Below are positions 1-46,931 of a DNA stretch of 46,931 nt, piece by piece (the first letter of the stretch is position 1; each line of letters starts with the position of its first letter). This stretch comes from Vineibacter terrae. GTDB taxonomy: Bacteria; Pseudomonadota; Alphaproteobacteria; Reyranellales; Reyranellaceae. Position numbers and translations under genes: made by a program. Location: NCBI RefSeq assembly GCF_008039615.1, contig NZ_VDUZ01000066.1:1-46931 (forward strand). Direction: 5' to 3'. Under the pieces are notes generated by a model. It worked only from the letters and a program-made list of their open reading frames with translations. It had not been told where the DNA came from and searched no databases.

Positions 1-1
1 C

Positions 2-46
2 CAGCAACGCGCCTTCGATCTGCTCGACCTGACACCCTCGCTGTAG
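2..46 (+). CDS. C-terminal tail of a gene entering from the left (possible)
   Basis: An open frame enters from the window edge and stops at TAG (44-46), giving a tail that ends DLLDLTPSL. Codon use (GCC, TTC, CTG, CTC, GAC) resembles the neighbouring genes. Only 14 residues are present, so neither the frame nor the product can be confirmed; the rest lies outside the window. Confidence 0.3.
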   Translation, partial: QQRAFDLLDLTPSL

Positions 47-247
47 GCAGCACGAAACACTTCGCAGTCAACAAATCCCTGCGATCACAACAACTTGCTC
101 AATTCCCTCAGGGGTAACTTCGGGCTAAAAGCCCAGGATGGCATGGCTGCCCTACCCGGAGCTGATGACAAGGCGCGCTTCGGAATTCGGATATCGCACG
201 CCGCCGTTTCGGTCTATCGCTGCGTCGGATCGACCGAGGAGATCGAC

Positions 248-529
248 ATGAGGCATGCCAGGATCGGCACGGCGCTGGCCGCCATGGGCATATTCACAGC
301 CGGCTGGCTGGCTGGCGGCGGGCTCGATACGCGCACCGCGCCGGTGCCGATCATCGCCAGCGCCCTGGCCCAGGCCGACCGCCCGGCAATGGACCCCAAC
401 ATGCTGGCCATCGCGATGGGCGTGGCGTCGGTGGCGGTCGACACCGAGGCGGCGGCGCTGCGCATCAACGATCTCACCGACCGCCTGGCGGCGCTGGAGC
501 GCCGCGTGCAGGCGCTCGAGAAGCGATAG
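248..529 (+). CDS. Small exported or membrane-anchored protein with C-terminal coiled coil
   Basis: This 93-residue protein is not recognised. Residues 6-25 form a hydrophobic, Gly/Ala-rich segment that could be a signal anchor or a cleaved signal peptide, and an ALAQA site near residue 42 could be cut by signal peptidase. The last 30 residues (R-I-N-D-L, R-L-A-A-L-E, V-Q-A-L-E) have leucine spacing typical of a short coiled coil. The ATG at 248 is preferred over an ATG at 95 because GAGGAG lies just before it and the hydrophobic segment then starts the protein. It is monocistronic, with a strong palindrome immediately after the stop codon. Confidence 0.6.
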   Translation: MRHARIGTALAAMGIFTAGWLAGGGLDTRTAPVPIIASALAQADRPAMDPNMLAIAMGVASVAVDTEAAALRINDLTDRLAALERRVQALEKR

Positions 530-535
530 CGATAC

Positions 536-568
536 GCCGTCATCCCGGGCAACGCCCGGGATGACGGC
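536..568. repeat. Perfect 15-bp palindrome, likely bidirectional terminator
   Basis: Arms 536-550 and 554-568 are exact reverse complements around an AAC loop. The element sits between two convergent genes (stops at 529 and 575). It has no T-run, so it may act as a stem-loop terminator or RNA stabiliser. It shares the GTCATCCCG core with the longer hairpin repeats found at 10.2, 15.4, 21.5 and 23.1 kb. Confidence 0.75.
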
Positions 569-574
569 GATGCC

Positions 575-1852
575 TCAGTCCCGCTGCTCCAGCTTGCGGC
601 GCGCGGCCTCGATCATCGGGTCGTCGTTCGGCAGGCCCTTGATCTGGTCCAGCATCTTCTCGCGCAGCTCATCGGCGTTGTCGAATTCGAGGTTGGACCA
701 GAAGTTGCGCGAGCGCCGGAAGTAGCCGATATCGTCCAGCAGGCTGGTGCAGAAATAGTACGCCTCCGCCACCCTGTTGTAGGGCCGCGTGTCGACCTCG
801 CCGACTGTATTGATCGACAAGCGCACCGTGCGGGCCAGGATGATCGCGATCTGGGCGCGCGCGAACGCCTTCTGCAGCTCGCTCATGTGCGGCCAGCCGA
901 AGCGCACCAGCCGCACCACGTCATAGGCATGATGGCAGTTCTGCGAGCCGCGGTCCTGCCAGCCATAGGGATAGGCGCGCTCGCGGGTACGGAAGGTGGT
1001 GCGGATCAGCTCGGGCAGGCGCTCGATCTTCCCGTCGCGATAGCTCGCGATGTGGAAGGTCATGCTGAGGTCCTCGGTCTTGATGAGCTGATCGCCGACC
1101 TGGTACCAGGCGCCCCAGTAGCCCGTCTTCGGGTCCTGCCACTCGCGGTCCATGTACTCGATCAGCGCCGCCGCCACCGGGCCGCGCGGCCAGTCCGGCG
1201 GGAACAGGCCGGCCAGGGACGGCAGGAACAGCAGCTGCCCCAGGCCGGTGACCGTGAGGTTCAGCTCCTTGCGGTTGTCGATGCCGTCTTCCAGGACGCG
1301 CGACGTGGTCAGGCGGCGGAAGCGCTCGACGATCTTCTGCGGGCTGTCGACCTCCTTCATGAAGCCCAGCGGATGGGCCGGCTTGCGGCCCTGCGCCACC
1401 AGCTCCTTGAGCGGGTCAGCCGAGGCCCACATGCGCAGGAACCAGGCCTCGTAGCAGCCGCCCCATGAGCCATCCTGCGGCGACTGCTCGCCGGCGGCGT
1501 GCTGCTGCTGCGCCGGCTGCGCCAGGCTCTCGCGCAGGTCCTTCAGCCGCCGCTCGATGCGCGCCTCGTCCTTGGTCGAGCCGATCAGCCAGTCGGCCTC
1601 GTCCAGGATCTGGCTCGAGCACGGCAGGTACTCGCCCGCCTCGCCGCGCTTGAGGATCTGCTTCCTGAGCTCGTCGAGCTGGTAGCCGTAGCGGGCGTCC
1701 ATGCGCTTCTTCTGGTCGAAGCGCGGGATATACCCGTCGACCAGGCGCACGCCCGGCGGCAGGTCGGGCGCCGCCCGTGCCGGTGCCGGCAATGTCGCCG
1801 CGGCCAGCGCGAAGCCGGCCAGCAGCGCGAGCCATCCGAAGTGCTTGCCCAT
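575..1852 (-). CDS. Exported protein of unknown function (425 aa)
   Basis: A clear Sec signal peptide covers residues 1-27 (hydrophobic core LALLAGFALAAA, cleavage after ARA). The mature part is rich in charged helices and aromatics, with a segment around GYWGAWYQVG and a later stretch with Cys and paired His (NCHHAYDVV). Its alternating helical character could suit an alpha/alpha-barrel of the terpene-cyclase or glycosidase type, but that is only an impression. AGGTG precedes the ATG. It is the last gene of a leftward operon, 7 bp after the previous stop, so it probably acts in the periplasm with the two exported proteins upstream. Confidence 0.7.
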   Translation of the reverse strand: MGKHFGWLALLAGFALAAATLPAPARAAPDLPPGVRLVDGYIPRFDQKKRMDARYGYQLDELRKQILKRGEAGEYLPCSSQILDEADWLIGSTKDEARIERRLKDLRESLAQPAQQQHAAGEQSPQDGSWGGCYEAWFLRMWASADPLKELVAQGRKPAHPLGFMKEVDSPQKIVERFRRLTTSRVLEDGIDNRKELNLTVTGLGQLLFLPSLAGLFPPDWPRGPVAAALIEYMDREWQDPKTGYWGAWYQVGDQLIKTEDLSMTFHIASYRDGKIERLPELIRTTFRTRERAYPYGWQDRGSQNCHHAYDVVRLVRFGWPHMSELQKAFARAQIAIILARTVRLSINTVGEVDTRPYNRVAEAYYFCTSLLDDIGYFRRSRNFWSNLEFDNADELREKMLDQIKGLPNDDPMIEAARRKLEQRD

Positions 1853-1859
1853 GACGCAC

Positions 1860-2405
1860 CTATTGGCTTTCCAGGCGCAGGTCGCGCCACAGCGCGATGC
1901 CGCTCACCGTGTAGGATGCCGCCTTGCCCAGCTGCACGTCCAGCTCATGGAAGCGGCCGCGCAGAACCAGGCTGCTGCTGCCCTTGATCGTGGCCAGCCG
2001 GCCGGTGCCGCCCGTGAGCTGGAACTTCCCGGAGCAGCCGACCAGATGCACGCCGGTGCATTCCCAGGTGCCGAACGCCTGCGCGCCGTCATAGGCGGTG
2101 AAGGTGCAGAAGCCGTTGCCGCTCTGGTGCCCGGTCTCGGTCTCGACCTGCACCATCGCCGGACAGACGATGCGGCCGGTGTCGACCGGACCCTCGGGCG
2201 TCTCCACGAACAGCGTGCCGGTGAGCGCGCTCGCCATCGCCAGCTTCTTCTCGGCCGTGCGCGTCACCGCCCCTTCCGACGTCCAGACCGCGAACGCATT
2301 CATCGCCACCGGCTCCTCGGCCCGCGCCGCGGCTGCCGACAACCCGGCCAGGGACGCCGCCAGCGCCGCGGCCGCGAACCTGAAGCGCAATCCACTGCCT
2401 GCCAT
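1860..2405 (-). CDS. Exported beta-barrel-like protein of unknown function (181 aa)
   Basis: A signal peptide spans about residues 1-29 (AAAALAASLAGLSAAAARA). The mature protein alternates short beta strands and glycines, including GTWECTG, GCSGKFQLTGGTGR and SSLVLRGRF, with about four cysteines that could pair in the periplasm. The GGTGRL pattern resembles small secreted barrel proteins of the allene-oxide-cyclase-like fold; this is inference from pattern only. GGAGG sits before the ATG. It lies between two other exported proteins with gaps of 27 and 7 bp, consistent with one transcript. Confidence 0.7.
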   Translation of the reverse strand: MAGSGLRFRFAAAALAASLAGLSAAAARAEEPVAMNAFAVWTSEGAVTRTAEKKLAMASALTGTLFVETPEGPVDTGRIVCPAMVQVETETGHQSGNGFCTFTAYDGAQAFGTWECTGVHLVGCSGKFQLTGGTGRLATIKGSSSLVLRGRFHELDVQLGKAASYTVSGIALWRDLRLESQ

Positions 2406-2432
2406 GAGATCCTCCGTGTCCGCCGAGGCCGG

Positions 2433-2939
2433 TCACTTGAAGTTGACGTAGACGGCGTCGGCGCCCAGCGACAGGGCAAGGCCCTGGCGCCGCGCCTTCA
2501 GCTTCATGATCACGTTGTGCTCGTTCTGCAGCGACAGCTCGCCGGCACTCTTGTCGCCCAGCGCGTAGCCGATCCGGGCCTGGCCGTAGGCACCCGGGAA
2601 CTGCGAGACGTTGCTGAGGTTGTAGACCTCGCCATAGGCCTGCATCTTGGAGATGCCGATGCCGCCGATGCCCAGGCCGCCGATCTGGAACGCGTAGGAC
2701 TTGCCGCCGAAATGCAGCGTGCCGCCGCCGAGGTTGCCGCTGGCCAGGAACGCGATCTGGACCTGCTCGATCTCGACCGTGCCGCTCTTCACCGGGTCGG
2801 CGGCGGCGGGGCCGGACACCAGGCTGCCGGCGGCCGCCGACAATCCGATCATGACGCCGCGGCGCGTCATCACCAGGCCTGCAGCCGACGCGCGCATCGG
2901 CACGTGCAGCCGCCGCAACGGACCGCCTCTGTCTATCAT
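2433..2939 (-). CDS. Exported glycine-rich conserved protein of unknown function (168 aa)
   Basis: The N-terminus carries a twin-arginine-like stretch (MTRRGVMIGLSAAAG, from residue 24) ending in an AAA-DP cleavage region. The mature part is glycine-rich and beta-like: FLASGNLGGGTLHFGG, then IGGLGIGGIGIS, then GAYGQARIGYALGD. I know similar small exported proteins in alphaproteobacteria without an established role; a link to the EipA (DUF1134) envelope family is possible but unproven. GAGGAGGG before the ATG at 2939 supports that start, although ATG codons at residues 15 and 24 remain possible. It is the second gene of the leftward operon. Confidence 0.65.
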   Translation of the reverse strand: MIDRGGPLRRLHVPMRASAAGLVMTRRGVMIGLSAAAGSLVSGPAAADPVKSGTVEIEQVQIAFLASGNLGGGTLHFGGKSYAFQIGGLGIGGIGISKMQAYGEVYNLSNVSQFPGAYGQARIGYALGDKSAGELSLQNEHNVIMKLKARRQGLALSLGADAVYVNFK

Positions 2940-2967
2940 GGCACCCTCCTCATCCCGTTGACATGCG

Positions 2968-4227
2968 TCAGCCGCCCACCGCGGCGGCAGCGCGGCGCGT
3001 CGGAGCGGGGGCCGGCGACGGCGCCGGCTTGCTGATCTCCTCGAGGCCGGGCGGCACCTTGCGCCAGGGATAGCCCTGGCGGCCCAGGGTGTGGCCGTAG
3101 GCGAAGAGCTTGTTCATGTAGCCGCGATCGAACGGCGCCGGCGTCACCTCGGTGAAGCCGTCGTCGATATAGGCCAGGTTGAAATCGGCCTTCACGTCCT
3201 TTGCGAAATGGTAGATGTCGCGGGTGCCGCTCGCGCCCTGCATCTTGATGAGCGTCGAGATCGAGCGGCCCGCGATCGACACGATGCCGCGCCGCGGCAT
3301 GTCGAACTGCGGCGTGATGCGGTTGTTGATGACGACGTAGAGATGGCGCTCGCGGCTGGGCGCTGCCGCCATCAGCGCCGTCACCGACAGCGGCATGGAG
3401 AAGACCTGGGCCGTGACGCCGCCGTCGACATGCATCTCCTGGAAGCGGCGGTCGCCGGACTGCACGTCGAAATAGATCGGCGGGAACACGCCCGGCATCG
3501 CCGCCGACGCCACCAGCACTTCCCGGAACAGCGTGATCGCCTTCGGATTGCCGCTGCTGGCGATCTTGCCCATGTCCCACAGCACGGGCCGCTGGCTGTC
3601 GAGATGGGTGGTGACGACGAACAGGCGGCGGCCGCTGCGATGCGCGGCGGCCACCTCCTGCAGCAGCTCGGGCGTCACGAAGCGGCCGACCATCTCGCGC
3701 AGCGGCGCGGTCTCGGCGACCGACTCGCCGAACAGGATCTTGAAGATGCCCTGGATGATGAAGATGTTCTTCTTGTCGACGGTGGTGAAGGCCTCGCGCA
3801 GATGCGTATCCTCCGCCGCGCCGACAAAGGCGAAAGGCGCGATCAGGGATCCCGTGCTCACGCCGGTGACGACATGGAAGACCGGCCGGTCACCGCGTTC
3901 CGACCATCCGGTGAGCACGCCGGCGCCGAACGCCCCATCCTCGCCACCACCCGACAGGGCAAGCACGTTCAAGGGCGGCAGCGGACCGGCACCCGCACGG
4001 CTGGCTTGCCGCTCCTGCTCGATGGCGCTGCGCACGTCGCGCTCAAGCGCTGCTGTTATGCCGGTGTCGCCCCAGATGCGGATGTCGGCGGGGAACCCGA
4101 CCACATGAGCCTCGTTGAGATCGGCGGCGACATAGGGCGCACGGTCAGGCAGCACACCGCAGCCGCTCAGTGTCGCGGCGATCGTCACCATCACCACTGC
4201 AACCCATCGCCTGAAGCCGAACCGCAT
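2968..4227 (-). CDS. Patatin-like phospholipase lipoprotein
   Basis: This is a 419-residue serine acyl hydrolase of the patatin family, expected to attack phospholipids or other acyl esters in the cell envelope. The N-terminus is a lipoprotein signal with lipobox LSGC, placing the lipidated Cys at 23. The oxyanion loop GGGEDGAFGAG (93-103), nucleophile motif GVSTG (Ser124) and the catalytic Asp of DGG (Asp268) are all present in the right order, so it should be active. A proline/alanine-rich tail ends the protein. The ATG at 4227 has a strong GGAGGTG; a longer upstream reading frame would destroy the lipobox. It heads the operon of exported proteins that follows. Confidence 0.92.
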   Translation of the reverse strand: MRFGFRRWVAVVMVTIAATLSGCGVLPDRAPYVAADLNEAHVVGFPADIRIWGDTGITAALERDVRSAIEQERQASRAGAGPLPPLNVLALSGGGEDGAFGAGVLTGWSERGDRPVFHVVTGVSTGSLIAPFAFVGAAEDTHLREAFTTVDKKNIFIIQGIFKILFGESVAETAPLREMVGRFVTPELLQEVAAAHRSGRRLFVVTTHLDSQRPVLWDMGKIASSGNPKAITLFREVLVASAAMPGVFPPIYFDVQSGDRRFQEMHVDGGVTAQVFSMPLSVTALMAAAPSRERHLYVVINNRITPQFDMPRRGIVSIAGRSISTLIKMQGASGTRDIYHFAKDVKADFNLAYIDDGFTEVTPAPFDRGYMNKLFAYGHTLGRQGYPWRKVPPGLEEISKPAPSPAPAPTRRAAAAVGG

Positions 4228-4548
4228 CCCCGCACCTCCGTCCAACACCCGGGGACGCACGATGAAAGCCCGACTGCATCGATGTGCGCTCACCTTGTAC
4301 TGGTCTTGGCGCAGCGATGAGAAGCGGTCTATCCGAAAGCCGAACCAGACGCGCCGCACTGCAAGGGGGATCGGCTCAATGTAAAAATTCACTAGGCTGC
4401 GGTAAGTTTCTGGTTCTTTCTTGATTGTTGACCCTGTGTCCAAGATATTATTCAATACTCGGTAGAAGATATATGGATTTTTACATTTTTGAGTACGTTT
4501 TGAGTCGTTTGGGTTGCCGCTCCAGCGGCAACGAGGGGAGATCGGACC
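4228..4548. promoter_or_regulatory. AT-rich divergent promoter region between patatin and AraC genes
   Basis: This 321-bp non-coding stretch is far more AT-rich than its surroundings, especially 4378-4512. The 11-mer AATGTAAAAAT occurs at 4378-4388 on the plus strand and again on the minus strand at 4477-4487, making an inverted pair 88 bp apart. No perfect -35/-10 pair stands out. The layout suggests promoters for both flanking genes and binding by the adjacent AraC-type regulator, which is inference. Confidence 0.55.
4513..4532 (+). promoter_or_regulatory. 9-bp inverted repeat just before the AraC ribosome-binding site
   Basis: GTTGCCGCT and AGCGGCAAC (4513-4521, 4524-4532) are exact reverse complements around CC, directly upstream of the GAGGGGAG ribosome-binding site. 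As RNA it would be a hairpin in the 5-prime leader; as DNA it could be an autoregulatory operator. Confidence 0.45.
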
Positions 4549-5514
4549 GTGGGGCACGTTCTCAGCCGCGAACGGTTCGCGGACTTCGACCAATACCGTG
4601 AGCACCTGCGCTGTTGGGACACCGAGGCTGTCCAGCTCTCGCCCGGCACCCTGTCGATCGGCTGCGACTGCCTCGACGCCGGCGACGTGATCCTCATGCG
4701 CCTCAATTTCCAGCCGGCCGCGCTCTTCAAATCGGCGCGGGACCCGGGCTGGTACACATTCATTCTCGACTCCTCCCCCAAGCGCTGGTGCGGCATCGAC
4801 GTGCCGGCCAAGTCGTTCCGCACGATCGCGCCGCAGCGGGAAACCAATGTGGTCTCGCACCACCCCTGGGATTCGCTATGCATCACCGTGCAGCGCGATA
4901 CCATGGCGGCGTGGGGATCACCCCTGTCCGATCTTGCCGACTGGACCCCCGCGCCCGAGCAGAGCATCTTTGCATCGGACCGTCTCGCGATCGAGGCTTT
5001 CAAGGCGTGGACGGACACCCTGTTTTCCACGCCGATGCCCTCGTGCTCCGAGGATGACGCCGCGCTATGGATCGCCGCGATCCGCGAGCGCGTGCGCCAG
5101 CACCTGCTGGCCGTGCTCGGCCGCAAGGAGAGTCCCAAGCCCCTGTCGGCGGTGCACCGTGTCGCCCGCTACGACCTGGCGCTGGCCGCCTTGCGCCGGA
5201 TCGACCCCCATATCGAAGGCCGCGTCACGGTCAGGGGCCTGGCGCAGGGCCTGGGCGTGAGCGCACGGGCCCTGGAGTACGCTTTCCTGGCCGTCATCGG
5301 CGTCAGCCCGGCGCGATACCTGCTGGCCGAGCGGCTGAACCGCGCGCGCCACCAGCTGCGGGTCCGCGGGCCTGCGGGGGGATCAGTCACAGCCGTCGCC
5401 TTCGACCACCAGTTCGACAACCTCAGCCGTTTCGCCCAACAATACGCCCGCCTGTTCGGCGAACGCCCCTCCGAGACGTTGCGCTCCGCCCGCGACGCCT
5501 TCCATCAGGCCTAG
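4549..5514 (+). CDS. AraC-family transcriptional regulator
   Basis: This 321-residue protein has a C-terminal AraC/XylS DNA-binding domain (about residues 215-315): a first helix-turn-helix around VRGLAQGLGVSARALEYAF and a second ending in the usual F-x-Q-x-Y-x-x-x-F-G-x-x-P-S signature (FAQQYARLFGERPSETL). The N-terminal 200 residues are an all-beta-like sensor typical of AraC proteins that bind an unknown small molecule. The start is GTG with GAGGGGAG upstream. It is transcribed away from the patatin operon across an AT-rich region, so that operon and itself are its likely targets. Confidence 0.9.
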   Translation: MGHVLSRERFADFDQYREHLRCWDTEAVQLSPGTLSIGCDCLDAGDVILMRLNFQPAALFKSARDPGWYTFILDSSPKRWCGIDVPAKSFRTIAPQRETNVVSHHPWDSLCITVQRDTMAAWGSPLSDLADWTPAPEQSIFASDRLAIEAFKAWTDTLFSTPMPSCSEDDAALWIAAIRERVRQHLLAVLGRKESPKPLSAVHRVARYDLALAALRRIDPHIEGRVTVRGLAQGLGVSARALEYAFLAVIGVSPARYLLAERLNRARHQLRVRGPAGGSVTAVAFDHQFDNLSRFAQQYARLFGERPSETLRSARDAFHQA

Positions 5515-5618
5515 ACCCACCGGCTGCAGTATCGCGGCGCGGTTCGGAAATCGGATAGAGCGCGGCGGCAAGTTCGCCAAAGATCAAGGACCGGGTCACG
5601 CTGACGTTCGTCGCCGTC

Positions 5619-6599
5619 GTGGCGCGGCGCGGACAGGTGCGGGTGATCAAGGTGAGGCTCGGCTTCGGGACACGCTCCATGGCCGACACGCCGCTCGAAG
5701 GCATCGTACGCTGGGCGAGCCAGCACGGCTTCCAGTGCCTCGAGGTGGCGGCGCACGTGATGCGCGGCATGATGGATGACATGGACGATCTGCCGGCAGG
5801 CGCGGACTCCGGTGGCTACGGCGGCATGGGCCAGCTCGAGATCGTGGGCCTCACGGGCGAGCGCGTGAGCGCGCTCAAGCAGCTCCTGGCCGAAACCGGC
5901 GTGGGGATCAGCGCCATCGCCTACTATCCCAACCTGCTTCATCCCACGATGGGCCCGCCGGCGAAGGAGTGCGCCTTCCAGGTGATCGATGCGGCCGCGA
6001 TGCTGGGCTGCAACTGGACGACGCAGGTGGGACGCGACCCGCGGCTCGATGTCGCCGACAACCTCGACCTGTTCGAGGCGGTCTGGCCGGAGGTCGTCGA
6101 CTACGCCGAGCGCAAGTCGGTGAAGATCGCGATCGACAACGGGCCGCATCTCGACATGGCGCTGGCATGGCCGGCAGGCTTCAATGTCGCTACCACCCCC
6201 GCCGTGTGGCGGCGCATCTTCGAGATCTGCCCGCAGCGCAATTTCGGCCTGCACCTGGACACCTGGCATTTCGTCTACCAGCGGATCGATCCGGAATACG
6301 CCATCGAGAGCTTCGGCGACCGGATCATCAGCGTGCGCGCCAGCGACGGGCGCTGGAACCAGGCGGTGGCCAACGAGGTCGGGACCGTCGCGGTGCTGCC
6401 CCACCTGCTGGTGCAGCAGCGCGTCATCGGCACCGGCGATCTCAACCTGGGAAACCTGTTCGGCGCGCTATGGCGGGTCGGCTTCAACGGCGACGTGATC
6501 ATCGAGCATCGCGAGCCGTCCGGGACGTTCCGCGGCGCCGAAGGGGCGCGCAAGGCCCTGGTCGTGGGCAAGCGCCTGATCGGGCCGTATCTTATCTGA
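5619..6599 (+). CDS. Sugar phosphate isomerase/epimerase, xylose-isomerase-like TIM barrel
   Basis: This protein of up to 326 residues has the layout of AP-endonuclease-2 type TIM barrels. Likely metal-binding positions are the Glu of CLEVA, the Asp of AIDNGPH, the His pair of HLDTWHF and the Glu of IIEHRE, in the order usual for sugar isomerases and epimerases of this superfamily. The substrate cannot be told. The start is uncertain: GTG codons at 5619, 5637, 5643 and 5652 are in frame, none with a strong ribosome-binding site, and family members usually begin close to the first strand (RLGFGTRS), favouring 5643 or 5652. It stands alone between regulator and DUF3300 genes. Confidence 0.8.
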   Translation: MARRGQVRVIKVRLGFGTRSMADTPLEGIVRWASQHGFQCLEVAAHVMRGMMDDMDDLPAGADSGGYGGMGQLEIVGLTGERVSALKQLLAETGVGISAIAYYPNLLHPTMGPPAKECAFQVIDAAAMLGCNWTTQVGRDPRLDVADNLDLFEAVWPEVVDYAERKSVKIAIDNGPHLDMALAWPAGFNVATTPAVWRRIFEICPQRNFGLHLDTWHFVYQRIDPEYAIESFGDRIISVRASDGRWNQAVANEVGTVAVLPHLLVQQRVIGTGDLNLGNLFGALWRVGFNGDVIIEHREPSGTFRGAEGARKALVVGKRLIGPYLI

Positions 6600-6740
6600 G
6601 GATGGACACCCTCGCCGCCCCCGGGCGCGAGGCATGGGGGAGATCATGCACGCATCGCAGCCCGCCCGGTTCGGGTTTCGGTTAGCCGTTCTCGTGGATC
6701 ATGGTGAAACTGGCGCCCGCATGGCCAGACGGAGTGAAGG

Positions 6741-8057
6741 ATGAGGGGGATTACCAGAGCCCTGCTGTGCGCCTTGGTGCTCACGGCACCCTTTGCGCCA
6801 TTGCCCGCGTCGGCGCAGGCGCCAGCTCCGGCACCGACGGCGCCGGCGCCGGCGCCGCAAAAGCCCCTCTACAAGCCGGAGGAGCTCGACCAGATGCTGG
6901 CGCCCATCGCGCTGTATCCGGATTCGCTGCTGGCCCAGGTCCTGATGGCGGCGACCTATCCGCTGGAGGTGGTCGAGGCGTCGCGCTGGTCGAAGGCGAA
7001 CCCCAATCTCAAGGGCGACGCGGCGGTACAGGCCGTGCAGGACAAGACCTGGGATGTCAGCGTGAAGTCGCTGGCCGCGTTTCCCCAGGTGCTCGCCACG
7101 ATGAACGACAAGCTCGACTGGACCCAGAAGCTGGGCGACGCCATGCTGTCGCAGGAGAAGGACGTGGCGGCTTCGATCCAGCGGCTGCGGAAGCTTTCCT
7201 ACGATGCCGGCCGGCTGAAGACGGGCGACCAGCAGAAGGTCACTGTCCAGCCAGCCCCGGCTCAGACGCCCAGCGCACCCCAGACGATCGTCATCGAGCC
7301 GGCCTCGCCGCAGGCTATCTATGTGCCCGCCTATGAGCCGTCATGGGCCTACGGTTCCTGGCCGTATCCGGCGTACCCGCCCTACTCCTATCCACCGCCG
7401 GTCGGGTATGGCTACGGCGCGCCCCTGCTGACTGGCTTCATGTGGGGTGTCGGGGCCGCCGCCGCAGGCGCGATGTTCTCCAGCTGGAACTGGGGCGGCG
7501 GCGACGTGAACGTCAATGTCAACCGGGCCGCCTACGTCGACCGTAACTTCAACGGCAACAGGTACCAAAACGGCAAATGGAGCCACCAGCCCGACCATCG
7601 CCGCGGCGTCGCCTACAGGGACGCCGGCAGTCGAAGCCGGTACGGCGCATCCGTTCCCGGCGCCGATGGCCGCCGCGATTTCCGCGGCAAGGACATCGCG
7701 GGACGTCCGGGCGGGCCGGGTGCCGTCGGCCAGCGACCTGGTGGACCTGGTGGCATCGGTCAAGGACAGCGGCCGGGAGGCGTCGGTCAGGGGCAGCGGC
7801 CCGGCGGCGTCGGCCAAGGGCAGCGGCCAGGAGGCGTCGGTCAGGGACAGCGGCCGGGTGGCGTCGGCCAGGGACAGCGGCCGGCCGCCCGGCAGAGTCC
7901 GCAGGGCGGCGCGTTCGGCGGCATCGACCGCGGCGGCCAGCGCGTCAATCGAGACGCGGCCCGGGGACGGGCGAGCGGCGGGTACCGTGGCGGTGGCGGC
8001 GCGCGCGGCGGCGGCGGACGTGGTGGCGGTGGACGTGGCGGTGGAGGTCGGCGATGA
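6741..8057 (+). CDS. DUF3300 domain protein with Gly-rich repeat tail
   Basis: This 438-residue protein has a signal peptide (residues 1-25), an Ala/Pro linker and a DUF3300 domain from about residue 43, recognisable by LDQMLAPIALYPDSLLAQVL followed by ATYPLEVVEASRW. A Pro/Tyr-rich segment follows (YPAYPPYSYPPP), then a disordered tail with tandem GQGQRPGGV units and a Gly-Arg end (GGGGRGGGGRR). DUF3300 has no established biochemical role; the protein is presumably periplasmic or surface-located. Its stop codon overlaps the start of the DUF2950 gene (ATGA at 8054-8057), so the two are translationally coupled. Confidence 0.88.
   Translation: MRGITRALLCALVLTAPFAPLPASAQAPAPAPTAPAPAPQKPLYKPEELDQMLAPIALYPDSLLAQVLMAATYPLEVVEASRWSKANPNLKGDAAVQAVQDKTWDVSVKSLAAFPQVLATMNDKLDWTQKLGDAMLSQEKDVAASIQRLRKLSYDAGRLKTGDQQKVTVQPAPAQTPSAPQTIVIEPASPQAIYVPAYEPSWAYGSWPYPAYPPYSYPPPVGYGYGAPLLTGFMWGVGAAAAGAMFSSWNWGGGDVNVNVNRAAYVDRNFNGNRYQNGKWSHQPDHRRGVAYRDAGSRSRYGASVPGADGRRDFRGKDIAGRPGGPGAVGQRPGGPGGIGQGQRPGGVGQGQRPGGVGQGQRPGGVGQGQRPGGVGQGQRPAARQSPQGGAFGGIDRGGQRVNRDAARGRASGGYRGGGGARGGGGRGGGGRGGGGRR
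7758..7886 (+). repeat. 27-bp tandem repeats coding GQGQRPGGV
   Basis: Four complete 27-bp units (starting 7758, 7785, 7812, 7839) and a partial fifth (7866) encode GQGQRPGGV. Differences between units are mostly at third codon positions, so the peptide is conserved while the DNA has diverged. The array lies inside the DUF3300 gene and could change length by slippage or recombination. Confidence 0.85.
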
Positions 8058-9025
8058 AGCTGGGGTCACCAATGAGCTTGCGCTACATCCTGCTGGCACT
8101 GTGTTGCGTCGTGGTCATGGGCGCGGTCCCGTCCATGGCGCAGCAGAAGCCGGCGCCCAAGCCGCAACCCGCCGCTGCCGCGCCGCCTGCCGGCCAGCAG
8201 GCCTTCGCGACGCCCCAGGCGGCGTTCGACGCCTTCGTCGCCGCCGCGCGCAGCGCCGACCCCGCGCAGTGGCAGAAGGTGCTCGGCGCGAGCTACAAGG
8301 ATCTCATCCCTGACGACATCGAGGACGTCGAGCAGGTGCGCAAGATGTTCCTCGAAGCCTACGCCGCCGGCAACAAGATCAACATGGACGGCGATTCCAA
8401 GGCCATCCTCGAGGTCGGCACCCACGGCTGGACGATGCCGATTCCCCTGGTCAAGGGCGGCGACGGCTGGCGCTTCGACATCGTGGCCGGGGCCGACGAG
8501 ATCGGCAACCGGGAGCTCGGCCGCAACGAGCTCGCCGTCATCCAGGTGCTGCTGGCGATCGTCGACGCGCAGCAGGAATACGCCGAGGCCGATCCCATGA
8601 AGACCGGCACGGGTCAGTACGCGCGCCGCCTGCTGAGCTCGCCGGGCAAGAAGGATGGTCTCTACTGGCCCTCGCAGCCGGGTGAGCCCGAGAGCCCGCT
8701 CGGCGATCTGATCGCCCACGCCCAGGCTGCCGGCGCCACCGAGGGCTCGGGGTATCACGGGTACCACTATCGCCTGCTCTACGCGCAAGGGCCCGACGCC
8801 AAGGGTGGCGCCCGCGACTACATCGTGAACGGCCGGATGATCGGCGGCTTCGCGGTGGTCGCGTGGCCCATCACCTACGGCATCACGGGCAACATGACCT
8901 TCATCGTGAGCCAGGACGGCGAGGTCTTCGAGAAGGACCTCGGAGCCAACACGGCGGTTGCAGTGGGCCAGATCAAGACCTTCAACCCGGACAAGACCTG
9001 GAAGAAATCCGACACCACGCCCTGA
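8054..9025 (+). CDS. DUF2950 family exported protein
   Basis: This 323-residue protein has a signal peptide (hydrophobic LRYILLALCCVVVMGAV, cleavage near SMA-QQ) and a Pro/Ala linker, then matches DUF2950 features: the FATPQAAFDAFVAAARSAD opening, GWRFDIVAGADEIGNRELGR, then a YHGYHYRLLYAQG segment and an AWPITYGITGNMTF block. Its function is unknown, but DUF2950 genes commonly lie beside DUF3300 genes, as here. The ATG at 8054 overlaps the DUF3300 stop and has GGAGG six bases upstream; a second ATG at 8072 is possible. The pair forms a two-gene envelope operon. Confidence 0.88.
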   Translation: MKLGSPMSLRYILLALCCVVVMGAVPSMAQQKPAPKPQPAAAAPPAGQQAFATPQAAFDAFVAAARSADPAQWQKVLGASYKDLIPDDIEDVEQVRKMFLEAYAAGNKINMDGDSKAILEVGTHGWTMPIPLVKGGDGWRFDIVAGADEIGNRELGRNELAVIQVLLAIVDAQQEYAEADPMKTGTGQYARRLLSSPGKKDGLYWPSQPGEPESPLGDLIAHAQAAGATEGSGYHGYHYRLLYAQGPDAKGGARDYIVNGRMIGGFAVVAWPITYGITGNMTFIVSQDGEVFEKDLGANTAVAVGQIKTFNPDKTWKKSDTTP

Positions 9026-9077
9026 GATCGATTGCTGCCGCGGGCGCGCCACGACCCTGGCGCGCTCCCGGCAATCC

Positions 9078-10082
9078 TCATTGCGGCGTGATGCCGAGCT
9101 GCTTCACGACATCGATCCACACCGGACTCTCGTCCTTGAGGATTCGCGCGAAGGCCTGGCGGCCGGATGCCGCGTTGTCGATGCCGAAGGTGTCGAGCAT
9201 CTCGCGGATCCGGGGTGTCTGCCCCGCCTCGACCATCAGCGCCGACAGCCGTTCGACAATCTCATCGGGAATGCCGGCCGGCCCCAGCAGGCCGGCCCAG
9301 CCGCGGATCTGGAACGCCTTGGCGGTCACCCCCTGCTCCAGGAACGTGGCCACGTCCGGCAGCTTCTTCATGCGCGTCTTCTGCGGCACGGCGATGGCAC
9401 GGCCTGTTCCGGACGCAAGGACGCTGGCGGCGGCCTGATAGCTGCCGCTGGCGGCATGAAGCGCGCCCGATGCGAAGTCCTGCCACATCGGCGCTTCGCC
9501 GCGATAGTGCACGGCCTCCATGTTGAGCCCGAATGCCTTGTTCAGTTCGGCGATGACAATGTGCCCATAGGATCCGAGCGAGTAGCTGCCGACGCTGACC
9601 TTGTTGTTCCGCGCCCAGGCGGCGAACTCCTTGATGTTGGTCGCCGGCACGGAGCGATGCACCACGAAGGGCAGATGGCCGGCTTCCGCGAAGGCGATAT
9701 AGACGAAGTCCTTCTCGGGGTCGTAGGGCAGGCTCTTGAACAGCACCCGGTTCATCACCATCGTCGTGGTGATGGTGAACAGCAGCGTGTAGCCGTCGGC
9801 CGGCGACTTGCTCACCATCTCGGCAGCGATGATACCGCTGGCGCCCGCCTTGTTCTCCACCACCACCGGCTGACCGATCTTCTGCGCGATGTGCTCGGCG
9901 TAGGCACGGGCGAACACGTCGGTCAAGCCACCGGCGGGCGCGCTTACGACGAGGCGGACCGGCTTGGCTGGCCAAGCCTGCGCCCGCGCCATCGCGCCCG
10001 GCAGGATCGGCACGATTGCGGCGGCGCCCGCAATCGCCATGCCTCGACGTATCAAGATACGCCGTGTAGTGCTCTGCCTCAT
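9078..10082 (-). CDS. Bug/TctC-family tripartite tricarboxylate transporter substrate-binding protein
   Basis: This 334-residue periplasmic receptor opens with an Arg-rich signal (RRILIRRGMAIAG, twin-arginine-like), and the mature part starts with the family pattern W-P-x-K-P-V-R-L-V-V, followed by PAGGLTDVFAR and VVVENKAGASGIIAAE. Bug proteins bind small carboxylates or related compounds for tripartite tricarboxylate (TctABC) transporters. No TctA or TctB membrane genes are nearby, so it is an orphan that must share a permease encoded elsewhere or act as a sensor. AGGGGG lies upstream of the ATG. It appears monocistronic. Confidence 0.9.
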   Translation of the reverse strand: MRQSTTRRILIRRGMAIAGAAAIVPILPGAMARAQAWPAKPVRLVVSAPAGGLTDVFARAYAEHIAQKIGQPVVVENKAGASGIIAAEMVSKSPADGYTLLFTITTTMVMNRVLFKSLPYDPEKDFVYIAFAEAGHLPFVVHRSVPATNIKEFAAWARNNKVSVGSYSLGSYGHIVIAELNKAFGLNMEAVHYRGEAPMWQDFASGALHAASGSYQAAASVLASGTGRAIAVPQKTRMKKLPDVATFLEQGVTAKAFQIRGWAGLLGPAGIPDEIVERLSALMVEAGQTPRIREMLDTFGIDNAASGRQAFARILKDESPVWIDVVKQLGITPQ

Positions 10083-10221
10083 CGCGCTGACCCCCTTACG
10101 ACTTGCTCTTTTGTTAGGGGACTATTTGTCTGCCACCGCCCGGTGACAAGCGATGAAGCGCCCGAATGTCTCGCGAGCCGGAACTGTCTGCGATGAGCGC
10201 GCTTCCTCGGAAATCCGAACC

Positions 10222-10307
10222 GTCATCCCGAAGCGTAGCGAGGGATCTCCCGCGGAGGACGCACGGTGCGCCATTCGCGGGAGATCCCTCGCTGCGCTCG
10301 GGATGAC
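10222..10307. repeat. Long hairpin repeat, family GTCATCCCGAGCG (copy 1)
   Basis: Arms at 10222-10254 and 10276-10307 are inverted copies of one another with a few mismatches (for example one extra A in the left arm); the loop contains a smaller GCAC-GGTGC hairpin. The element lies between two co-directional genes. It shares arms and loop with copies at 21.5 and 23.1 kb and arms with the one at 15.4 kb. Confidence 0.9.
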
Positions 10308-10347
10308 AGTAAGTCGTGATGACGGCGAAGATGTGAGCGCCGCGCGT

Positions 10348-11394
10348 TCAGGCGGGGAATTGCGCGCCGGGCGTGGAACGCGAGATCGCCGTCTCGTCCG
10401 GCGACATGTCGGCCGGCACGTTGCCGAACAACGGCGTGCTGAGATAGCGCTCGCCGGTGTCCGGCATCATGCACAGGATGGTCGCGTTCCGTGGCGCATC
10501 GGCGCAGACGCGAAGCGCGCCGGCAAAGGTCGCGCCGGCGGTGATGCCGACGAAAATGCCTTCCTTGCTGGCGAGGTCGGCAGCGCAACGCAACGCCTCG
10601 GTGCCGGAAACGGCGATCACGCGGCTGATCGTTCCCGATGCCACGGCGTCAGCCGTCAGCTTCGGGATGAAGTCCGGCGTCCAGCCCTGCATAGGGTGCG
10701 GCTTGAAGGCAGGATGAGGCGCAGCCGCCGACCCGTCGGGATGGCGGCTCTGCTCGGCGCCACTGGCCAGCAGCTGTGCATCCTCGGGCTCGCACACGAC
10801 GATCTTCGTGTCGGGCCTCTCCTTGGCCAGCACCCGTGAGACGCCCTTCAGTGTCCCGCCGGTGCCGTATCCCGTCACCCAGTAGTCGAGCCTCTCGCCC
10901 TTGAAGTCCTCGACGATCTCGCGCGCCGTCGTGCGGGAATGCATGTCGGCATTGGCCTCGTTCTCGAACTGGCGCGTCAGGAACCAGCCATGCGCGCTTG
11001 CCAGCTCGGCGGCCTTGGTCACCATGGCGACGGCACGGCCGGCCGCCGGCGTGAGCACGACCTTGGCCCCCAGGAAGCGCATCAGCTTGCGCCGCTCGAC
11101 ACTGAACTGCTCGGCCATCGTCACGACCAGCGGATACCCCTTCTGGGCGCAGACCATCGCCAGGCCGATCCCGGTGTTGCCGCTGGTCGCCTCGATCACG
11201 GTCTGCCCGGGCTTGAGCTGACCGGACCGCTCGGCGGCTTCGATCACCCCCAGTGCCAGACGGTCCTTCACGGATCCCAGGGGATTGAATGCCTCGACCT
11301 TCGCGAACAGATTGACGCCCGCGGGCGCCAGGTTGTTGATCCGCACAACCGGTGTGTTGCCGATCGTCTCGAGAATGCTACCGAACTTGCTCAT
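10348..11394 (-). CDS. cysK: Cysteine synthase (O-acetylserine sulfhydrylase)
   Basis: This is a PLP-dependent fold-type II enzyme of 348 residues that joins O-acetylserine and sulfide to form cysteine. The PLP lysine is Lys43 in NPLGSVKDR; the substrate loop TSGNTG and the phosphate-binding GTGGT motif follow in the right order. The C-terminus (DTGERYLSTPLF) is the classic CysK ending, extended by about 30 residues. The ATG at 11394 is used because a G-rich ribosome-binding site precedes it and it matches the family N-terminus; the frame stays open upstream but looks non-coding. It is followed by a hairpin repeat and lies 74 bp after the alpha/beta hydrolase gene. Confidence 0.95.
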   Translation of the reverse strand: MSKFGSILETIGNTPVVRINNLAPAGVNLFAKVEAFNPLGSVKDRLALGVIEAAERSGQLKPGQTVIEATSGNTGIGLAMVCAQKGYPLVVTMAEQFSVERRKLMRFLGAKVVLTPAAGRAVAMVTKAAELASAHGWFLTRQFENEANADMHSRTTAREIVEDFKGERLDYWVTGYGTGGTLKGVSRVLAKERPDTKIVVCEPEDAQLLASGAEQSRHPDGSAAAPHPAFKPHPMQGWTPDFIPKLTADAVASGTISRVIAVSGTEALRCAADLASKEGIFVGITAGATFAGALRVCADAPRNATILCMMPDTGERYLSTPLFGNVPADMSPDETAISRSTPGAQFPA

Positions 11395-11468
11395 CGTTGC
11401 CCCCCAACTGCAAACGCCAATCGTCTTGTCAGAGCACGGTCCGGGCGCCGCGGCCATGCCCTGCTCTG

Positions 11469-12293
11469 CTAGAACGGAAATGCGCTCATGTGCTCCACAC
11501 GTGCAACATGCGCCTTGATCGCGCTTGCCACCGCCTCGGCATGTGTCGTGATCGCGAAATGCGACGCGCCGGCAAGCGCGGCGGATGACGCCTTGTCCAT
11601 GTGCTGCGCCAGCAGCAGGTTCGCGCGCTGCGCGGCAGGATGGCTGTCGGCCCCCCACATGACAAGGGCCGGCGTGGCGATGGCCGCCAGGGACGCCGGT
11701 GTCAGCGGAAAGCCGTATGCGCTGGCCCAGTCCAGGATGTTGACCGCCGTCGTCTCGACGGCATAGGCGCGCACGCGCTGCGGCCAGGCGGCGAAGCAGC
11801 CCGCGCCGCCGTAGAAGTCGACCATCGCTTCGATCGCCGTCGCCCGGCCGGCGCGAAAAGCTGCGAAATAGCCGTCCGTCATGTCGCGGAAGGCACGGTA
11901 GTGCTGCAGCTCGCCCGTCGTGCGCAGCAGCTCCGCCGCCGGCGCCTCGATGACCGTCAGGCTCAGCAGCGGCACAAGGTTCCTGAGCGCGACGACAACC
12001 GCGGCCAGCCCGCCGAACGAATGACCGACGAGATGCACCGGGCTGCCGGCACGGCGAATGACCGCTTCGATGACCTCGGCCTCGTGCGCGATATCGGCAT
12101 CGAGCGCCGTGCGGCGCTCAGCGGTCCGGCCGTAGCCCAGCAGGCTCGTCGTCACGCAGCGGAAGCTGTTGCCCCACTGCGCGACGACAGGCCGCCATGC
12201 GGCGCCGGTGCTGCACGACCCCGGCACCAGGACAATCGTCGGGCCGCGCCCTTCCTCGTGGTAGTCGATGGTGCCCTGCACGTCATCGATCAT
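11469..12293 (-). CDS. Alpha/beta-fold hydrolase
   Basis: This 274-residue protein has the alpha/beta hydrolase pattern: oxyanion region VLVPGSCSTG, nucleophile elbow GHSFGG, an acid on the strand before MWGADSHP, and a late His in GASHFAI. The substrate is unknown; the fold covers esterases, lactonases and C-C hydrolases. GGAGGG precedes the ATG at 12293, which starts the family-like segment DDVQGTIDYHEEG; the upstream in-frame ATG has no such signal. It lies 44 bp after the methyltransferase gene on the same strand, probably in one transcript with it. Confidence 0.88.
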   Translation of the reverse strand: MIDDVQGTIDYHEEGRGPTIVLVPGSCSTGAAWRPVVAQWGNSFRCVTTSLLGYGRTAERRTALDADIAHEAEVIEAVIRRAGSPVHLVGHSFGGLAAVVVALRNLVPLLSLTVIEAPAAELLRTTGELQHYRAFRDMTDGYFAAFRAGRATAIEAMVDFYGGAGCFAAWPQRVRAYAVETTAVNILDWASAYGFPLTPASLAAIATPALVMWGADSHPAAQRANLLLAQHMDKASSAALAGASHFAITTHAEAVASAIKAHVARVEHMSAFPF

Positions 12294-12337
12294 GGGTTCC
12301 CTCCGGCCGGTCGGCGGCGCGACGCGATGGCAGGCCG

Positions 12338-13180
12338 TCAATGCCGGGTGATGACGACCTCCAGATACTCGCTGGGCACGACCATGGTGCCGTCCCCCGA
12401 GCGGTTGAACTGCCCGATCAGCGCCACGAGGTCACGTTCCAGGGCCGCCTGCGCCGGCGGCTCGAGCGCCGCGAATGTCTTGAGGACCGGCCCGTAGTAG
12501 CTCCTGAACACATCGAGCCAGTGCTCGGCGGAGCGGTACCGGAACACGAAGTTTTGCGGCGTCGCCTTGATCGAGGTCCGGGGGAACAGCTCGGCCAGCC
12601 GCGCCGGCGTGCCCCACAGCGCCGGCGACTTGACGCCCGGCGGCGGCGGCATGTGCTTGCCGATGGTCTTGAACAGCTGGCCGATGAACCCGTCCGGCGT
12701 CCAGTTGGCCAGGCCGATCTTGCCGCCCGGCCTGCAGACGCGGACCATCTCGGCGGCGGCGCGCTCCTGATCGGCCGTGAACATCACGCCAAAGGTGGAG
12801 ACCACCACGTCGAAGCTGCCATCCGCGAACGGCAGCTTTTCAGCATCCGCCTCGCGGAACGAAAGGTCGAAGCGCTCGGCCTCGGCGCGCTGGCGGGCGC
12901 GATCGAGCAAGGCCGGCACGTAGTCGGTGGCGACCACATCGCACCAGCGGCGGGCCGCCGCGAGGCTGACATTGCCATTGCCGGCGGCGACGTCGAGCAC
13001 CTTCTGGCCGGCACGGACGTCAAGCGCCTCGCACAGCGTCTCGCCCACGATCTGCAACGTCGCGCCGACGATCGCATAGTCACCGGATGACCAGGCGCCC
13101 TGCTGGCGCGCTTTCACTGCCGTCAGATCGACCGTAGCCGACGCGGGACCTTGGTTTGTTGCTATGGCCGTCGTAACCAT
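12338..13180 (-). CDS. Class I SAM-dependent methyltransferase
   Basis: This 280-residue protein has the Rossmann methyltransferase signature VLDVAAGNGN (residues 61-70), an acidic end of strand 2 (VVATDYVPALL) and motif FREADAEKLPFADGSFDVV typical of the UbiE/COQ5-like group. A motif with FGVMFTADQERAAAEM and CRPGGKIGLANW follows. The methyl acceptor is unknown. It is the first gene of a short leftward unit and is divergent from the large BTAD regulator, with 132 bp between the start codons. Confidence 0.88.
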   Translation of the reverse strand: MVTTAIATNQGPASATVDLTAVKARQQGAWSSGDYAIVGATLQIVGETLCEALDVRAGQKVLDVAAGNGNVSLAAARRWCDVVATDYVPALLDRARQRAEAERFDLSFREADAEKLPFADGSFDVVVSTFGVMFTADQERAAAEMVRVCRPGGKIGLANWTPDGFIGQLFKTIGKHMPPPPGVKSPALWGTPARLAELFPRTSIKATPQNFVFRYRSAEHWLDVFRSYYGPVLKTFAALEPPAQAALERDLVALIGQFNRSGDGTMVVPSEYLEVVITRH

Positions 13181-13312
13181 GATCGCCTCTCCATTCGTGA
13201 TGTCGTTCCTGCTATAATGTTGCCTGCCCGTGCGAGGACGTTGGCCGGATCTGACGCTGCAGGTGCGTCATGACCTCAGTCTCGAGCGTAGCGGGCTCCC
13301 GTGGAGGTGAGC

Positions 13313-15355
13313 GTGGAAGGCGGCGTGGAAGTGCCCGTGGATTCTTCTGAGACGCGCCGCAGCGATGACGCCGCGCTACGGGTGCGCCTGCTCGGCCCCC
13401 TGTCGATCACCCGCGGCGGCGCCATGCTGGCGCTGCCGGCGTCGCGCAAGGCGCGCGGATTGTTCGGCTATCTGACGCTGGCGCCGCGGGCGGCCGCGCG
13501 CAGCCAGCTCTGCGAGCTGCTGTGGGATGTGCCCAACGACCCGCGCGGCGAGCTCCGCTGGTGCCTGAGCAAGATCCGGGGCCTGGTCGATGCGCCGGAC
13601 CGCCGCCGGGTCGATGCCCGCGCCGACACCATCCGGCTCGACCTGACGGACTGCTTCGTCGATGCCATCGAGATCATGCGCGCGCTCCAGGACGGTATCG
13701 AGACGCTGCCGCCGGCACGCCTGCGCATGCTGGCGGCGCTGTTCGCAGGTGACTTCCTCGAAGGCATGGAGATCGACCGCAGCCCGGTGTTCAGCAGCTG
13801 GCTCACGGCGCAGCGCCGTCGTTTCCGTGACGGCCATGCGGCCGTCCTGGAGCAGCTCGTCAAGAGCGTCCCCGACGATGAGGCCTTCGACCATCTCGGC
13901 ACCTGGCTGCAGATCGCGCCATTCGAACGGCGCGTGCACGAGGCGCTTCTGGATGCCCTGGCCCGCTGCGGCCGGCTGCGCGAGGCGGAGGAGCATCTGG
14001 CGGCGTCTGCCCGGCTGTTCGAGGCCGAGGGCCTCGATCACGCGCCGATCCGCGACGCCTGGCGCGCGGCCCGGGCAAAGACCGACGGCGCAGCGGCGGC
14101 GCGGCCGCTCGTCGTTGCCGCAGCGTCCGCCGCCAGCAGCGTCGCCGAGGGCGGCAGCCCGCTGGCGGCGCGGCGCGCATCCATCGCGGTGATGCCGTTT
14201 GCCGACCAGACCGGCGGCGCGGCCGTGCCCGGAGGGCCCGGTGACGGGCTGGCCTACGACGTGATCACGCGGCTTGCCAAGCTGCGCAGCTTGTTCGTCA
14301 TCGCGCAGGGGACCGTCTTCGCGCTGCGGGACCGGAACATAGCCCCGCATGATGCCGGCCGGATGCTGGGCGTCGACTACATCGTCAGCGGCTCGCTGCG
14401 GCGACAGGGCAAGCGCGTCACGGTGATGGTGGAGCTGGCCGAAACGCAGACCGCGCGCATCGTCTGGGCGGAGGTCTTCGACCGCACGGTGGACGACGCC
14501 CTGCTCGTCTTCGACGACATCGGCAACAGCATCGTTGCGTCCATCGCCCATGAGGTCGAGGCCATCGAGCGCAACCGCGCCATCCTGCGGCCGCCCAACT
14601 CGCTGGACGCCTGGGAAGCGCATCACCGCGGCCTGTGGCACATGTACCGGTTCAACCAGGTCGACAACGTCCAGGCCCAGCACTTCTTCGAGACAGCCGT
14701 GCGCCTCGACCCAACCTTCGCGCGCGCCCATGCCGGCCTGTCCTTCACGCATTTTCAGAACGCATTCCAGGGCTGGGCGGACCGCCGCCGGGAAATCGAT
14801 CGCGCGATCGACACCGCCGGGCAGAGCCTCATGGCCGATGACCGCGATCCGGCGGCGCATTGGGCCATGGGACGCGCGTTGTGGCTGCGCGGCCGCCACG
14901 ACCAGTCCTTCGTCGAGCTGGAAACCGCGATCGACCTGAGCCCGAACTTCGCGCTTGGTCACTACACGCTGGCGTTCGTGCATGCGCAGACCGGCGATCC
15001 CGACGCCGCGATCAACTACGCTGATCATTCGCGCCAGCTGAGCCCGTTCGATCCGCTCCTGTTCGGCATGCTGGGCTCGCGCGCCATGGCGCTGGTGCGC
15101 CTCAACCGCTTTGCCGAAGCCGCCGACTGGGGCGTCAAGGCCACCGCCCGTCCCAACGCACATGCGCATATCCTGGCGATCGCCGCCTACTGCCTGGCGC
15201 TGGCCGGCCGGCTCGACGAGGCACGCACCTATATGGCAGCTATCCGCAAGATGGTGCCGGACTATCGCGTCGATGACTTCCTGACGGCCATGCAGTTCGC
15301 GCCGGACGATGCCGCGTTGTTCCGGGAGGGCGAAAAGCGCATCGGGTTGGGTTGA
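13313..15355 (+). CDS. BTAD/TolB-like/TPR-containing transcriptional regulator
   Basis: This protein of about 680 residues has three parts. The N-terminal 100 residues resemble an OmpR-type winged helix as found in SARP/BTAD activators (VRLLGPLSITRGG, LCELLWD), followed by a bacterial transcriptional activator helical domain. Around residue 290 a CadC/adenylate-cyclase-like TolB segment begins (SIAVMPFADQTG, YIVSGSLRRQG). The C-terminal third has TPR-type helical repeats. I chose GTG 13313 because GGAGG at 13303-13307 is five bases upstream; a GTG at 13301 would overlap that signal. A TATAAT at 13213-13218 may be its -10 element. It is divergent from the methyltransferase gene. Confidence 0.85.
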   Translation: MEGGVEVPVDSSETRRSDDAALRVRLLGPLSITRGGAMLALPASRKARGLFGYLTLAPRAAARSQLCELLWDVPNDPRGELRWCLSKIRGLVDAPDRRRVDARADTIRLDLTDCFVDAIEIMRALQDGIETLPPARLRMLAALFAGDFLEGMEIDRSPVFSSWLTAQRRRFRDGHAAVLEQLVKSVPDDEAFDHLGTWLQIAPFERRVHEALLDALARCGRLREAEEHLAASARLFEAEGLDHAPIRDAWRAARAKTDGAAAARPLVVAAASAASSVAEGGSPLAARRASIAVMPFADQTGGAAVPGGPGDGLAYDVITRLAKLRSLFVIAQGTVFALRDRNIAPHDAGRMLGVDYIVSGSLRRQGKRVTVMVELAETQTARIVWAEVFDRTVDDALLVFDDIGNSIVASIAHEVEAIERNRAILRPPNSLDAWEAHHRGLWHMYRFNQVDNVQAQHFFETAVRLDPTFARAHAGLSFTHFQNAFQGWADRRREIDRAIDTAGQSLMADDRDPAAHWAMGRALWLRGRHDQSFVELETAIDLSPNFALGHYTLAFVHAQTGDPDAAINYADHSRQLSPFDPLLFGMLGSRAMALVRLNRFAEAADWGVKATARPNAHAHILAIAAYCLALAGRLDEARTYMAAIRKMVPDYRVDDFLTAMQFAPDDAALFREGEKRIGLG

Positions 15356-15400
15356 GGATACCCGCGCCACTAGTAGCTATCGGTAGGAGGCGAGTTGTGC

Positions 15401-15489
15401 CTGTCATCCCGAGCGCAGCGAGGGATCTCCCGCGTGTGGCGCACTGTGCGTCACACGCGGGAGATCCCTCGCTGCGCTCGGGATGACAG
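15401..15489. repeat. Long hairpin repeat, family GTCATCCCGAGCG (copy 2, perfect arms)
   Basis: Arms 15401-15438 and 15452-15489 are exact 38-bp reverse complements, and four further pairs form inside the 13-base loop (15440-15443 with 15447-15450). The whole 89-bp unit can fold into one nearly unbroken hairpin. It lies between two rightward genes and does not belong to the downstream HD-domain gene, whose frame only happens to be open through it. Confidence 0.95.
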
Positions 15490-15559
15490 ATATATCAGCG
15501 ACCTGCGATTTCCAGCACTTCAGATTAGTTTCGAGAAACCACGACCGAGGAGACATGCC

Positions 15560-16321
15560 GTGAGCGGTACGATGAGCCTGTCGCAGCGCGCTGATGCGCT
15601 GGAATCCAAGATGGCACGGGACCTCGACTACATCGTCATCAAGTCGCGCCTCTACAGCATGGCGGACGGCGATATGAGCCCGCCACCGAATGCGGGCGCG
15701 CTGATGAAGGAAAACCCGAAGGCACGCGTCCTGATGGGCGACGACCCGCGCCTGCCGGCAATGCCGGAGAAGCCGTCCCTCATGGATTTCTTCAGGCTTC
15801 GCTTCGGCCCATGCATGCACCTCCTGCAAAGCGCCAGGCACGCGGTCAAGGCCGGCTTGCCCGAGAACATGGTGCTCGCCTGCCTGCTGCACGATATCTC
15901 GACGATCGGCTTCATCCGGGGTGACCACGGATATTGGGGGGCGCAGCTGGTCGAGCCGTACGTCGACGAGGAAGTGACCTGGGCGATCCGCGCCCACCAG
16001 GTGCTGCGGTTCTATCCCGACGAATCGGTCGGCTACGAGTATCCGCAAGCGTACATCACCGCGTTCGGCCCCGACTACCATCCCGATCCCTACGTCGAGG
16101 AGGACTACAAGCGGATGCGGGCCCACAAATGGTACATGTCGGGCCGGCAGATCACCGTGCACGACATCTACTCGTTCGACCCCAACCTGCATGTCGAGCT
16201 CGACGAGTTCACCGACGTCATAGGCCGCAACTTCCGCCAGCCCGAACAGGGCCTCGGCTTCGACAACAGCCCGGTCGCGCACATGTGGCGGGCGATGATC
16301 CGCCCGGCAAAGTACCTGTAG
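15560..16321 (+). CDS. HD-domain protein, possible di-metal phosphohydrolase or oxygenase
   Basis: This 253-residue protein carries the HD fold metal ligands: His87 (HLLQSA), His111-Asp112 (LLHDI), His123 (GDHGYWGA) and His146 (RAHQV). The H...HD...H...H spacing and the HLLQ and HGYWGA surroundings recall mixed-valence di-iron HD oxygenases such as PhnZ and MIOX as much as ordinary phosphohydrolases; which one cannot be decided here. GTG 15560 is chosen for GAGGAG seven bases upstream; the open frame further upstream runs through a repeat hairpin and is not coding. It converges on the PhyH-type gene. Confidence 0.82.
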   Translation: MSGTMSLSQRADALESKMARDLDYIVIKSRLYSMADGDMSPPPNAGALMKENPKARVLMGDDPRLPAMPEKPSLMDFFRLRFGPCMHLLQSARHAVKAGLPENMVLACLLHDISTIGFIRGDHGYWGAQLVEPYVDEEVTWAIRAHQVLRFYPDESVGYEYPQAYITAFGPDYHPDPYVEEDYKRMRAHKWYMSGRQITVHDIYSFDPNLHVELDEFTDVIGRNFRQPEQGLGFDNSPVAHMWRAMIRPAKYL

Positions 16322-16384
16322 CGTCATCGCTTCGTATCGAGTGGCGGCCGGCATCGAGCGCCACAGCTGACGCCAGTCGCGCAC

Positions 16385-17296
16385 TTATGGCGCGACACCA
16401 TTGTCCTGAGGGCGCCCCCGGATACTCTCCGGCGCATCGGGCATGTAGGGCGTCAGGTCGATCCCAGGATAGCGAGCGGCGACGTCGCGCAGCGTCTGAT
16501 CGGTCCAGTAATCGCTGCCGGGTGGTGGCCAACCGAAGAGGTCGCGCTGTCGCGGCGTCATGCGCACCATCGCCTCGGTCATGCCGGGCTGCCGCGCGTG
16601 GTGCGCCCACGACATCTTGCCCTGCCAGCGCCAACCCCGCTGCTGAAGGTCGACCAGCAAGGCGAACCGCCCCCTGCCGGGCGACGTGAAATCCGAGGCG
16701 CGATGCAGCACGTCGGTGCGGTAGATCAGCAGGCTCCCAGCCGGGCCGGTTGCCGCCGTCTCGTGCTCGAAGAGCGCGCCCATCGGCAGCTCCAAAGGCA
16801 CCAGCGGGATCTCGAGCGATTTGTCGAGCGGGATCAGCTTGGTTGGCGCATCGTGCTCGCTGACGTCGGACAGCAGAATGAAGGTGGTCATCTGCCTGTG
16901 CCGGCCATCCAGCGAGGGCACGACCAGCGTGTGGTTGCCATAGTCGCGATGGTGCGGCTGCTCGTAATCGACGGCACCGCTGTACTTGGCCCACAGCTCG
17001 ATCTTGTAGATTTCCAGATCCTTCGTGTCGAGGAAGCGCTCGGCGGCGTCGATCAGCTCTGGCAATACGGGCAGACGCGAGAGCGCCCAGTCGATGTACG
17101 GCCAGTAGCGTATGCCGGCGAGCTTGGTCGAGAGCTGCGGGTACTTCGATGGATCGGCGAAATACGCGGCGGGCCTGGGATAGAGCCGCCACATCGCGTC
17201 CTGTGCTGCCTTCAGCGTATCGGGGTCGAGAAAGCCCTCGACCAATGTGAAGCCCTGAGTGCGCACCTCGTCGAGAGCACGGTCGGACACCCGCAT
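16385..17296 (-). CDS. Phytanoyl-CoA dioxygenase (PhyH) family protein
   Basis: This 303-residue protein is a probable Fe(II)/2-oxoglutarate oxygenase. The metal motif H-x-D is at 116-118 (HHRDYGNH), the distal His lies in TDVLHRASDF and an Arg for 2-oxoglutarate in GRGRFALLVD; a jelly-roll fold fits. The substrate is unknown. The start is uncertain: ATG 17296 has GAGGG eight bases upstream, but the frame stays open to 17464 and the stretch just before the ATG looks codon-like, so a longer form with a non-ATG start is possible. A 39-codon out-of-frame leader with a strong ribosome-binding site ends 11 bases before this ATG. Confidence 0.82.
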   Translation of the reverse strand: MRVSDRALDEVRTQGFTLVEGFLDPDTLKAAQDAMWRLYPRPAAYFADPSKYPQLSTKLAGIRYWPYIDWALSRLPVLPELIDAAERFLDTKDLEIYKIELWAKYSGAVDYEQPHHRDYGNHTLVVPSLDGRHRQMTTFILLSDVSEHDAPTKLIPLDKSLEIPLVPLELPMGALFEHETAATGPAGSLLIYRTDVLHRASDFTSPGRGRFALLVDLQQRGWRWQGKMSWAHHARQPGMTEAMVRMTPRQRDLFGWPPPGSDYWTDQTLRDVAARYPGIDLTPYMPDAPESIRGRPQDNGVAP

Positions 17297-17763
17297 GGCC
17301 GAAGCCCTCAGCCGGACGACGGTCGGCGCGTCGTCGACGCCGATGGCAACCCCCAAACCCTCAGATCGCAGACCGACGCCAAGTTCGGTTGCCCTGCCTG
17401 GCCTTGAAAGAACCGGAGCATCCGCATCGTTCCTTCTCCTGCCGAGATGGAGTCTGCCGTTCAACGGAACAGTACCACTGTTTGGGCAGCATCGTGTCGG
17501 CCGCGCGAACAGGCCTTCCGGGGATCTCAGGCTGCCGAGGCACCGCGACTATTCGAACACCGTGCAACGGAATTCCTCGTGCGACCGGTGATCACAAGCA
17601 GACCCTGGTCAGCAAACCGGCGTCTACTGTCAGGATTGCTCGCGCCGGACAAGACATCGCCTTGCCCGAGGGTCAGCGGTAGCAACGTATCACCAGCGCT
17701 TACCAGCAGCGCGAGCCCGGGTAGCCGTCACCTCGTCATGCCGCTGCCAGCGGAGGTGCTGCC
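17297..17763. other. Gene-poor stretch upstream of PhyH gene
   Basis: No convincing protein gene is seen on either strand in this 467-bp divergent gap. On the minus strand it holds a short frame (17427-17308, 39 codons) preceded by AGGAGAAGGA, which may be a leader peptide for the PhyH gene, or may mark the true start if a frameshift is present. GC content dips modestly between about 17540 and 17640. Promoters for both flanking genes must lie here, but no clear -35/-10 pair is visible. Confidence 0.4.
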
Positions 17764-18804
17764 ATGGCTCTCAACCTTGCCCATCCGGTTGGACTTCGAA
17801 ACCGGACGACAAACGTCAAGAACGACGCTGTCGACCAGAAGCTGGTGATCGACCTGCTGTCGAAGATCGGCGACAAATGCGGCGGCAAGCACGATCGGTG
17901 GGCAGGAAAGCCGCCTGCTGCCGGGCCGAACGGCAGTTGTCCCAAGGAGCTCGCGGACGCGATCTGGGACTTCCAGGTGAACTGGCAGGGCCGCGGCCTG
18001 ATCAAGCATCCCGACGGCGTCGCCGACCCGGGCGGGCGCACGATCAACCACATGATCGCGCTGACGCGGCCTGTGTGCGGGCCCAAGATCGACAAGGAGC
18101 TGAAGGATACCCATACGAAGATCCAGACCGACTTCGCGAAGCTGTCGCGCGCGCAGAAGGACGCGGCATGCATGCGGATTCTCATTCCATTGCTGCCCTC
18201 GAAGGAAGCGCCCGCCACCTTCGAGCAGATCATGGCCGATCCGAAGAAGCTGCTGTCGCTGGCGGGCGTGAAGCCGGACATCGACGGCTGGGATATCCTG
18301 CCCCTGTTCCTGGGGACCTCCGAGTGGCTGCGTTCACCGAAGGTGCTGCATCAGCCCTGCGCGGTGCCGTCGACGATCAACCCGAACGCCAAGACCCACA
18401 AGGAGAAGGAAAAGGCGCATGAAGACGAATGCACCTGCTCGGATACTGTCGAGGTCGACGGGAAATGCTGGCTGAACGGCACTGTCAACTGGGGCACGTT
18501 CGGAATCATGGTCAAGCTGTGCGCCGTCGAGTTCGTTCCCTCGATCTTTCAATCCGCCGTCCTGCTGTACGCCGAGACCCTGTGCCGCGGGTACAAGCAG
18601 TTCATCAACAAGGAAGATCCGACACTGCCGATCGAGTGGATCCGCGCGACATTCAACGGCGGCGCCGGCGCAGCGCCGAAAATCGCCGGGAATCGACCGA
18701 ATTGCCCCTGCCTTTGCAAGCTGAAGGGCGATATCGTGGATTGGGACTATGTCTGGGAGCCGGTGAAGCCTCGACGTGCCGCGAAGCTTCCGAAGGTCAA
18801 ATGA
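17764..18804 (+). CDS. Peptidoglycan-binding-like, cysteine-rich protein of unknown function
   Basis: This 346-residue protein has no signal peptide. Residues 5-100 resemble a peptidoglycan-binding helical domain: an HPVGLRN opening, DQKLVIDLLSKIG, then a LADAIWDFQVNWQG helix and DGVADPGGRTINHM, where D-G-x-V-D-P-G-G-x-T is the usual ending. The rest is unfamiliar, with about ten cysteines in the last 150 residues (CTC, KCW, NCPCLC) and a Trp-rich segment, suggesting metal binding or disulfides. Starting with such a domain without a signal recalls effector or tail-associated proteins, but no secretion genes are nearby. GGAGG lies seven bases before the ATG. Confidence 0.75.
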   Translation: MALNLAHPVGLRNRTTNVKNDAVDQKLVIDLLSKIGDKCGGKHDRWAGKPPAAGPNGSCPKELADAIWDFQVNWQGRGLIKHPDGVADPGGRTINHMIALTRPVCGPKIDKELKDTHTKIQTDFAKLSRAQKDAACMRILIPLLPSKEAPATFEQIMADPKKLLSLAGVKPDIDGWDILPLFLGTSEWLRSPKVLHQPCAVPSTINPNAKTHKEKEKAHEDECTCSDTVEVDGKCWLNGTVNWGTFGIMVKLCAVEFVPSIFQSAVLLYAETLCRGYKQFINKEDPTLPIEWIRATFNGGAGAAPKIAGNRPNCPCLCKLKGDIVDWDYVWEPVKPRRAAKLPKVK

Positions 18805-18914
18805 TGTCGCGCCGATGACGGTCGCAATCGAGCGACATCGACCATCACGCGCCTTGACGTCGATCAAGCCGGCTCGCTGGTGGATGTGCTCGATTCCTCC
18901 CGAAGGAGCGCGAC

Positions 18915-19940
18915 ATGACGAACACCATGAAGGCAGCTGTCGTTCACACGCTCGGCTCGCCGCTCGTGATCGAGAACGTGCCGGTCCCGGAGCCGGGGCC
19001 AGAGCAGATTCTCGTCCGCATCGCGGCGACGGGCGTCTGCCACACCGACCTCCATGCCGTGAAGGGCGATTGGCCCGTGCGCCCGGCGGTGCCTTTCATT
19101 CCCGGTCATGAGGGCGTGGGCACGGTTGCCGCCGTCGGCCGGTCGGTGAAGCGCGTCAAGGAGGGCGATCGCGTCGGCATCCCGTGGCTGCACACCGCCT
19201 GCGGCTACTGCCCGCATTGCCGGACGGGCTGGGAAACCCTGTGCGCGGCGCAGAAGAACACGGGCTATTCGATCAACGGCAGCTTCGCGGAATATGCCCT
19301 GGCCGATCCCAATTATGTCGGCCGGTTGCCGGCGGCGCTGGACTGGGGACCGGCGGCACCGGTGCTTTGCGCCGGCGTCACCGTCTACAAGGGCCTGAAG
19401 GAGACCGAGGTGAAGCCCGGCGAATGGATCGCCATTTCGGGTATCGGCGGCCTCGGCCATATGGCCGTGCAATACGCCAAGGCGATGGGCATGCACGTCG
19501 CCGCCATCGATGTCCATGCCGACAAGCTGGCGCTGGCGACGACGCTGGGCGCCGAGATCGCCGTCAACGCCCGCGAGACGAACCCGGCCACGGAGTTGCA
19601 GGCCCGCCTCGGCGGCGTCCATGGCGTTCTGGTCACCGCCGTCTCGCCGACCGCCTTCGAGCAAGCCTTCGGCGTTCTGCGGTCGCACGGCACGATGGCG
19701 CTGGTCGGCCTGCCGGCAGGCTCGTTCGCCCTGCCGATCTTCGACACCGTGCTCAAGCGCATCACGGTGCGCGGCTCGATCGTCGGCACGCGACAGGATC
19801 TGGAGGAGGCCCTCGATTTCGCCGGCCGCGGCCTGGTAGAGGCCCATTTCTCGTGGGACAGCCTCGAGAACATCAACGCCATCTTCGGCCGCATGGAGCA
19901 AGGCGGCATCGACGGCCGCATCGTGCTGCGGATGCAATAG
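18915..19940 (+). CDS. adhP: Zinc-dependent alcohol dehydrogenase
   Basis: This 341-residue medium-chain dehydrogenase oxidises primary alcohols (or reduces aldehydes) with NAD. Catalytic zinc ligands Cys42, His65 and Glu66 (PGHEGVG) and the four structural zinc cysteines 96, 99, 102 and 110 (CGYCPHC) are present, and the Rossmann motif is GIGGLGHMAVQYAK. Length and ending fit the AdhP/AdhA group. AAGGAG precedes the ATG. It is a single-gene unit ending in a strong terminator hairpin, and gdhA follows on the same strand with its own leader. Confidence 0.95.
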   Translation: MTNTMKAAVVHTLGSPLVIENVPVPEPGPEQILVRIAATGVCHTDLHAVKGDWPVRPAVPFIPGHEGVGTVAAVGRSVKRVKEGDRVGIPWLHTACGYCPHCRTGWETLCAAQKNTGYSINGSFAEYALADPNYVGRLPAALDWGPAAPVLCAGVTVYKGLKETEVKPGEWIAISGIGGLGHMAVQYAKAMGMHVAAIDVHADKLALATTLGAEIAVNARETNPATELQARLGGVHGVLVTAVSPTAFEQAFGVLRSHGTMALVGLPAGSFALPIFDTVLKRITVRGSIVGTRQDLEEALDFAGRGLVEAHFSWDSLENINAIFGRMEQGGIDGRIVLRMQ

Positions 19941-19961
19941 CCGCCGGCGCCGTGCACGAGT

Positions 19962-21457
<1,496 letters not shown>

Positions 21458-21501
21458 GGCAAGCGCCGAACCAGCGGCGCCGGCGCGCCGTTGGTCGCCT
21501 C

Positions 21502-21592
21502 CTGTCATCCCGAGCGTAGCGAGGGATCTCCCGCGAATGGCGCACCGTGCGCCTTGCCGCAGGAGATCCCTCGCTGGCGCTCGGGATGACAG
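21502..21592. repeat. Long hairpin repeat, family GTCATCCCGAGCG (copy 3)
   Basis: Inverted arms of about 34 bp flank a GCGCACCGTGCGC loop hairpin; the arms differ by a few substitutions and one inserted G. Its loop is the reverse complement of that in the copies at 10.2 and 23.1 kb, so this copy is in the opposite orientation. It sits between convergent gdhA and the acid-sugar kinase gene. A half-arm-like GGGATGACGG follows at 21651-21660. Confidence 0.92.
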
Positions 21593-21674
21593 CGAGGGCA
21601 TATGCGAATGCCCCGCCCCTCCGGGGGAAGATTAAAATCACACGCTCCTCGGGATGACGGCAAAGGTGGCGGCC

Positions 21675-22982
21675 TCACGCGAGCGTCGTGAAGGCCCGGC
21701 TGAAAAAATCGGTTGCGCCGAAATTGCCCGACTTCAGCGCCACATGCATGCCTTTCTCCCCCGCGACCGGGGAATGCGCATGGCACCAGGGCACGCCGGG
21801 ATCGATCTGCCGGCCGATCTGCAGGCGCGTGACGTTCAGGGCACCGATGCAGGCACCGGAAGTCTCGCCGCCGGCCAGGATCAGCTGGCGTGCGCCCTGC
21901 GCAACCAGGCGGCATGCGATCCGCGCCAGGGCCTGCTCGATCAGCCCTCCCGCCCGCTGCGCACCCAGCCGCGATTGCACGGCCTGCACGTCGTCCGCCC
22001 TGGCGGTGCTGTAGACCAGCACCGCGCGGTGCGGCCCGGCCCGCCAGTGCCGCTCGGCCCATGCCGCGACCTCATCCGCCTGCGCCGCGAGCGCGTCGCC
22101 GCTGCCAGCGTCGAGCCGCAAGGGGTCGAGCGGCCACGCAGCCCCGCCACTGTGGATGAAGTGCGCCACCTGGGCGTTGGTCGCCGTCGAGCAGCTACCC
22201 GACACGATCGCCCGCCGCCCATCCGCCGGGGGTAAAAGCGCCGCCGTCGCCGACGGCGTGATGCCCCAGTTGCGCGGCAAGCCGATCGCCAGCCCCGATG
22301 CCGCGCATATCAGCGGCAGATCAGCCGCCGCAGCCCCCAGGCGCGTCAGGTCATCGTTGGTGACGGCATCGGCGATCGCCAGCGAGCAGCCCTGCGACTG
22401 CAGCTCGGCCATCCGTTCCCGAATCTGCCCGGCGCCGGCGGCCACATGCCGGAGATTGATGAGACCGACCCGGCGGCCTTTGCCGGCGGAAAGCTGACGC
22501 TCGAGCACCCGCACGAGGTTCGCGTCCGTCATGGGCGTCAACGGGTGGTCGCGCATGCTGCTGTCGTTCAGCAGCGAGTCGCCGACGAACAGATGCCCCT
22601 GGTAGACGGTTCGTCCGGTCTCCGGAAAGGCCGGCGTGACGATGCAGAACGCACACGCAAGCTCGTCCATCAATGCCTCGAGCACCGGCCCGATGTTGCC
22701 CTGCGGCGTGGAGTCGAAGGTCGAGCATACCTTGAAATAGATCTGACCGGCACCATGGCGGCGCAGCCAGCGGCACGCATCGACAGACTGAGCCACGGCA
22801 TCGGACACCGCCGCCGTGCGCGATTTCAATGCGACGACGACGGCGTCGGCATCCGGGCGGCTGGTGTCGTCGGGGACACCGATGGTCTGAACCACCCGCA
22901 TCCCGGCGCGCGCCAGGGTGTTGGCAAGATCGGTGGCTCCCGTGAAATCGTCAGCGATGCAGCCAAGCAGCAGCGAAGACAT
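21675..22982 (-). CDS. Four-carbon acid sugar kinase family protein (DUF1537)
   Basis: This 435-residue ATP-dependent kinase belongs to the OtnK/DenD-pathway family that phosphorylates erythronate, threonate and related acid sugars. The N-terminal domain opens with CIADDFTGATDLANTL, the hallmark DDFTGA motif, and contains FKVCSTFDSTPQGNIGP; the C-terminal nucleotide domain ends with LAGGETSGACIGAL and KSGNFGATDFF, both typical. GAGG is upstream of the ATG at 22982; the longer frame runs into a repeat. The RidA and beta-hydroxyacid dehydrogenase genes upstream are common partners of this kinase in acid-sugar pathways, though a hairpin repeat and a possible terminator intervene. Confidence 0.92.
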   Translation of the reverse strand: MSSLLLGCIADDFTGATDLANTLARAGMRVVQTIGVPDDTSRPDADAVVVALKSRTAAVSDAVAQSVDACRWLRRHGAGQIYFKVCSTFDSTPQGNIGPVLEALMDELACAFCIVTPAFPETGRTVYQGHLFVGDSLLNDSSMRDHPLTPMTDANLVRVLERQLSAGKGRRVGLINLRHVAAGAGQIRERMAELQSQGCSLAIADAVTNDDLTRLGAAAADLPLICAASGLAIGLPRNWGITPSATAALLPPADGRRAIVSGSCSTATNAQVAHFIHSGGAAWPLDPLRLDAGSGDALAAQADEVAAWAERHWRAGPHRAVLVYSTARADDVQAVQSRLGAQRAGGLIEQALARIACRLVAQGARQLILAGGETSGACIGALNVTRLQIGRQIDPGVPWCHAHSPVAGEKGMHVALKSGNFGATDFFSRAFTTLA

Positions 22983-23053
22983 GACACCTCGACTGGCGCG
23001 CGTTGGGTTGGAAATGTGGCCCTTACCCGCAATGGACCGCGCTGGCGCACACG

Positions 23054-23182
23054 CTGTCATCCCGAGCGTAGCGAGGGATCTCCTGCGGCAAAACGCACGG
23101 TGCGCCATTCGCGGGGGATCCCTCTCCTGAGCCTGTCGAAGGGGCGCTCGGGATGACGGCAGGGGCGCTCAGGATGACAGCC
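23054..23182. repeat. Composite hairpin repeat, family GTCATCCCGAGCG (copy 4)
   Basis: The left arm and loop match the other copies, but the right arm (from about 23111) is interrupted near 23125-23142 by CCTGAGCCTGTCGAAGG, a different dispersed bacterial repeat motif. After it the arm resumes (GCGCTCGGGATGACGG) and a second diverged end, GCGCTCAGGATGACAGCC, follows at 23165-23182. It therefore looks like nested or duplicated repeat units. Confidence 0.85.
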
Positions 23183-23184
23183 GG

Positions 23185-23212
23185 GGGCGCCCGGGACGAA
23201 TCCCGGGCGCCC
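23185..23212 (-). terminator. 12-bp hairpin with CGAA loop after the RidA gene
   Basis: GGGCGCCCGGGA (23185-23196) and its exact complement (23201-23212) enclose a CGAA loop, 17 bases past the RidA stop codon. There is no U-run, so termination would be weak or factor-dependent; it may separate the kinase gene from the genes upstream. Confidence 0.6.
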
Positions 23213-23229
23213 TGCCAGCACGACGAAGC

Positions 23230-23610
23230 TTACGCCTTCACGGCAATGCCGGCGATCTCGACCAGGAGCCCCTCGCCCGCGAGGTCGGCGCGCACGGTGG
23301 CGCGTGCCGGAAAGTCTTTCTTGAAGAGCTCGATGTAGACCGCGTTCATGGCCGCGTAGTCCGCCAGATCCTGCAGATACACCGTCGTCGACACCACGTC
23401 GTCCAAGGTCATGCCGGCTTCGGCCAGGATCAGCTGCATCTTCTCGATGACGACCCGCGTCTGCGCCTTGGCGTCGCCAGGACCGATCGCCTTGCCGTCA
23501 TTGTCCTGGGAGATCTGGCCCGAGATGAAAACCATGTTCCCAACCTGCGTGCCGAGCGAATACGGGCCACGCGGAATCCACGCCTTGGGCTGCAGAACCT
23601 TCTTCGACAT
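23230..23610 (-). CDS. RidA family protein
   Basis: This 126-residue protein belongs to the RidA/YjgF family, whose members hydrolyse reactive enamine/imine intermediates as trimers. It has YSLGTQVGNMVFISGQISQD, then DVVSTTVYLQDLADYAAMN, then the ligand-binding Arg in PARATV and the Glu in GLLVEIAGIAV, so imine deaminase activity is plausible. GGAGGAG precedes the ATG. It follows the beta-hydroxyacid dehydrogenase gene by 81 bp. In such catabolic clusters RidA paralogues often work on a pathway-specific intermediate rather than being the housekeeping enzyme, which is inference here. Confidence 0.93.
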   Translation of the reverse strand: MSKKVLQPKAWIPRGPYSLGTQVGNMVFISGQISQDNDGKAIGPGDAKAQTRVVIEKMQLILAEAGMTLDDVVSTTVYLQDLADYAAMNAVYIELFKKDFPARATVRADLAGEGLLVEIAGIAVKA

Positions 23611-23691
23611 CTTCCACTCCTCCTGATCGATCGCCGGGTGCGCCTGGCGCGCATCCGCGATGCCTGTGACACGGACTTCGGACGTTCGGGA

Positions 23692-24609
23692 TCAGCCGCT
23701 CTTGCCTGCCGCCCGAGGGACCGATGTATTGGCCATGGCCTCCAGGACCGTGACCACGGCGCTCGAGTCGATCTGGCCGTTGCCCTGCGATTGGACGGCG
23801 CGCAGCATCTCGCGCGCGGCGCTCACGGTCGGCAGGGAGACACCGATCTTCTCCGCCAGCTTCAGCGCGCCGGTCAGATCCTTGTGCATGTTGTTGGTCG
23901 AGAAATGCGCCGGGAAGAAATTGTGCTGGATCATCCGCGGGCCGCGCGTGGCCATGGCGCCGGTCTGCGGCCCTGTCCCCGGCAGCGACGTGATGTCGAT
24001 CACCAGCTGCGGGTCGATGCCCGCTTTCGCGGCCAGCACGAGCGATTCGGCCACGGCCTGGATCGCCACCCCCATGACCAGATTGGCGATCAGCTTGAGC
24101 GTCGTGCCCTGCCCGTTGTCGCCGACATGCAGGACCATGCTGCCCAGCAGCTTGAGGATCGGCTCGCAGGTCTTGAACGCTTCCGCCGGCCCTCCGACCA
24201 TGATGCCCAGGCGACCATCGGCGGCGACCTTGGGGCCGCCCGACACCGGCGCGTCCAGCATCGCGACGCCCTTCGCTCTCGCGCGCTCGGCGATCGCGAG
24301 CGATGCCTCGGGCTCGATGCTGGCCGAATCGATCACGATCAGGCCCGGGCGTGCGCCGGAAAGCACGCCGTCGGCGCCGCATATCACGCTCTGCGACGCC
24401 GCTGCGTCCGTGACCATCGTGAACACGATGTCCGAGGCGCGCGCCACCTCGCCCGGCGAGGCGCCCCATTTGGCGCCCGCCTGCAGCAAGGGGGCGGCCT
24501 TGTCGCGGCTGCGGTTCCACACCGTCAGGCCATATCCCGCCGCGAGCAGGCGCTGCGACATGACCTGTCCCATGGTTCCCAGGCCGACAAATCCCAGTTT
24601 CTGCTTCAT
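23692..24609 (-). CDS. NAD(P)-dependent beta-hydroxyacid dehydrogenase (3-hydroxyisobutyrate dehydrogenase-like)
   Basis: This 305-residue two-domain protein has the dinucleotide motif GFVGLGTMG (6-14), the substrate-binding DAPVSGG and the catalytic Lys of GTTLKLIANLVMG. The family oxidises beta-hydroxyacids such as 3-hydroxyisobutyrate, tartronate semialdehyde or L-threonate-type acids. Proximity to a four-carbon acid sugar kinase suggests an LtnD-like role, but the kinase is separated by a repeat, so this is tentative. GAGGAG is upstream of the ATG. It lies 96 bp after the LivF-type ATPase gene. Confidence 0.92.
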   Translation of the reverse strand: MKQKLGFVGLGTMGQVMSQRLLAAGYGLTVWNRSRDKAAPLLQAGAKWGASPGEVARASDIVFTMVTDAAASQSVICGADGVLSGARPGLIVIDSASIEPEASLAIAERARAKGVAMLDAPVSGGPKVAADGRLGIMVGGPAEAFKTCEPILKLLGSMVLHVGDNGQGTTLKLIANLVMGVAIQAVAESLVLAAKAGIDPQLVIDITSLPGTGPQTGAMATRGPRMIQHNFFPAHFSTNNMHKDLTGALKLAEKIGVSLPTVSAAREMLRAVQSQGNGQIDSSAVVTVLEAMANTSVPRAAGKSG

Positions 24610-24705
24610 CGTTGCTCCTCGCGATTAGCTGCTGACATCCCCGATTGCCTGAATTGCGCGCTCACAGTGTTGGGGATGCAAACCTGTGCTGCATGGACGC
24701 GCGCT

Positions 24706-25464
24706 TCATGAGCCGACTCCCTGGGCATGGACACCCATCAGCTGCTGCTGCAGCGCGCGATCGGCGGCCAGCGCCGCCGCCGGCATCGTGCGCACGACGC
24801 AGCCGTTCACCATGACGGCGACGCTGTCGGCGACGTCGACCGCAAAGCGGAGGTTCTGCTCGACCAGCAGTATCGCCATCTCGGTCCTGGCAGCGAGCGA
24901 GCGCAAGGTGGCTGCCAGCTGCTCGACGATGATCGGGGCCAGCCCCTCGGTCGGCTCGTCCATGAGCAGCAGGCTGGGGTCGAGCAGCAGCGCCCGGCCG
25001 ATGGCGAGCATCTGCTGCTCGCCTCCCGAAAGCTGCGTGCCGCCATTGTGGCGGCGCTGCTTCAGACGGGGAAACAGCTCGTAGATTCCGTCGGGCGTCC
25101 ATTCGCCGCGCCGGAAGCGGTGCGCCAGGCGCAGGTGCTCATCCACCGTCAGCGAGCGCCAGACGCGGCGTCCCTGGGGCACGTAGGCGACGCCCCTGCG
25201 GGCAATCCGGTGCGGCGGCAGCCCGCGTATCTCCTCGCCGAACAGACGGATGCTTCCGCTCGACGGCACCATCCCGGTGACGGCGTTGCACAGCGACGTC
25301 TTGCCCATCCCGTTGCGGCCCACGATCGCGAGCGTGCCGCGCTCCAGCAGCAGCGACGCCTGCTGCACGGCGCGGGCGCGCCCGTAGCGGACATCGAGCC
25401 GGTCGATGGCGAGAGCGGCTTGCGTCGCGGGCTCGCGCGCCGCGGCTGGCTTGCTAGCGCGCAT
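24706..25464 (-). CDS. Branched-chain-amino-acid-type ABC transporter ATP-binding protein (LivF-like)
   Basis: This 252-residue ATPase has Walker A GRNGMGKT (49-56), the signature LSGGEQQ, Walker B LLLMDEPTEG and the switch His region LVEQNLRFA. GLAPIIVEQLA and VPQGRRVWRSLTVDEHL are typical of LivF. ATG 25464 has a full AAGGAGG upstream and overlaps the end of the LivG-like gene by 11 bases, so the two are coupled; the in-frame upstream start lacks such a signal. It is one of five genes forming a complete importer; the substrate is unknown. Confidence 0.94.
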   Translation of the reverse strand: MRASKPAAAREPATQAALAIDRLDVRYGRARAVQQASLLLERGTLAIVGRNGMGKTSLCNAVTGMVPSSGSIRLFGEEIRGLPPHRIARRGVAYVPQGRRVWRSLTVDEHLRLAHRFRRGEWTPDGIYELFPRLKQRRHNGGTQLSGGEQQMLAIGRALLLDPSLLLMDEPTEGLAPIIVEQLAATLRSLAARTEMAILLVEQNLRFAVDVADSVAVMVNGCVVRTMPAAALAADRALQQQLMGVHAQGVGS

Positions 25465-26311
25465 GACCGCCAGCCTCCTTCGACCCGCCGCCGAGATAGA
25501 TGGCCTGCACCTCGGCATCGTTCATGATCTCGTCCGGCGTGCCCTGCCTCATCACCCGGCCGCCATGCATCACGCTCACGCGATCGGCGACCTGCAAGGC
25601 GATCTCCAGATCGTGCTCGATCAGCAGGAACGCGGTGCTGCGTGGCAGCGCGGTCAGCAGCTCGCCGAGATCGCGGCGCTCGGCTGCCGACAAGCCGGCT
25701 GCCGGCTCGTCGAGCAGGATCAGGCGCGGCGTGCCGGCAAGCGCCATGCCGATCTCGAGCTGGCGCTGCTGCCCGTGCGACAAGGTCGCCACCGTCTGCG
25801 CCGCGACATCCGTCAGGCGGACGTTGCGCAGAAGCGTCTCGGCAGCCGCGACGTCCACATCGCCGGGGCGGATCCGGCCGAGGCCGAAGCGTCCCGGCCG
25901 CACGCCCCGGACGGCGATCAGGAGGTTCTCCAGCACCGACAGCTCGGGAAAGAGCATGGACGACTGGTAGGTCCGCCGCATGCCCAGGCGGACCCGGGCA
26001 TGCGGCGGCAGCCGGGTGACATCCATGTCGAAGAACAGGATGCGACCGCCGCCCGGCATGAGGTCGCCGCCGATCAGGTTGAACAGCGTCGTCTTGCCGG
26101 CGCCGTTCGGCCCGAACACGGCGTGGCGCTCGGCCGGGCGGATCGTCATCGACACGCCGTCCAGCACCTGAAGCCCGCCAAAGCCGACCGACAAGGTCTC
26201 GAGGACCAGGGCGAGAGGCGTCGCCGCCGCGCCCGCCCCGCGGGCCGGCATGTCCGGGGACACGCCTGCCCGTTCTCCGGACCGGCCGGCCTGGATGCCC
26301 GTTACAGGCAT
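25454..26311 (-). CDS. Branched-chain-amino-acid-type ABC transporter ATP-binding protein (LivG-like)
   Basis: This 285-residue ATPase has Walker A GPNGAGKTT, a long LivG-type insertion with RRTYQSSMLFPELSVLENL, signature LSHGQQRQLEIGMALAG and Walker B LILLDEPAAGLS. The signature loop reads LSHGQ rather than LSGGQ, a change usual in LivG proteins. A roughly 30-residue Ala/Gly-rich extension precedes the core and may mean that the true start is further in. It follows the substrate-binding protein gene by 61 bp and overlaps the LivF-like gene. Confidence 0.93.
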   Translation of the reverse strand: MPVTGIQAGRSGERAGVSPDMPARGAGAAATPLALVLETLSVGFGGLQVLDGVSMTIRPAERHAVFGPNGAGKTTLFNLIGGDLMPGGGRILFFDMDVTRLPPHARVRLGMRRTYQSSMLFPELSVLENLLIAVRGVRPGRFGLGRIRPGDVDVAAAETLLRNVRLTDVAAQTVATLSHGQQRQLEIGMALAGTPRLILLDEPAAGLSAAERRDLGELLTALPRSTAFLLIEHDLEIALQVADRVSVMHGGRVMRQGTPDEIMNDAEVQAIYLGGGSKEAGGHAR

Positions 26312-26372
26312 GGCTGCACCCGCCTCATGCTCTGCGCCCGATATCCGTTGCGATCGGCGATGGCGTGCATGC

Positions 26373-27623
26373 TCACGGGCAGGCCGGCACGTCGCGCGAG
26401 CCGATGCCCATCTTGTCGAACTCGGCCTTCGACATGTTCAGGTGCTGGTCGATCTTCGGCACGGCCTTGACCACGCTCGACACCAGCTTGCCGTCGGGCC
26501 GCTGAACGATCTTGGTGATGAACGCCGGGCCGACTGCCTGGCGGTTATGATCCAGCGTGATGAGGCCGACCGGCGACTGCAGCTGCGTGGCAGCCAGAAC
26601 CTTGCGGAACTTGGCCTGGCCGTCGGACAAGTCGCCCCCGACCTGATCGAGCGCGTTCAGCGTTGCCTTGACGGCATTGTAGTACGCGAACGCGAAGTAG
26701 GACGGTGCCGTGAACGCCTCCTTGGAGCTCGCCCGGTAGTCGGCGACGAACTTCTCCCAGGCCGGCGTCTCCAGCGCGTCAGCAGTCCAGCCCGACGACA
26801 GGGTCCCAACCAGGTTGCTGCGGAACCGCCCCCTGTAGCTGAGCACCGTCTGGTCGACCATGACGGAGCCGCCAATGACCTTCTTGCTGCCGCCCGCCTG
26901 ATCGTACTGCTTGATGAAGTTCACCGCGTCGGCGCCGGCAAGGACCACGAGCAGCGAATCGACGTCATTCGGAATCGAGGCGATCACCGACGAGAAGTCC
27001 TTGGTGCCGATGGGAATCCACGCCTTGCGCGGCACCTTGCCGCCGGCCTTGCAGAAGCCGGACATGAAGCCCTGCACCTGCGAGTAAGGGAACGCGTAAT
27101 CCTCGGCGATCACCATCACCCGCTTGGAGCCCTGCTCGAACGCATACGGCCCCAGCGGGGCCATCACCTGCGCGCCGTCCAGATTGAAGCGGAAGAAGTT
27201 CGGCGACGGATTGACCAGCGTGGTTTCCTGGCCGCCCGAGCTGCCGTCGATGAAGGTGACTGCCGGCTGCGTCTTGGCGTAGTCCTTGACGGCCACGCCT
27301 TCGGAGCCCGACAGCGGCCCGATCATCAGCGCCACCTTGTCCTGCTCGACGAGCTTGCGCGTGGCATTGACGGCCGATGCCGGCGATGCATCCGAAGATC
27401 CTCGAACGAAAACGATCTTCTTTCCGCCGGCGACTCCGCCGCGCTCCTTGAGGGCCAGCTCCGCGCCGCGCACGGCGTCCTGTCCGAGGACCGCGAAGGC
27501 CCCCTCCAGGCTCGCCACCAGCCCGACCTTGAGCTCCTGCTGCGCGCTCGCCGCAGCGGTGCATCCCAGCAGGATTGCCGTTCCCAACAGCGATCGCCGA
27601 AGCATCTTGCTTGTCCCGTCCAT
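26373..27623 (-). CDS. ABC transporter substrate-binding protein, leucine-binding type
   Basis: This 416-residue periplasmic receptor has a signal peptide (LRRSLLGTAILLGCTAAASA) and the type I fold of Leu/Ile/Val-binding proteins: KVGLVASLEGAFAVLGQDAVRGAELALKE split over the first lobe, then IGPLSGSEGVAVKDYA and PSYFAFAYYNAVKATLNAL in the second. The ligand may be an amino acid, amide or aromatic compound; the neighbouring amidohydrolase and hydrolase suggest something other than plain leucine. ATG 27623 is used, with ATG 27605 as alternative. It lies 54 bp after the LivM-like gene. Confidence 0.93.
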   Translation of the reverse strand: MDGTSKMLRRSLLGTAILLGCTAAASAQQELKVGLVASLEGAFAVLGQDAVRGAELALKERGGVAGGKKIVFVRGSSDASPASAVNATRKLVEQDKVALMIGPLSGSEGVAVKDYAKTQPAVTFIDGSSGGQETTLVNPSPNFFRFNLDGAQVMAPLGPYAFEQGSKRVMVIAEDYAFPYSQVQGFMSGFCKAGGKVPRKAWIPIGTKDFSSVIASIPNDVDSLLVVLAGADAVNFIKQYDQAGGSKKVIGGSVMVDQTVLSYRGRFRSNLVGTLSSGWTADALETPAWEKFVADYRASSKEAFTAPSYFAFAYYNAVKATLNALDQVGGDLSDGQAKFRKVLAATQLQSPVGLITLDHNRQAVGPAFITKIVQRPDGKLVSSVVKAVPKIDQHLNMSKAEFDKMGIGSRDVPACP

Positions 27624-27677
27624 CTCGTCATCCCCCAGGGCTTCAGGGCTGTGCTGCCATACCTGCGCCGGCGCCCC

Positions 27678-28718
27678 TTACCGGTCAGGAAGCTCGCTGC
27701 TGCTGATCAGGAACGGCCGCCGGCCGGCCACCGACACCCACCATCGGCGACACTGGGCCCACAGGCCCAGCAGGCCGTCCTGGGAAAACAGCACGGTCGA
27801 CAGGAAGATCAGACCGATCAGGAGTCGGAAACGCTGGCTGCCGATCAGGTCGATCGCGAAGCTCTGCAGCAGCACGAACACGGCCGCGCCCAGGAACGCC
27901 CCCAGCGGATGCCGGATGCCGCCGATCACCGCGACGAGCAGCACGTTGATCATGGCATCGACGCCGACGGTCGCCGGCGACACGAAGGTGTTGTACCAGG
28001 CCAGCAGGACACCGCCGACGCCGGCGATGGCGCCCGCCATCGCGTGCGCGGCGATCCGGTGCCGGATGACGTCGTAGCCCAGCGCGCTCATGCGCCGCGG
28101 ATTGTCCCGGATGCCCTGCAGGGCGAGCCCGAACGCGGTGCGGCGCAGGCGCCATACGAAGTAGTAGCCGGCCACGGCGCAGGCCAGCGCCAGATAGTAG
28201 AACGCAACCGGCGTGCGCCAATCGACCCCGAGCACCACCGGCGGCCGGACATGGGAGAGCCCCTGGAAGCCGTTGAAGATCACCCGGTTCTGCAGCACGA
28301 GGTAGAAGACCGCGACACCGACGGCCAGCGTGATCATGATGGTGTAGATGCCCTCGGTCTTTGCCGACAGGGCGCCGATGAACGCCGCGGCGATCACGGC
28401 AACCATGATCGCGGCCGGTATGGCCAGCCACCATGGCCAACCGAGGCTGGCGCCGCCATGGCTGTCGCCGAGCAACGCCACCATGTATGCCGAGATGCCG
28501 GCGACCGTCATCTGTGACAGCGTCACCATGCCGCCGTACCCGGCGAGCAGCATCAGCGACAGCGCGATCAGGCCGAGCATCAGCGTCTGTCCGCCGATCT
28601 GCAGGATGAAGAAGTCGTTCGCGAGCATCGGGTAGATCGCGAGAGCCGCGAGCATCAGGCCCGGATGCAGCGCCAGGAGCGGCCAGCCTGCCGCCGGGGT
28701 CGATCGGGTGCTGTCCAT
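27678..28718 (-). CDS. Branched-chain-amino-acid-type ABC transporter permease (LivM-like)
   Basis: This 346-residue polytopic membrane protein has about nine to ten hydrophobic segments, with the LivM landmarks LAGYGGMVTLSQMTVAGISAY early on and RRTAFGLALQGIRDNPRRMSALGYDV in the cytoplasmic coupling loop. It forms the transmembrane channel with the LivH-like protein. The ATG at 28718 follows the LivH-like stop codon by a single base; a TTG at 28733 overlapping that gene is the alternative. Tight spacing shows translational coupling. Confidence 0.93.
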   Translation of the reverse strand: MDSTRSTPAAGWPLLALHPGLMLAALAIYPMLANDFFILQIGGQTLMLGLIALSLMLLAGYGGMVTLSQMTVAGISAYMVALLGDSHGGASLGWPWWLAIPAAIMVAVIAAAFIGALSAKTEGIYTIMITLAVGVAVFYLVLQNRVIFNGFQGLSHVRPPVVLGVDWRTPVAFYYLALACAVAGYYFVWRLRRTAFGLALQGIRDNPRRMSALGYDVIRHRIAAHAMAGAIAGVGGVLLAWYNTFVSPATVGVDAMINVLLVAVIGGIRHPLGAFLGAAVFVLLQSFAIDLIGSQRFRLLIGLIFLSTVLFSQDGLLGLWAQCRRWWVSVAGRRPFLISSSELPDR

Positions 28719-28719
28719 A

Positions 28720-29661
28720 TCAGCGGCCGCCAAAGATGCCCTGCGGGCGATAGAACAGCGTCGCCACCATGATCAGGAAGGTGAACAGGACGCCGTAGGT
28801 CGGGGCGTACGCCAGGCCGTACTGCTCCGAAAGGCCGATCAGCAAGGCGCCGACAGCCGTGCCGGCGACGCTGCCCAGGCCACCGACCACGACCACGATC
28901 AACGATGCCAGCAGATAGCGCGTATCCTCGCCCGGCGAGATCGACAGCGCCGAGCCGCCGATGACACCCGCGAAGCCGGCAAGCCCGGCGCCGATGGCAA
29001 AGGTCACGGCGAACACGAACTGCATGTTCACGCCGGTCGCCGCCAGCATCATGCGGTCATCCACGCCGGCGCGGATCATCATGCCGATGCGCGTGCGGTT
29101 CAGCAGCAGCCACAGGCCGCCGCCGACGGCGACCGCCAGCACCAGCAGGATCAGCCGGTACGTCGGATAGTGCTGCACGATCGGCAGGACCGACGACCCG
29201 TACATCCACTCGGGCGGATCCAGCTGGTAGATGTCGGCGCCCCAGACCCACATCATCAGGTCGGCCAGCACCACCGAGATCGCGACCGTCACCAGCGCCT
29301 GCCGCAGCTCCTGGCCGGGCATGAACCGGAACACCGAGACCTGCAGCACGACGCCCAGCACCGCCGCGCCGAGCGCACCGGCCACAACCCCCAGGTACCA
29401 CGAGCCAGTCTGGTCGCCGACGGTGTAGCCGACATACGCGCCCAGCAGGTAGAGCGAGCCATGCGCCAGGTTCACGTTGCGCATCAGCCCGAAGATCAGG
29501 GCAAAGCCGCTCGCGACGAGGAAATACAGGGCCGCCAGCGTCACGCCGTTCAAGGTGGCGGCGACGAACAGCCGGGTGTCGTGGTGGCATGCCCAGGCGG
29601 CGACAACGACGAGCGGCGTCGCGGCCAGGATGGCTCGATCGCGATGACGCGGCCACTTCAT
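28720..29661 (-). CDS. Branched-chain-amino-acid-type ABC transporter permease (LivH-like)
   Basis: This 313-residue membrane protein carries the LivH signature ALYFLVASGFALIFGLMRNV followed by NLAHGSLYLLGAYVG, a coupling loop RTRIGMMIRAGVDDRMMLAATG, and ends ATLFYRPQGIFGGR, the usual LivH terminus. ATG 29661 has AAGGA ten bases upstream; a TTG at 29694 would add eleven charged residues. It is the first transporter gene, 63 bp after the alpha/beta hydrolase gene, and the order hydrolase-permease-permease-receptor-ATPase-ATPase suggests that the importer feeds the two hydrolases. Confidence 0.93.
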   Translation of the reverse strand: MKWPRHRDRAILAATPLVVVAAWACHHDTRLFVAATLNGVTLAALYFLVASGFALIFGLMRNVNLAHGSLYLLGAYVGYTVGDQTGSWYLGVVAGALGAAVLGVVLQVSVFRFMPGQELRQALVTVAISVVLADLMMWVWGADIYQLDPPEWMYGSSVLPIVQHYPTYRLILLVLAVAVGGGLWLLLNRTRIGMMIRAGVDDRMMLAATGVNMQFVFAVTFAIGAGLAGFAGVIGGSALSISPGEDTRYLLASLIVVVVGGLGSVAGTAVGALLIGLSEQYGLAYAPTYGVLFTFLIMVATLFYRPQGIFGGR

Positions 29662-29724
29662 GGGTCTGCTGTCCTTGCGCCGTGCGTCGCCCAACCGAAC
29701 ATGATGCGATCCACCCCCGCCCGC

Positions 29725-30507
29725 TCACTCGAAGCCGTGGGCGGTGAAATAGAAGTCGAGCAGCGCGCGATTGACCTCTGCCGGCCGTTCGATCGGCGTC
29801 CAATGGCCGGTCGCGGGAAGGATCACGGCGCGGGACCCGGCGATCGCCCGCGACAGGCGGGCCGTCGCACGCGGGGGCCCGACCCGGTCCTCGTCACCCG
29901 TGATCAGCACGGTGGGGCACCGGATCGCATCGGACCTGGCCGCTGTCGCCGCCGCCAGCGCCTCGCAGGTCCTGGCGTAGCCTTCCGCCGGCTGGCGCAT
30001 CAGGATTTCCCGCACGAAGGCGGCCACCGCCGGATTCGCGACCCGGCTTTCGACCGATAGCGACGCCTGAACGAGCGCATCGGCGATCGGCACCATGCCC
30101 TCGGACCGGGCCAGCTGGGCCCGCTCGGCGAGCGCCGTCCGCGCGGCCGGTGGCGGCTCCGCCAGCGGCCCCAGCAGCGCCAGGCTCCTGATCCGCGATG
30201 CGTGAGCCGCGGCAAGGTGCTGGCAGATGATCGTCCCCATGGAATGGCCCACCGCGTGGACCGAGGCGATCCCCAGGGCATCCAGCACGCCGACCATGTC
30301 GGCCACGAAGCTGGCGATCGACAACGTGCCGTCGAGCGGCGAGCGTCCCGAGCCCTCGAGGTCGGGGCAGATCACCCGGAAGCTCTGCGCCAGCACGCTG
30401 CGCTGGGCATGCCAGGTGTTGGCCGTGCCGCCCAGGCCGTGAACCATCAGAACAGCGTCGCCTTCGCCGAGAACCTCGACGGCCAATGTCTTGCCGTTGA
30501 CCTGCAC
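29725..30507 (-). CDS. Alpha/beta hydrolase, enol-lactonase-like
   Basis: This 260-residue protein has oxyanion loop VHGLGG, nucleophile elbow GHSMG, an acid in ITGDEDRVGPP and a final His in PATGHWTPIERP, the complete catalytic triad. Overall it resembles 3-oxoadipate enol-lactonase and other ring-cleavage or lactone hydrolases. The GTG start at 30507 has GGAGG six bases upstream; the frame upstream is open through the amidohydrolase gene region but on a different reading, so it is not coding. It lies between the amidohydrolase and LivH-like genes, all leftward. Confidence 0.9.
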   Translation of the reverse strand: MQVNGKTLAVEVLGEGDAVLMVHGLGGTANTWHAQRSVLAQSFRVICPDLEGSGRSPLDGTLSIASFVADMVGVLDALGIASVHAVGHSMGTIICQHLAAAHASRIRSLALLGPLAEPPPAARTALAERAQLARSEGMVPIADALVQASLSVESRVANPAVAAFVREILMRQPAEGYARTCEALAAATAARSDAIRCPTVLITGDEDRVGPPRATARLSRAIAGSRAVILPATGHWTPIERPAEVNRALLDFYFTAHGFE

Positions 30508-30629
30508 GCTCTGCCTCCGCCACTTCGGCGCACGAGCATCCTCTGCGGGCCCAGCACGGTGAGCCCGGGTGATGTCGCTGTGATTTGCGTTGTCGGGCGG
30601 CCCGGCGCAGCGCGCCGGGCAGCGTTCGA

Positions 30630-31922
30630 TCAGGCGTCCGCCATCTCGCGCGTGCGCGCCGATCCCTTGCCCGCCTTGCGCCGCGGCCGCGGCGCCTTGT
30701 AGTACGCGCCGTCCTTCATGATCATCAGCAGATTGTCCTGGTCCTGCAGTATCTTGATGTCGGCCGTCGGATCGCCGTCGACGAGCAGCAGATCCGCCAG
30801 GAAGCCCTCCTTGATCAGGCCGAGATCGGGCATGCCCATGATCTGGCCGCCAAGCATGGTCGCGGCGCTCAAGGTCTCGGCGGGCGTGTACCCGAACAGG
30901 TTGACGAAATACTCGAAGTCCCGAGCGTTGGTGCCGATCGGATTCCAGATGAACCCGTAGTCGCCGCCGGGCAGGACGCGGACACCGCGCTTGCGCAGCT
31001 TGTTGTAGGTCTGGGCCGTCTGCTCGATGGTCTTGAACACGCCCATGCGGTCCGCCACGTCGTGCGTGATGCCCCATTCCTGGGCGTGGTGGGCCAGGCG
31101 GTAGTTCGCGCCGATGGCGGGCGCCAGGAAGATGCGGTCCTTGGCGGCTTCGATCAGGTCGAGCGTCGCGTCGGTGGAATGCTCGCAGTGGTAAAGCACG
31201 CGGAAGCCGAACTTCAACGCCATGCGCACCGACTTGTCGGCGCGGCTGTGGCATGACAGCCAGACCCCGCGCTCGTTGGCCTCGTCGGCGGCGGCCTTGA
31301 CCTCCTCCTCGGTGTAGGTGCAGGCCCCGTCCTGGCCCAGGCGGACGAAATTGTCGCCCGAGATGTTGATCTTGATCTGATCGACGCCTTCGCGGATGCA
31401 CATGCGCACCGTGCGGCGCACCTCGTCGGCGCCATCGGCGATGAGCTCGATGCCCTGGTGGTACATGTGCAGCTGCCGCTCGTCGCCCAGCCCGCCGGTC
31501 GAGACGATTTCCGGCGACGCGGCGCGGAAGCGCGGTCCCGGTATGCGGCCGGCATTGATCTCGTTGCGCACGACGACCTCGGTCCTCGGCTTCGACGAGG
31601 CCGCCGAATAGAGGCTGGTGAAGCCGGCATCGAGCATCTTCCGCGCGTTGTGCATGGTGACGAACACATGCTCCTCGGGCGGCGTGTCGCCGAGCTCGCG
31701 CAGCTTCAGCATGTCGGGATAGGTGATATGCGCGTGCGGCTCGCACAGCCCCGGCATCAACGTGGCGCCCTGCCCGTCGATGACCTCGGCGCCTTCCTGC
31801 GAGATTTTGTGGCTGCCCTTCGCGACCGCAGCAATCCGATTGCCCTCGATGCGCACCTCGCCCGGGAACGGCGAGCTGCCGGTGCCGTCAAAAACCAGCA
31901 CGTTCTCGAAAACCCTTGCCAT
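30630..31922 (-). CDS. Metal-dependent amidohydrolase family protein
   Basis: This 430-residue protein has the amidohydrolase TIM barrel. Metal ligands are visible as His63 and His65 (EPHAHI), a barrel His in SCHSRADKS, another in YHCEHS and the Asp in PGGDYGF; the flanking beta-sandwich is formed by the N-terminus (VFENVLVFDGTG) and the C-terminal GFLADLLLVDGDP. It resembles the imidazolonepropionase/prolidase-like branch that hydrolyses C-N bonds, substrate unknown. GGAGGAG lies before the ATG. It heads the leftward catabolic block, divergent from the LysR gene. Confidence 0.92.
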   Translation of the reverse strand: MARVFENVLVFDGTGSSPFPGEVRIEGNRIAAVAKGSHKISQEGAEVIDGQGATLMPGLCEPHAHITYPDMLKLRELGDTPPEEHVFVTMHNARKMLDAGFTSLYSAASSKPRTEVVVRNEINAGRIPGPRFRAASPEIVSTGGLGDERQLHMYHQGIELIADGADEVRRTVRMCIREGVDQIKINISGDNFVRLGQDGACTYTEEEVKAAADEANERGVWLSCHSRADKSVRMALKFGFRVLYHCEHSTDATLDLIEAAKDRIFLAPAIGANYRLAHHAQEWGITHDVADRMGVFKTIEQTAQTYNKLRKRGVRVLPGGDYGFIWNPIGTNARDFEYFVNLFGYTPAETLSAATMLGGQIMGMPDLGLIKEGFLADLLLVDGDPTADIKILQDQDNLLMIMKDGAYYKAPRPRRKAGKGSARTREMADA

Positions 31923-32049
31923 CAATCTCCTCCAGTAACCGCAAGTCTTGTCGGCTCGAGATCGTCGACCGCGGCTGCTTTTGCTTGTCTTGTGCGGAAG
32001 ATATCGACTGTCATTCGCGATGATAATACGTATAGAGGTAATTTTATTC

Positions 32050-32064
32050 GATACAGAGAGTATC
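32050..32064. promoter_or_regulatory. Candidate LysR operator (GATAC-N5-GTATC)
   Basis: A perfect 5-bp dyad with a 5-base spacer contains the T-N11-A pattern expected of LysR sites. It ends seven bases before the LysR GTG start and lies in the AT-rich 149-bp divergent region, which also holds an ATACGTAT palindrome near 32028. Position suits autoregulation together with control of the amidohydrolase gene. Confidence 0.5.
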
Positions 32065-32071
32065 AAGTAGC

Positions 32072-32980
32072 GTGGACCGATTGACTCAGATTGAAGCGTT
32101 CGTCGCCGCGGTCGACCATGGGAGCCTCACCAAGGCGGCGCGAGATCAGAACGTGACGCCGGCGATGATCGGCCGGCGCATCGACGCCCTGGAGAAACGC
32201 CTCGGTGTCAAGCTGCTGCATCGCTCGACGCGCCACCTCGCGCTGACCGAGGAAGGCGCGAACTACGTCGCCCAGTGCCGCCGGATCCTGTCGGACCTGG
32301 ACGAGACCGAGGAAGCCCTGGCGCAAAGCCGGCACGACGTCACCGGCCGCCTGATGGTATCGGCGCCTGCCTCGTTCGGACGCAAGCACGTGGCCGCCCA
32401 CGCGCCGGCGTTCCTGCAGAAGTACCCGCAGGTCGAGGTCTCCTTCAATCTGTCCGACCAGATCGTCGACGTGGTGCGTGACCGCTGCGACCTGGCGATC
32501 CGCATGGGCGGCGTGATCGATCCCAACGTCGTCGCCATCCGCCTGGCCACCAACCGACGCGTGGTCTGCGGCTCGCCGGCGTATTTCTTCCGCCACGGCG
32601 TGCCGCAGACACTGGAAGAGGTGACCCGGCACAACTGCCTGGCGTTCAACACCAGCGGCGCCGAGCGCCGCCCATGGCAGTTCTCGCGCAACGGCCGGGT
32701 GGTCAGCGTCCAGGTCAACGGCACGCTCGACTGCAACGACGGCGACCTGCTTCACGCCTGGACCCTGCAAGGGCTCGGCATGCAATGGCGTTCGCTCTGG
32801 GAGATCACGGAGCAGCTCAGCAAGGGCGAGCTCGTCACCGTCCTCGATGACTTCGCGCTGCCGGACTACGATGTCATGGCGGTCTATCCACGGAACCGGT
32901 ACGTGCCGGAACGCGTCCGCCGCTTCATCAGCCACCTCAAGGCCGTCTACAGCAGCAAAGGCTACTGGAAGCCGAGCTGA
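32072..32980 (+). CDS. LysR-family transcriptional regulator
   Basis: This 302-residue protein has a winged helix-turn-helix at residues 1-60 (IEAFVAAVDHGSLTKAARD, then RIDALEKRLGVKLLHRSTR) and a periplasmic-binding-protein-like sensor domain from about residue 90 ending in VRRFISHLK. The wing reads RHLALTEEG as expected. The start is GTG with only a weak ribosome-binding site. Being divergent from the amidohydrolase gene it is the natural regulator of the leftward block of hydrolases and importer; its inducer is probably the imported substrate or a breakdown product. Confidence 0.93.
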   Translation: MDRLTQIEAFVAAVDHGSLTKAARDQNVTPAMIGRRIDALEKRLGVKLLHRSTRHLALTEEGANYVAQCRRILSDLDETEEALAQSRHDVTGRLMVSAPASFGRKHVAAHAPAFLQKYPQVEVSFNLSDQIVDVVRDRCDLAIRMGGVIDPNVVAIRLATNRRVVCGSPAYFFRHGVPQTLEEVTRHNCLAFNTSGAERRPWQFSRNGRVVSVQVNGTLDCNDGDLLHAWTLQGLGMQWRSLWEITEQLSKGELVTVLDDFALPDYDVMAVYPRNRYVPERVRRFISHLKAVYSSKGYWKPS

Positions 32981-33018
32981 TGGATAGCGACCGTGCTTTC
33001 GAAGGCGCCGCCGAGAAC

Positions 33019-33777
33019 CTAGGCGGCGACATCGGCGCGCACGGCATAGACGTCGCCGGAGTTGGCCGCGTGCGGCAGCGCCATGAGCCAGCGCGCCATG
33101 GCCGCGTCATCGAGCCAGCTCTCATGCGCCAGGACCTGGCTTTCTCCCAACGCGGCGTTGAAGCGGTAGGACCCCAGCGCGGCGCAGCGTTGCAGGCAGG
33201 CCACGGCGACGCCACGCTGGATGGTGGTGAACTCGAACGAAAGCGCGCGCACCGCGCAGGACAGCCCCTGCAGGACCGCCTCCTCCAGCCCCTCGACATC
33301 GATCTTGATGAAGGCCGGCTCGCCGTGCTGCGCGATCAGCGCATCGAGCGTCGTGAGCGGCACCGTCACGCGGCCGGTCCAGCGCTCGCGCTCCCAGCCC
33401 GGACTGCCGTCGGCTGCCGCGATGAAGCCGGTCGAGCCGGTGGCCACGGTCGGGTTGGCGGGGTTGAGGTGCAGCTCGAGCGTGCCGCTGCGCGCGCCGG
33501 CCGCCGCCTCCAGGATCGTGACGCCCTCGGCGCGGCCGTAGAGCAGGCGCAGCACGCGCACGAGCGACGCCTGCGGCTCCAGCGCCACCACCCGGCAGCC
33601 CAGCCGGCGGAAGCACCGGATGCGATCGCCGACATGGGCGCCGATATCGAAGACCAGATCGCCGCGGCGCATGAAGCGGGCGTAGAGCTGGTCCATGCGG
33701 CGATGGCGCGCCGGATCGCCATGATAGACCCAGAGCGAGCGGCCGATGGCGGCGACCTGCTGCAGGGTCGTGAACAT
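33019..33777 (-). CDS. FkbM-family methyltransferase
   Basis: This 252-residue protein has the SAM-binding motif VFDIGAHVGD (42-51), a strand-2 acid in VVALEPQASL, and the FkbM hallmark TLDALIAQHGEPAFIKIDVEGLEEAVLQG, split here around the KIDVEG motif. FkbM enzymes O-methylate sugars and other hydroxyl groups. It lies six bases after the MdoH-like glucosyltransferase, so it may methylate the glycan made by that enzyme, or the product of the adjacent biosynthetic set. It converges on the LysR gene. Confidence 0.9.
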   Translation of the reverse strand: MFTTLQQVAAIGRSLWVYHGDPARHRRMDQLYARFMRRGDLVFDIGAHVGDRIRCFRRLGCRVVALEPQASLVRVLRLLYGRAEGVTILEAAAGARSGTLELHLNPANPTVATGSTGFIAAADGSPGWERERWTGRVTVPLTTLDALIAQHGEPAFIKIDVEGLEEAVLQGLSCAVRALSFEFTTIQRGVAVACLQRCAALGSYRFNAALGESQVLAHESWLDDAAMARWLMALPHAANSGDVYAVRADVAA

Positions 33778-33783
33778 CGGCGC

Positions 33784-35601
33784 TCAGTCCCCGTCGGCAG
33801 CGTCGGCCGTGGCCCGTGCATCGCCGACGAGGCCAGGCGGACCCAGGCGCACCAGCTCAGATGGCGGCGCCATTTCCTCGGGTATGGCGGCAAGCCCGAG
33901 CCGCTGCAGCGCCGCGCCCAGATCGCGACGGGCGCTCAGCATCGCGAAGGGAATCGCGAGCAGCAGCGGCGCGAAGAACGGGATCCCGTAGCCGAGCGCG
34001 CCCGGCGCCATCGCGACGAACCAGGCAAGCAGCCCGATGCCGCAGAGGGTCTGGACCCATAGGCGCTGCGCCGCCGCCGCGAGCGTCACGCGATGATCCT
34101 CGCGCACCGGCGCCGTCCAGCCGATCGCGCGTCCGACCACCAGGCCGCCGATGAACACGGTATGCGCCACGGCCATGATCGGCGCCAGGACCGCGAAGAA
34201 CACCGTCTCCAGGACGGCGCTGGCGATGAAGCGGAGCGCGCCGCCGAAACCGTCGGCAGCGCCGGGCCGGAGCAGTATGTCGAAGATGCTCGCGATCTTG
34301 GGCGCGAAGGTCATGCCCATCGCCACGAGGAAAAGCAGCACGCCCGTGTCCGGCCGGAACACCGGGCCCTGCGTCTCGATCAGCAGTCCTCGGAACGTCG
34401 CCAGCGCCACGAGCAGCATCCAGGCGGGCGAGCCGATGAACATCAGGATCGCCAGCGCGAGCTGGAACCGGCTGACCGGCTGCAGGCCGAGCATGGCGAG
34501 CAGCTTCCAGTACTGCATGTTGCCCTGGCACCAGCGCAAGTCGCGGCGAATGAACTCCAGCAGGGTCGGCGGGTTCTCTTCCCACGAGCCGGCCTCCTCG
34601 GGCAGGACGCGGACCTCATAGCCGGCACGCCGCATCAGGGCGGCCTCGACCTGGTCATGGCTCAATATGTCGCCCGCCAGCGGGCCACCGCCGGGCAGGA
34701 CCGGCAGGGCGCAATGCGCGATGAAAGGCGCCAGCCGGATGATGGCGTTGTGGCCCCAATAGGGTCCGCAATCACCCTGCCAGAACGCGCTGCCCAGGGT
34801 GTAGGACCGCATGCCCAGGCGCATGCCGAACTGGAAGATGCGGGCGAAGGGGCTGAGGCTGGGCCGGCCGACCACGAGGCTCTGCACGATGCCCAGCCGC
34901 GGATCGGCGGCGATCACCCGGATCAGCCGCAGCATCGCCGCCGGACTCATGAAGCTGTCGGCATCGAGCACCAGCGCGAAATCGAAATCCCCGCCCCAGC
35001 GCTGGCAGAAGTCGCGGATGTTGCCGGCCTTGAAGCCGGGATTGGCTTGCCGGCGCCGATAGGTGATCGGCAGCGCGGCGCCGAACCGGGCCGCCAGGCG
35101 CGCCGCCATGCCTTCCTCGGCCGCGGCGATGCCCGGCTGGTCGGTGTCGCTCAGCAGGAAGAGATGCAGATGCGGCGCGGCGCCGGTCGCGATCAGGCCG
35201 GCGGTCATCTCGGTGAGGTTGAGCTGCAGGCGCGCGACATCCTCGTTGCGCGTGCAGACCAGAATGGCGGTGCGGCCGCTGATCGCGGCATTGCTGCGGC
35301 CGAGCCGCACTGCCGGTGCGGCCAGCGCCGCAGGATCGCGCGCAAAGCGCATCAGCGCAAACCCGATCGCGGCGTTCCAGAAGCCGATCGCCGACCACGG
35401 CAAGGTCACGGCGAAGCATGCGAGCATCAGCCAGTCGACGATGTCGAGGCCGCCATCGCCCAGCGTATAGGCCATCAGCCCAAGCATCGCCGCCACGCTC
35501 GCCGTGACCAGCAGGGCAAAAACGATGCGGCGCCAGGCCATCTTCTGTGGCATATCGATCCGGTCGCGATGCGGCGGGATCGAAGGTGCAGGACCGGTCA
35601 T
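33784..35601 (-). CDS. MdoH/OpgH-like membrane glucosyltransferase
   Basis: This 605-residue GT2-family membrane enzyme has two N-terminal membrane helices (about 25-80), a cytoplasmic catalytic domain with DTDQPG, LVLDADSFMSP, LSHDQVEAALMRRAGYEV and RRDLRWCQGN (the R-W of the Q-x-x-R-W region), and five or more C-terminal helices. It matches the osmoregulated periplasmic glucan synthase OpgH, which polymerises UDP-glucose across the inner membrane, but is shorter than enterobacterial OpgH (over 800 residues). No opgG lies nearby. No clear ribosome-binding site precedes the ATG at 35601; ATG 35553 is an alternative. Confidence 0.88.
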   Translation of the reverse strand: MTGPAPSIPPHRDRIDMPQKMAWRRIVFALLVTASVAAMLGLMAYTLGDGGLDIVDWLMLACFAVTLPWSAIGFWNAAIGFALMRFARDPAALAAPAVRLGRSNAAISGRTAILVCTRNEDVARLQLNLTEMTAGLIATGAAPHLHLFLLSDTDQPGIAAAEEGMAARLAARFGAALPITYRRRQANPGFKAGNIRDFCQRWGGDFDFALVLDADSFMSPAAMLRLIRVIAADPRLGIVQSLVVGRPSLSPFARIFQFGMRLGMRSYTLGSAFWQGDCGPYWGHNAIIRLAPFIAHCALPVLPGGGPLAGDILSHDQVEAALMRRAGYEVRVLPEEAGSWEENPPTLLEFIRRDLRWCQGNMQYWKLLAMLGLQPVSRFQLALAILMFIGSPAWMLLVALATFRGLLIETQGPVFRPDTGVLLFLVAMGMTFAPKIASIFDILLRPGAADGFGGALRFIASAVLETVFFAVLAPIMAVAHTVFIGGLVVGRAIGWTAPVREDHRVTLAAAAQRLWVQTLCGIGLLAWFVAMAPGALGYGIPFFAPLLLAIPFAMLSARRDLGAALQRLGLAAIPEEMAPPSELVRLGPPGLVGDARATADAADGD

Positions 35602-35679
35602 TGCGATGTCATGTCGATTGGCGTCCGCCGTCTATCATCGATGCGCGAAGAGGCTAACCTTGGCAGCAGCGCCGAAGCA

Positions 35680-36672
35680 ATGGACCGCGCGTCGGGACAC
35701 GACACCGTGACCCGCGCGTTGTGGTACGCCGCTCCCGGACAGGCGATCCTGCGCACCGAGACGATACCGGCTCCCCGCCCCGATGAGGTGCTGGTCCAGA
35801 CACACTATTCGGCGCTGAGCCGTGGCACCGAGAGCCTCGTCTTCGCAGGCGCGGTGCCGGAAGCCGAGCACCATCGCATGCGCGCGCCGTTCCAGGCCGG
35901 CGCGTTTCCGTTCCCGGTGAAGTACGGCTATGCCGCCGTCGGCACGGTGATGGCCGGCCCGCACGACCTGCTGGGCCGCGCGGTCTTCGCGCTGCATCCG
36001 CATCAGAGCGCCTTCGTCGTGCCGGCAGCAGCGGTGGTCGCGCTTCCGGCAGGCCTGCCGCCGCGCCGCGCGGTGCTTGCCGCCAACATGGAGACCGCCC
36101 TCAACGCGCTGTGGGATGCCGCCGTCCTGCCGGGCAGCCGCATCGCCGTGGTCGGCATCGGCACGGTCGGCGCCCTGGTCGCCTGGCTCGCAGGCCAGAT
36201 CCCCGGCACCGAGGTCATTGCGGTCGACATCCGCCCCGAGCAGGCCGCGATCGCCGGCGCCCTGGGCGTCGGTTTCGCGACGCCCGGCAATGCGCCGATC
36301 GATTGCGATCTCGTCTTTCATGCCAGCGCCACGCCCGAAGGTCTTGCCACCGCCGTCGCCGCGGCAGGCGATGAAGCCACGATCATCGAGCTGAGCTGGT
36401 ACGGCGATCGCACGGTTGCAGCCACGCTCGGCGGCGCCTTCCACAGCCGGCGGCTGCGCCTGCTCGCGAGCCAGGTCGGCAGCGTGGCGCCGTCGATGCG
36501 GGCGCGCTGGCCGCACCGGCGGCGCCTTGCCCAGGCGATCGCGCTGCTGGCTGATCCGCGCCTGGAGGTGCTGCTCGAGCCGGACGTGGCATTCGAGGAC
36601 CTGCCCGGCGCGCTGCCGGCGCTGCTCGGGCCAGGCGGCGCCGCGATGTGCCAGGTCGTGACCTATCCCTGA
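35680..36672 (+). CDS. Medium-chain dehydrogenase/reductase, BchC-like, without structural zinc cysteines
   Basis: This protein of about 330 residues has the MDR layout: GroES-like N-domain (SALSRGTESLVFAGAVP, FPVKYGYAAVGTV) and Rossmann motif VVGIGTVGALVAWLAG. The four-cysteine structural zinc lobe of AdhP is absent, and the segment LHPHQSAFVVPA resembles the BchC-type dehydrogenases that oxidise a hydroxyethyl side chain. The substrate is unknown. ATG 35680 is a compromise: ATG 35641 and GTG 35707 are also in frame and none has a good ribosome-binding site. It begins a tight rightward run with the PTPS-fold, glycosyltransferase and methyltransferase genes. Confidence 0.82.
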   Translation: MDRASGHDTVTRALWYAAPGQAILRTETIPAPRPDEVLVQTHYSALSRGTESLVFAGAVPEAEHHRMRAPFQAGAFPFPVKYGYAAVGTVMAGPHDLLGRAVFALHPHQSAFVVPAAAVVALPAGLPPRRAVLAANMETALNALWDAAVLPGSRIAVVGIGTVGALVAWLAGQIPGTEVIAVDIRPEQAAIAGALGVGFATPGNAPIDCDLVFHASATPEGLATAVAAAGDEATIIELSWYGDRTVAATLGGAFHSRRLRLLASQVGSVAPSMRARWPHRRRLAQAIALLADPRLEVLLEPDVAFEDLPGALPALLGPGGAAMCQVVTYP

Positions 36673-36704
36673 ACCGCATCGATGCCGTACGAAGGAGCGT
36701 TGTC

Positions 36705-37106
36705 ATGTTCGCTGTCGAGGTCCGCGATCACATCATGGTGGCGCACAGCTTCCGGGGCGAGATCTTCGGCCCCGCCCAGCGCGTGCACGGCGCCACCTTC
36801 GTGGTCGATGCGGCGTTCATGACCCGCGATCTCGATGCCGCGGGGCTGGTGGTCGATATCGGCCGCGCGATCGCGATCCTGCGCGAGGTGCTCGAGCCGT
36901 TGAACTACCGCAACCTCGACGAGATGCCGGCGTTCGCCGGCAGGAACACGACCACTGAGTTCCTCGCCCGGCATATCCATGAGCGCATCGCCGCATGCGC
37001 CCGCGACGGCAGGCTCGGCCGGGCCGCGTCCGAGATCGACGCTCTGCGCGTCACCCTGTCCGAATCGCACGTGGCGCGCGGCTGGTACGAGGCGCCGCTT
37101 GCCTGA
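36705..37106 (+). CDS. 6-pyruvoyl-tetrahydropterin synthase/QueD fold protein, catalytically degenerate
   Basis: This 133-residue T-fold protein aligns over its whole length with QueD/PTPS. Compared with E. coli QueD as I recall it, zinc His16 and His31 are kept (His14, His28) and the pterin-anchoring Glu110 is kept (Glu120, in SESHVARGWYE), but Cys27 is Ala24, zinc His33 is Ala30 and the catalytic Asp70-His71 pair is Asn67-Tyr68. It should bind a pterin- or pyrimidine-like ring yet not do standard PTPS chemistry. AAGGAG precedes the ATG. Its stop codon overlaps the glycosyltransferase start. Confidence 0.85.
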   Translation: MFAVEVRDHIMVAHSFRGEIFGPAQRVHGATFVVDAAFMTRDLDAAGLVVDIGRAIAILREVLEPLNYRNLDEMPAFAGRNTTTEFLARHIHERIAACARDGRLGRAASEIDALRVTLSESHVARGWYEAPLA

Positions 37107-38157
37107 GCGTCGTGCGATCTTCGCCATCCCCGGTGATCTCGACACGCCGACCGGTGGCTACGCCTACGATCGGCGCATGATGGACGAGCTGCGCCGGCTG
37201 GGCTGGGACATCAGCCATGTCGCGCTGAGCGGCGCGTTTCCCCTGCCCGACGCGTCGACCCTGACCGCAACCTATCGCGTGCTGGCGCAATTGCCCGCTT
37301 CCATGCCCGTCATCGTCGATGGCCTGGCGCTGGGCGCGCTGCCCGATATCGGCCGCCATCTCGTCGCCCGGCGGCCGCTGGTGGCGCTGGTGCACCACCC
37401 GCTGGCGCTCGAAACAGGCATCACGGCGGCGCGTGCCGACGCCCTGCGGACAAGCGAGCGCGCAGCCCTTGCCGCCGCATCCCGTGTGATCGCGACCAGC
37501 CGCGCCACGGCCGTGGTGCTGACGGCTGAGTACGGCGTGCCGCAGGCGCGCATCACGGTCGCGCCGCCGGGCACCGATGCGGCGCCGCTCGCGGCGGTCG
37601 ATCATGCCGGCGCGCCGAATCTGCTGAGCGTCGGCACGCTGGTGCCGCGCAAGGGGCATGACCTGCTGATCGCGGCGCTTGCCACGCTGCAGGACCTGCC
37701 ATGGCGGCTCACCATTGTCGGCGCCGCGGACCGCGATCCGCCAACCACGGCGGCCTTGCGGCGCCTCATCGCCCAGGCCGGGCTCGACGAACGGATCAGG
37801 CTCGCCGACGCCGTGCCCGCCGAGGCGCTGCAGCAGCACTACCTCGCGGCCGATCTCTTCGTCCTCGCCTCGCGCTACGAAGGTTACGGCATGGCCTATG
37901 CCGAGGCGATCGCCCATGGCCTGCCGGTGATCGGCACCATGGCAGGCGCCATTCCCGAGGCGGTGCCCGAGGGTGCCGCCCTGCTGGTGCCACCGGAAGA
38001 TGTCCCGGCCCTGGCGGCCGCCTTGCGCCGCCTGTTGAGCGATGCCGCCGCACGCCGCGGCCTGGCGCGCGCGGCACGACAGGCCGCGCCACGCTTGCCG
38101 CGATGGCAGGACTCGGCTGCCTTGTTCGCCAGCGCCCTCGTGGCGGCACCGGCATGA
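37099..38157 (+). CDS. Family-4 glycosyltransferase (GT-B fold)
   Basis: This protein of about 352 residues has the two-Rossmann GT-B layout: N-domain with PGDLDTPTGGYAYDRRM (the glycine loop for donor or acceptor) and C-domain with LLSVGTLVPRKGHDLLIAAL and the E-x7-E motif SRYEGYGMAYAEAIAHGLPV, typical of retaining GT4 enzymes using nucleotide sugars. The start is taken as TTG 37099, overlapping the preceding stop by eight bases with ACGAGG upstream; no ATG lies near the family N-terminus. It is coupled at its end to the methyltransferase (ATGA). Confidence 0.88.
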   Translation: MPERRAIFAIPGDLDTPTGGYAYDRRMMDELRRLGWDISHVALSGAFPLPDASTLTATYRVLAQLPASMPVIVDGLALGALPDIGRHLVARRPLVALVHHPLALETGITAARADALRTSERAALAAASRVIATSRATAVVLTAEYGVPQARITVAPPGTDAAPLAAVDHAGAPNLLSVGTLVPRKGHDLLIAALATLQDLPWRLTIVGAADRDPPTTAALRRLIAQAGLDERIRLADAVPAEALQQHYLAADLFVLASRYEGYGMAYAEAIAHGLPVIGTMAGAIPEAVPEGAALLVPPEDVPALAAALRRLLSDAAARRGLARAARQAAPRLPRWQDSAALFASALVAAPA

Positions 38158-38990
38158 GCGCGTTCGCCGCCCAGTGGCTGGATCTGCGCGAGCCGGCCGA
38201 CCGGCGCGCCCGCAACGCCGATCTGCTGGCGACGGTGGCGCGCCACTTCAGCGACCACGCGCAGATCGCCGTGACCGATCTCGGTTGCGGCACCGGCGCC
38301 ATGATGCGCACGCTGGCCCCGCGCCTGCCCGCACGGCAGAGCTGGCGCCTGGTCGACCAGGACACGGGACTGCTGGACGCGGTCGAGCAGCGCTGCCGGG
38401 AAATGCCGCCGGCAATGGCCTGGCAACCGCACCAGGCCGACCTGCAGGAAGATCTCGAGGCTGTCATGGCGCTGCCGGCCGATCTGGTGACGATATCGGC
38501 GTTGCTGGATCTGACCTCGATCGCATGGCTCGAACGCCTCGCCGAGGCGGCGGCCACTCATCAGCGTCCGGTCTACGCGACGCTGACCTACAATGGCCGC
38601 ATCGCCTGCGAGCCGGCTGATCCGTTCGATGCTCAGGTCGCGTGCGCGTTCGACGCCCATCAGCGGCGTGACAAGGGCTTCGGCCACGCCAGCGGTCCGC
38701 TGGCCTCGACCCAGGCGATCGAGCAGCTTGCCGCGCGCCGCTTCATCGTGCGCCAGGCAGATGCCGATTGGGTGCTGGACGACAGTGAGCGCGCCCTGCA
38801 GGCAGAGCTGGTGCAGGGCTGGTATCAGGCCGCCTGTGAAGAGGATGTGCTCGACCGGCAGAAGCTCGACGGCTGGCTGGCGCGCCGGCTCGCAGCGGTC
38901 CGCGCCGGGCGCACGCGCCTCACCGTCGGGCACTGCGACATCTGGGCCTATCCGCCGGCGCCGAGATCGAGGTCGAGCAGCAGGTCCTGA
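38154..38990 (+). CDS. SAM-dependent methyltransferase in pterin-like cluster
   Basis: This 278-residue class I methyltransferase has motif I VTDLGCGTGAMM (from 40), motif II acid in LVDQDTGLLDAV and a helical C-terminal region. The acceptor is unknown; the context suggests a glycosylated ring compound. ATG 38154 overlaps the glycosyltransferase stop (ATGA), so both are made together. The last 43 bases overlap tail-to-tail with the RibD-like reductase gene, and the end is Arg/Ser-rich (PRSRSSSRS), encoded by that overlap. Confidence 0.85.
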   Translation: MSAFAAQWLDLREPADRRARNADLLATVARHFSDHAQIAVTDLGCGTGAMMRTLAPRLPARQSWRLVDQDTGLLDAVEQRCREMPPAMAWQPHQADLQEDLEAVMALPADLVTISALLDLTSIAWLERLAEAAATHQRPVYATLTYNGRIACEPADPFDAQVACAFDAHQRRDKGFGHASGPLASTQAIEQLAARRFIVRQADADWVLDDSERALQAELVQGWYQAACEEDVLDRQKLDGWLARRLAAVRAGRTRLTVGHCDIWAYPPAPRSRSSSRS

Positions 38991-39745
38991 TCCAGCCGCC
39001 AGGCGCGCATCGGCGGGCGCAGCGCCTGCTCGAGCCGATCGATCGTGGGCAGTGACAGGCCAGCCGGACCGGAGCCGATGATCAGCGGCGCCATGACGAC
39101 ATGCAGGCGCTGCAGGCAGCCCGCAGCGAGAAAGCGCGAGAGTGTCAGCGCGCCACCTTCGATCAGCACGCGATGCAGGCCCAGCCCGGTGAGCGCGCGC
39201 ATGATCGCCGCCGGCGCCAGCACGCCGGCGTCGTCATCGATGTCCAGCCTTTCGACATCGCCGGGCAGATCGGCCGCGGCGCGCGGTCGCGTCACGACGA
39301 TGCGGCGGCAGCCGTCGGCGGCAAGGAGCTTCGCGCCGCGCGGCATGCGGCCCTGCGGGTCGATGACGACGCGCGCCGGACTCGGGCCTTCGACCCTTCG
39401 CACGGTCAGCTGCGGATCATCGGCCAGCACCGTGCCGATGCCGACCACCACCGCATCGGCAAGCGCCCGCAGCCGATGCAGGTGGGTGATGGCGGCGGGG
39501 CCGTTGATGTAGTGTGAGTGGCCGCTCGCCGTGGCGATACGGCCATCGAGCGACTGGCCGATCTGGCCGATCACGAAGGAAGCGCGCGTTGTCGGTGCAA
39601 GCAGCGGCGCGAAGATGGACTGCCAAGGCTCGGCGATTTGAAGATCGGCACCATCGCGGGCGGCGCGGATATGCGACCAATCGATGTCGGACAGCGTTTC
39701 GAGGTGACCGAAGGAATTTCCCGCGTTCACGGACTGTTCAGTCAT
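38948..39745 (-). CDS. Stand-alone RibD C-terminal (pyrimidine reductase) domain protein
   Basis: This 265-residue protein matches the reductase half of RibD and the related DHFR-like fold: GQIGQSLDGRIATASGHSHY, then LRALADAVVVGIGTVLADDP, then RVVIDPQGRMPRGAKL and LIEGGALTLSRFLAAG. The deaminase half is missing, as in archaeal and fungal enzymes that reduce the ribosyl side chain of the pyrimidine intermediate to ribityl. The first 60 residues are an extra segment. ATG 39745 has AGGGG six bases upstream. It is divergent from the GTP cyclohydrolase II gene with only 55 bp between starts, so the two are surely co-regulated. Confidence 0.9.
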   Translation of the reverse strand: MTEQSVNAGNSFGHLETLSDIDWSHIRAARDGADLQIAEPWQSIFAPLLAPTTRASFVIGQIGQSLDGRIATASGHSHYINGPAAITHLHRLRALADAVVVGIGTVLADDPQLTVRRVEGPSPARVVIDPQGRMPRGAKLLAADGCRRIVVTRPRAAADLPGDVERLDIDDDAGVLAPAAIMRALTGLGLHRVLIEGGALTLSRFLAAGCLQRLHVVMAPLIIGSGPAGLSLPTIDRLEQALRPPMRAWRLDQDLLLDLDLGAGG

Positions 39746-39800
39746 GGACGACCCCTGCACGACATCTCACGTGTTAAATACCCCATGGGAGGAATTTGTT

Positions 39801-40958
39801 GTGGGATTGTACGAACATACGCGTTCAAACTTGGCCGACATGTCTCCACTTCCCATGCCCTTGCTCGCCAACACCCCGCTTGCCGCAACGCAACGGGCCA
39901 TTGGCGAGTTCGTTGCCGGGCGTCCTGTCCTGCTTGCCGATGGAGAAGGCGCGGCCCGGCTGGTCCTGCCGGTCGAGGGCCTGACCCCGGAGCGCCTGGC
40001 GGCGCTCGCTGCCTGCGCCGATGAACCGATCGACCTGTTCGTCTCCGGCACGCGCGCCGCCGCGCTCGGTGCGCGCAGCATTGGCGCGGGAGTCGTCCGG
40101 CTCGCGCCATCGAGCCGTTGCGAGCAGGTGCTCGCGCTTGCCGGCGCGGTCGACCTCCAGGTCATCGTCGACGCGGGCGACCGCGTCGCGGCAGCCGCCA
40201 TCGAGCTTGCCAAGCTTGCTCGCCTGTTGCCGGCGGCGCTGGCGGTTCGCTGGCACGCCGGGGGTAGCGCAGCACCGACCGGCGCCGTGTCGGGCGTGAC
40301 CGCGTCCGAGGTTCTGGCATTCCGCGCCGGGCTGGCGTCCTCGCTGCGCCTTGTATCCAGCGCGCGCGTACCTCTACATGACGCCGGCGACAGCAGCTTC
40401 GAGGTCTTCCGCGACGCTCTGGGCCAGTTCTGGACCGCCGTGGTGATCGGCGACGTGGACCGCACGCGACCGGTGCCGGTGCGGCTGCACTCGGCCTGCC
40501 TGACCGGCGATGCGCTCGGATCACGGCGCTGCGATTGCGGCGACCAGCTGCGCATGGCGATCGCCATGATCGCGGCGCGCGGCGGCGGCGTGCTGCTCTA
40601 CCTCGACCAGGAAGGCTGCGGCATCGGCCTGGCCAACAAGATGCGGGCCTACGCCCTGCAGGACCGCGGCGTCGACACCATCGACGCCAACACCACGCTC
40701 GGCTTCGAGCGCGACGAGAGGCGCTACGACATCGCCGCGCGCATGCTGCGGCTGCTCGGCATCGGCGAGGTCGCGCTGCTCACCAACAACCCGACAAAGA
40801 TGGCCGGCCTGCGCGAGGCCGGCGTCCTGATCGCCGAGCGCATCGCGCTGGTCGCGCCGGTGAACGAGAGCAACCGGGACTATCTGCGCGCCAAGCAGCA
40901 GCGTGCCGGCCATCTGATCGGCAGCGCGCAGCCCGACAGCGAGGTGCCCGATGCCTAA
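39801..40958 (+). CDS. ribA: GTP cyclohydrolase II with degenerate RibB-like N-terminal domain
   Basis: The C-terminal 190 residues are GTP cyclohydrolase II: zinc ligands Cys233, Cys244, Cys246 (CLTGDALGSRRCDCG), Asp305 and Arg307 matching the E. coli catalytic pair 126/128, and the NNPTKM loop. The GTP-contact Arg94 of E. coli (QEGR) is Cys273 here. The first 185 residues look like a decayed dihydroxybutanone-phosphate synthase: AIGEFVAGRPVLLADGEG keeps the frame of that family but lacks its acidic catalytic loop. GTG 39801 has GGAGG eight bases upstream; ATG 39744 and ATG 39840 are alternatives. It overlaps the cytochrome gene by eight bases. Confidence 0.9.
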   Translation: MGLYEHTRSNLADMSPLPMPLLANTPLAATQRAIGEFVAGRPVLLADGEGAARLVLPVEGLTPERLAALAACADEPIDLFVSGTRAAALGARSIGAGVVRLAPSSRCEQVLALAGAVDLQVIVDAGDRVAAAAIELAKLARLLPAALAVRWHAGGSAAPTGAVSGVTASEVLAFRAGLASSLRLVSSARVPLHDAGDSSFEVFRDALGQFWTAVVIGDVDRTRPVPVRLHSACLTGDALGSRRCDCGDQLRMAIAMIAARGGGVLLYLDQEGCGIGLANKMRAYALQDRGVDTIDANTTLGFERDERRYDIAARMLRLLGIGEVALLTNNPTKMAGLREAGVLIAERIALVAPVNESNRDYLRAKQQRAGHLIGSAQPDSEVPDA

Positions 40959-41484
40959 TCCACCGCTGCTGCGCTACACGGGGCCAGCGCGCCTGCTGCA
41001 TTGGACCATGGCCGTGCTGGTGCTCATGACCATCCCGGTCGGCTTCATCCTGCTCGATCTGCCGCAAGGGCGGCTGCAGGACACCCTGTTCGACCTGCAC
41101 CGCTCGATCGGGGTGCTGCTGTTCGTGCTGGTGGTCATCCGCCTCGGCTGGCGTCTGGCACATCCGCCGCCGCCCCTGCCCGACGATCTGCCCGCCTGGC
41201 AGCGCGCGGCATCGGGGACCGTGCACCGCCTGTTCTATGCCATCCTGCTGATCCAGCCGATCGTCGGCTGGTGGGGCACCTCGGCCTTCGGCGCGCCGAT
41301 CAACGTCTTCTGGCTGTTCGAGCTGCCGCCGCTCGTCAGCAAGGATGAAGCAGCGGCCAAGCAGATTCTCGGCTGGCACGGCATCATCGGCATCACCCTC
41401 TCGGTGGCCATCGCGATCCATGTCGGCGCGGCATTGTTCCACCATTTCGTGCGCCGCGACGCGGTGCTGCGCCGCATGCTGTGA
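40951..41484 (+). CDS. Cytochrome b561 family protein
   Basis: This 177-residue membrane protein has four predicted helices and conserved heme-ligand histidines: His17 (RLLHWTM), His50 (DLHRSIG), one in TVHRLFYA, one in LGWHGIIG and those in AIHVGAALFHHF. It resembles bacterial YodB/CybB proteins, which pass electrons between the quinone pool and an unknown periplasmic acceptor such as superoxide. The start overlaps the ribA stop codon, so the two are translated together, an unusual coupling for a riboflavin enzyme. Its stop codon directly abuts that of the convergent creatininase gene. Confidence 0.9.
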   Translation: MPNPPLLRYTGPARLLHWTMAVLVLMTIPVGFILLDLPQGRLQDTLFDLHRSIGVLLFVLVVIRLGWRLAHPPPPLPDDLPAWQRAASGTVHRLFYAILLIQPIVGWWGTSAFGAPINVFWLFELPPLVSKDEAAAKQILGWHGIIGITLSVAIAIHVGAALFHHFVRRDAVLRRML

Positions 41485-42321
41485 TCACGCGGGGCTCGGC
41501 GGCGCATTGCCCGCATCGAGCGGTCCGCTTTTGAGATTTGCCAGCGGATAGCGTGACACCTCCTGCAGCAATACGGCGAGCCGGGCGGCGACACGCTCGA
41601 CGATCGCATGGCCGGCTGCGGCGCTGGCAAGCCGGGCATCGCCGCAGGCTCCCAGCGGATGCAGGTCCTGCGTCGCCCAGCCCATCGCGACTTTCCCATG
41701 GAACCGCAGCTCGCGATGAGCTTTGTCGTGCGCGATCGAGGCCGGCTTGAATTCATCGATCAGCGCCGTGCGCACGCTGCCGGGCTGCAGGTGCAGCAGG
41801 ATCGACGTCTCGTTGGCGCCGGCATGGATGCCATGGCGGCGCTCCTCCTCCGGGAAGAGCCCAGCCGGCTCGCCGAAGGCGAAGGTGTTGGCGACGACGG
41901 CCAGCATGCCCAGCCGCAGCCGCAGATCGAGCGCCACGATGTCGCAAATCTGCGGCTGCCCACCATGCGAGTTGACGATCACCAGCTTGCGCAGGCCGGC
42001 GCGATGCACCGACTGTCCGATCTCGAACCAGACCCGTGAAAGCGTGTCCGCGCCCAGGGTCAGCGTGCCGGGAAAAGCCGCGTGCTCGTCGCTGCGCCCG
42101 ACCGGGAATGCCGGCAGGACGAGCAGTGGCGTATCCGCGTCGACCTGCGCCAGCGCCCGCTCGAGGATGCCGCGATTGATCATCGCATCGGTGGCCAGCG
42201 GCAGATGCGGGCCATGCTGCTCGATCGCGGCCACCGGCAGCACGACCACGCAGCGTCCGGCGTCAAGGCCGGCAAAATCCTGCCAGGTCAGCTCTTCCCA
42301 GCGGCGGACGTTTCCACTCAT
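41485..42321 (-). CDS. Creatininase-family amidohydrolase
   Basis: This 278-residue protein has the creatininase metal site: Glu34, His36 (IEQHGPHLP), Asp45 (LATDAM), His in IVNSHGG and Glu in AGANETS. The family contains creatininase, the mycofactocin protein MftE and the archaeal ArfB that removes formyl from the GTP cyclohydrolase product; the last is notable beside a GTP cyclohydrolase II and a RibD-type reductase. The substrate is unproven. ATG 42321 has GGAG upstream. The gene is transcribed from an AT-rich region shared with the FadH gene, where one of two identical palindromes lies 66 bp before its start. Confidence 0.9.
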   Translation of the reverse strand: MSGNVRRWEELTWQDFAGLDAGRCVVVLPVAAIEQHGPHLPLATDAMINRGILERALAQVDADTPLLVLPAFPVGRSDEHAAFPGTLTLGADTLSRVWFEIGQSVHRAGLRKLVIVNSHGGQPQICDIVALDLRLRLGMLAVVANTFAFGEPAGLFPEEERRHGIHAGANETSILLHLQPGSVRTALIDEFKPASIAHDKAHRELRFHGKVAMGWATQDLHPLGACGDARLASAAAGHAIVERVAARLAVLLQEVSRYPLANLKSGPLDAGNAPPSPA

Positions 42322-42387
42322 GCGAGGCTCCAGGACACCTGAGGGCAGAGGATGATCCGACGCCTCATCATCTGGCGGAAGCGTTTT

Positions 42388-42401
42388 ATATATCAATATA
42401 T
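42388..42401. promoter_or_regulatory. Palindromic operator candidate upstream of creatininase gene
   Basis: ATATAT-CA-ATATAT is palindromic, and on the minus strand it reads AATATATTGATATAT (42402-42388), the same 15-mer as the site before the FadH gene. It lies 66 bases upstream of the creatininase start in an otherwise AT-rich promoter region, probably the target of the MarR protein encoded at 44.7 kb. Confidence 0.6.
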
Positions 42402-42513
42402 TTACTTAAAAATTCCCTTAAGAAGCCACGCCCGAAGCGATGATGGCAGTGTTTACTAAAATGATCCCGCTTCGTGCACATGAATCCACTTTTCGAGTGA
42501 TCAAATTTAATAC

Positions 42514-42529
42514 AATATATTGATATATT
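42514..42529. promoter_or_regulatory. Palindromic operator candidate upstream of fadH-type gene
   Basis: AATATAT-TG-ATATATT has perfect 7-bp arms. It lies 61 bases upstream of the FadH-type start and overlaps a possible -10 (TACAAT, 42511-42516), the position expected for a repressor. The same 15-mer is found inverted at 42388-42402. Confidence 0.6.
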
Positions 42530-42590
42530 TGGCAGCACTTGATAGGTCGATGCGAAGTCCTCCGGAGCATAGCGAGGTTCGGAGCTCGGC

Positions 42591-44576
42591 ATGGCACACG
42601 ACCACTCTGCTCTCCTGAAGCCGATCCGCGTCGGCTCCATCACTCTGCCGAACCGGATCGTCATGGGGTCCATGCATACCGGGCTGGAGTGCCATCCCGA
42701 ACGCTTCGACGCGCTGGGGCGGTTCTATGCAGAACGTGCCCAGGGCGGTGCGGGGCTCATCGTGACCGGCGGCTTCGCGCCCAACTTCGCGGGGCGCATG
42801 AAGGACGAGCCGGGCACCTTCGAGCGTCCCGACCAGGTTGCAGACCATCACCGGATCACCGGGCCCGTCCACCGGGCGGGCGGCCGCATCCTGCTGCAGA
42901 TCCTGCATGCCGGCCGCTACGGATACCATCCCGCCATTGTCGCGCCGTCGCCGATCAAATCGCCGATCAATCGCGATGTTCCCGCCGAGCTGACGCCGGC
43001 TCAGATCGCCACGACCATCGCGGACTACGCGACAACCGCCCGGCTGGCGATCGAGGCCGGCTACGACGGCGTCGAGGTCATGGGCTCGGAGGGCTACCTG
43101 ATCAGCGAGTTCCTGGCGCCCAGGACCAATCATCGCACCGACGCGTGGGGCGGCACGCTGGCCAATCGCGCGCGCTTTCCCCTCGATGTCGTCAGGGCGG
43201 TGCGTGCCGCCATCGGCGATGCGATCCTGTCATACCGGATCTCGGCGCTGGAGCTGGTCGATGGCGGACTGACGCAGGACGAGACGCTCTGGCTGGCCAG
43301 GGCGGTCGAGAAGGCAGGCGCCGACTGCATCGCCACCGGGATCGGCTGGCATGAGGCAACCGTTCCCACGATCGCCGGCCCCGTCCCGCATGCCGCGTTC
43401 ATCGGGTCGACCCGCCGCCTGAAGGCGGTGGTCTCGATCCCGGTCACGGCAAGCAACCGGATCAACCTGCCGCAAGACGCCGCCAAGGTGATCGCCGACG
43501 GTTCTGCGGATCTCGTGTCCATGGCGCGGCCGCTGCTCGCGGACGCCGAATTCGCGAACAAGGTCAGCCGTGGCCGGCCCGATCTCGTCAATGTCTGCAT
43601 CGCCTGCAACCAGGCCTGCCTTGACCATTACTTCACCGACCAGGTCATCACCTGCCTGGTCAATCCGCGCGCGGCGCGCGAGAGCGATTTCTCCGATCAG
43701 CCGGCGCCGACGGCGAAGCGCGTCGCCATCGTCGGTGCCGGCGTCGCCGGCATTGCGGCGGCGCTCGAGGCGGCACGCCGGGGTCATCGCGTCACGCTCT
43801 TCGAATCGGCCGGCCGTATCGGTGGCCAGTTCGCGCTGGCAGCCAACATCCCCGGCAAGGAGGATTACGGGCTGTCGCTGCAAAGCCTGTCGGCGCAGCT
43901 CGCCGATTGCGGCGTCGAGATCGGGACGGGCTGCACGGTCGATCCGCGATCCCTCAGGCCGGCCGACTTCGACGAGGTCATCACCTCGACCGGCGTGACG
44001 CCCCGCCTGATCGACATTCCGGGCGGCGATGATCCCAGGGTGGTCGGCGACACCAAGGTCCTGGACGGCTCGGTCACGGCGGGCGAGCGTGTCGTCATCA
44101 TCGGCGGCGGCGGCATCGGCCACGACGTTGCGCTCTTCCTGGCGGCGGGCACCGGCGGCCGGCGGCAGGAATTCTTCGCACGATGGGGGATCGACGGCAG
44201 GCCCCTGCCCCATCCGCCGCGCCGGCAGATCACCATGGTGAAGCGCTCGCCCGGCAGCTTCGGCCGCACGCTCGGCAAGAGCACGGGCTGGATCCTGCGC
44301 CAGGAGCTCAAAAATCTCAAAGTCCGCCAGATCGCCGACGCGCGCTACGTGAAGATCGACAGCGAGGGCCTGCACATCGCCGTCGCGGATCGCATCGAGG
44401 TGCTGCCGGCCGACACGATCGTGGTATGCGCCGGCCAGGAGGCGGACCGGCGGATCGCCGATGCGATCGCAGCAAGCGGCCAACCGGTCCATGTGATCGG
44501 CGGCGCCAGGCTCGCCGGCGAGCTCGATGCCAAGCGCGCGATCCATGAGGGCGCCATCCTCGGCAACCGCATCTGA
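42591..44576 (+). CDS. FadH-type NADPH-dependent Fe-S flavoenzyme (2,4-dienoyl-CoA reductase-like)
   Basis: This 661-residue enzyme has an Old Yellow Enzyme TIM barrel (residues 1-330), a 4Fe-4S motif with Cys336, 339, 343 and 355 (CIACNQAC), an FAD domain (IVGAGVAGIAAALEA, about 380) and an NAD(P) domain (VIIGGGGIGHDVALF, about 500). Tyr169 (GSEGY) and His254 (GWHE) match the proton donors of E. coli FadH, and the long match supports 2,4-dienoyl-CoA reduction, though related trimethylamine or aromatic enoate reductases cannot be excluded. GGAG lies before the ATG. A MarR gene follows, likely its own regulator. Confidence 0.92.
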   Translation: MAHDHSALLKPIRVGSITLPNRIVMGSMHTGLECHPERFDALGRFYAERAQGGAGLIVTGGFAPNFAGRMKDEPGTFERPDQVADHHRITGPVHRAGGRILLQILHAGRYGYHPAIVAPSPIKSPINRDVPAELTPAQIATTIADYATTARLAIEAGYDGVEVMGSEGYLISEFLAPRTNHRTDAWGGTLANRARFPLDVVRAVRAAIGDAILSYRISALELVDGGLTQDETLWLARAVEKAGADCIATGIGWHEATVPTIAGPVPHAAFIGSTRRLKAVVSIPVTASNRINLPQDAAKVIADGSADLVSMARPLLADAEFANKVSRGRPDLVNVCIACNQACLDHYFTDQVITCLVNPRAARESDFSDQPAPTAKRVAIVGAGVAGIAAALEAARRGHRVTLFESAGRIGGQFALAANIPGKEDYGLSLQSLSAQLADCGVEIGTGCTVDPRSLRPADFDEVITSTGVTPRLIDIPGGDDPRVVGDTKVLDGSVTAGERVVIIGGGGIGHDVALFLAAGTGGRRQEFFARWGIDGRPLPHPPRRQITMVKRSPGSFGRTLGKSTGWILRQELKNLKVRQIADARYVKIDSEGLHIAVADRIEVLPADTIVVCAGQEADRRIADAIAASGQPVHVIGGARLAGELDAKRAIHEGAILGNRI

Positions 44577-44654
44577 CGTGGGCGCCATTGTTGCCCGCCG
44601 GTCGTTCTCATGCTTTTCCTCGGCTATCATGCGACCTGCCGATTGAACGACCGG

Positions 44655-45224
44655 ATGGCTACCCTGAAACACCCCCGAGCAGTCCCCAAGGATCATTCCG
44701 TCGGCGAAGCCGGCAGCACGCGGCCTGGGGGCACCGATCGCAGCGCCGATCTGCTCAACAACCGGATCTTCTTCCGGCTGTTTCAAGTCGCCAACACGCT
44801 GCAGCGCCAGGCCGTCAAGGAGCTGGGTGTCACAACCGTCCAGTGGGCCGTGCTGGGCGCCCTCTCCGACCCGCGGCCGACCTACGGCATCGCGGTCGGC
44901 ACACTTGCCGACTTTCTCGTCGTCAGCCGGCAGAATCTCGACGGCGTCTTGAAGCGCCTCGAGCGCGATGGCCTCGTGGAGAGGATCGCCGATGCGGAAG
45001 ACAAGCGGGCGCGTGTCGTGCGCCTGACACGCGAAGGGTTTGCGTTCTGGGCCGACCTGCGGCAGCGCATCTTCCAGTTCTACGATCAGGCCGTCAGCGA
45101 CTTTCGCTTCGATGACCGGGTAGCGCTGGCCCACTATCTCAATGAGCTCCAGCGGCAATTGCTGACCGTTCGCCTGCAGACGCCACGGCGCGACAGGAAG
45201 AAGAAGCGAGAGCTTGCGACGTAG
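44655..45224 (+). CDS. MarR-family transcriptional regulator
   Basis: This protein of about 189 residues has the MarR winged helix: GVTTVQWAVLGALSDP, recognition region GTLADFLVVSRQNLDGVLKRL and the wing DAEDKRARVVRLTREG. An extra 40-residue N-terminal segment and a Lys/Arg-rich tail (RRDRKKKREL) flank it. MarR dimers usually bind palindromes in their own operon and are released by phenolic or CoA ligands; two matching palindromes sit in front of the FadH-type gene. The start is uncertain: ATG 44655 is preferred over 44610, but neither has a good ribosome-binding site. Confidence 0.88.
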   Translation: MATLKHPRAVPKDHSVGEAGSTRPGGTDRSADLLNNRIFFRLFQVANTLQRQAVKELGVTTVQWAVLGALSDPRPTYGIAVGTLADFLVVSRQNLDGVLKRLERDGLVERIADAEDKRARVVRLTREGFAFWADLRQRIFQFYDQAVSDFRFDDRVALAHYLNELQRQLLTVRLQTPRRDRKKKRELAT

Positions 45225-45311
45225 GCTGGCAGACGTGGCAACCGAACTCGGCAACCGATCGGCGCCCAAGCAGAGCTTGGGCGCCGAGGCTGATGCAGCA
45301 GGAACGTCGGC

Positions 45312-45691
45312 CTAGCCGCGATGCATCGCGCAGATCTTGTTGCCGTAGGGATCGCGCAGATAGGCGAGGTAGAGCTTCGCGCCACCACCCTCACGCCAGC
45401 CGGGCGGATCCTCGATGCTCTTGCCGCCGTTGGCGATCCCCGCATCGTGGAAGGCCTGCGCCTTCTCGGGGCTATCACAGGCAAAGCCTATGGTGCCGCC
45501 ATTGGCATGTGTCGTCGCCTCGCCATCGATCGGTTTCGTGAGACCGAACAAGCCGGCCGGGGTGCGATAGAAGACCCGCCCCTTCGGGTCGGCCTTGCCC
45601 GCCGCGATACCGAGGGCGCCCCGAGCACCGCATCGTAGAACTTCTTCGATACGGCGACGTCGTCCGCGCCGACAAAGATGTGAGTGAACAT
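45312..45691 (-). pseudogene. VOC/glyoxalase-family gene broken by a frameshift
   Basis: The N-terminus (MFTHIFVGADDVAVSKKFYD, from 45691) and the C-terminus (GGTIGFACDSPEKAQAFHD to RDPYGNKICAMHRG) are consecutive parts of one vicinal-oxygen-chelate protein of about 125 residues but lie in different frames. The break is in a G-rich run near 45611-45624, just after DAVLGA, where two bases appear inserted or one lost; in the other frame the missing link reads ALGIAAGKADPKGRVFY. It is either a true pseudogene or a sequencing error. Confidence 0.8.
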
Positions 45692-45828
45692 CAATTCTCC
45701 TTTTGGCCAGTCAACGCAAAAGCACCGTGCCCCCGGCGATCGAGGATCGGTAAGCAAGCCGGCACGAGCCGAATTGTACAAGCCGGAGCGCCCATTTCAC
45801 GGTCGCTGCCGGCAACCCTCCCATGCGG

Positions 45829-45950
45829 ATACGCCTGGGGCTCGCGATCAGGATGGCTCGCTCCCTCGCGGGTCTTGCGATTGGCCGCAGCCGATAGCCC
45901 AGCTGGTGCAGTAGCTCGCTCACCAGCGTGCGGCCCGACCTGGTGGCCCT
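45829..45950 (-). pseudogene. Remnant of an ISAzo13-type transposase
   Basis: Two adjacent frames together give RTLVSELLHQLGYRL then ANRKTREGASHPDREPQ, which matches the conserved L-L-x-x-L-G-Y-S-L-Q-x-N-R-K-T-x-E-G-x-x-H-P-D-R stretch I know from ISAzo13-family transposases; one base is missing at the junction (CTGC-GGCC). Only about 40 codons survive, with no recognisable ends or flanking duplication. It lies between the broken VOC gene and the pRiA4b ORF-3 family gene. Confidence 0.7.
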
Positions 45951-45959
45951 GATCGCGGG

Positions 45960-46559
45960 TCACACCATGCGTTTCTTTCTTGCGGGAGGTTTCCGCGACC
46001 ATCGCCTTGCGAGCTTGGCAACCTCGGCTTTGAGGGAGTCGGGATCGAAAGCGCGCGGATCGAAGTCGTCACCGATCCACTCACGGATTTCAGCATGACG
46101 CTCGTGCCGCGGGTTATCGAGAGCTTCGAGCATCTCGGCGTAACCCCAGGGACCACCGACATCTTCGGGTGGACAACGCCCGGACGCCTCGGTGAGACGG
46201 GGATAAGCGACGTTGGGTTCGGAAGCGATCATCCGCTCGATCTTGATCGTGTGCTCCCAGCCGTCGCCGAAGTCATAGAGATAGCGCAGCGACTTGGTTC
46301 CGATGTCTTCGAGCACATCGATGAGCTTCGCCTTGCGCGCGTCGAGCGGGCCGTCGGGCCAGTCGGAGTCCGGCAGGCCCCAGCCCGTGTCGCGGGCGCG
46401 GATTTCATAGAGATGGCTATTGGTCCAACCAAGAGCCGCCTGTAGCGTCAGATGCAGCCGGTCGAGCTTGATGTTCGCGGGGACTTCGATCCGGCGCAAA
46501 ACCTGGGGCTCGACATCGTCGAGCGTGACTTTGAGGCAGAAGATGTCGGCGGTGCTCAT
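45960..46559 (-). CDS. Plasmid pRiA4b ORF-3 family protein
   Basis: This 199-residue protein matches the pRiA4b ORF-3 family, also seen as passenger genes of some insertion sequences: FCLKVTLDDVEPQVLRRIEVP, LHLTLQAALGWTNSHLYEI, LRYLYDFGDGWEHTIKIE and GGPWGYAEMLEAL are all standard. Its function is unknown; it has no membrane segments and a Lys/Arg-rich tail. ATG 46559 has no strong ribosome-binding site. Lying beside a transposase scrap and a tRNA gene, it was probably brought in by a mobile element. Confidence 0.9.
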   Translation of the reverse strand: MSTADIFCLKVTLDDVEPQVLRRIEVPANIKLDRLHLTLQAALGWTNSHLYEIRARDTGWGLPDSDWPDGPLDARKAKLIDVLEDIGTKSLRYLYDFGDGWEHTIKIERMIASEPNVAYPRLTEASGRCPPEDVGGPWGYAEMLEALDNPRHERHAEIREWIGDDFDPRAFDPDSLKAEVAKLARRWSRKPPARKKRMV

Positions 46560-46764
46560 GCCGCGAGCTTACGATGATCCTAGTCAGCCGCCCACTCCCG
46601 CGGCAACAAATCGTCAAGCCAATGCAAGGGATGATCGGTTACGCGCGAAGGACGCAAGCCAGGCTTTGCAATCGACGTCCAGCCGCGCAGTCATATCAGC
46701 GCCGGAGCAACGGCCCAGCCCGCTGCAGTCTCGAGGTTGCAGCCTTGCGTGGCCCGCAACGCGA

Positions 46765-46794
46765 ACAGCCCCAGCGTTTGTGTGCTGGGGCTGT
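46765..46794 (-). terminator. Hairpin downstream of tRNA-fMet
   Basis: An 11-bp perfect stem (46765-46775 with 46784-46794) and eight-base loop lie 10 bases past the 3-prime end of the tRNA on its strand. The T-run is weak (TTCGCGTT), so it is a probable but not ideal terminator. Confidence 0.65.
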
Positions 46795-46804
46795 GGTTGT
46801 GATG

Positions 46805-46881
<77 letters not shown>

Positions 46882-46931
46882 GTGGTGAGGGTGGAGTGAA
46901 GAGGGTGCATGTGCTGCGCGCCTTGGAAGGC

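Follow-up and report, generated by a model that had tools for sequence, protein, structure and literature searches.

The locus described here raises the question of what a group of genes that includes a GTP cyclohydrolase II, a RibD-type reductase and a PTPS-like protein makes, if it does not make riboflavin. A preliminary description of the window (the whole stretch of 46,931 nucleotides from Vineibacter terrae that was analysed) had proposed that eight adjacent genes at 35680–42321 form a conserved module and an undescribed pathway to a glycosylated pyrimidine, pterin or flavin-like compound. All eight genes were found in that interval, and their families were assigned by searches with Pfam and NCBIfam models. 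On the plus strand, the set opens with an MDR-type dehydrogenase (35680–36672), an SCO6650-type T-fold (PTPS-like) protein that lacks the PTPS catalytic residues (36705–37106), a GT4 glycosyltransferase (37099–38157; PF13692/PF00534) and a class I SAM methyltransferase (38154–38990; PF13649, 32.6 bits), which together with a stand-alone RibD-type reductase form the core. The MDR protein is weakly BchC-like: it carries a conserved Gly motif and has no Pfam match, and it scores 40.9 bits with the NCBIfam BchC model against a cut-off of 291, the other NCBIfam MDR models likewise falling far under their cut-offs. The gaps between the eight genes are, in order, 32, −8, −4, −43, 94, −8 and 0 bp. As the RibD-type and creatininase genes lie on the minus strand, the set must comprise at least three transcription units and is not one operon; a scan for promoters and terminators gave results near chance level. 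Furthermore, the conserved unit reaches past 35680–42321 and takes in two accessory genes on the minus strand, one for an MdoH/OpgH-like glucosyltransferase (33784–35601; NCBIfam MdoH models; 11 of 45 sampled loci) and one for an FkbM-family methyltransferase (33019–33777; PF05050; 7 of 45). On balance, we favour the reading that these genes encode a mobile, non-riboflavin pathway that branches from GTP where riboflavin does and makes no flavin.

The association of the core genes is the firmest part of this argument. Within the window's class, a profile of the PTPS variant matched 45 of 385 genomes (about one in nine), and within a second class 16 of 369. Around the variant in the 45 loci, the MDR gene was found 44 times, GT4 43, the methyltransferase 39 and RibD 36; all five core genes occur together in 31 loci, and the steady part, MDR, PTPS-like, GT4 and methyltransferase, in 38. 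The MDR gene lies within 3 kb of the variant (between midpoints) in 44 of the 45 loci and within 9.5 kb in all 20 further loci, a grouping that is far beyond chance. Those 20 loci hold 20 MDR, 19 GT4, 19 methyltransferase and 17 RibD genes, and 10 more from the second class hold 9, 10, 9 and 7, respectively. In six genomes of two genera, GT4 and the methyltransferase are fused. Gene distances among the core genes correlate (Spearman 0.57–0.70; 43 loci), as do those of core genes against RibA (0.74–0.81; 24 loci), with locus L083 excluded from these correlations. The conserved module of the preliminary description thus stands for the core genes only: GTP cyclohydrolase II (18 of 45), the creatininase (9 of 45) and cytochrome b561 (10 of 45) are optional members, and all eight families meet in only three of the 45 loci (the window, L092 and L094). 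The core itself is also incomplete in places. The methyltransferase is absent from L028, L093, L096, L120, L122, L133 and L165, and from L132, which is cut by a contig end; GT4 is absent from L133, L132, L088 and L169; and in Streptomyces the PTPS variant occurs twice (L086 and L089) without the rest of the cluster. In addition to the 45 loci, the analysis covered a phylum-wide search with 27 matches, of which 24 loci were read (G572, G581 and G673 were left out), a second-class search (16 matches, 12 loci read) and a plasmid search (20 matches, 10 read); three contigs appear under two labels each (L092/L016, L094/L017 and L075/L015).

The cluster is also carried by Streptomyces and by a Chromatiaceae species, among other groups, and some copies are plasmid-borne; one of them (L082) is on pOB3b1 of Methylosinus trichosporium OB3b. 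In one pair of genomes from a single genus, the RibA locus is syntenic and 90% identical while the core proteins of the cluster are only 40–63% identical, which shows that the two genomes acquired the cluster separately. At the other extreme, the core is retained in six genomes of 1.0–1.6 Mb.

What, then, does the PTPS-like protein contribute? It scores 73.6 bits with PF01242 and is the orthologue of Streptomyces coelicolor SCO6650 (PDB 3d7j), which it matches over residues 1–130 of 133 (E 1.2e-41). By alignment to 2g64, it has Ala24, Ala30 and Tyr68 where PTPS has the catalytic Cys, one zinc His and the triad His, and SCO6650 shares the same residues at these lost catalytic positions. A PTPS/QueD enzyme role can therefore not be assumed. 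Its score with the QueD equivalog model is 39.1 against a cut-off of 89.25. The FGPAQ and HGAT positions of the variant are at least 93% conserved across 81 loci, and the conserved residues Glu85 and Glu120 are retained. SCO6650 itself is reported to have no PTPS activity and to bind no zinc. In public records, genes of the cluster are labelled 6-carboxytetrahydropterin synthase, RibA, RibD, alcohol dehydrogenase and creatininase.

The RibD-type protein (38948–39745, minus strand, start uncertain) is similarly distinctive. It consists of RibD_C alone (PF01872, 130.5 bits) with no deaminase domain, and its best PDB match is 6p8c, named as a 2,5-diamino-6-ribosylamino-pyrimidinone 5'-phosphate reductase. 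The position before the SLDG motif is Lys in six of six ordinary RibD proteins, where we take it to have a functional role, but Gln or His in 67 of 68 cluster copies, and Gln in the window. Among nine genomes without a linked RibD, a cluster-type copy is present elsewhere in three (one of which, G060, is cut by a contig end) and none was found in the other six (one of them 68% complete); none was found in 12 genomes without the PTPS variant. A different outcome would be that the cluster makes a true pterin. In that case, the T-fold protein would rearrange and close the cyclohydrolase II product, in effect a split GTP cyclohydrolase I, and the RibD-type protein would reduce the pterin instead of a ribosyl chain, to give a reduced, glycosylated pterin of the cyanopterin or limipterin kind. 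Synthesis of the cyanobacterial pterin glycosides depends on GTP cyclohydrolase I and a genuine PTPS, whereas a search of the window genome recovered no PTPS-family gene other than the variant. We know of no precedent for a zinc-free cyclising T-fold enzyme, which counts against this outcome, as does the naming of the closest PDB relative of the RibD-type protein as a ribosylaminopyrimidine reductase. However, Glu85 and Glu120 survive despite the loss of the catalytic Cys and zinc His, and pterin glycosides are known in cyanobacteria and Chlorobium, a dedicated glycosyltransferase (PgtA) putting the sugar on the pterin-type ring of cyanopterin (PMC3546692). We regard a true pterin as unlikely.

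Could the product instead be a flavin? The preliminary description allowed for one, but this is unlikely, as a Pfam search of the eight cluster proteins found no lumazine or riboflavin synthase among them. Furthermore, the genome holds further RibA, RibD and RibH genes outside the cluster, so that the cell probably does not depend on the cluster alone for its riboflavin. Contig C32 groups a Lys-type RibD with a RibBA-like gene and RibH, a RibH gene also occurs on contig C5, and another GTP cyclohydrolase II, which retains its zinc Cys, is encoded on contig C12. In the C32 gene, the cyclohydrolase part exceeds the Pfam cut-off, but its zinc Cys were not recovered in the alignment. The locus might still act as an additional source of riboflavin, for instance where flavins are secreted, since GTP cyclohydrolase II, the RibD type and the creatininase type all belong to families of the riboflavin pathway, and a separate branch with a formamidase exists in Sinorhizobium meliloti (PMC9478397). 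Such a role seems very unlikely to us: the eight proteins lack not only the two synthases but also a deaminase, the RibD Lys is replaced by Gln or His, no riboswitch family matched in 33000–46931, and the PTPS-like, GT4 and MDR members of the core have no riboflavin role.

The protein encoded at 39840–40958 on the plus strand (start possibly 39744) scores 181.3 bits with PF00925, and its identification as a GTP cyclohydrolase II is upheld by the retention of three Cys together with Asp, Arg and Tyr positions, which we take to be the zinc ligands, the catalytic residues (Asp and Arg) and the switch (Tyr), respectively. It is above the cut-off of NF001591; NF006456 scores best but is below its own cut-off. 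Its RibB N-terminal domain is degenerate, without the DDEDRENEGD-type and GHTE motifs and so unlike that of bifunctional RibBA. The switch residue is Met in a Streptomyces fungicidicus copy (L085), which adjoins a creatininase gene, and Tyr in the 31 other readable cluster copies, the window's included. SCO6655 is a GTP cyclohydrolase II reported to yield a formylamino product, and a 2006 paper dealt with changed S. coelicolor GTP cyclohydrolase II proteins. The window protein differs from the L085/SCO6655 type in both its Tyr switch and its degenerate RibB domain, and because the switch is Tyr rather than Met, a formylamino-making cyclohydrolase in the window is unsupported. RibA is linked in 18 of the 45 loci rather than 19, as L113 lacks the cyclohydrolase part. 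The case for a RibA dedicated to the cluster is weakened by two results. RibA-profile matches occur in 37 of 45 genomes with the PTPS variant and 107 of 340 without it, although differences in lineage and genome size confound this comparison, and cluster and non-cluster copies are intermixed in a RibA tree of 46 rows, with at least three changes.

The last gene of the eight, on the minus strand at 41485–42321, encodes a creatininase-family hydrolase (PF02633, 233 bits). It scores 354 bits with a profile of the cluster copies, against at most 158 for the five other family members in the genome, and the metal-ligand positions E, H, D and H are kept in all 20 aligned cluster copies. With the archaeal ArfB model NF033501 it reaches 20 bits against a cut-off of 180. 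The idea that this family might supply a formamidase has a bacterial precedent in BrbF (SMc02977) of S. meliloti, a creatininase-annotated protein that deformylates a formylamino-pyrimidine derived from GTP; in Rhizobium-type genomes, it is required for riboflavin and has MarR and CobW genes as neighbours (PMC9478397). The window protein belongs to another cluster and is likened to BrbF by family and neighbourhood; from that neighbourhood and this precedent (PMC9478397), it is a probable formamidase. The association of RibA with the creatininase is not significant in the 45-genome sample (p 0.13), so strict coupling of the two is not upheld, and it reaches p 0.002 in 75 pooled loci with statistics that ignore phylogeny. 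The pairing of these genes in the window and in L085, with the BrbF precedent (PMC9478397), might also suggest that the hydrolases and the reductase process formamidopyrimidine nucleotides, so as to repair or degrade guanine nucleotides that have been damaged (FAPy lesions). However, such a function would leave GT4, the methyltransferase and the envelope partners unexplained, the first two being more conserved than the hydrolases, and we consider it highly improbable.

In many lineages the cluster has partners of an envelope type, which vary from one lineage to another and comprise a CDP-alcohol transferase and flippase-like, sulfatase-like, MdoH-like, YceI and b561 proteins, the last encoded in the window at 40951–41484 on the plus strand (PF01292). 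The preliminary description considered that the compound could be a redox shuttle that works with the b561, a gene for which lies within 9.5 kb in only 10 of the 45 loci. FkbM and the CDP-alcohol transferase share a single reading frame in L127 and L128. MdoH and the CDP-alcohol transferase never occur together in the 45 loci, yet both are present in L154 and L162, which contradicts the notion that they are exclusive alternatives. Collectively, these partners are suggestive of a product that is linked to lipid or transported to the envelope, although, being variable, they may serve something else.

The tox/psd systems convert GTP to a non-flavin product with a GTP cyclohydrolase II, a RibD-family protein and a methyltransferase (PMC9911603), and these shared families raise the possibility of a toxoflavin- or pseudoiodinine-like antibiotic cluster that leads to an azapteridine. 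A patchy distribution (4 of 41 relatives match the methyltransferase with an E value of 1e-20 or lower) and the plasmid-borne copies would fit such a cluster. However, the WD-40, sulphatase-modifying-factor and deaminase-type RibD components of the gene list in PMC9911603 have no counterparts, as domains, in the eight window proteins, and the window adds PTPS-like, GT4, MDR and creatininase members. Retention in genomes of 1.0–1.6 Mb would also be unusual for an antibiotic, and we think this origin distinctly unlikely.

Returning to the non-riboflavin pathway that we favour, we infer its reactions, their order, the glycoside and its envelope fate as follows. GTP would be opened by a GTP cyclohydrolase II, encoded either in the cluster or elsewhere in the genome, and any formylamino (FAPy-type) intermediate would lose its formate through the creatininase-family protein, where there is one. 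The RibD-type reductase would then reduce the ribosyl side chain of a 2,5-diamino, non-deaminated pyrimidine. The T-fold protein may bind a pterin-like ring and aid its closure or modification, the MDR dehydrogenase may oxidize or reduce a side chain, and GT4 and the methyltransferase would jointly glycosylate and methylate the product. The predicted end product is a methylated glycoside, possibly destined for the envelope.

Among the closest known systems is the SCO6650/SCO6655 type of Streptomyces. The L085 locus contains MDR, PTPS, GT4, methyltransferase, flippase-like, creatininase and RibA genes; the window differs in having linked RibD, b561 and MdoH genes, and no RibD was found in L085. 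We found no account of the gene set in open-access papers, most subscription papers being outside the search. Nevertheless, "undescribed" is too strong a word for the pathway, because the structure of SCO6650 is solved and Streptomyces proteins of the SCO6650/SCO6655 type have been studied before.

In summary, a conserved small-molecule pathway that very small genomes retain would imply that a cofactor, a pigment or a component of the envelope has been overlooked. More speculatively, and with little confidence, bacteria of at least two phyla, including some with genomes of roughly 1 Mb, may keep a pathway in which a pteridine or diaminopyrimidine glycoside made from GTP is joined to a membrane lipid and flipped, to act with b561 and YceI as a redox or light-absorbing factor of the envelope; such a compound would found a cofactor class of its own. 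With the gene lists and residue states given here, the pathway can be tested directly, and solving the cluster would explain the purpose of SCO6650, a protein of known structure.

The preliminary description had placed eight adjacent, tightly packed genes at 35680-42321 of the window, and they do take up this interval, with successive gaps of 32, -8, -4, -43, 94, -8 and 0 bp. Six lie on the plus strand, and the genes for the RibD-type reductase (38948-39745) and the creatininase-family hydrolase (41485-42321) lie on the minus strand. The family names proposed for them agreed with Pfam and NCBIfam except in the case of the MDR dehydrogenase, which is without a Pfam match and gave only weak BchC/MDR matches. 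On its left the set is flanked by an MdoH and an FkbM gene, both of which appear again in clusters of the same kind. The closest named relative for the locus, in this genome of 8.76 Mb, is Reyranella sp. CPCC 100927 (RibA 81% identical), which puts the genome in the class Alphaproteobacteria. A tRNA gene is found close to the contig end (46808-46881, minus strand).

Of the 385 genomes sampled from the class, 45 contain the PTPS variant that served as bait (E ≤1e-20); they represent 33 of 276 genera. Within 9.5 kb of it lie MDR (44/45), GT4 (43/45), the methyltransferase (39/45) and RibD (36/45). The expectation that the same families would occur together held for the five core genes (31/45 loci; the four without RibD, 38/45), whereas all eight were found in only 3/45. 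Accessory partners at this distance are RibA (18 loci; 19 until L113 was removed), CDP-alcohol transferase (13), MdoH (11), b561 (10), creatininase (9), FkbM (7) and sulfatase-like genes (5); over the whole stretch, with fused genes included, CDP-alcohol transferase reaches 15/45 and YceI 12/45. The 34 loci with full flanks carry MDR in 34, GT4 in 33, methyltransferase in 30, RibD in 27, RibA in 16, b561 in 8 and creatininase in 7. The variant also occurs in 27 of 398 genomes of a phylum sample, where the 20 new loci hold MDR (20), GT4 (19), methyltransferase (19), RibD (17), CDP-alcohol transferase (12), a flippase-like gene (11), MdoH (9), RibA (8), creatininase (5) and b561 (5). In a second class of the phylum it is present in 16 of 369 genomes (10 loci: MDR 9, GT4 10, methyltransferase 9, RibD 7).

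Twenty plasmid records carry the PTPS variant (Streptomyces, Microbacterium, Arthrobacter, Thiodictyon, Methylosinus, Rhizobium and others), and MDR adjoins it in eight of ten plasmid loci read. The other two, both from Streptomyces (L086, 12001-12399; L089, 10001-10426), are isolated SCO6650-type genes with MEKHLA, cupin and MBL-fold genes nearby. In two Rhodobacterales plasmid clusters (L083, L088) a PfkB/ribokinase-like gene adjoins the core, and L088 is without GT4. Among close relatives distribution is patchy, with a methyltransferase match (E ≤1e-20) in 4 of 41 genomes. The window genome and G003, of the same genus, have a RibA locus in common that is 90% identical. Between the core proteins of their clusters, however, identity is 40-63%, and the partner genes differ, showing separate acquisition of the cluster.

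The core genes are also linked in other ways. Six genomes, from two genera, encode GT4 and methyltransferase as a single fused gene (L154, L156, L157, L158, L159 and L161), and two (L127, L128) do so for CDP-alcohol transferase and FkbM. When loci are compared in pairs, the identities of the five core proteins are correlated with one another (Spearman 0.57-0.70, 43 loci), as are those of RibA with the core (0.74-0.81, 24 loci), in both cases partly through shared ancestry. Nine PTPS-positive genomes have no linked RibD; a cluster-type RibD lies elsewhere in three (236-285 bits), in one of which (G060) a contig end interrupts the cluster, and it was found neither in the other six nor in any of 12 PTPS-negative genomes (top score 153). 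Six small genomes (stated completeness 94-99%) have kept the cluster. Three of 1.4-1.6 Mb (G185, G282, G359; stretch GC 26-28%) carry the five core genes, RibA and creatininase; three of 1.0-1.1 Mb (G898, G1006, G1098; 29-31%) carry the core with YceI, CDP-alcohol transferase and a flippase-like gene. In one 1.0-Mb genome (L181, 6470-7046) RibD is split over two separate frames, and may be broken or reflect a sequencing error.

Could the cluster simply make riboflavin? A search of the window genome for RibA, RibD and RibH genes found RibD, a RibBA-like gene and RibH grouped on contig C32, a second RibH on C5 and a further GTP cyclohydrolase II on C12. Given the C32 group and the lack of any riboswitch family match in 33000-46931, a riboflavin pathway is unlikely.

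The PTPS-like protein has a single PDB match (phmmer, E ≤0.01): 3d7j (E 1.2e-41), the Streptomyces coelicolor protein SCO6650, which reportedly lacks zinc, the triad and PTPS activity. Across the family (23-row alignment; 81 loci), Ala replaces the catalytic Cys and one zinc His, the triad His is mostly Tyr, and Glu85 and Glu120 are retained; the replaced positions are visible in a profile alignment against 2g64, a putative PTPS. A genome search found no other PTPS-family gene in the window genome. The RibD-type protein has no deaminase domain. At one position, ordinary RibD has Lys (6/6, including the C32 copy), which reads the deaminated ring; of 68 copies of the cluster RibD, 67 carry Gln or His here and one carries Leu, and the best solved relative of the cluster protein, named 2,5-diamino-ribosylaminopyrimidine reductase, has Asn. 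This replacement suggests that the substrate is probably a 2,5-diamino compound.

In the alignment, the window RibA (39840-40958) retains all three of the zinc Cys as well as the Asp, the Arg and the Tyr, and its RibB domain has lost its motifs. Residue 260 is Cys in place of the EGR-motif Arg, as in L015, L018, L092 and L094; other readable copies keep Arg. A 2006 paper is said to describe SCO6655, a GTP cyclohydrolase II, as halting at the formylamino product because of Met for Tyr, and a cluster of SCO6650/SCO6655 kind in Streptomyces fungicidicus (L085) likewise has Met at this switch. That the cyclohydrolase is optional fits supply by another copy. A profile of this RibA type matches 144/385 class genomes (E ≤1e-75); both the window gene and L078, on C12, are of this type.

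The creatininase retains its metal ligands, and the archaeal ArfB model of NCBIfam scored far under its cut-off. It accompanies RibA in 11/28 loci, against 4/47 without RibA (p 0.002; 75 pooled loci, uncorrected for kinship); in the 45-genome set alone the association is not significant (p 0.13). According to PMC9478397, BrbF of Sinorhizobium meliloti, annotated as a creatininase, deformylates formylamino-pyrimidine and its cyclohydrolase partner is undiscovered. The RibA family with a degenerate RibB domain is a candidate for that partner.

No description of this gene set was found in the open-access literature searched. In summary, the cluster is conserved and mobile, and it probably encodes a pathway that converts GTP into a ring compound, which is probably glycosylated and methylated. 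From its genes we infer the reactions, a ring of pyrimidine or pteridine type, and a fate in the envelope.
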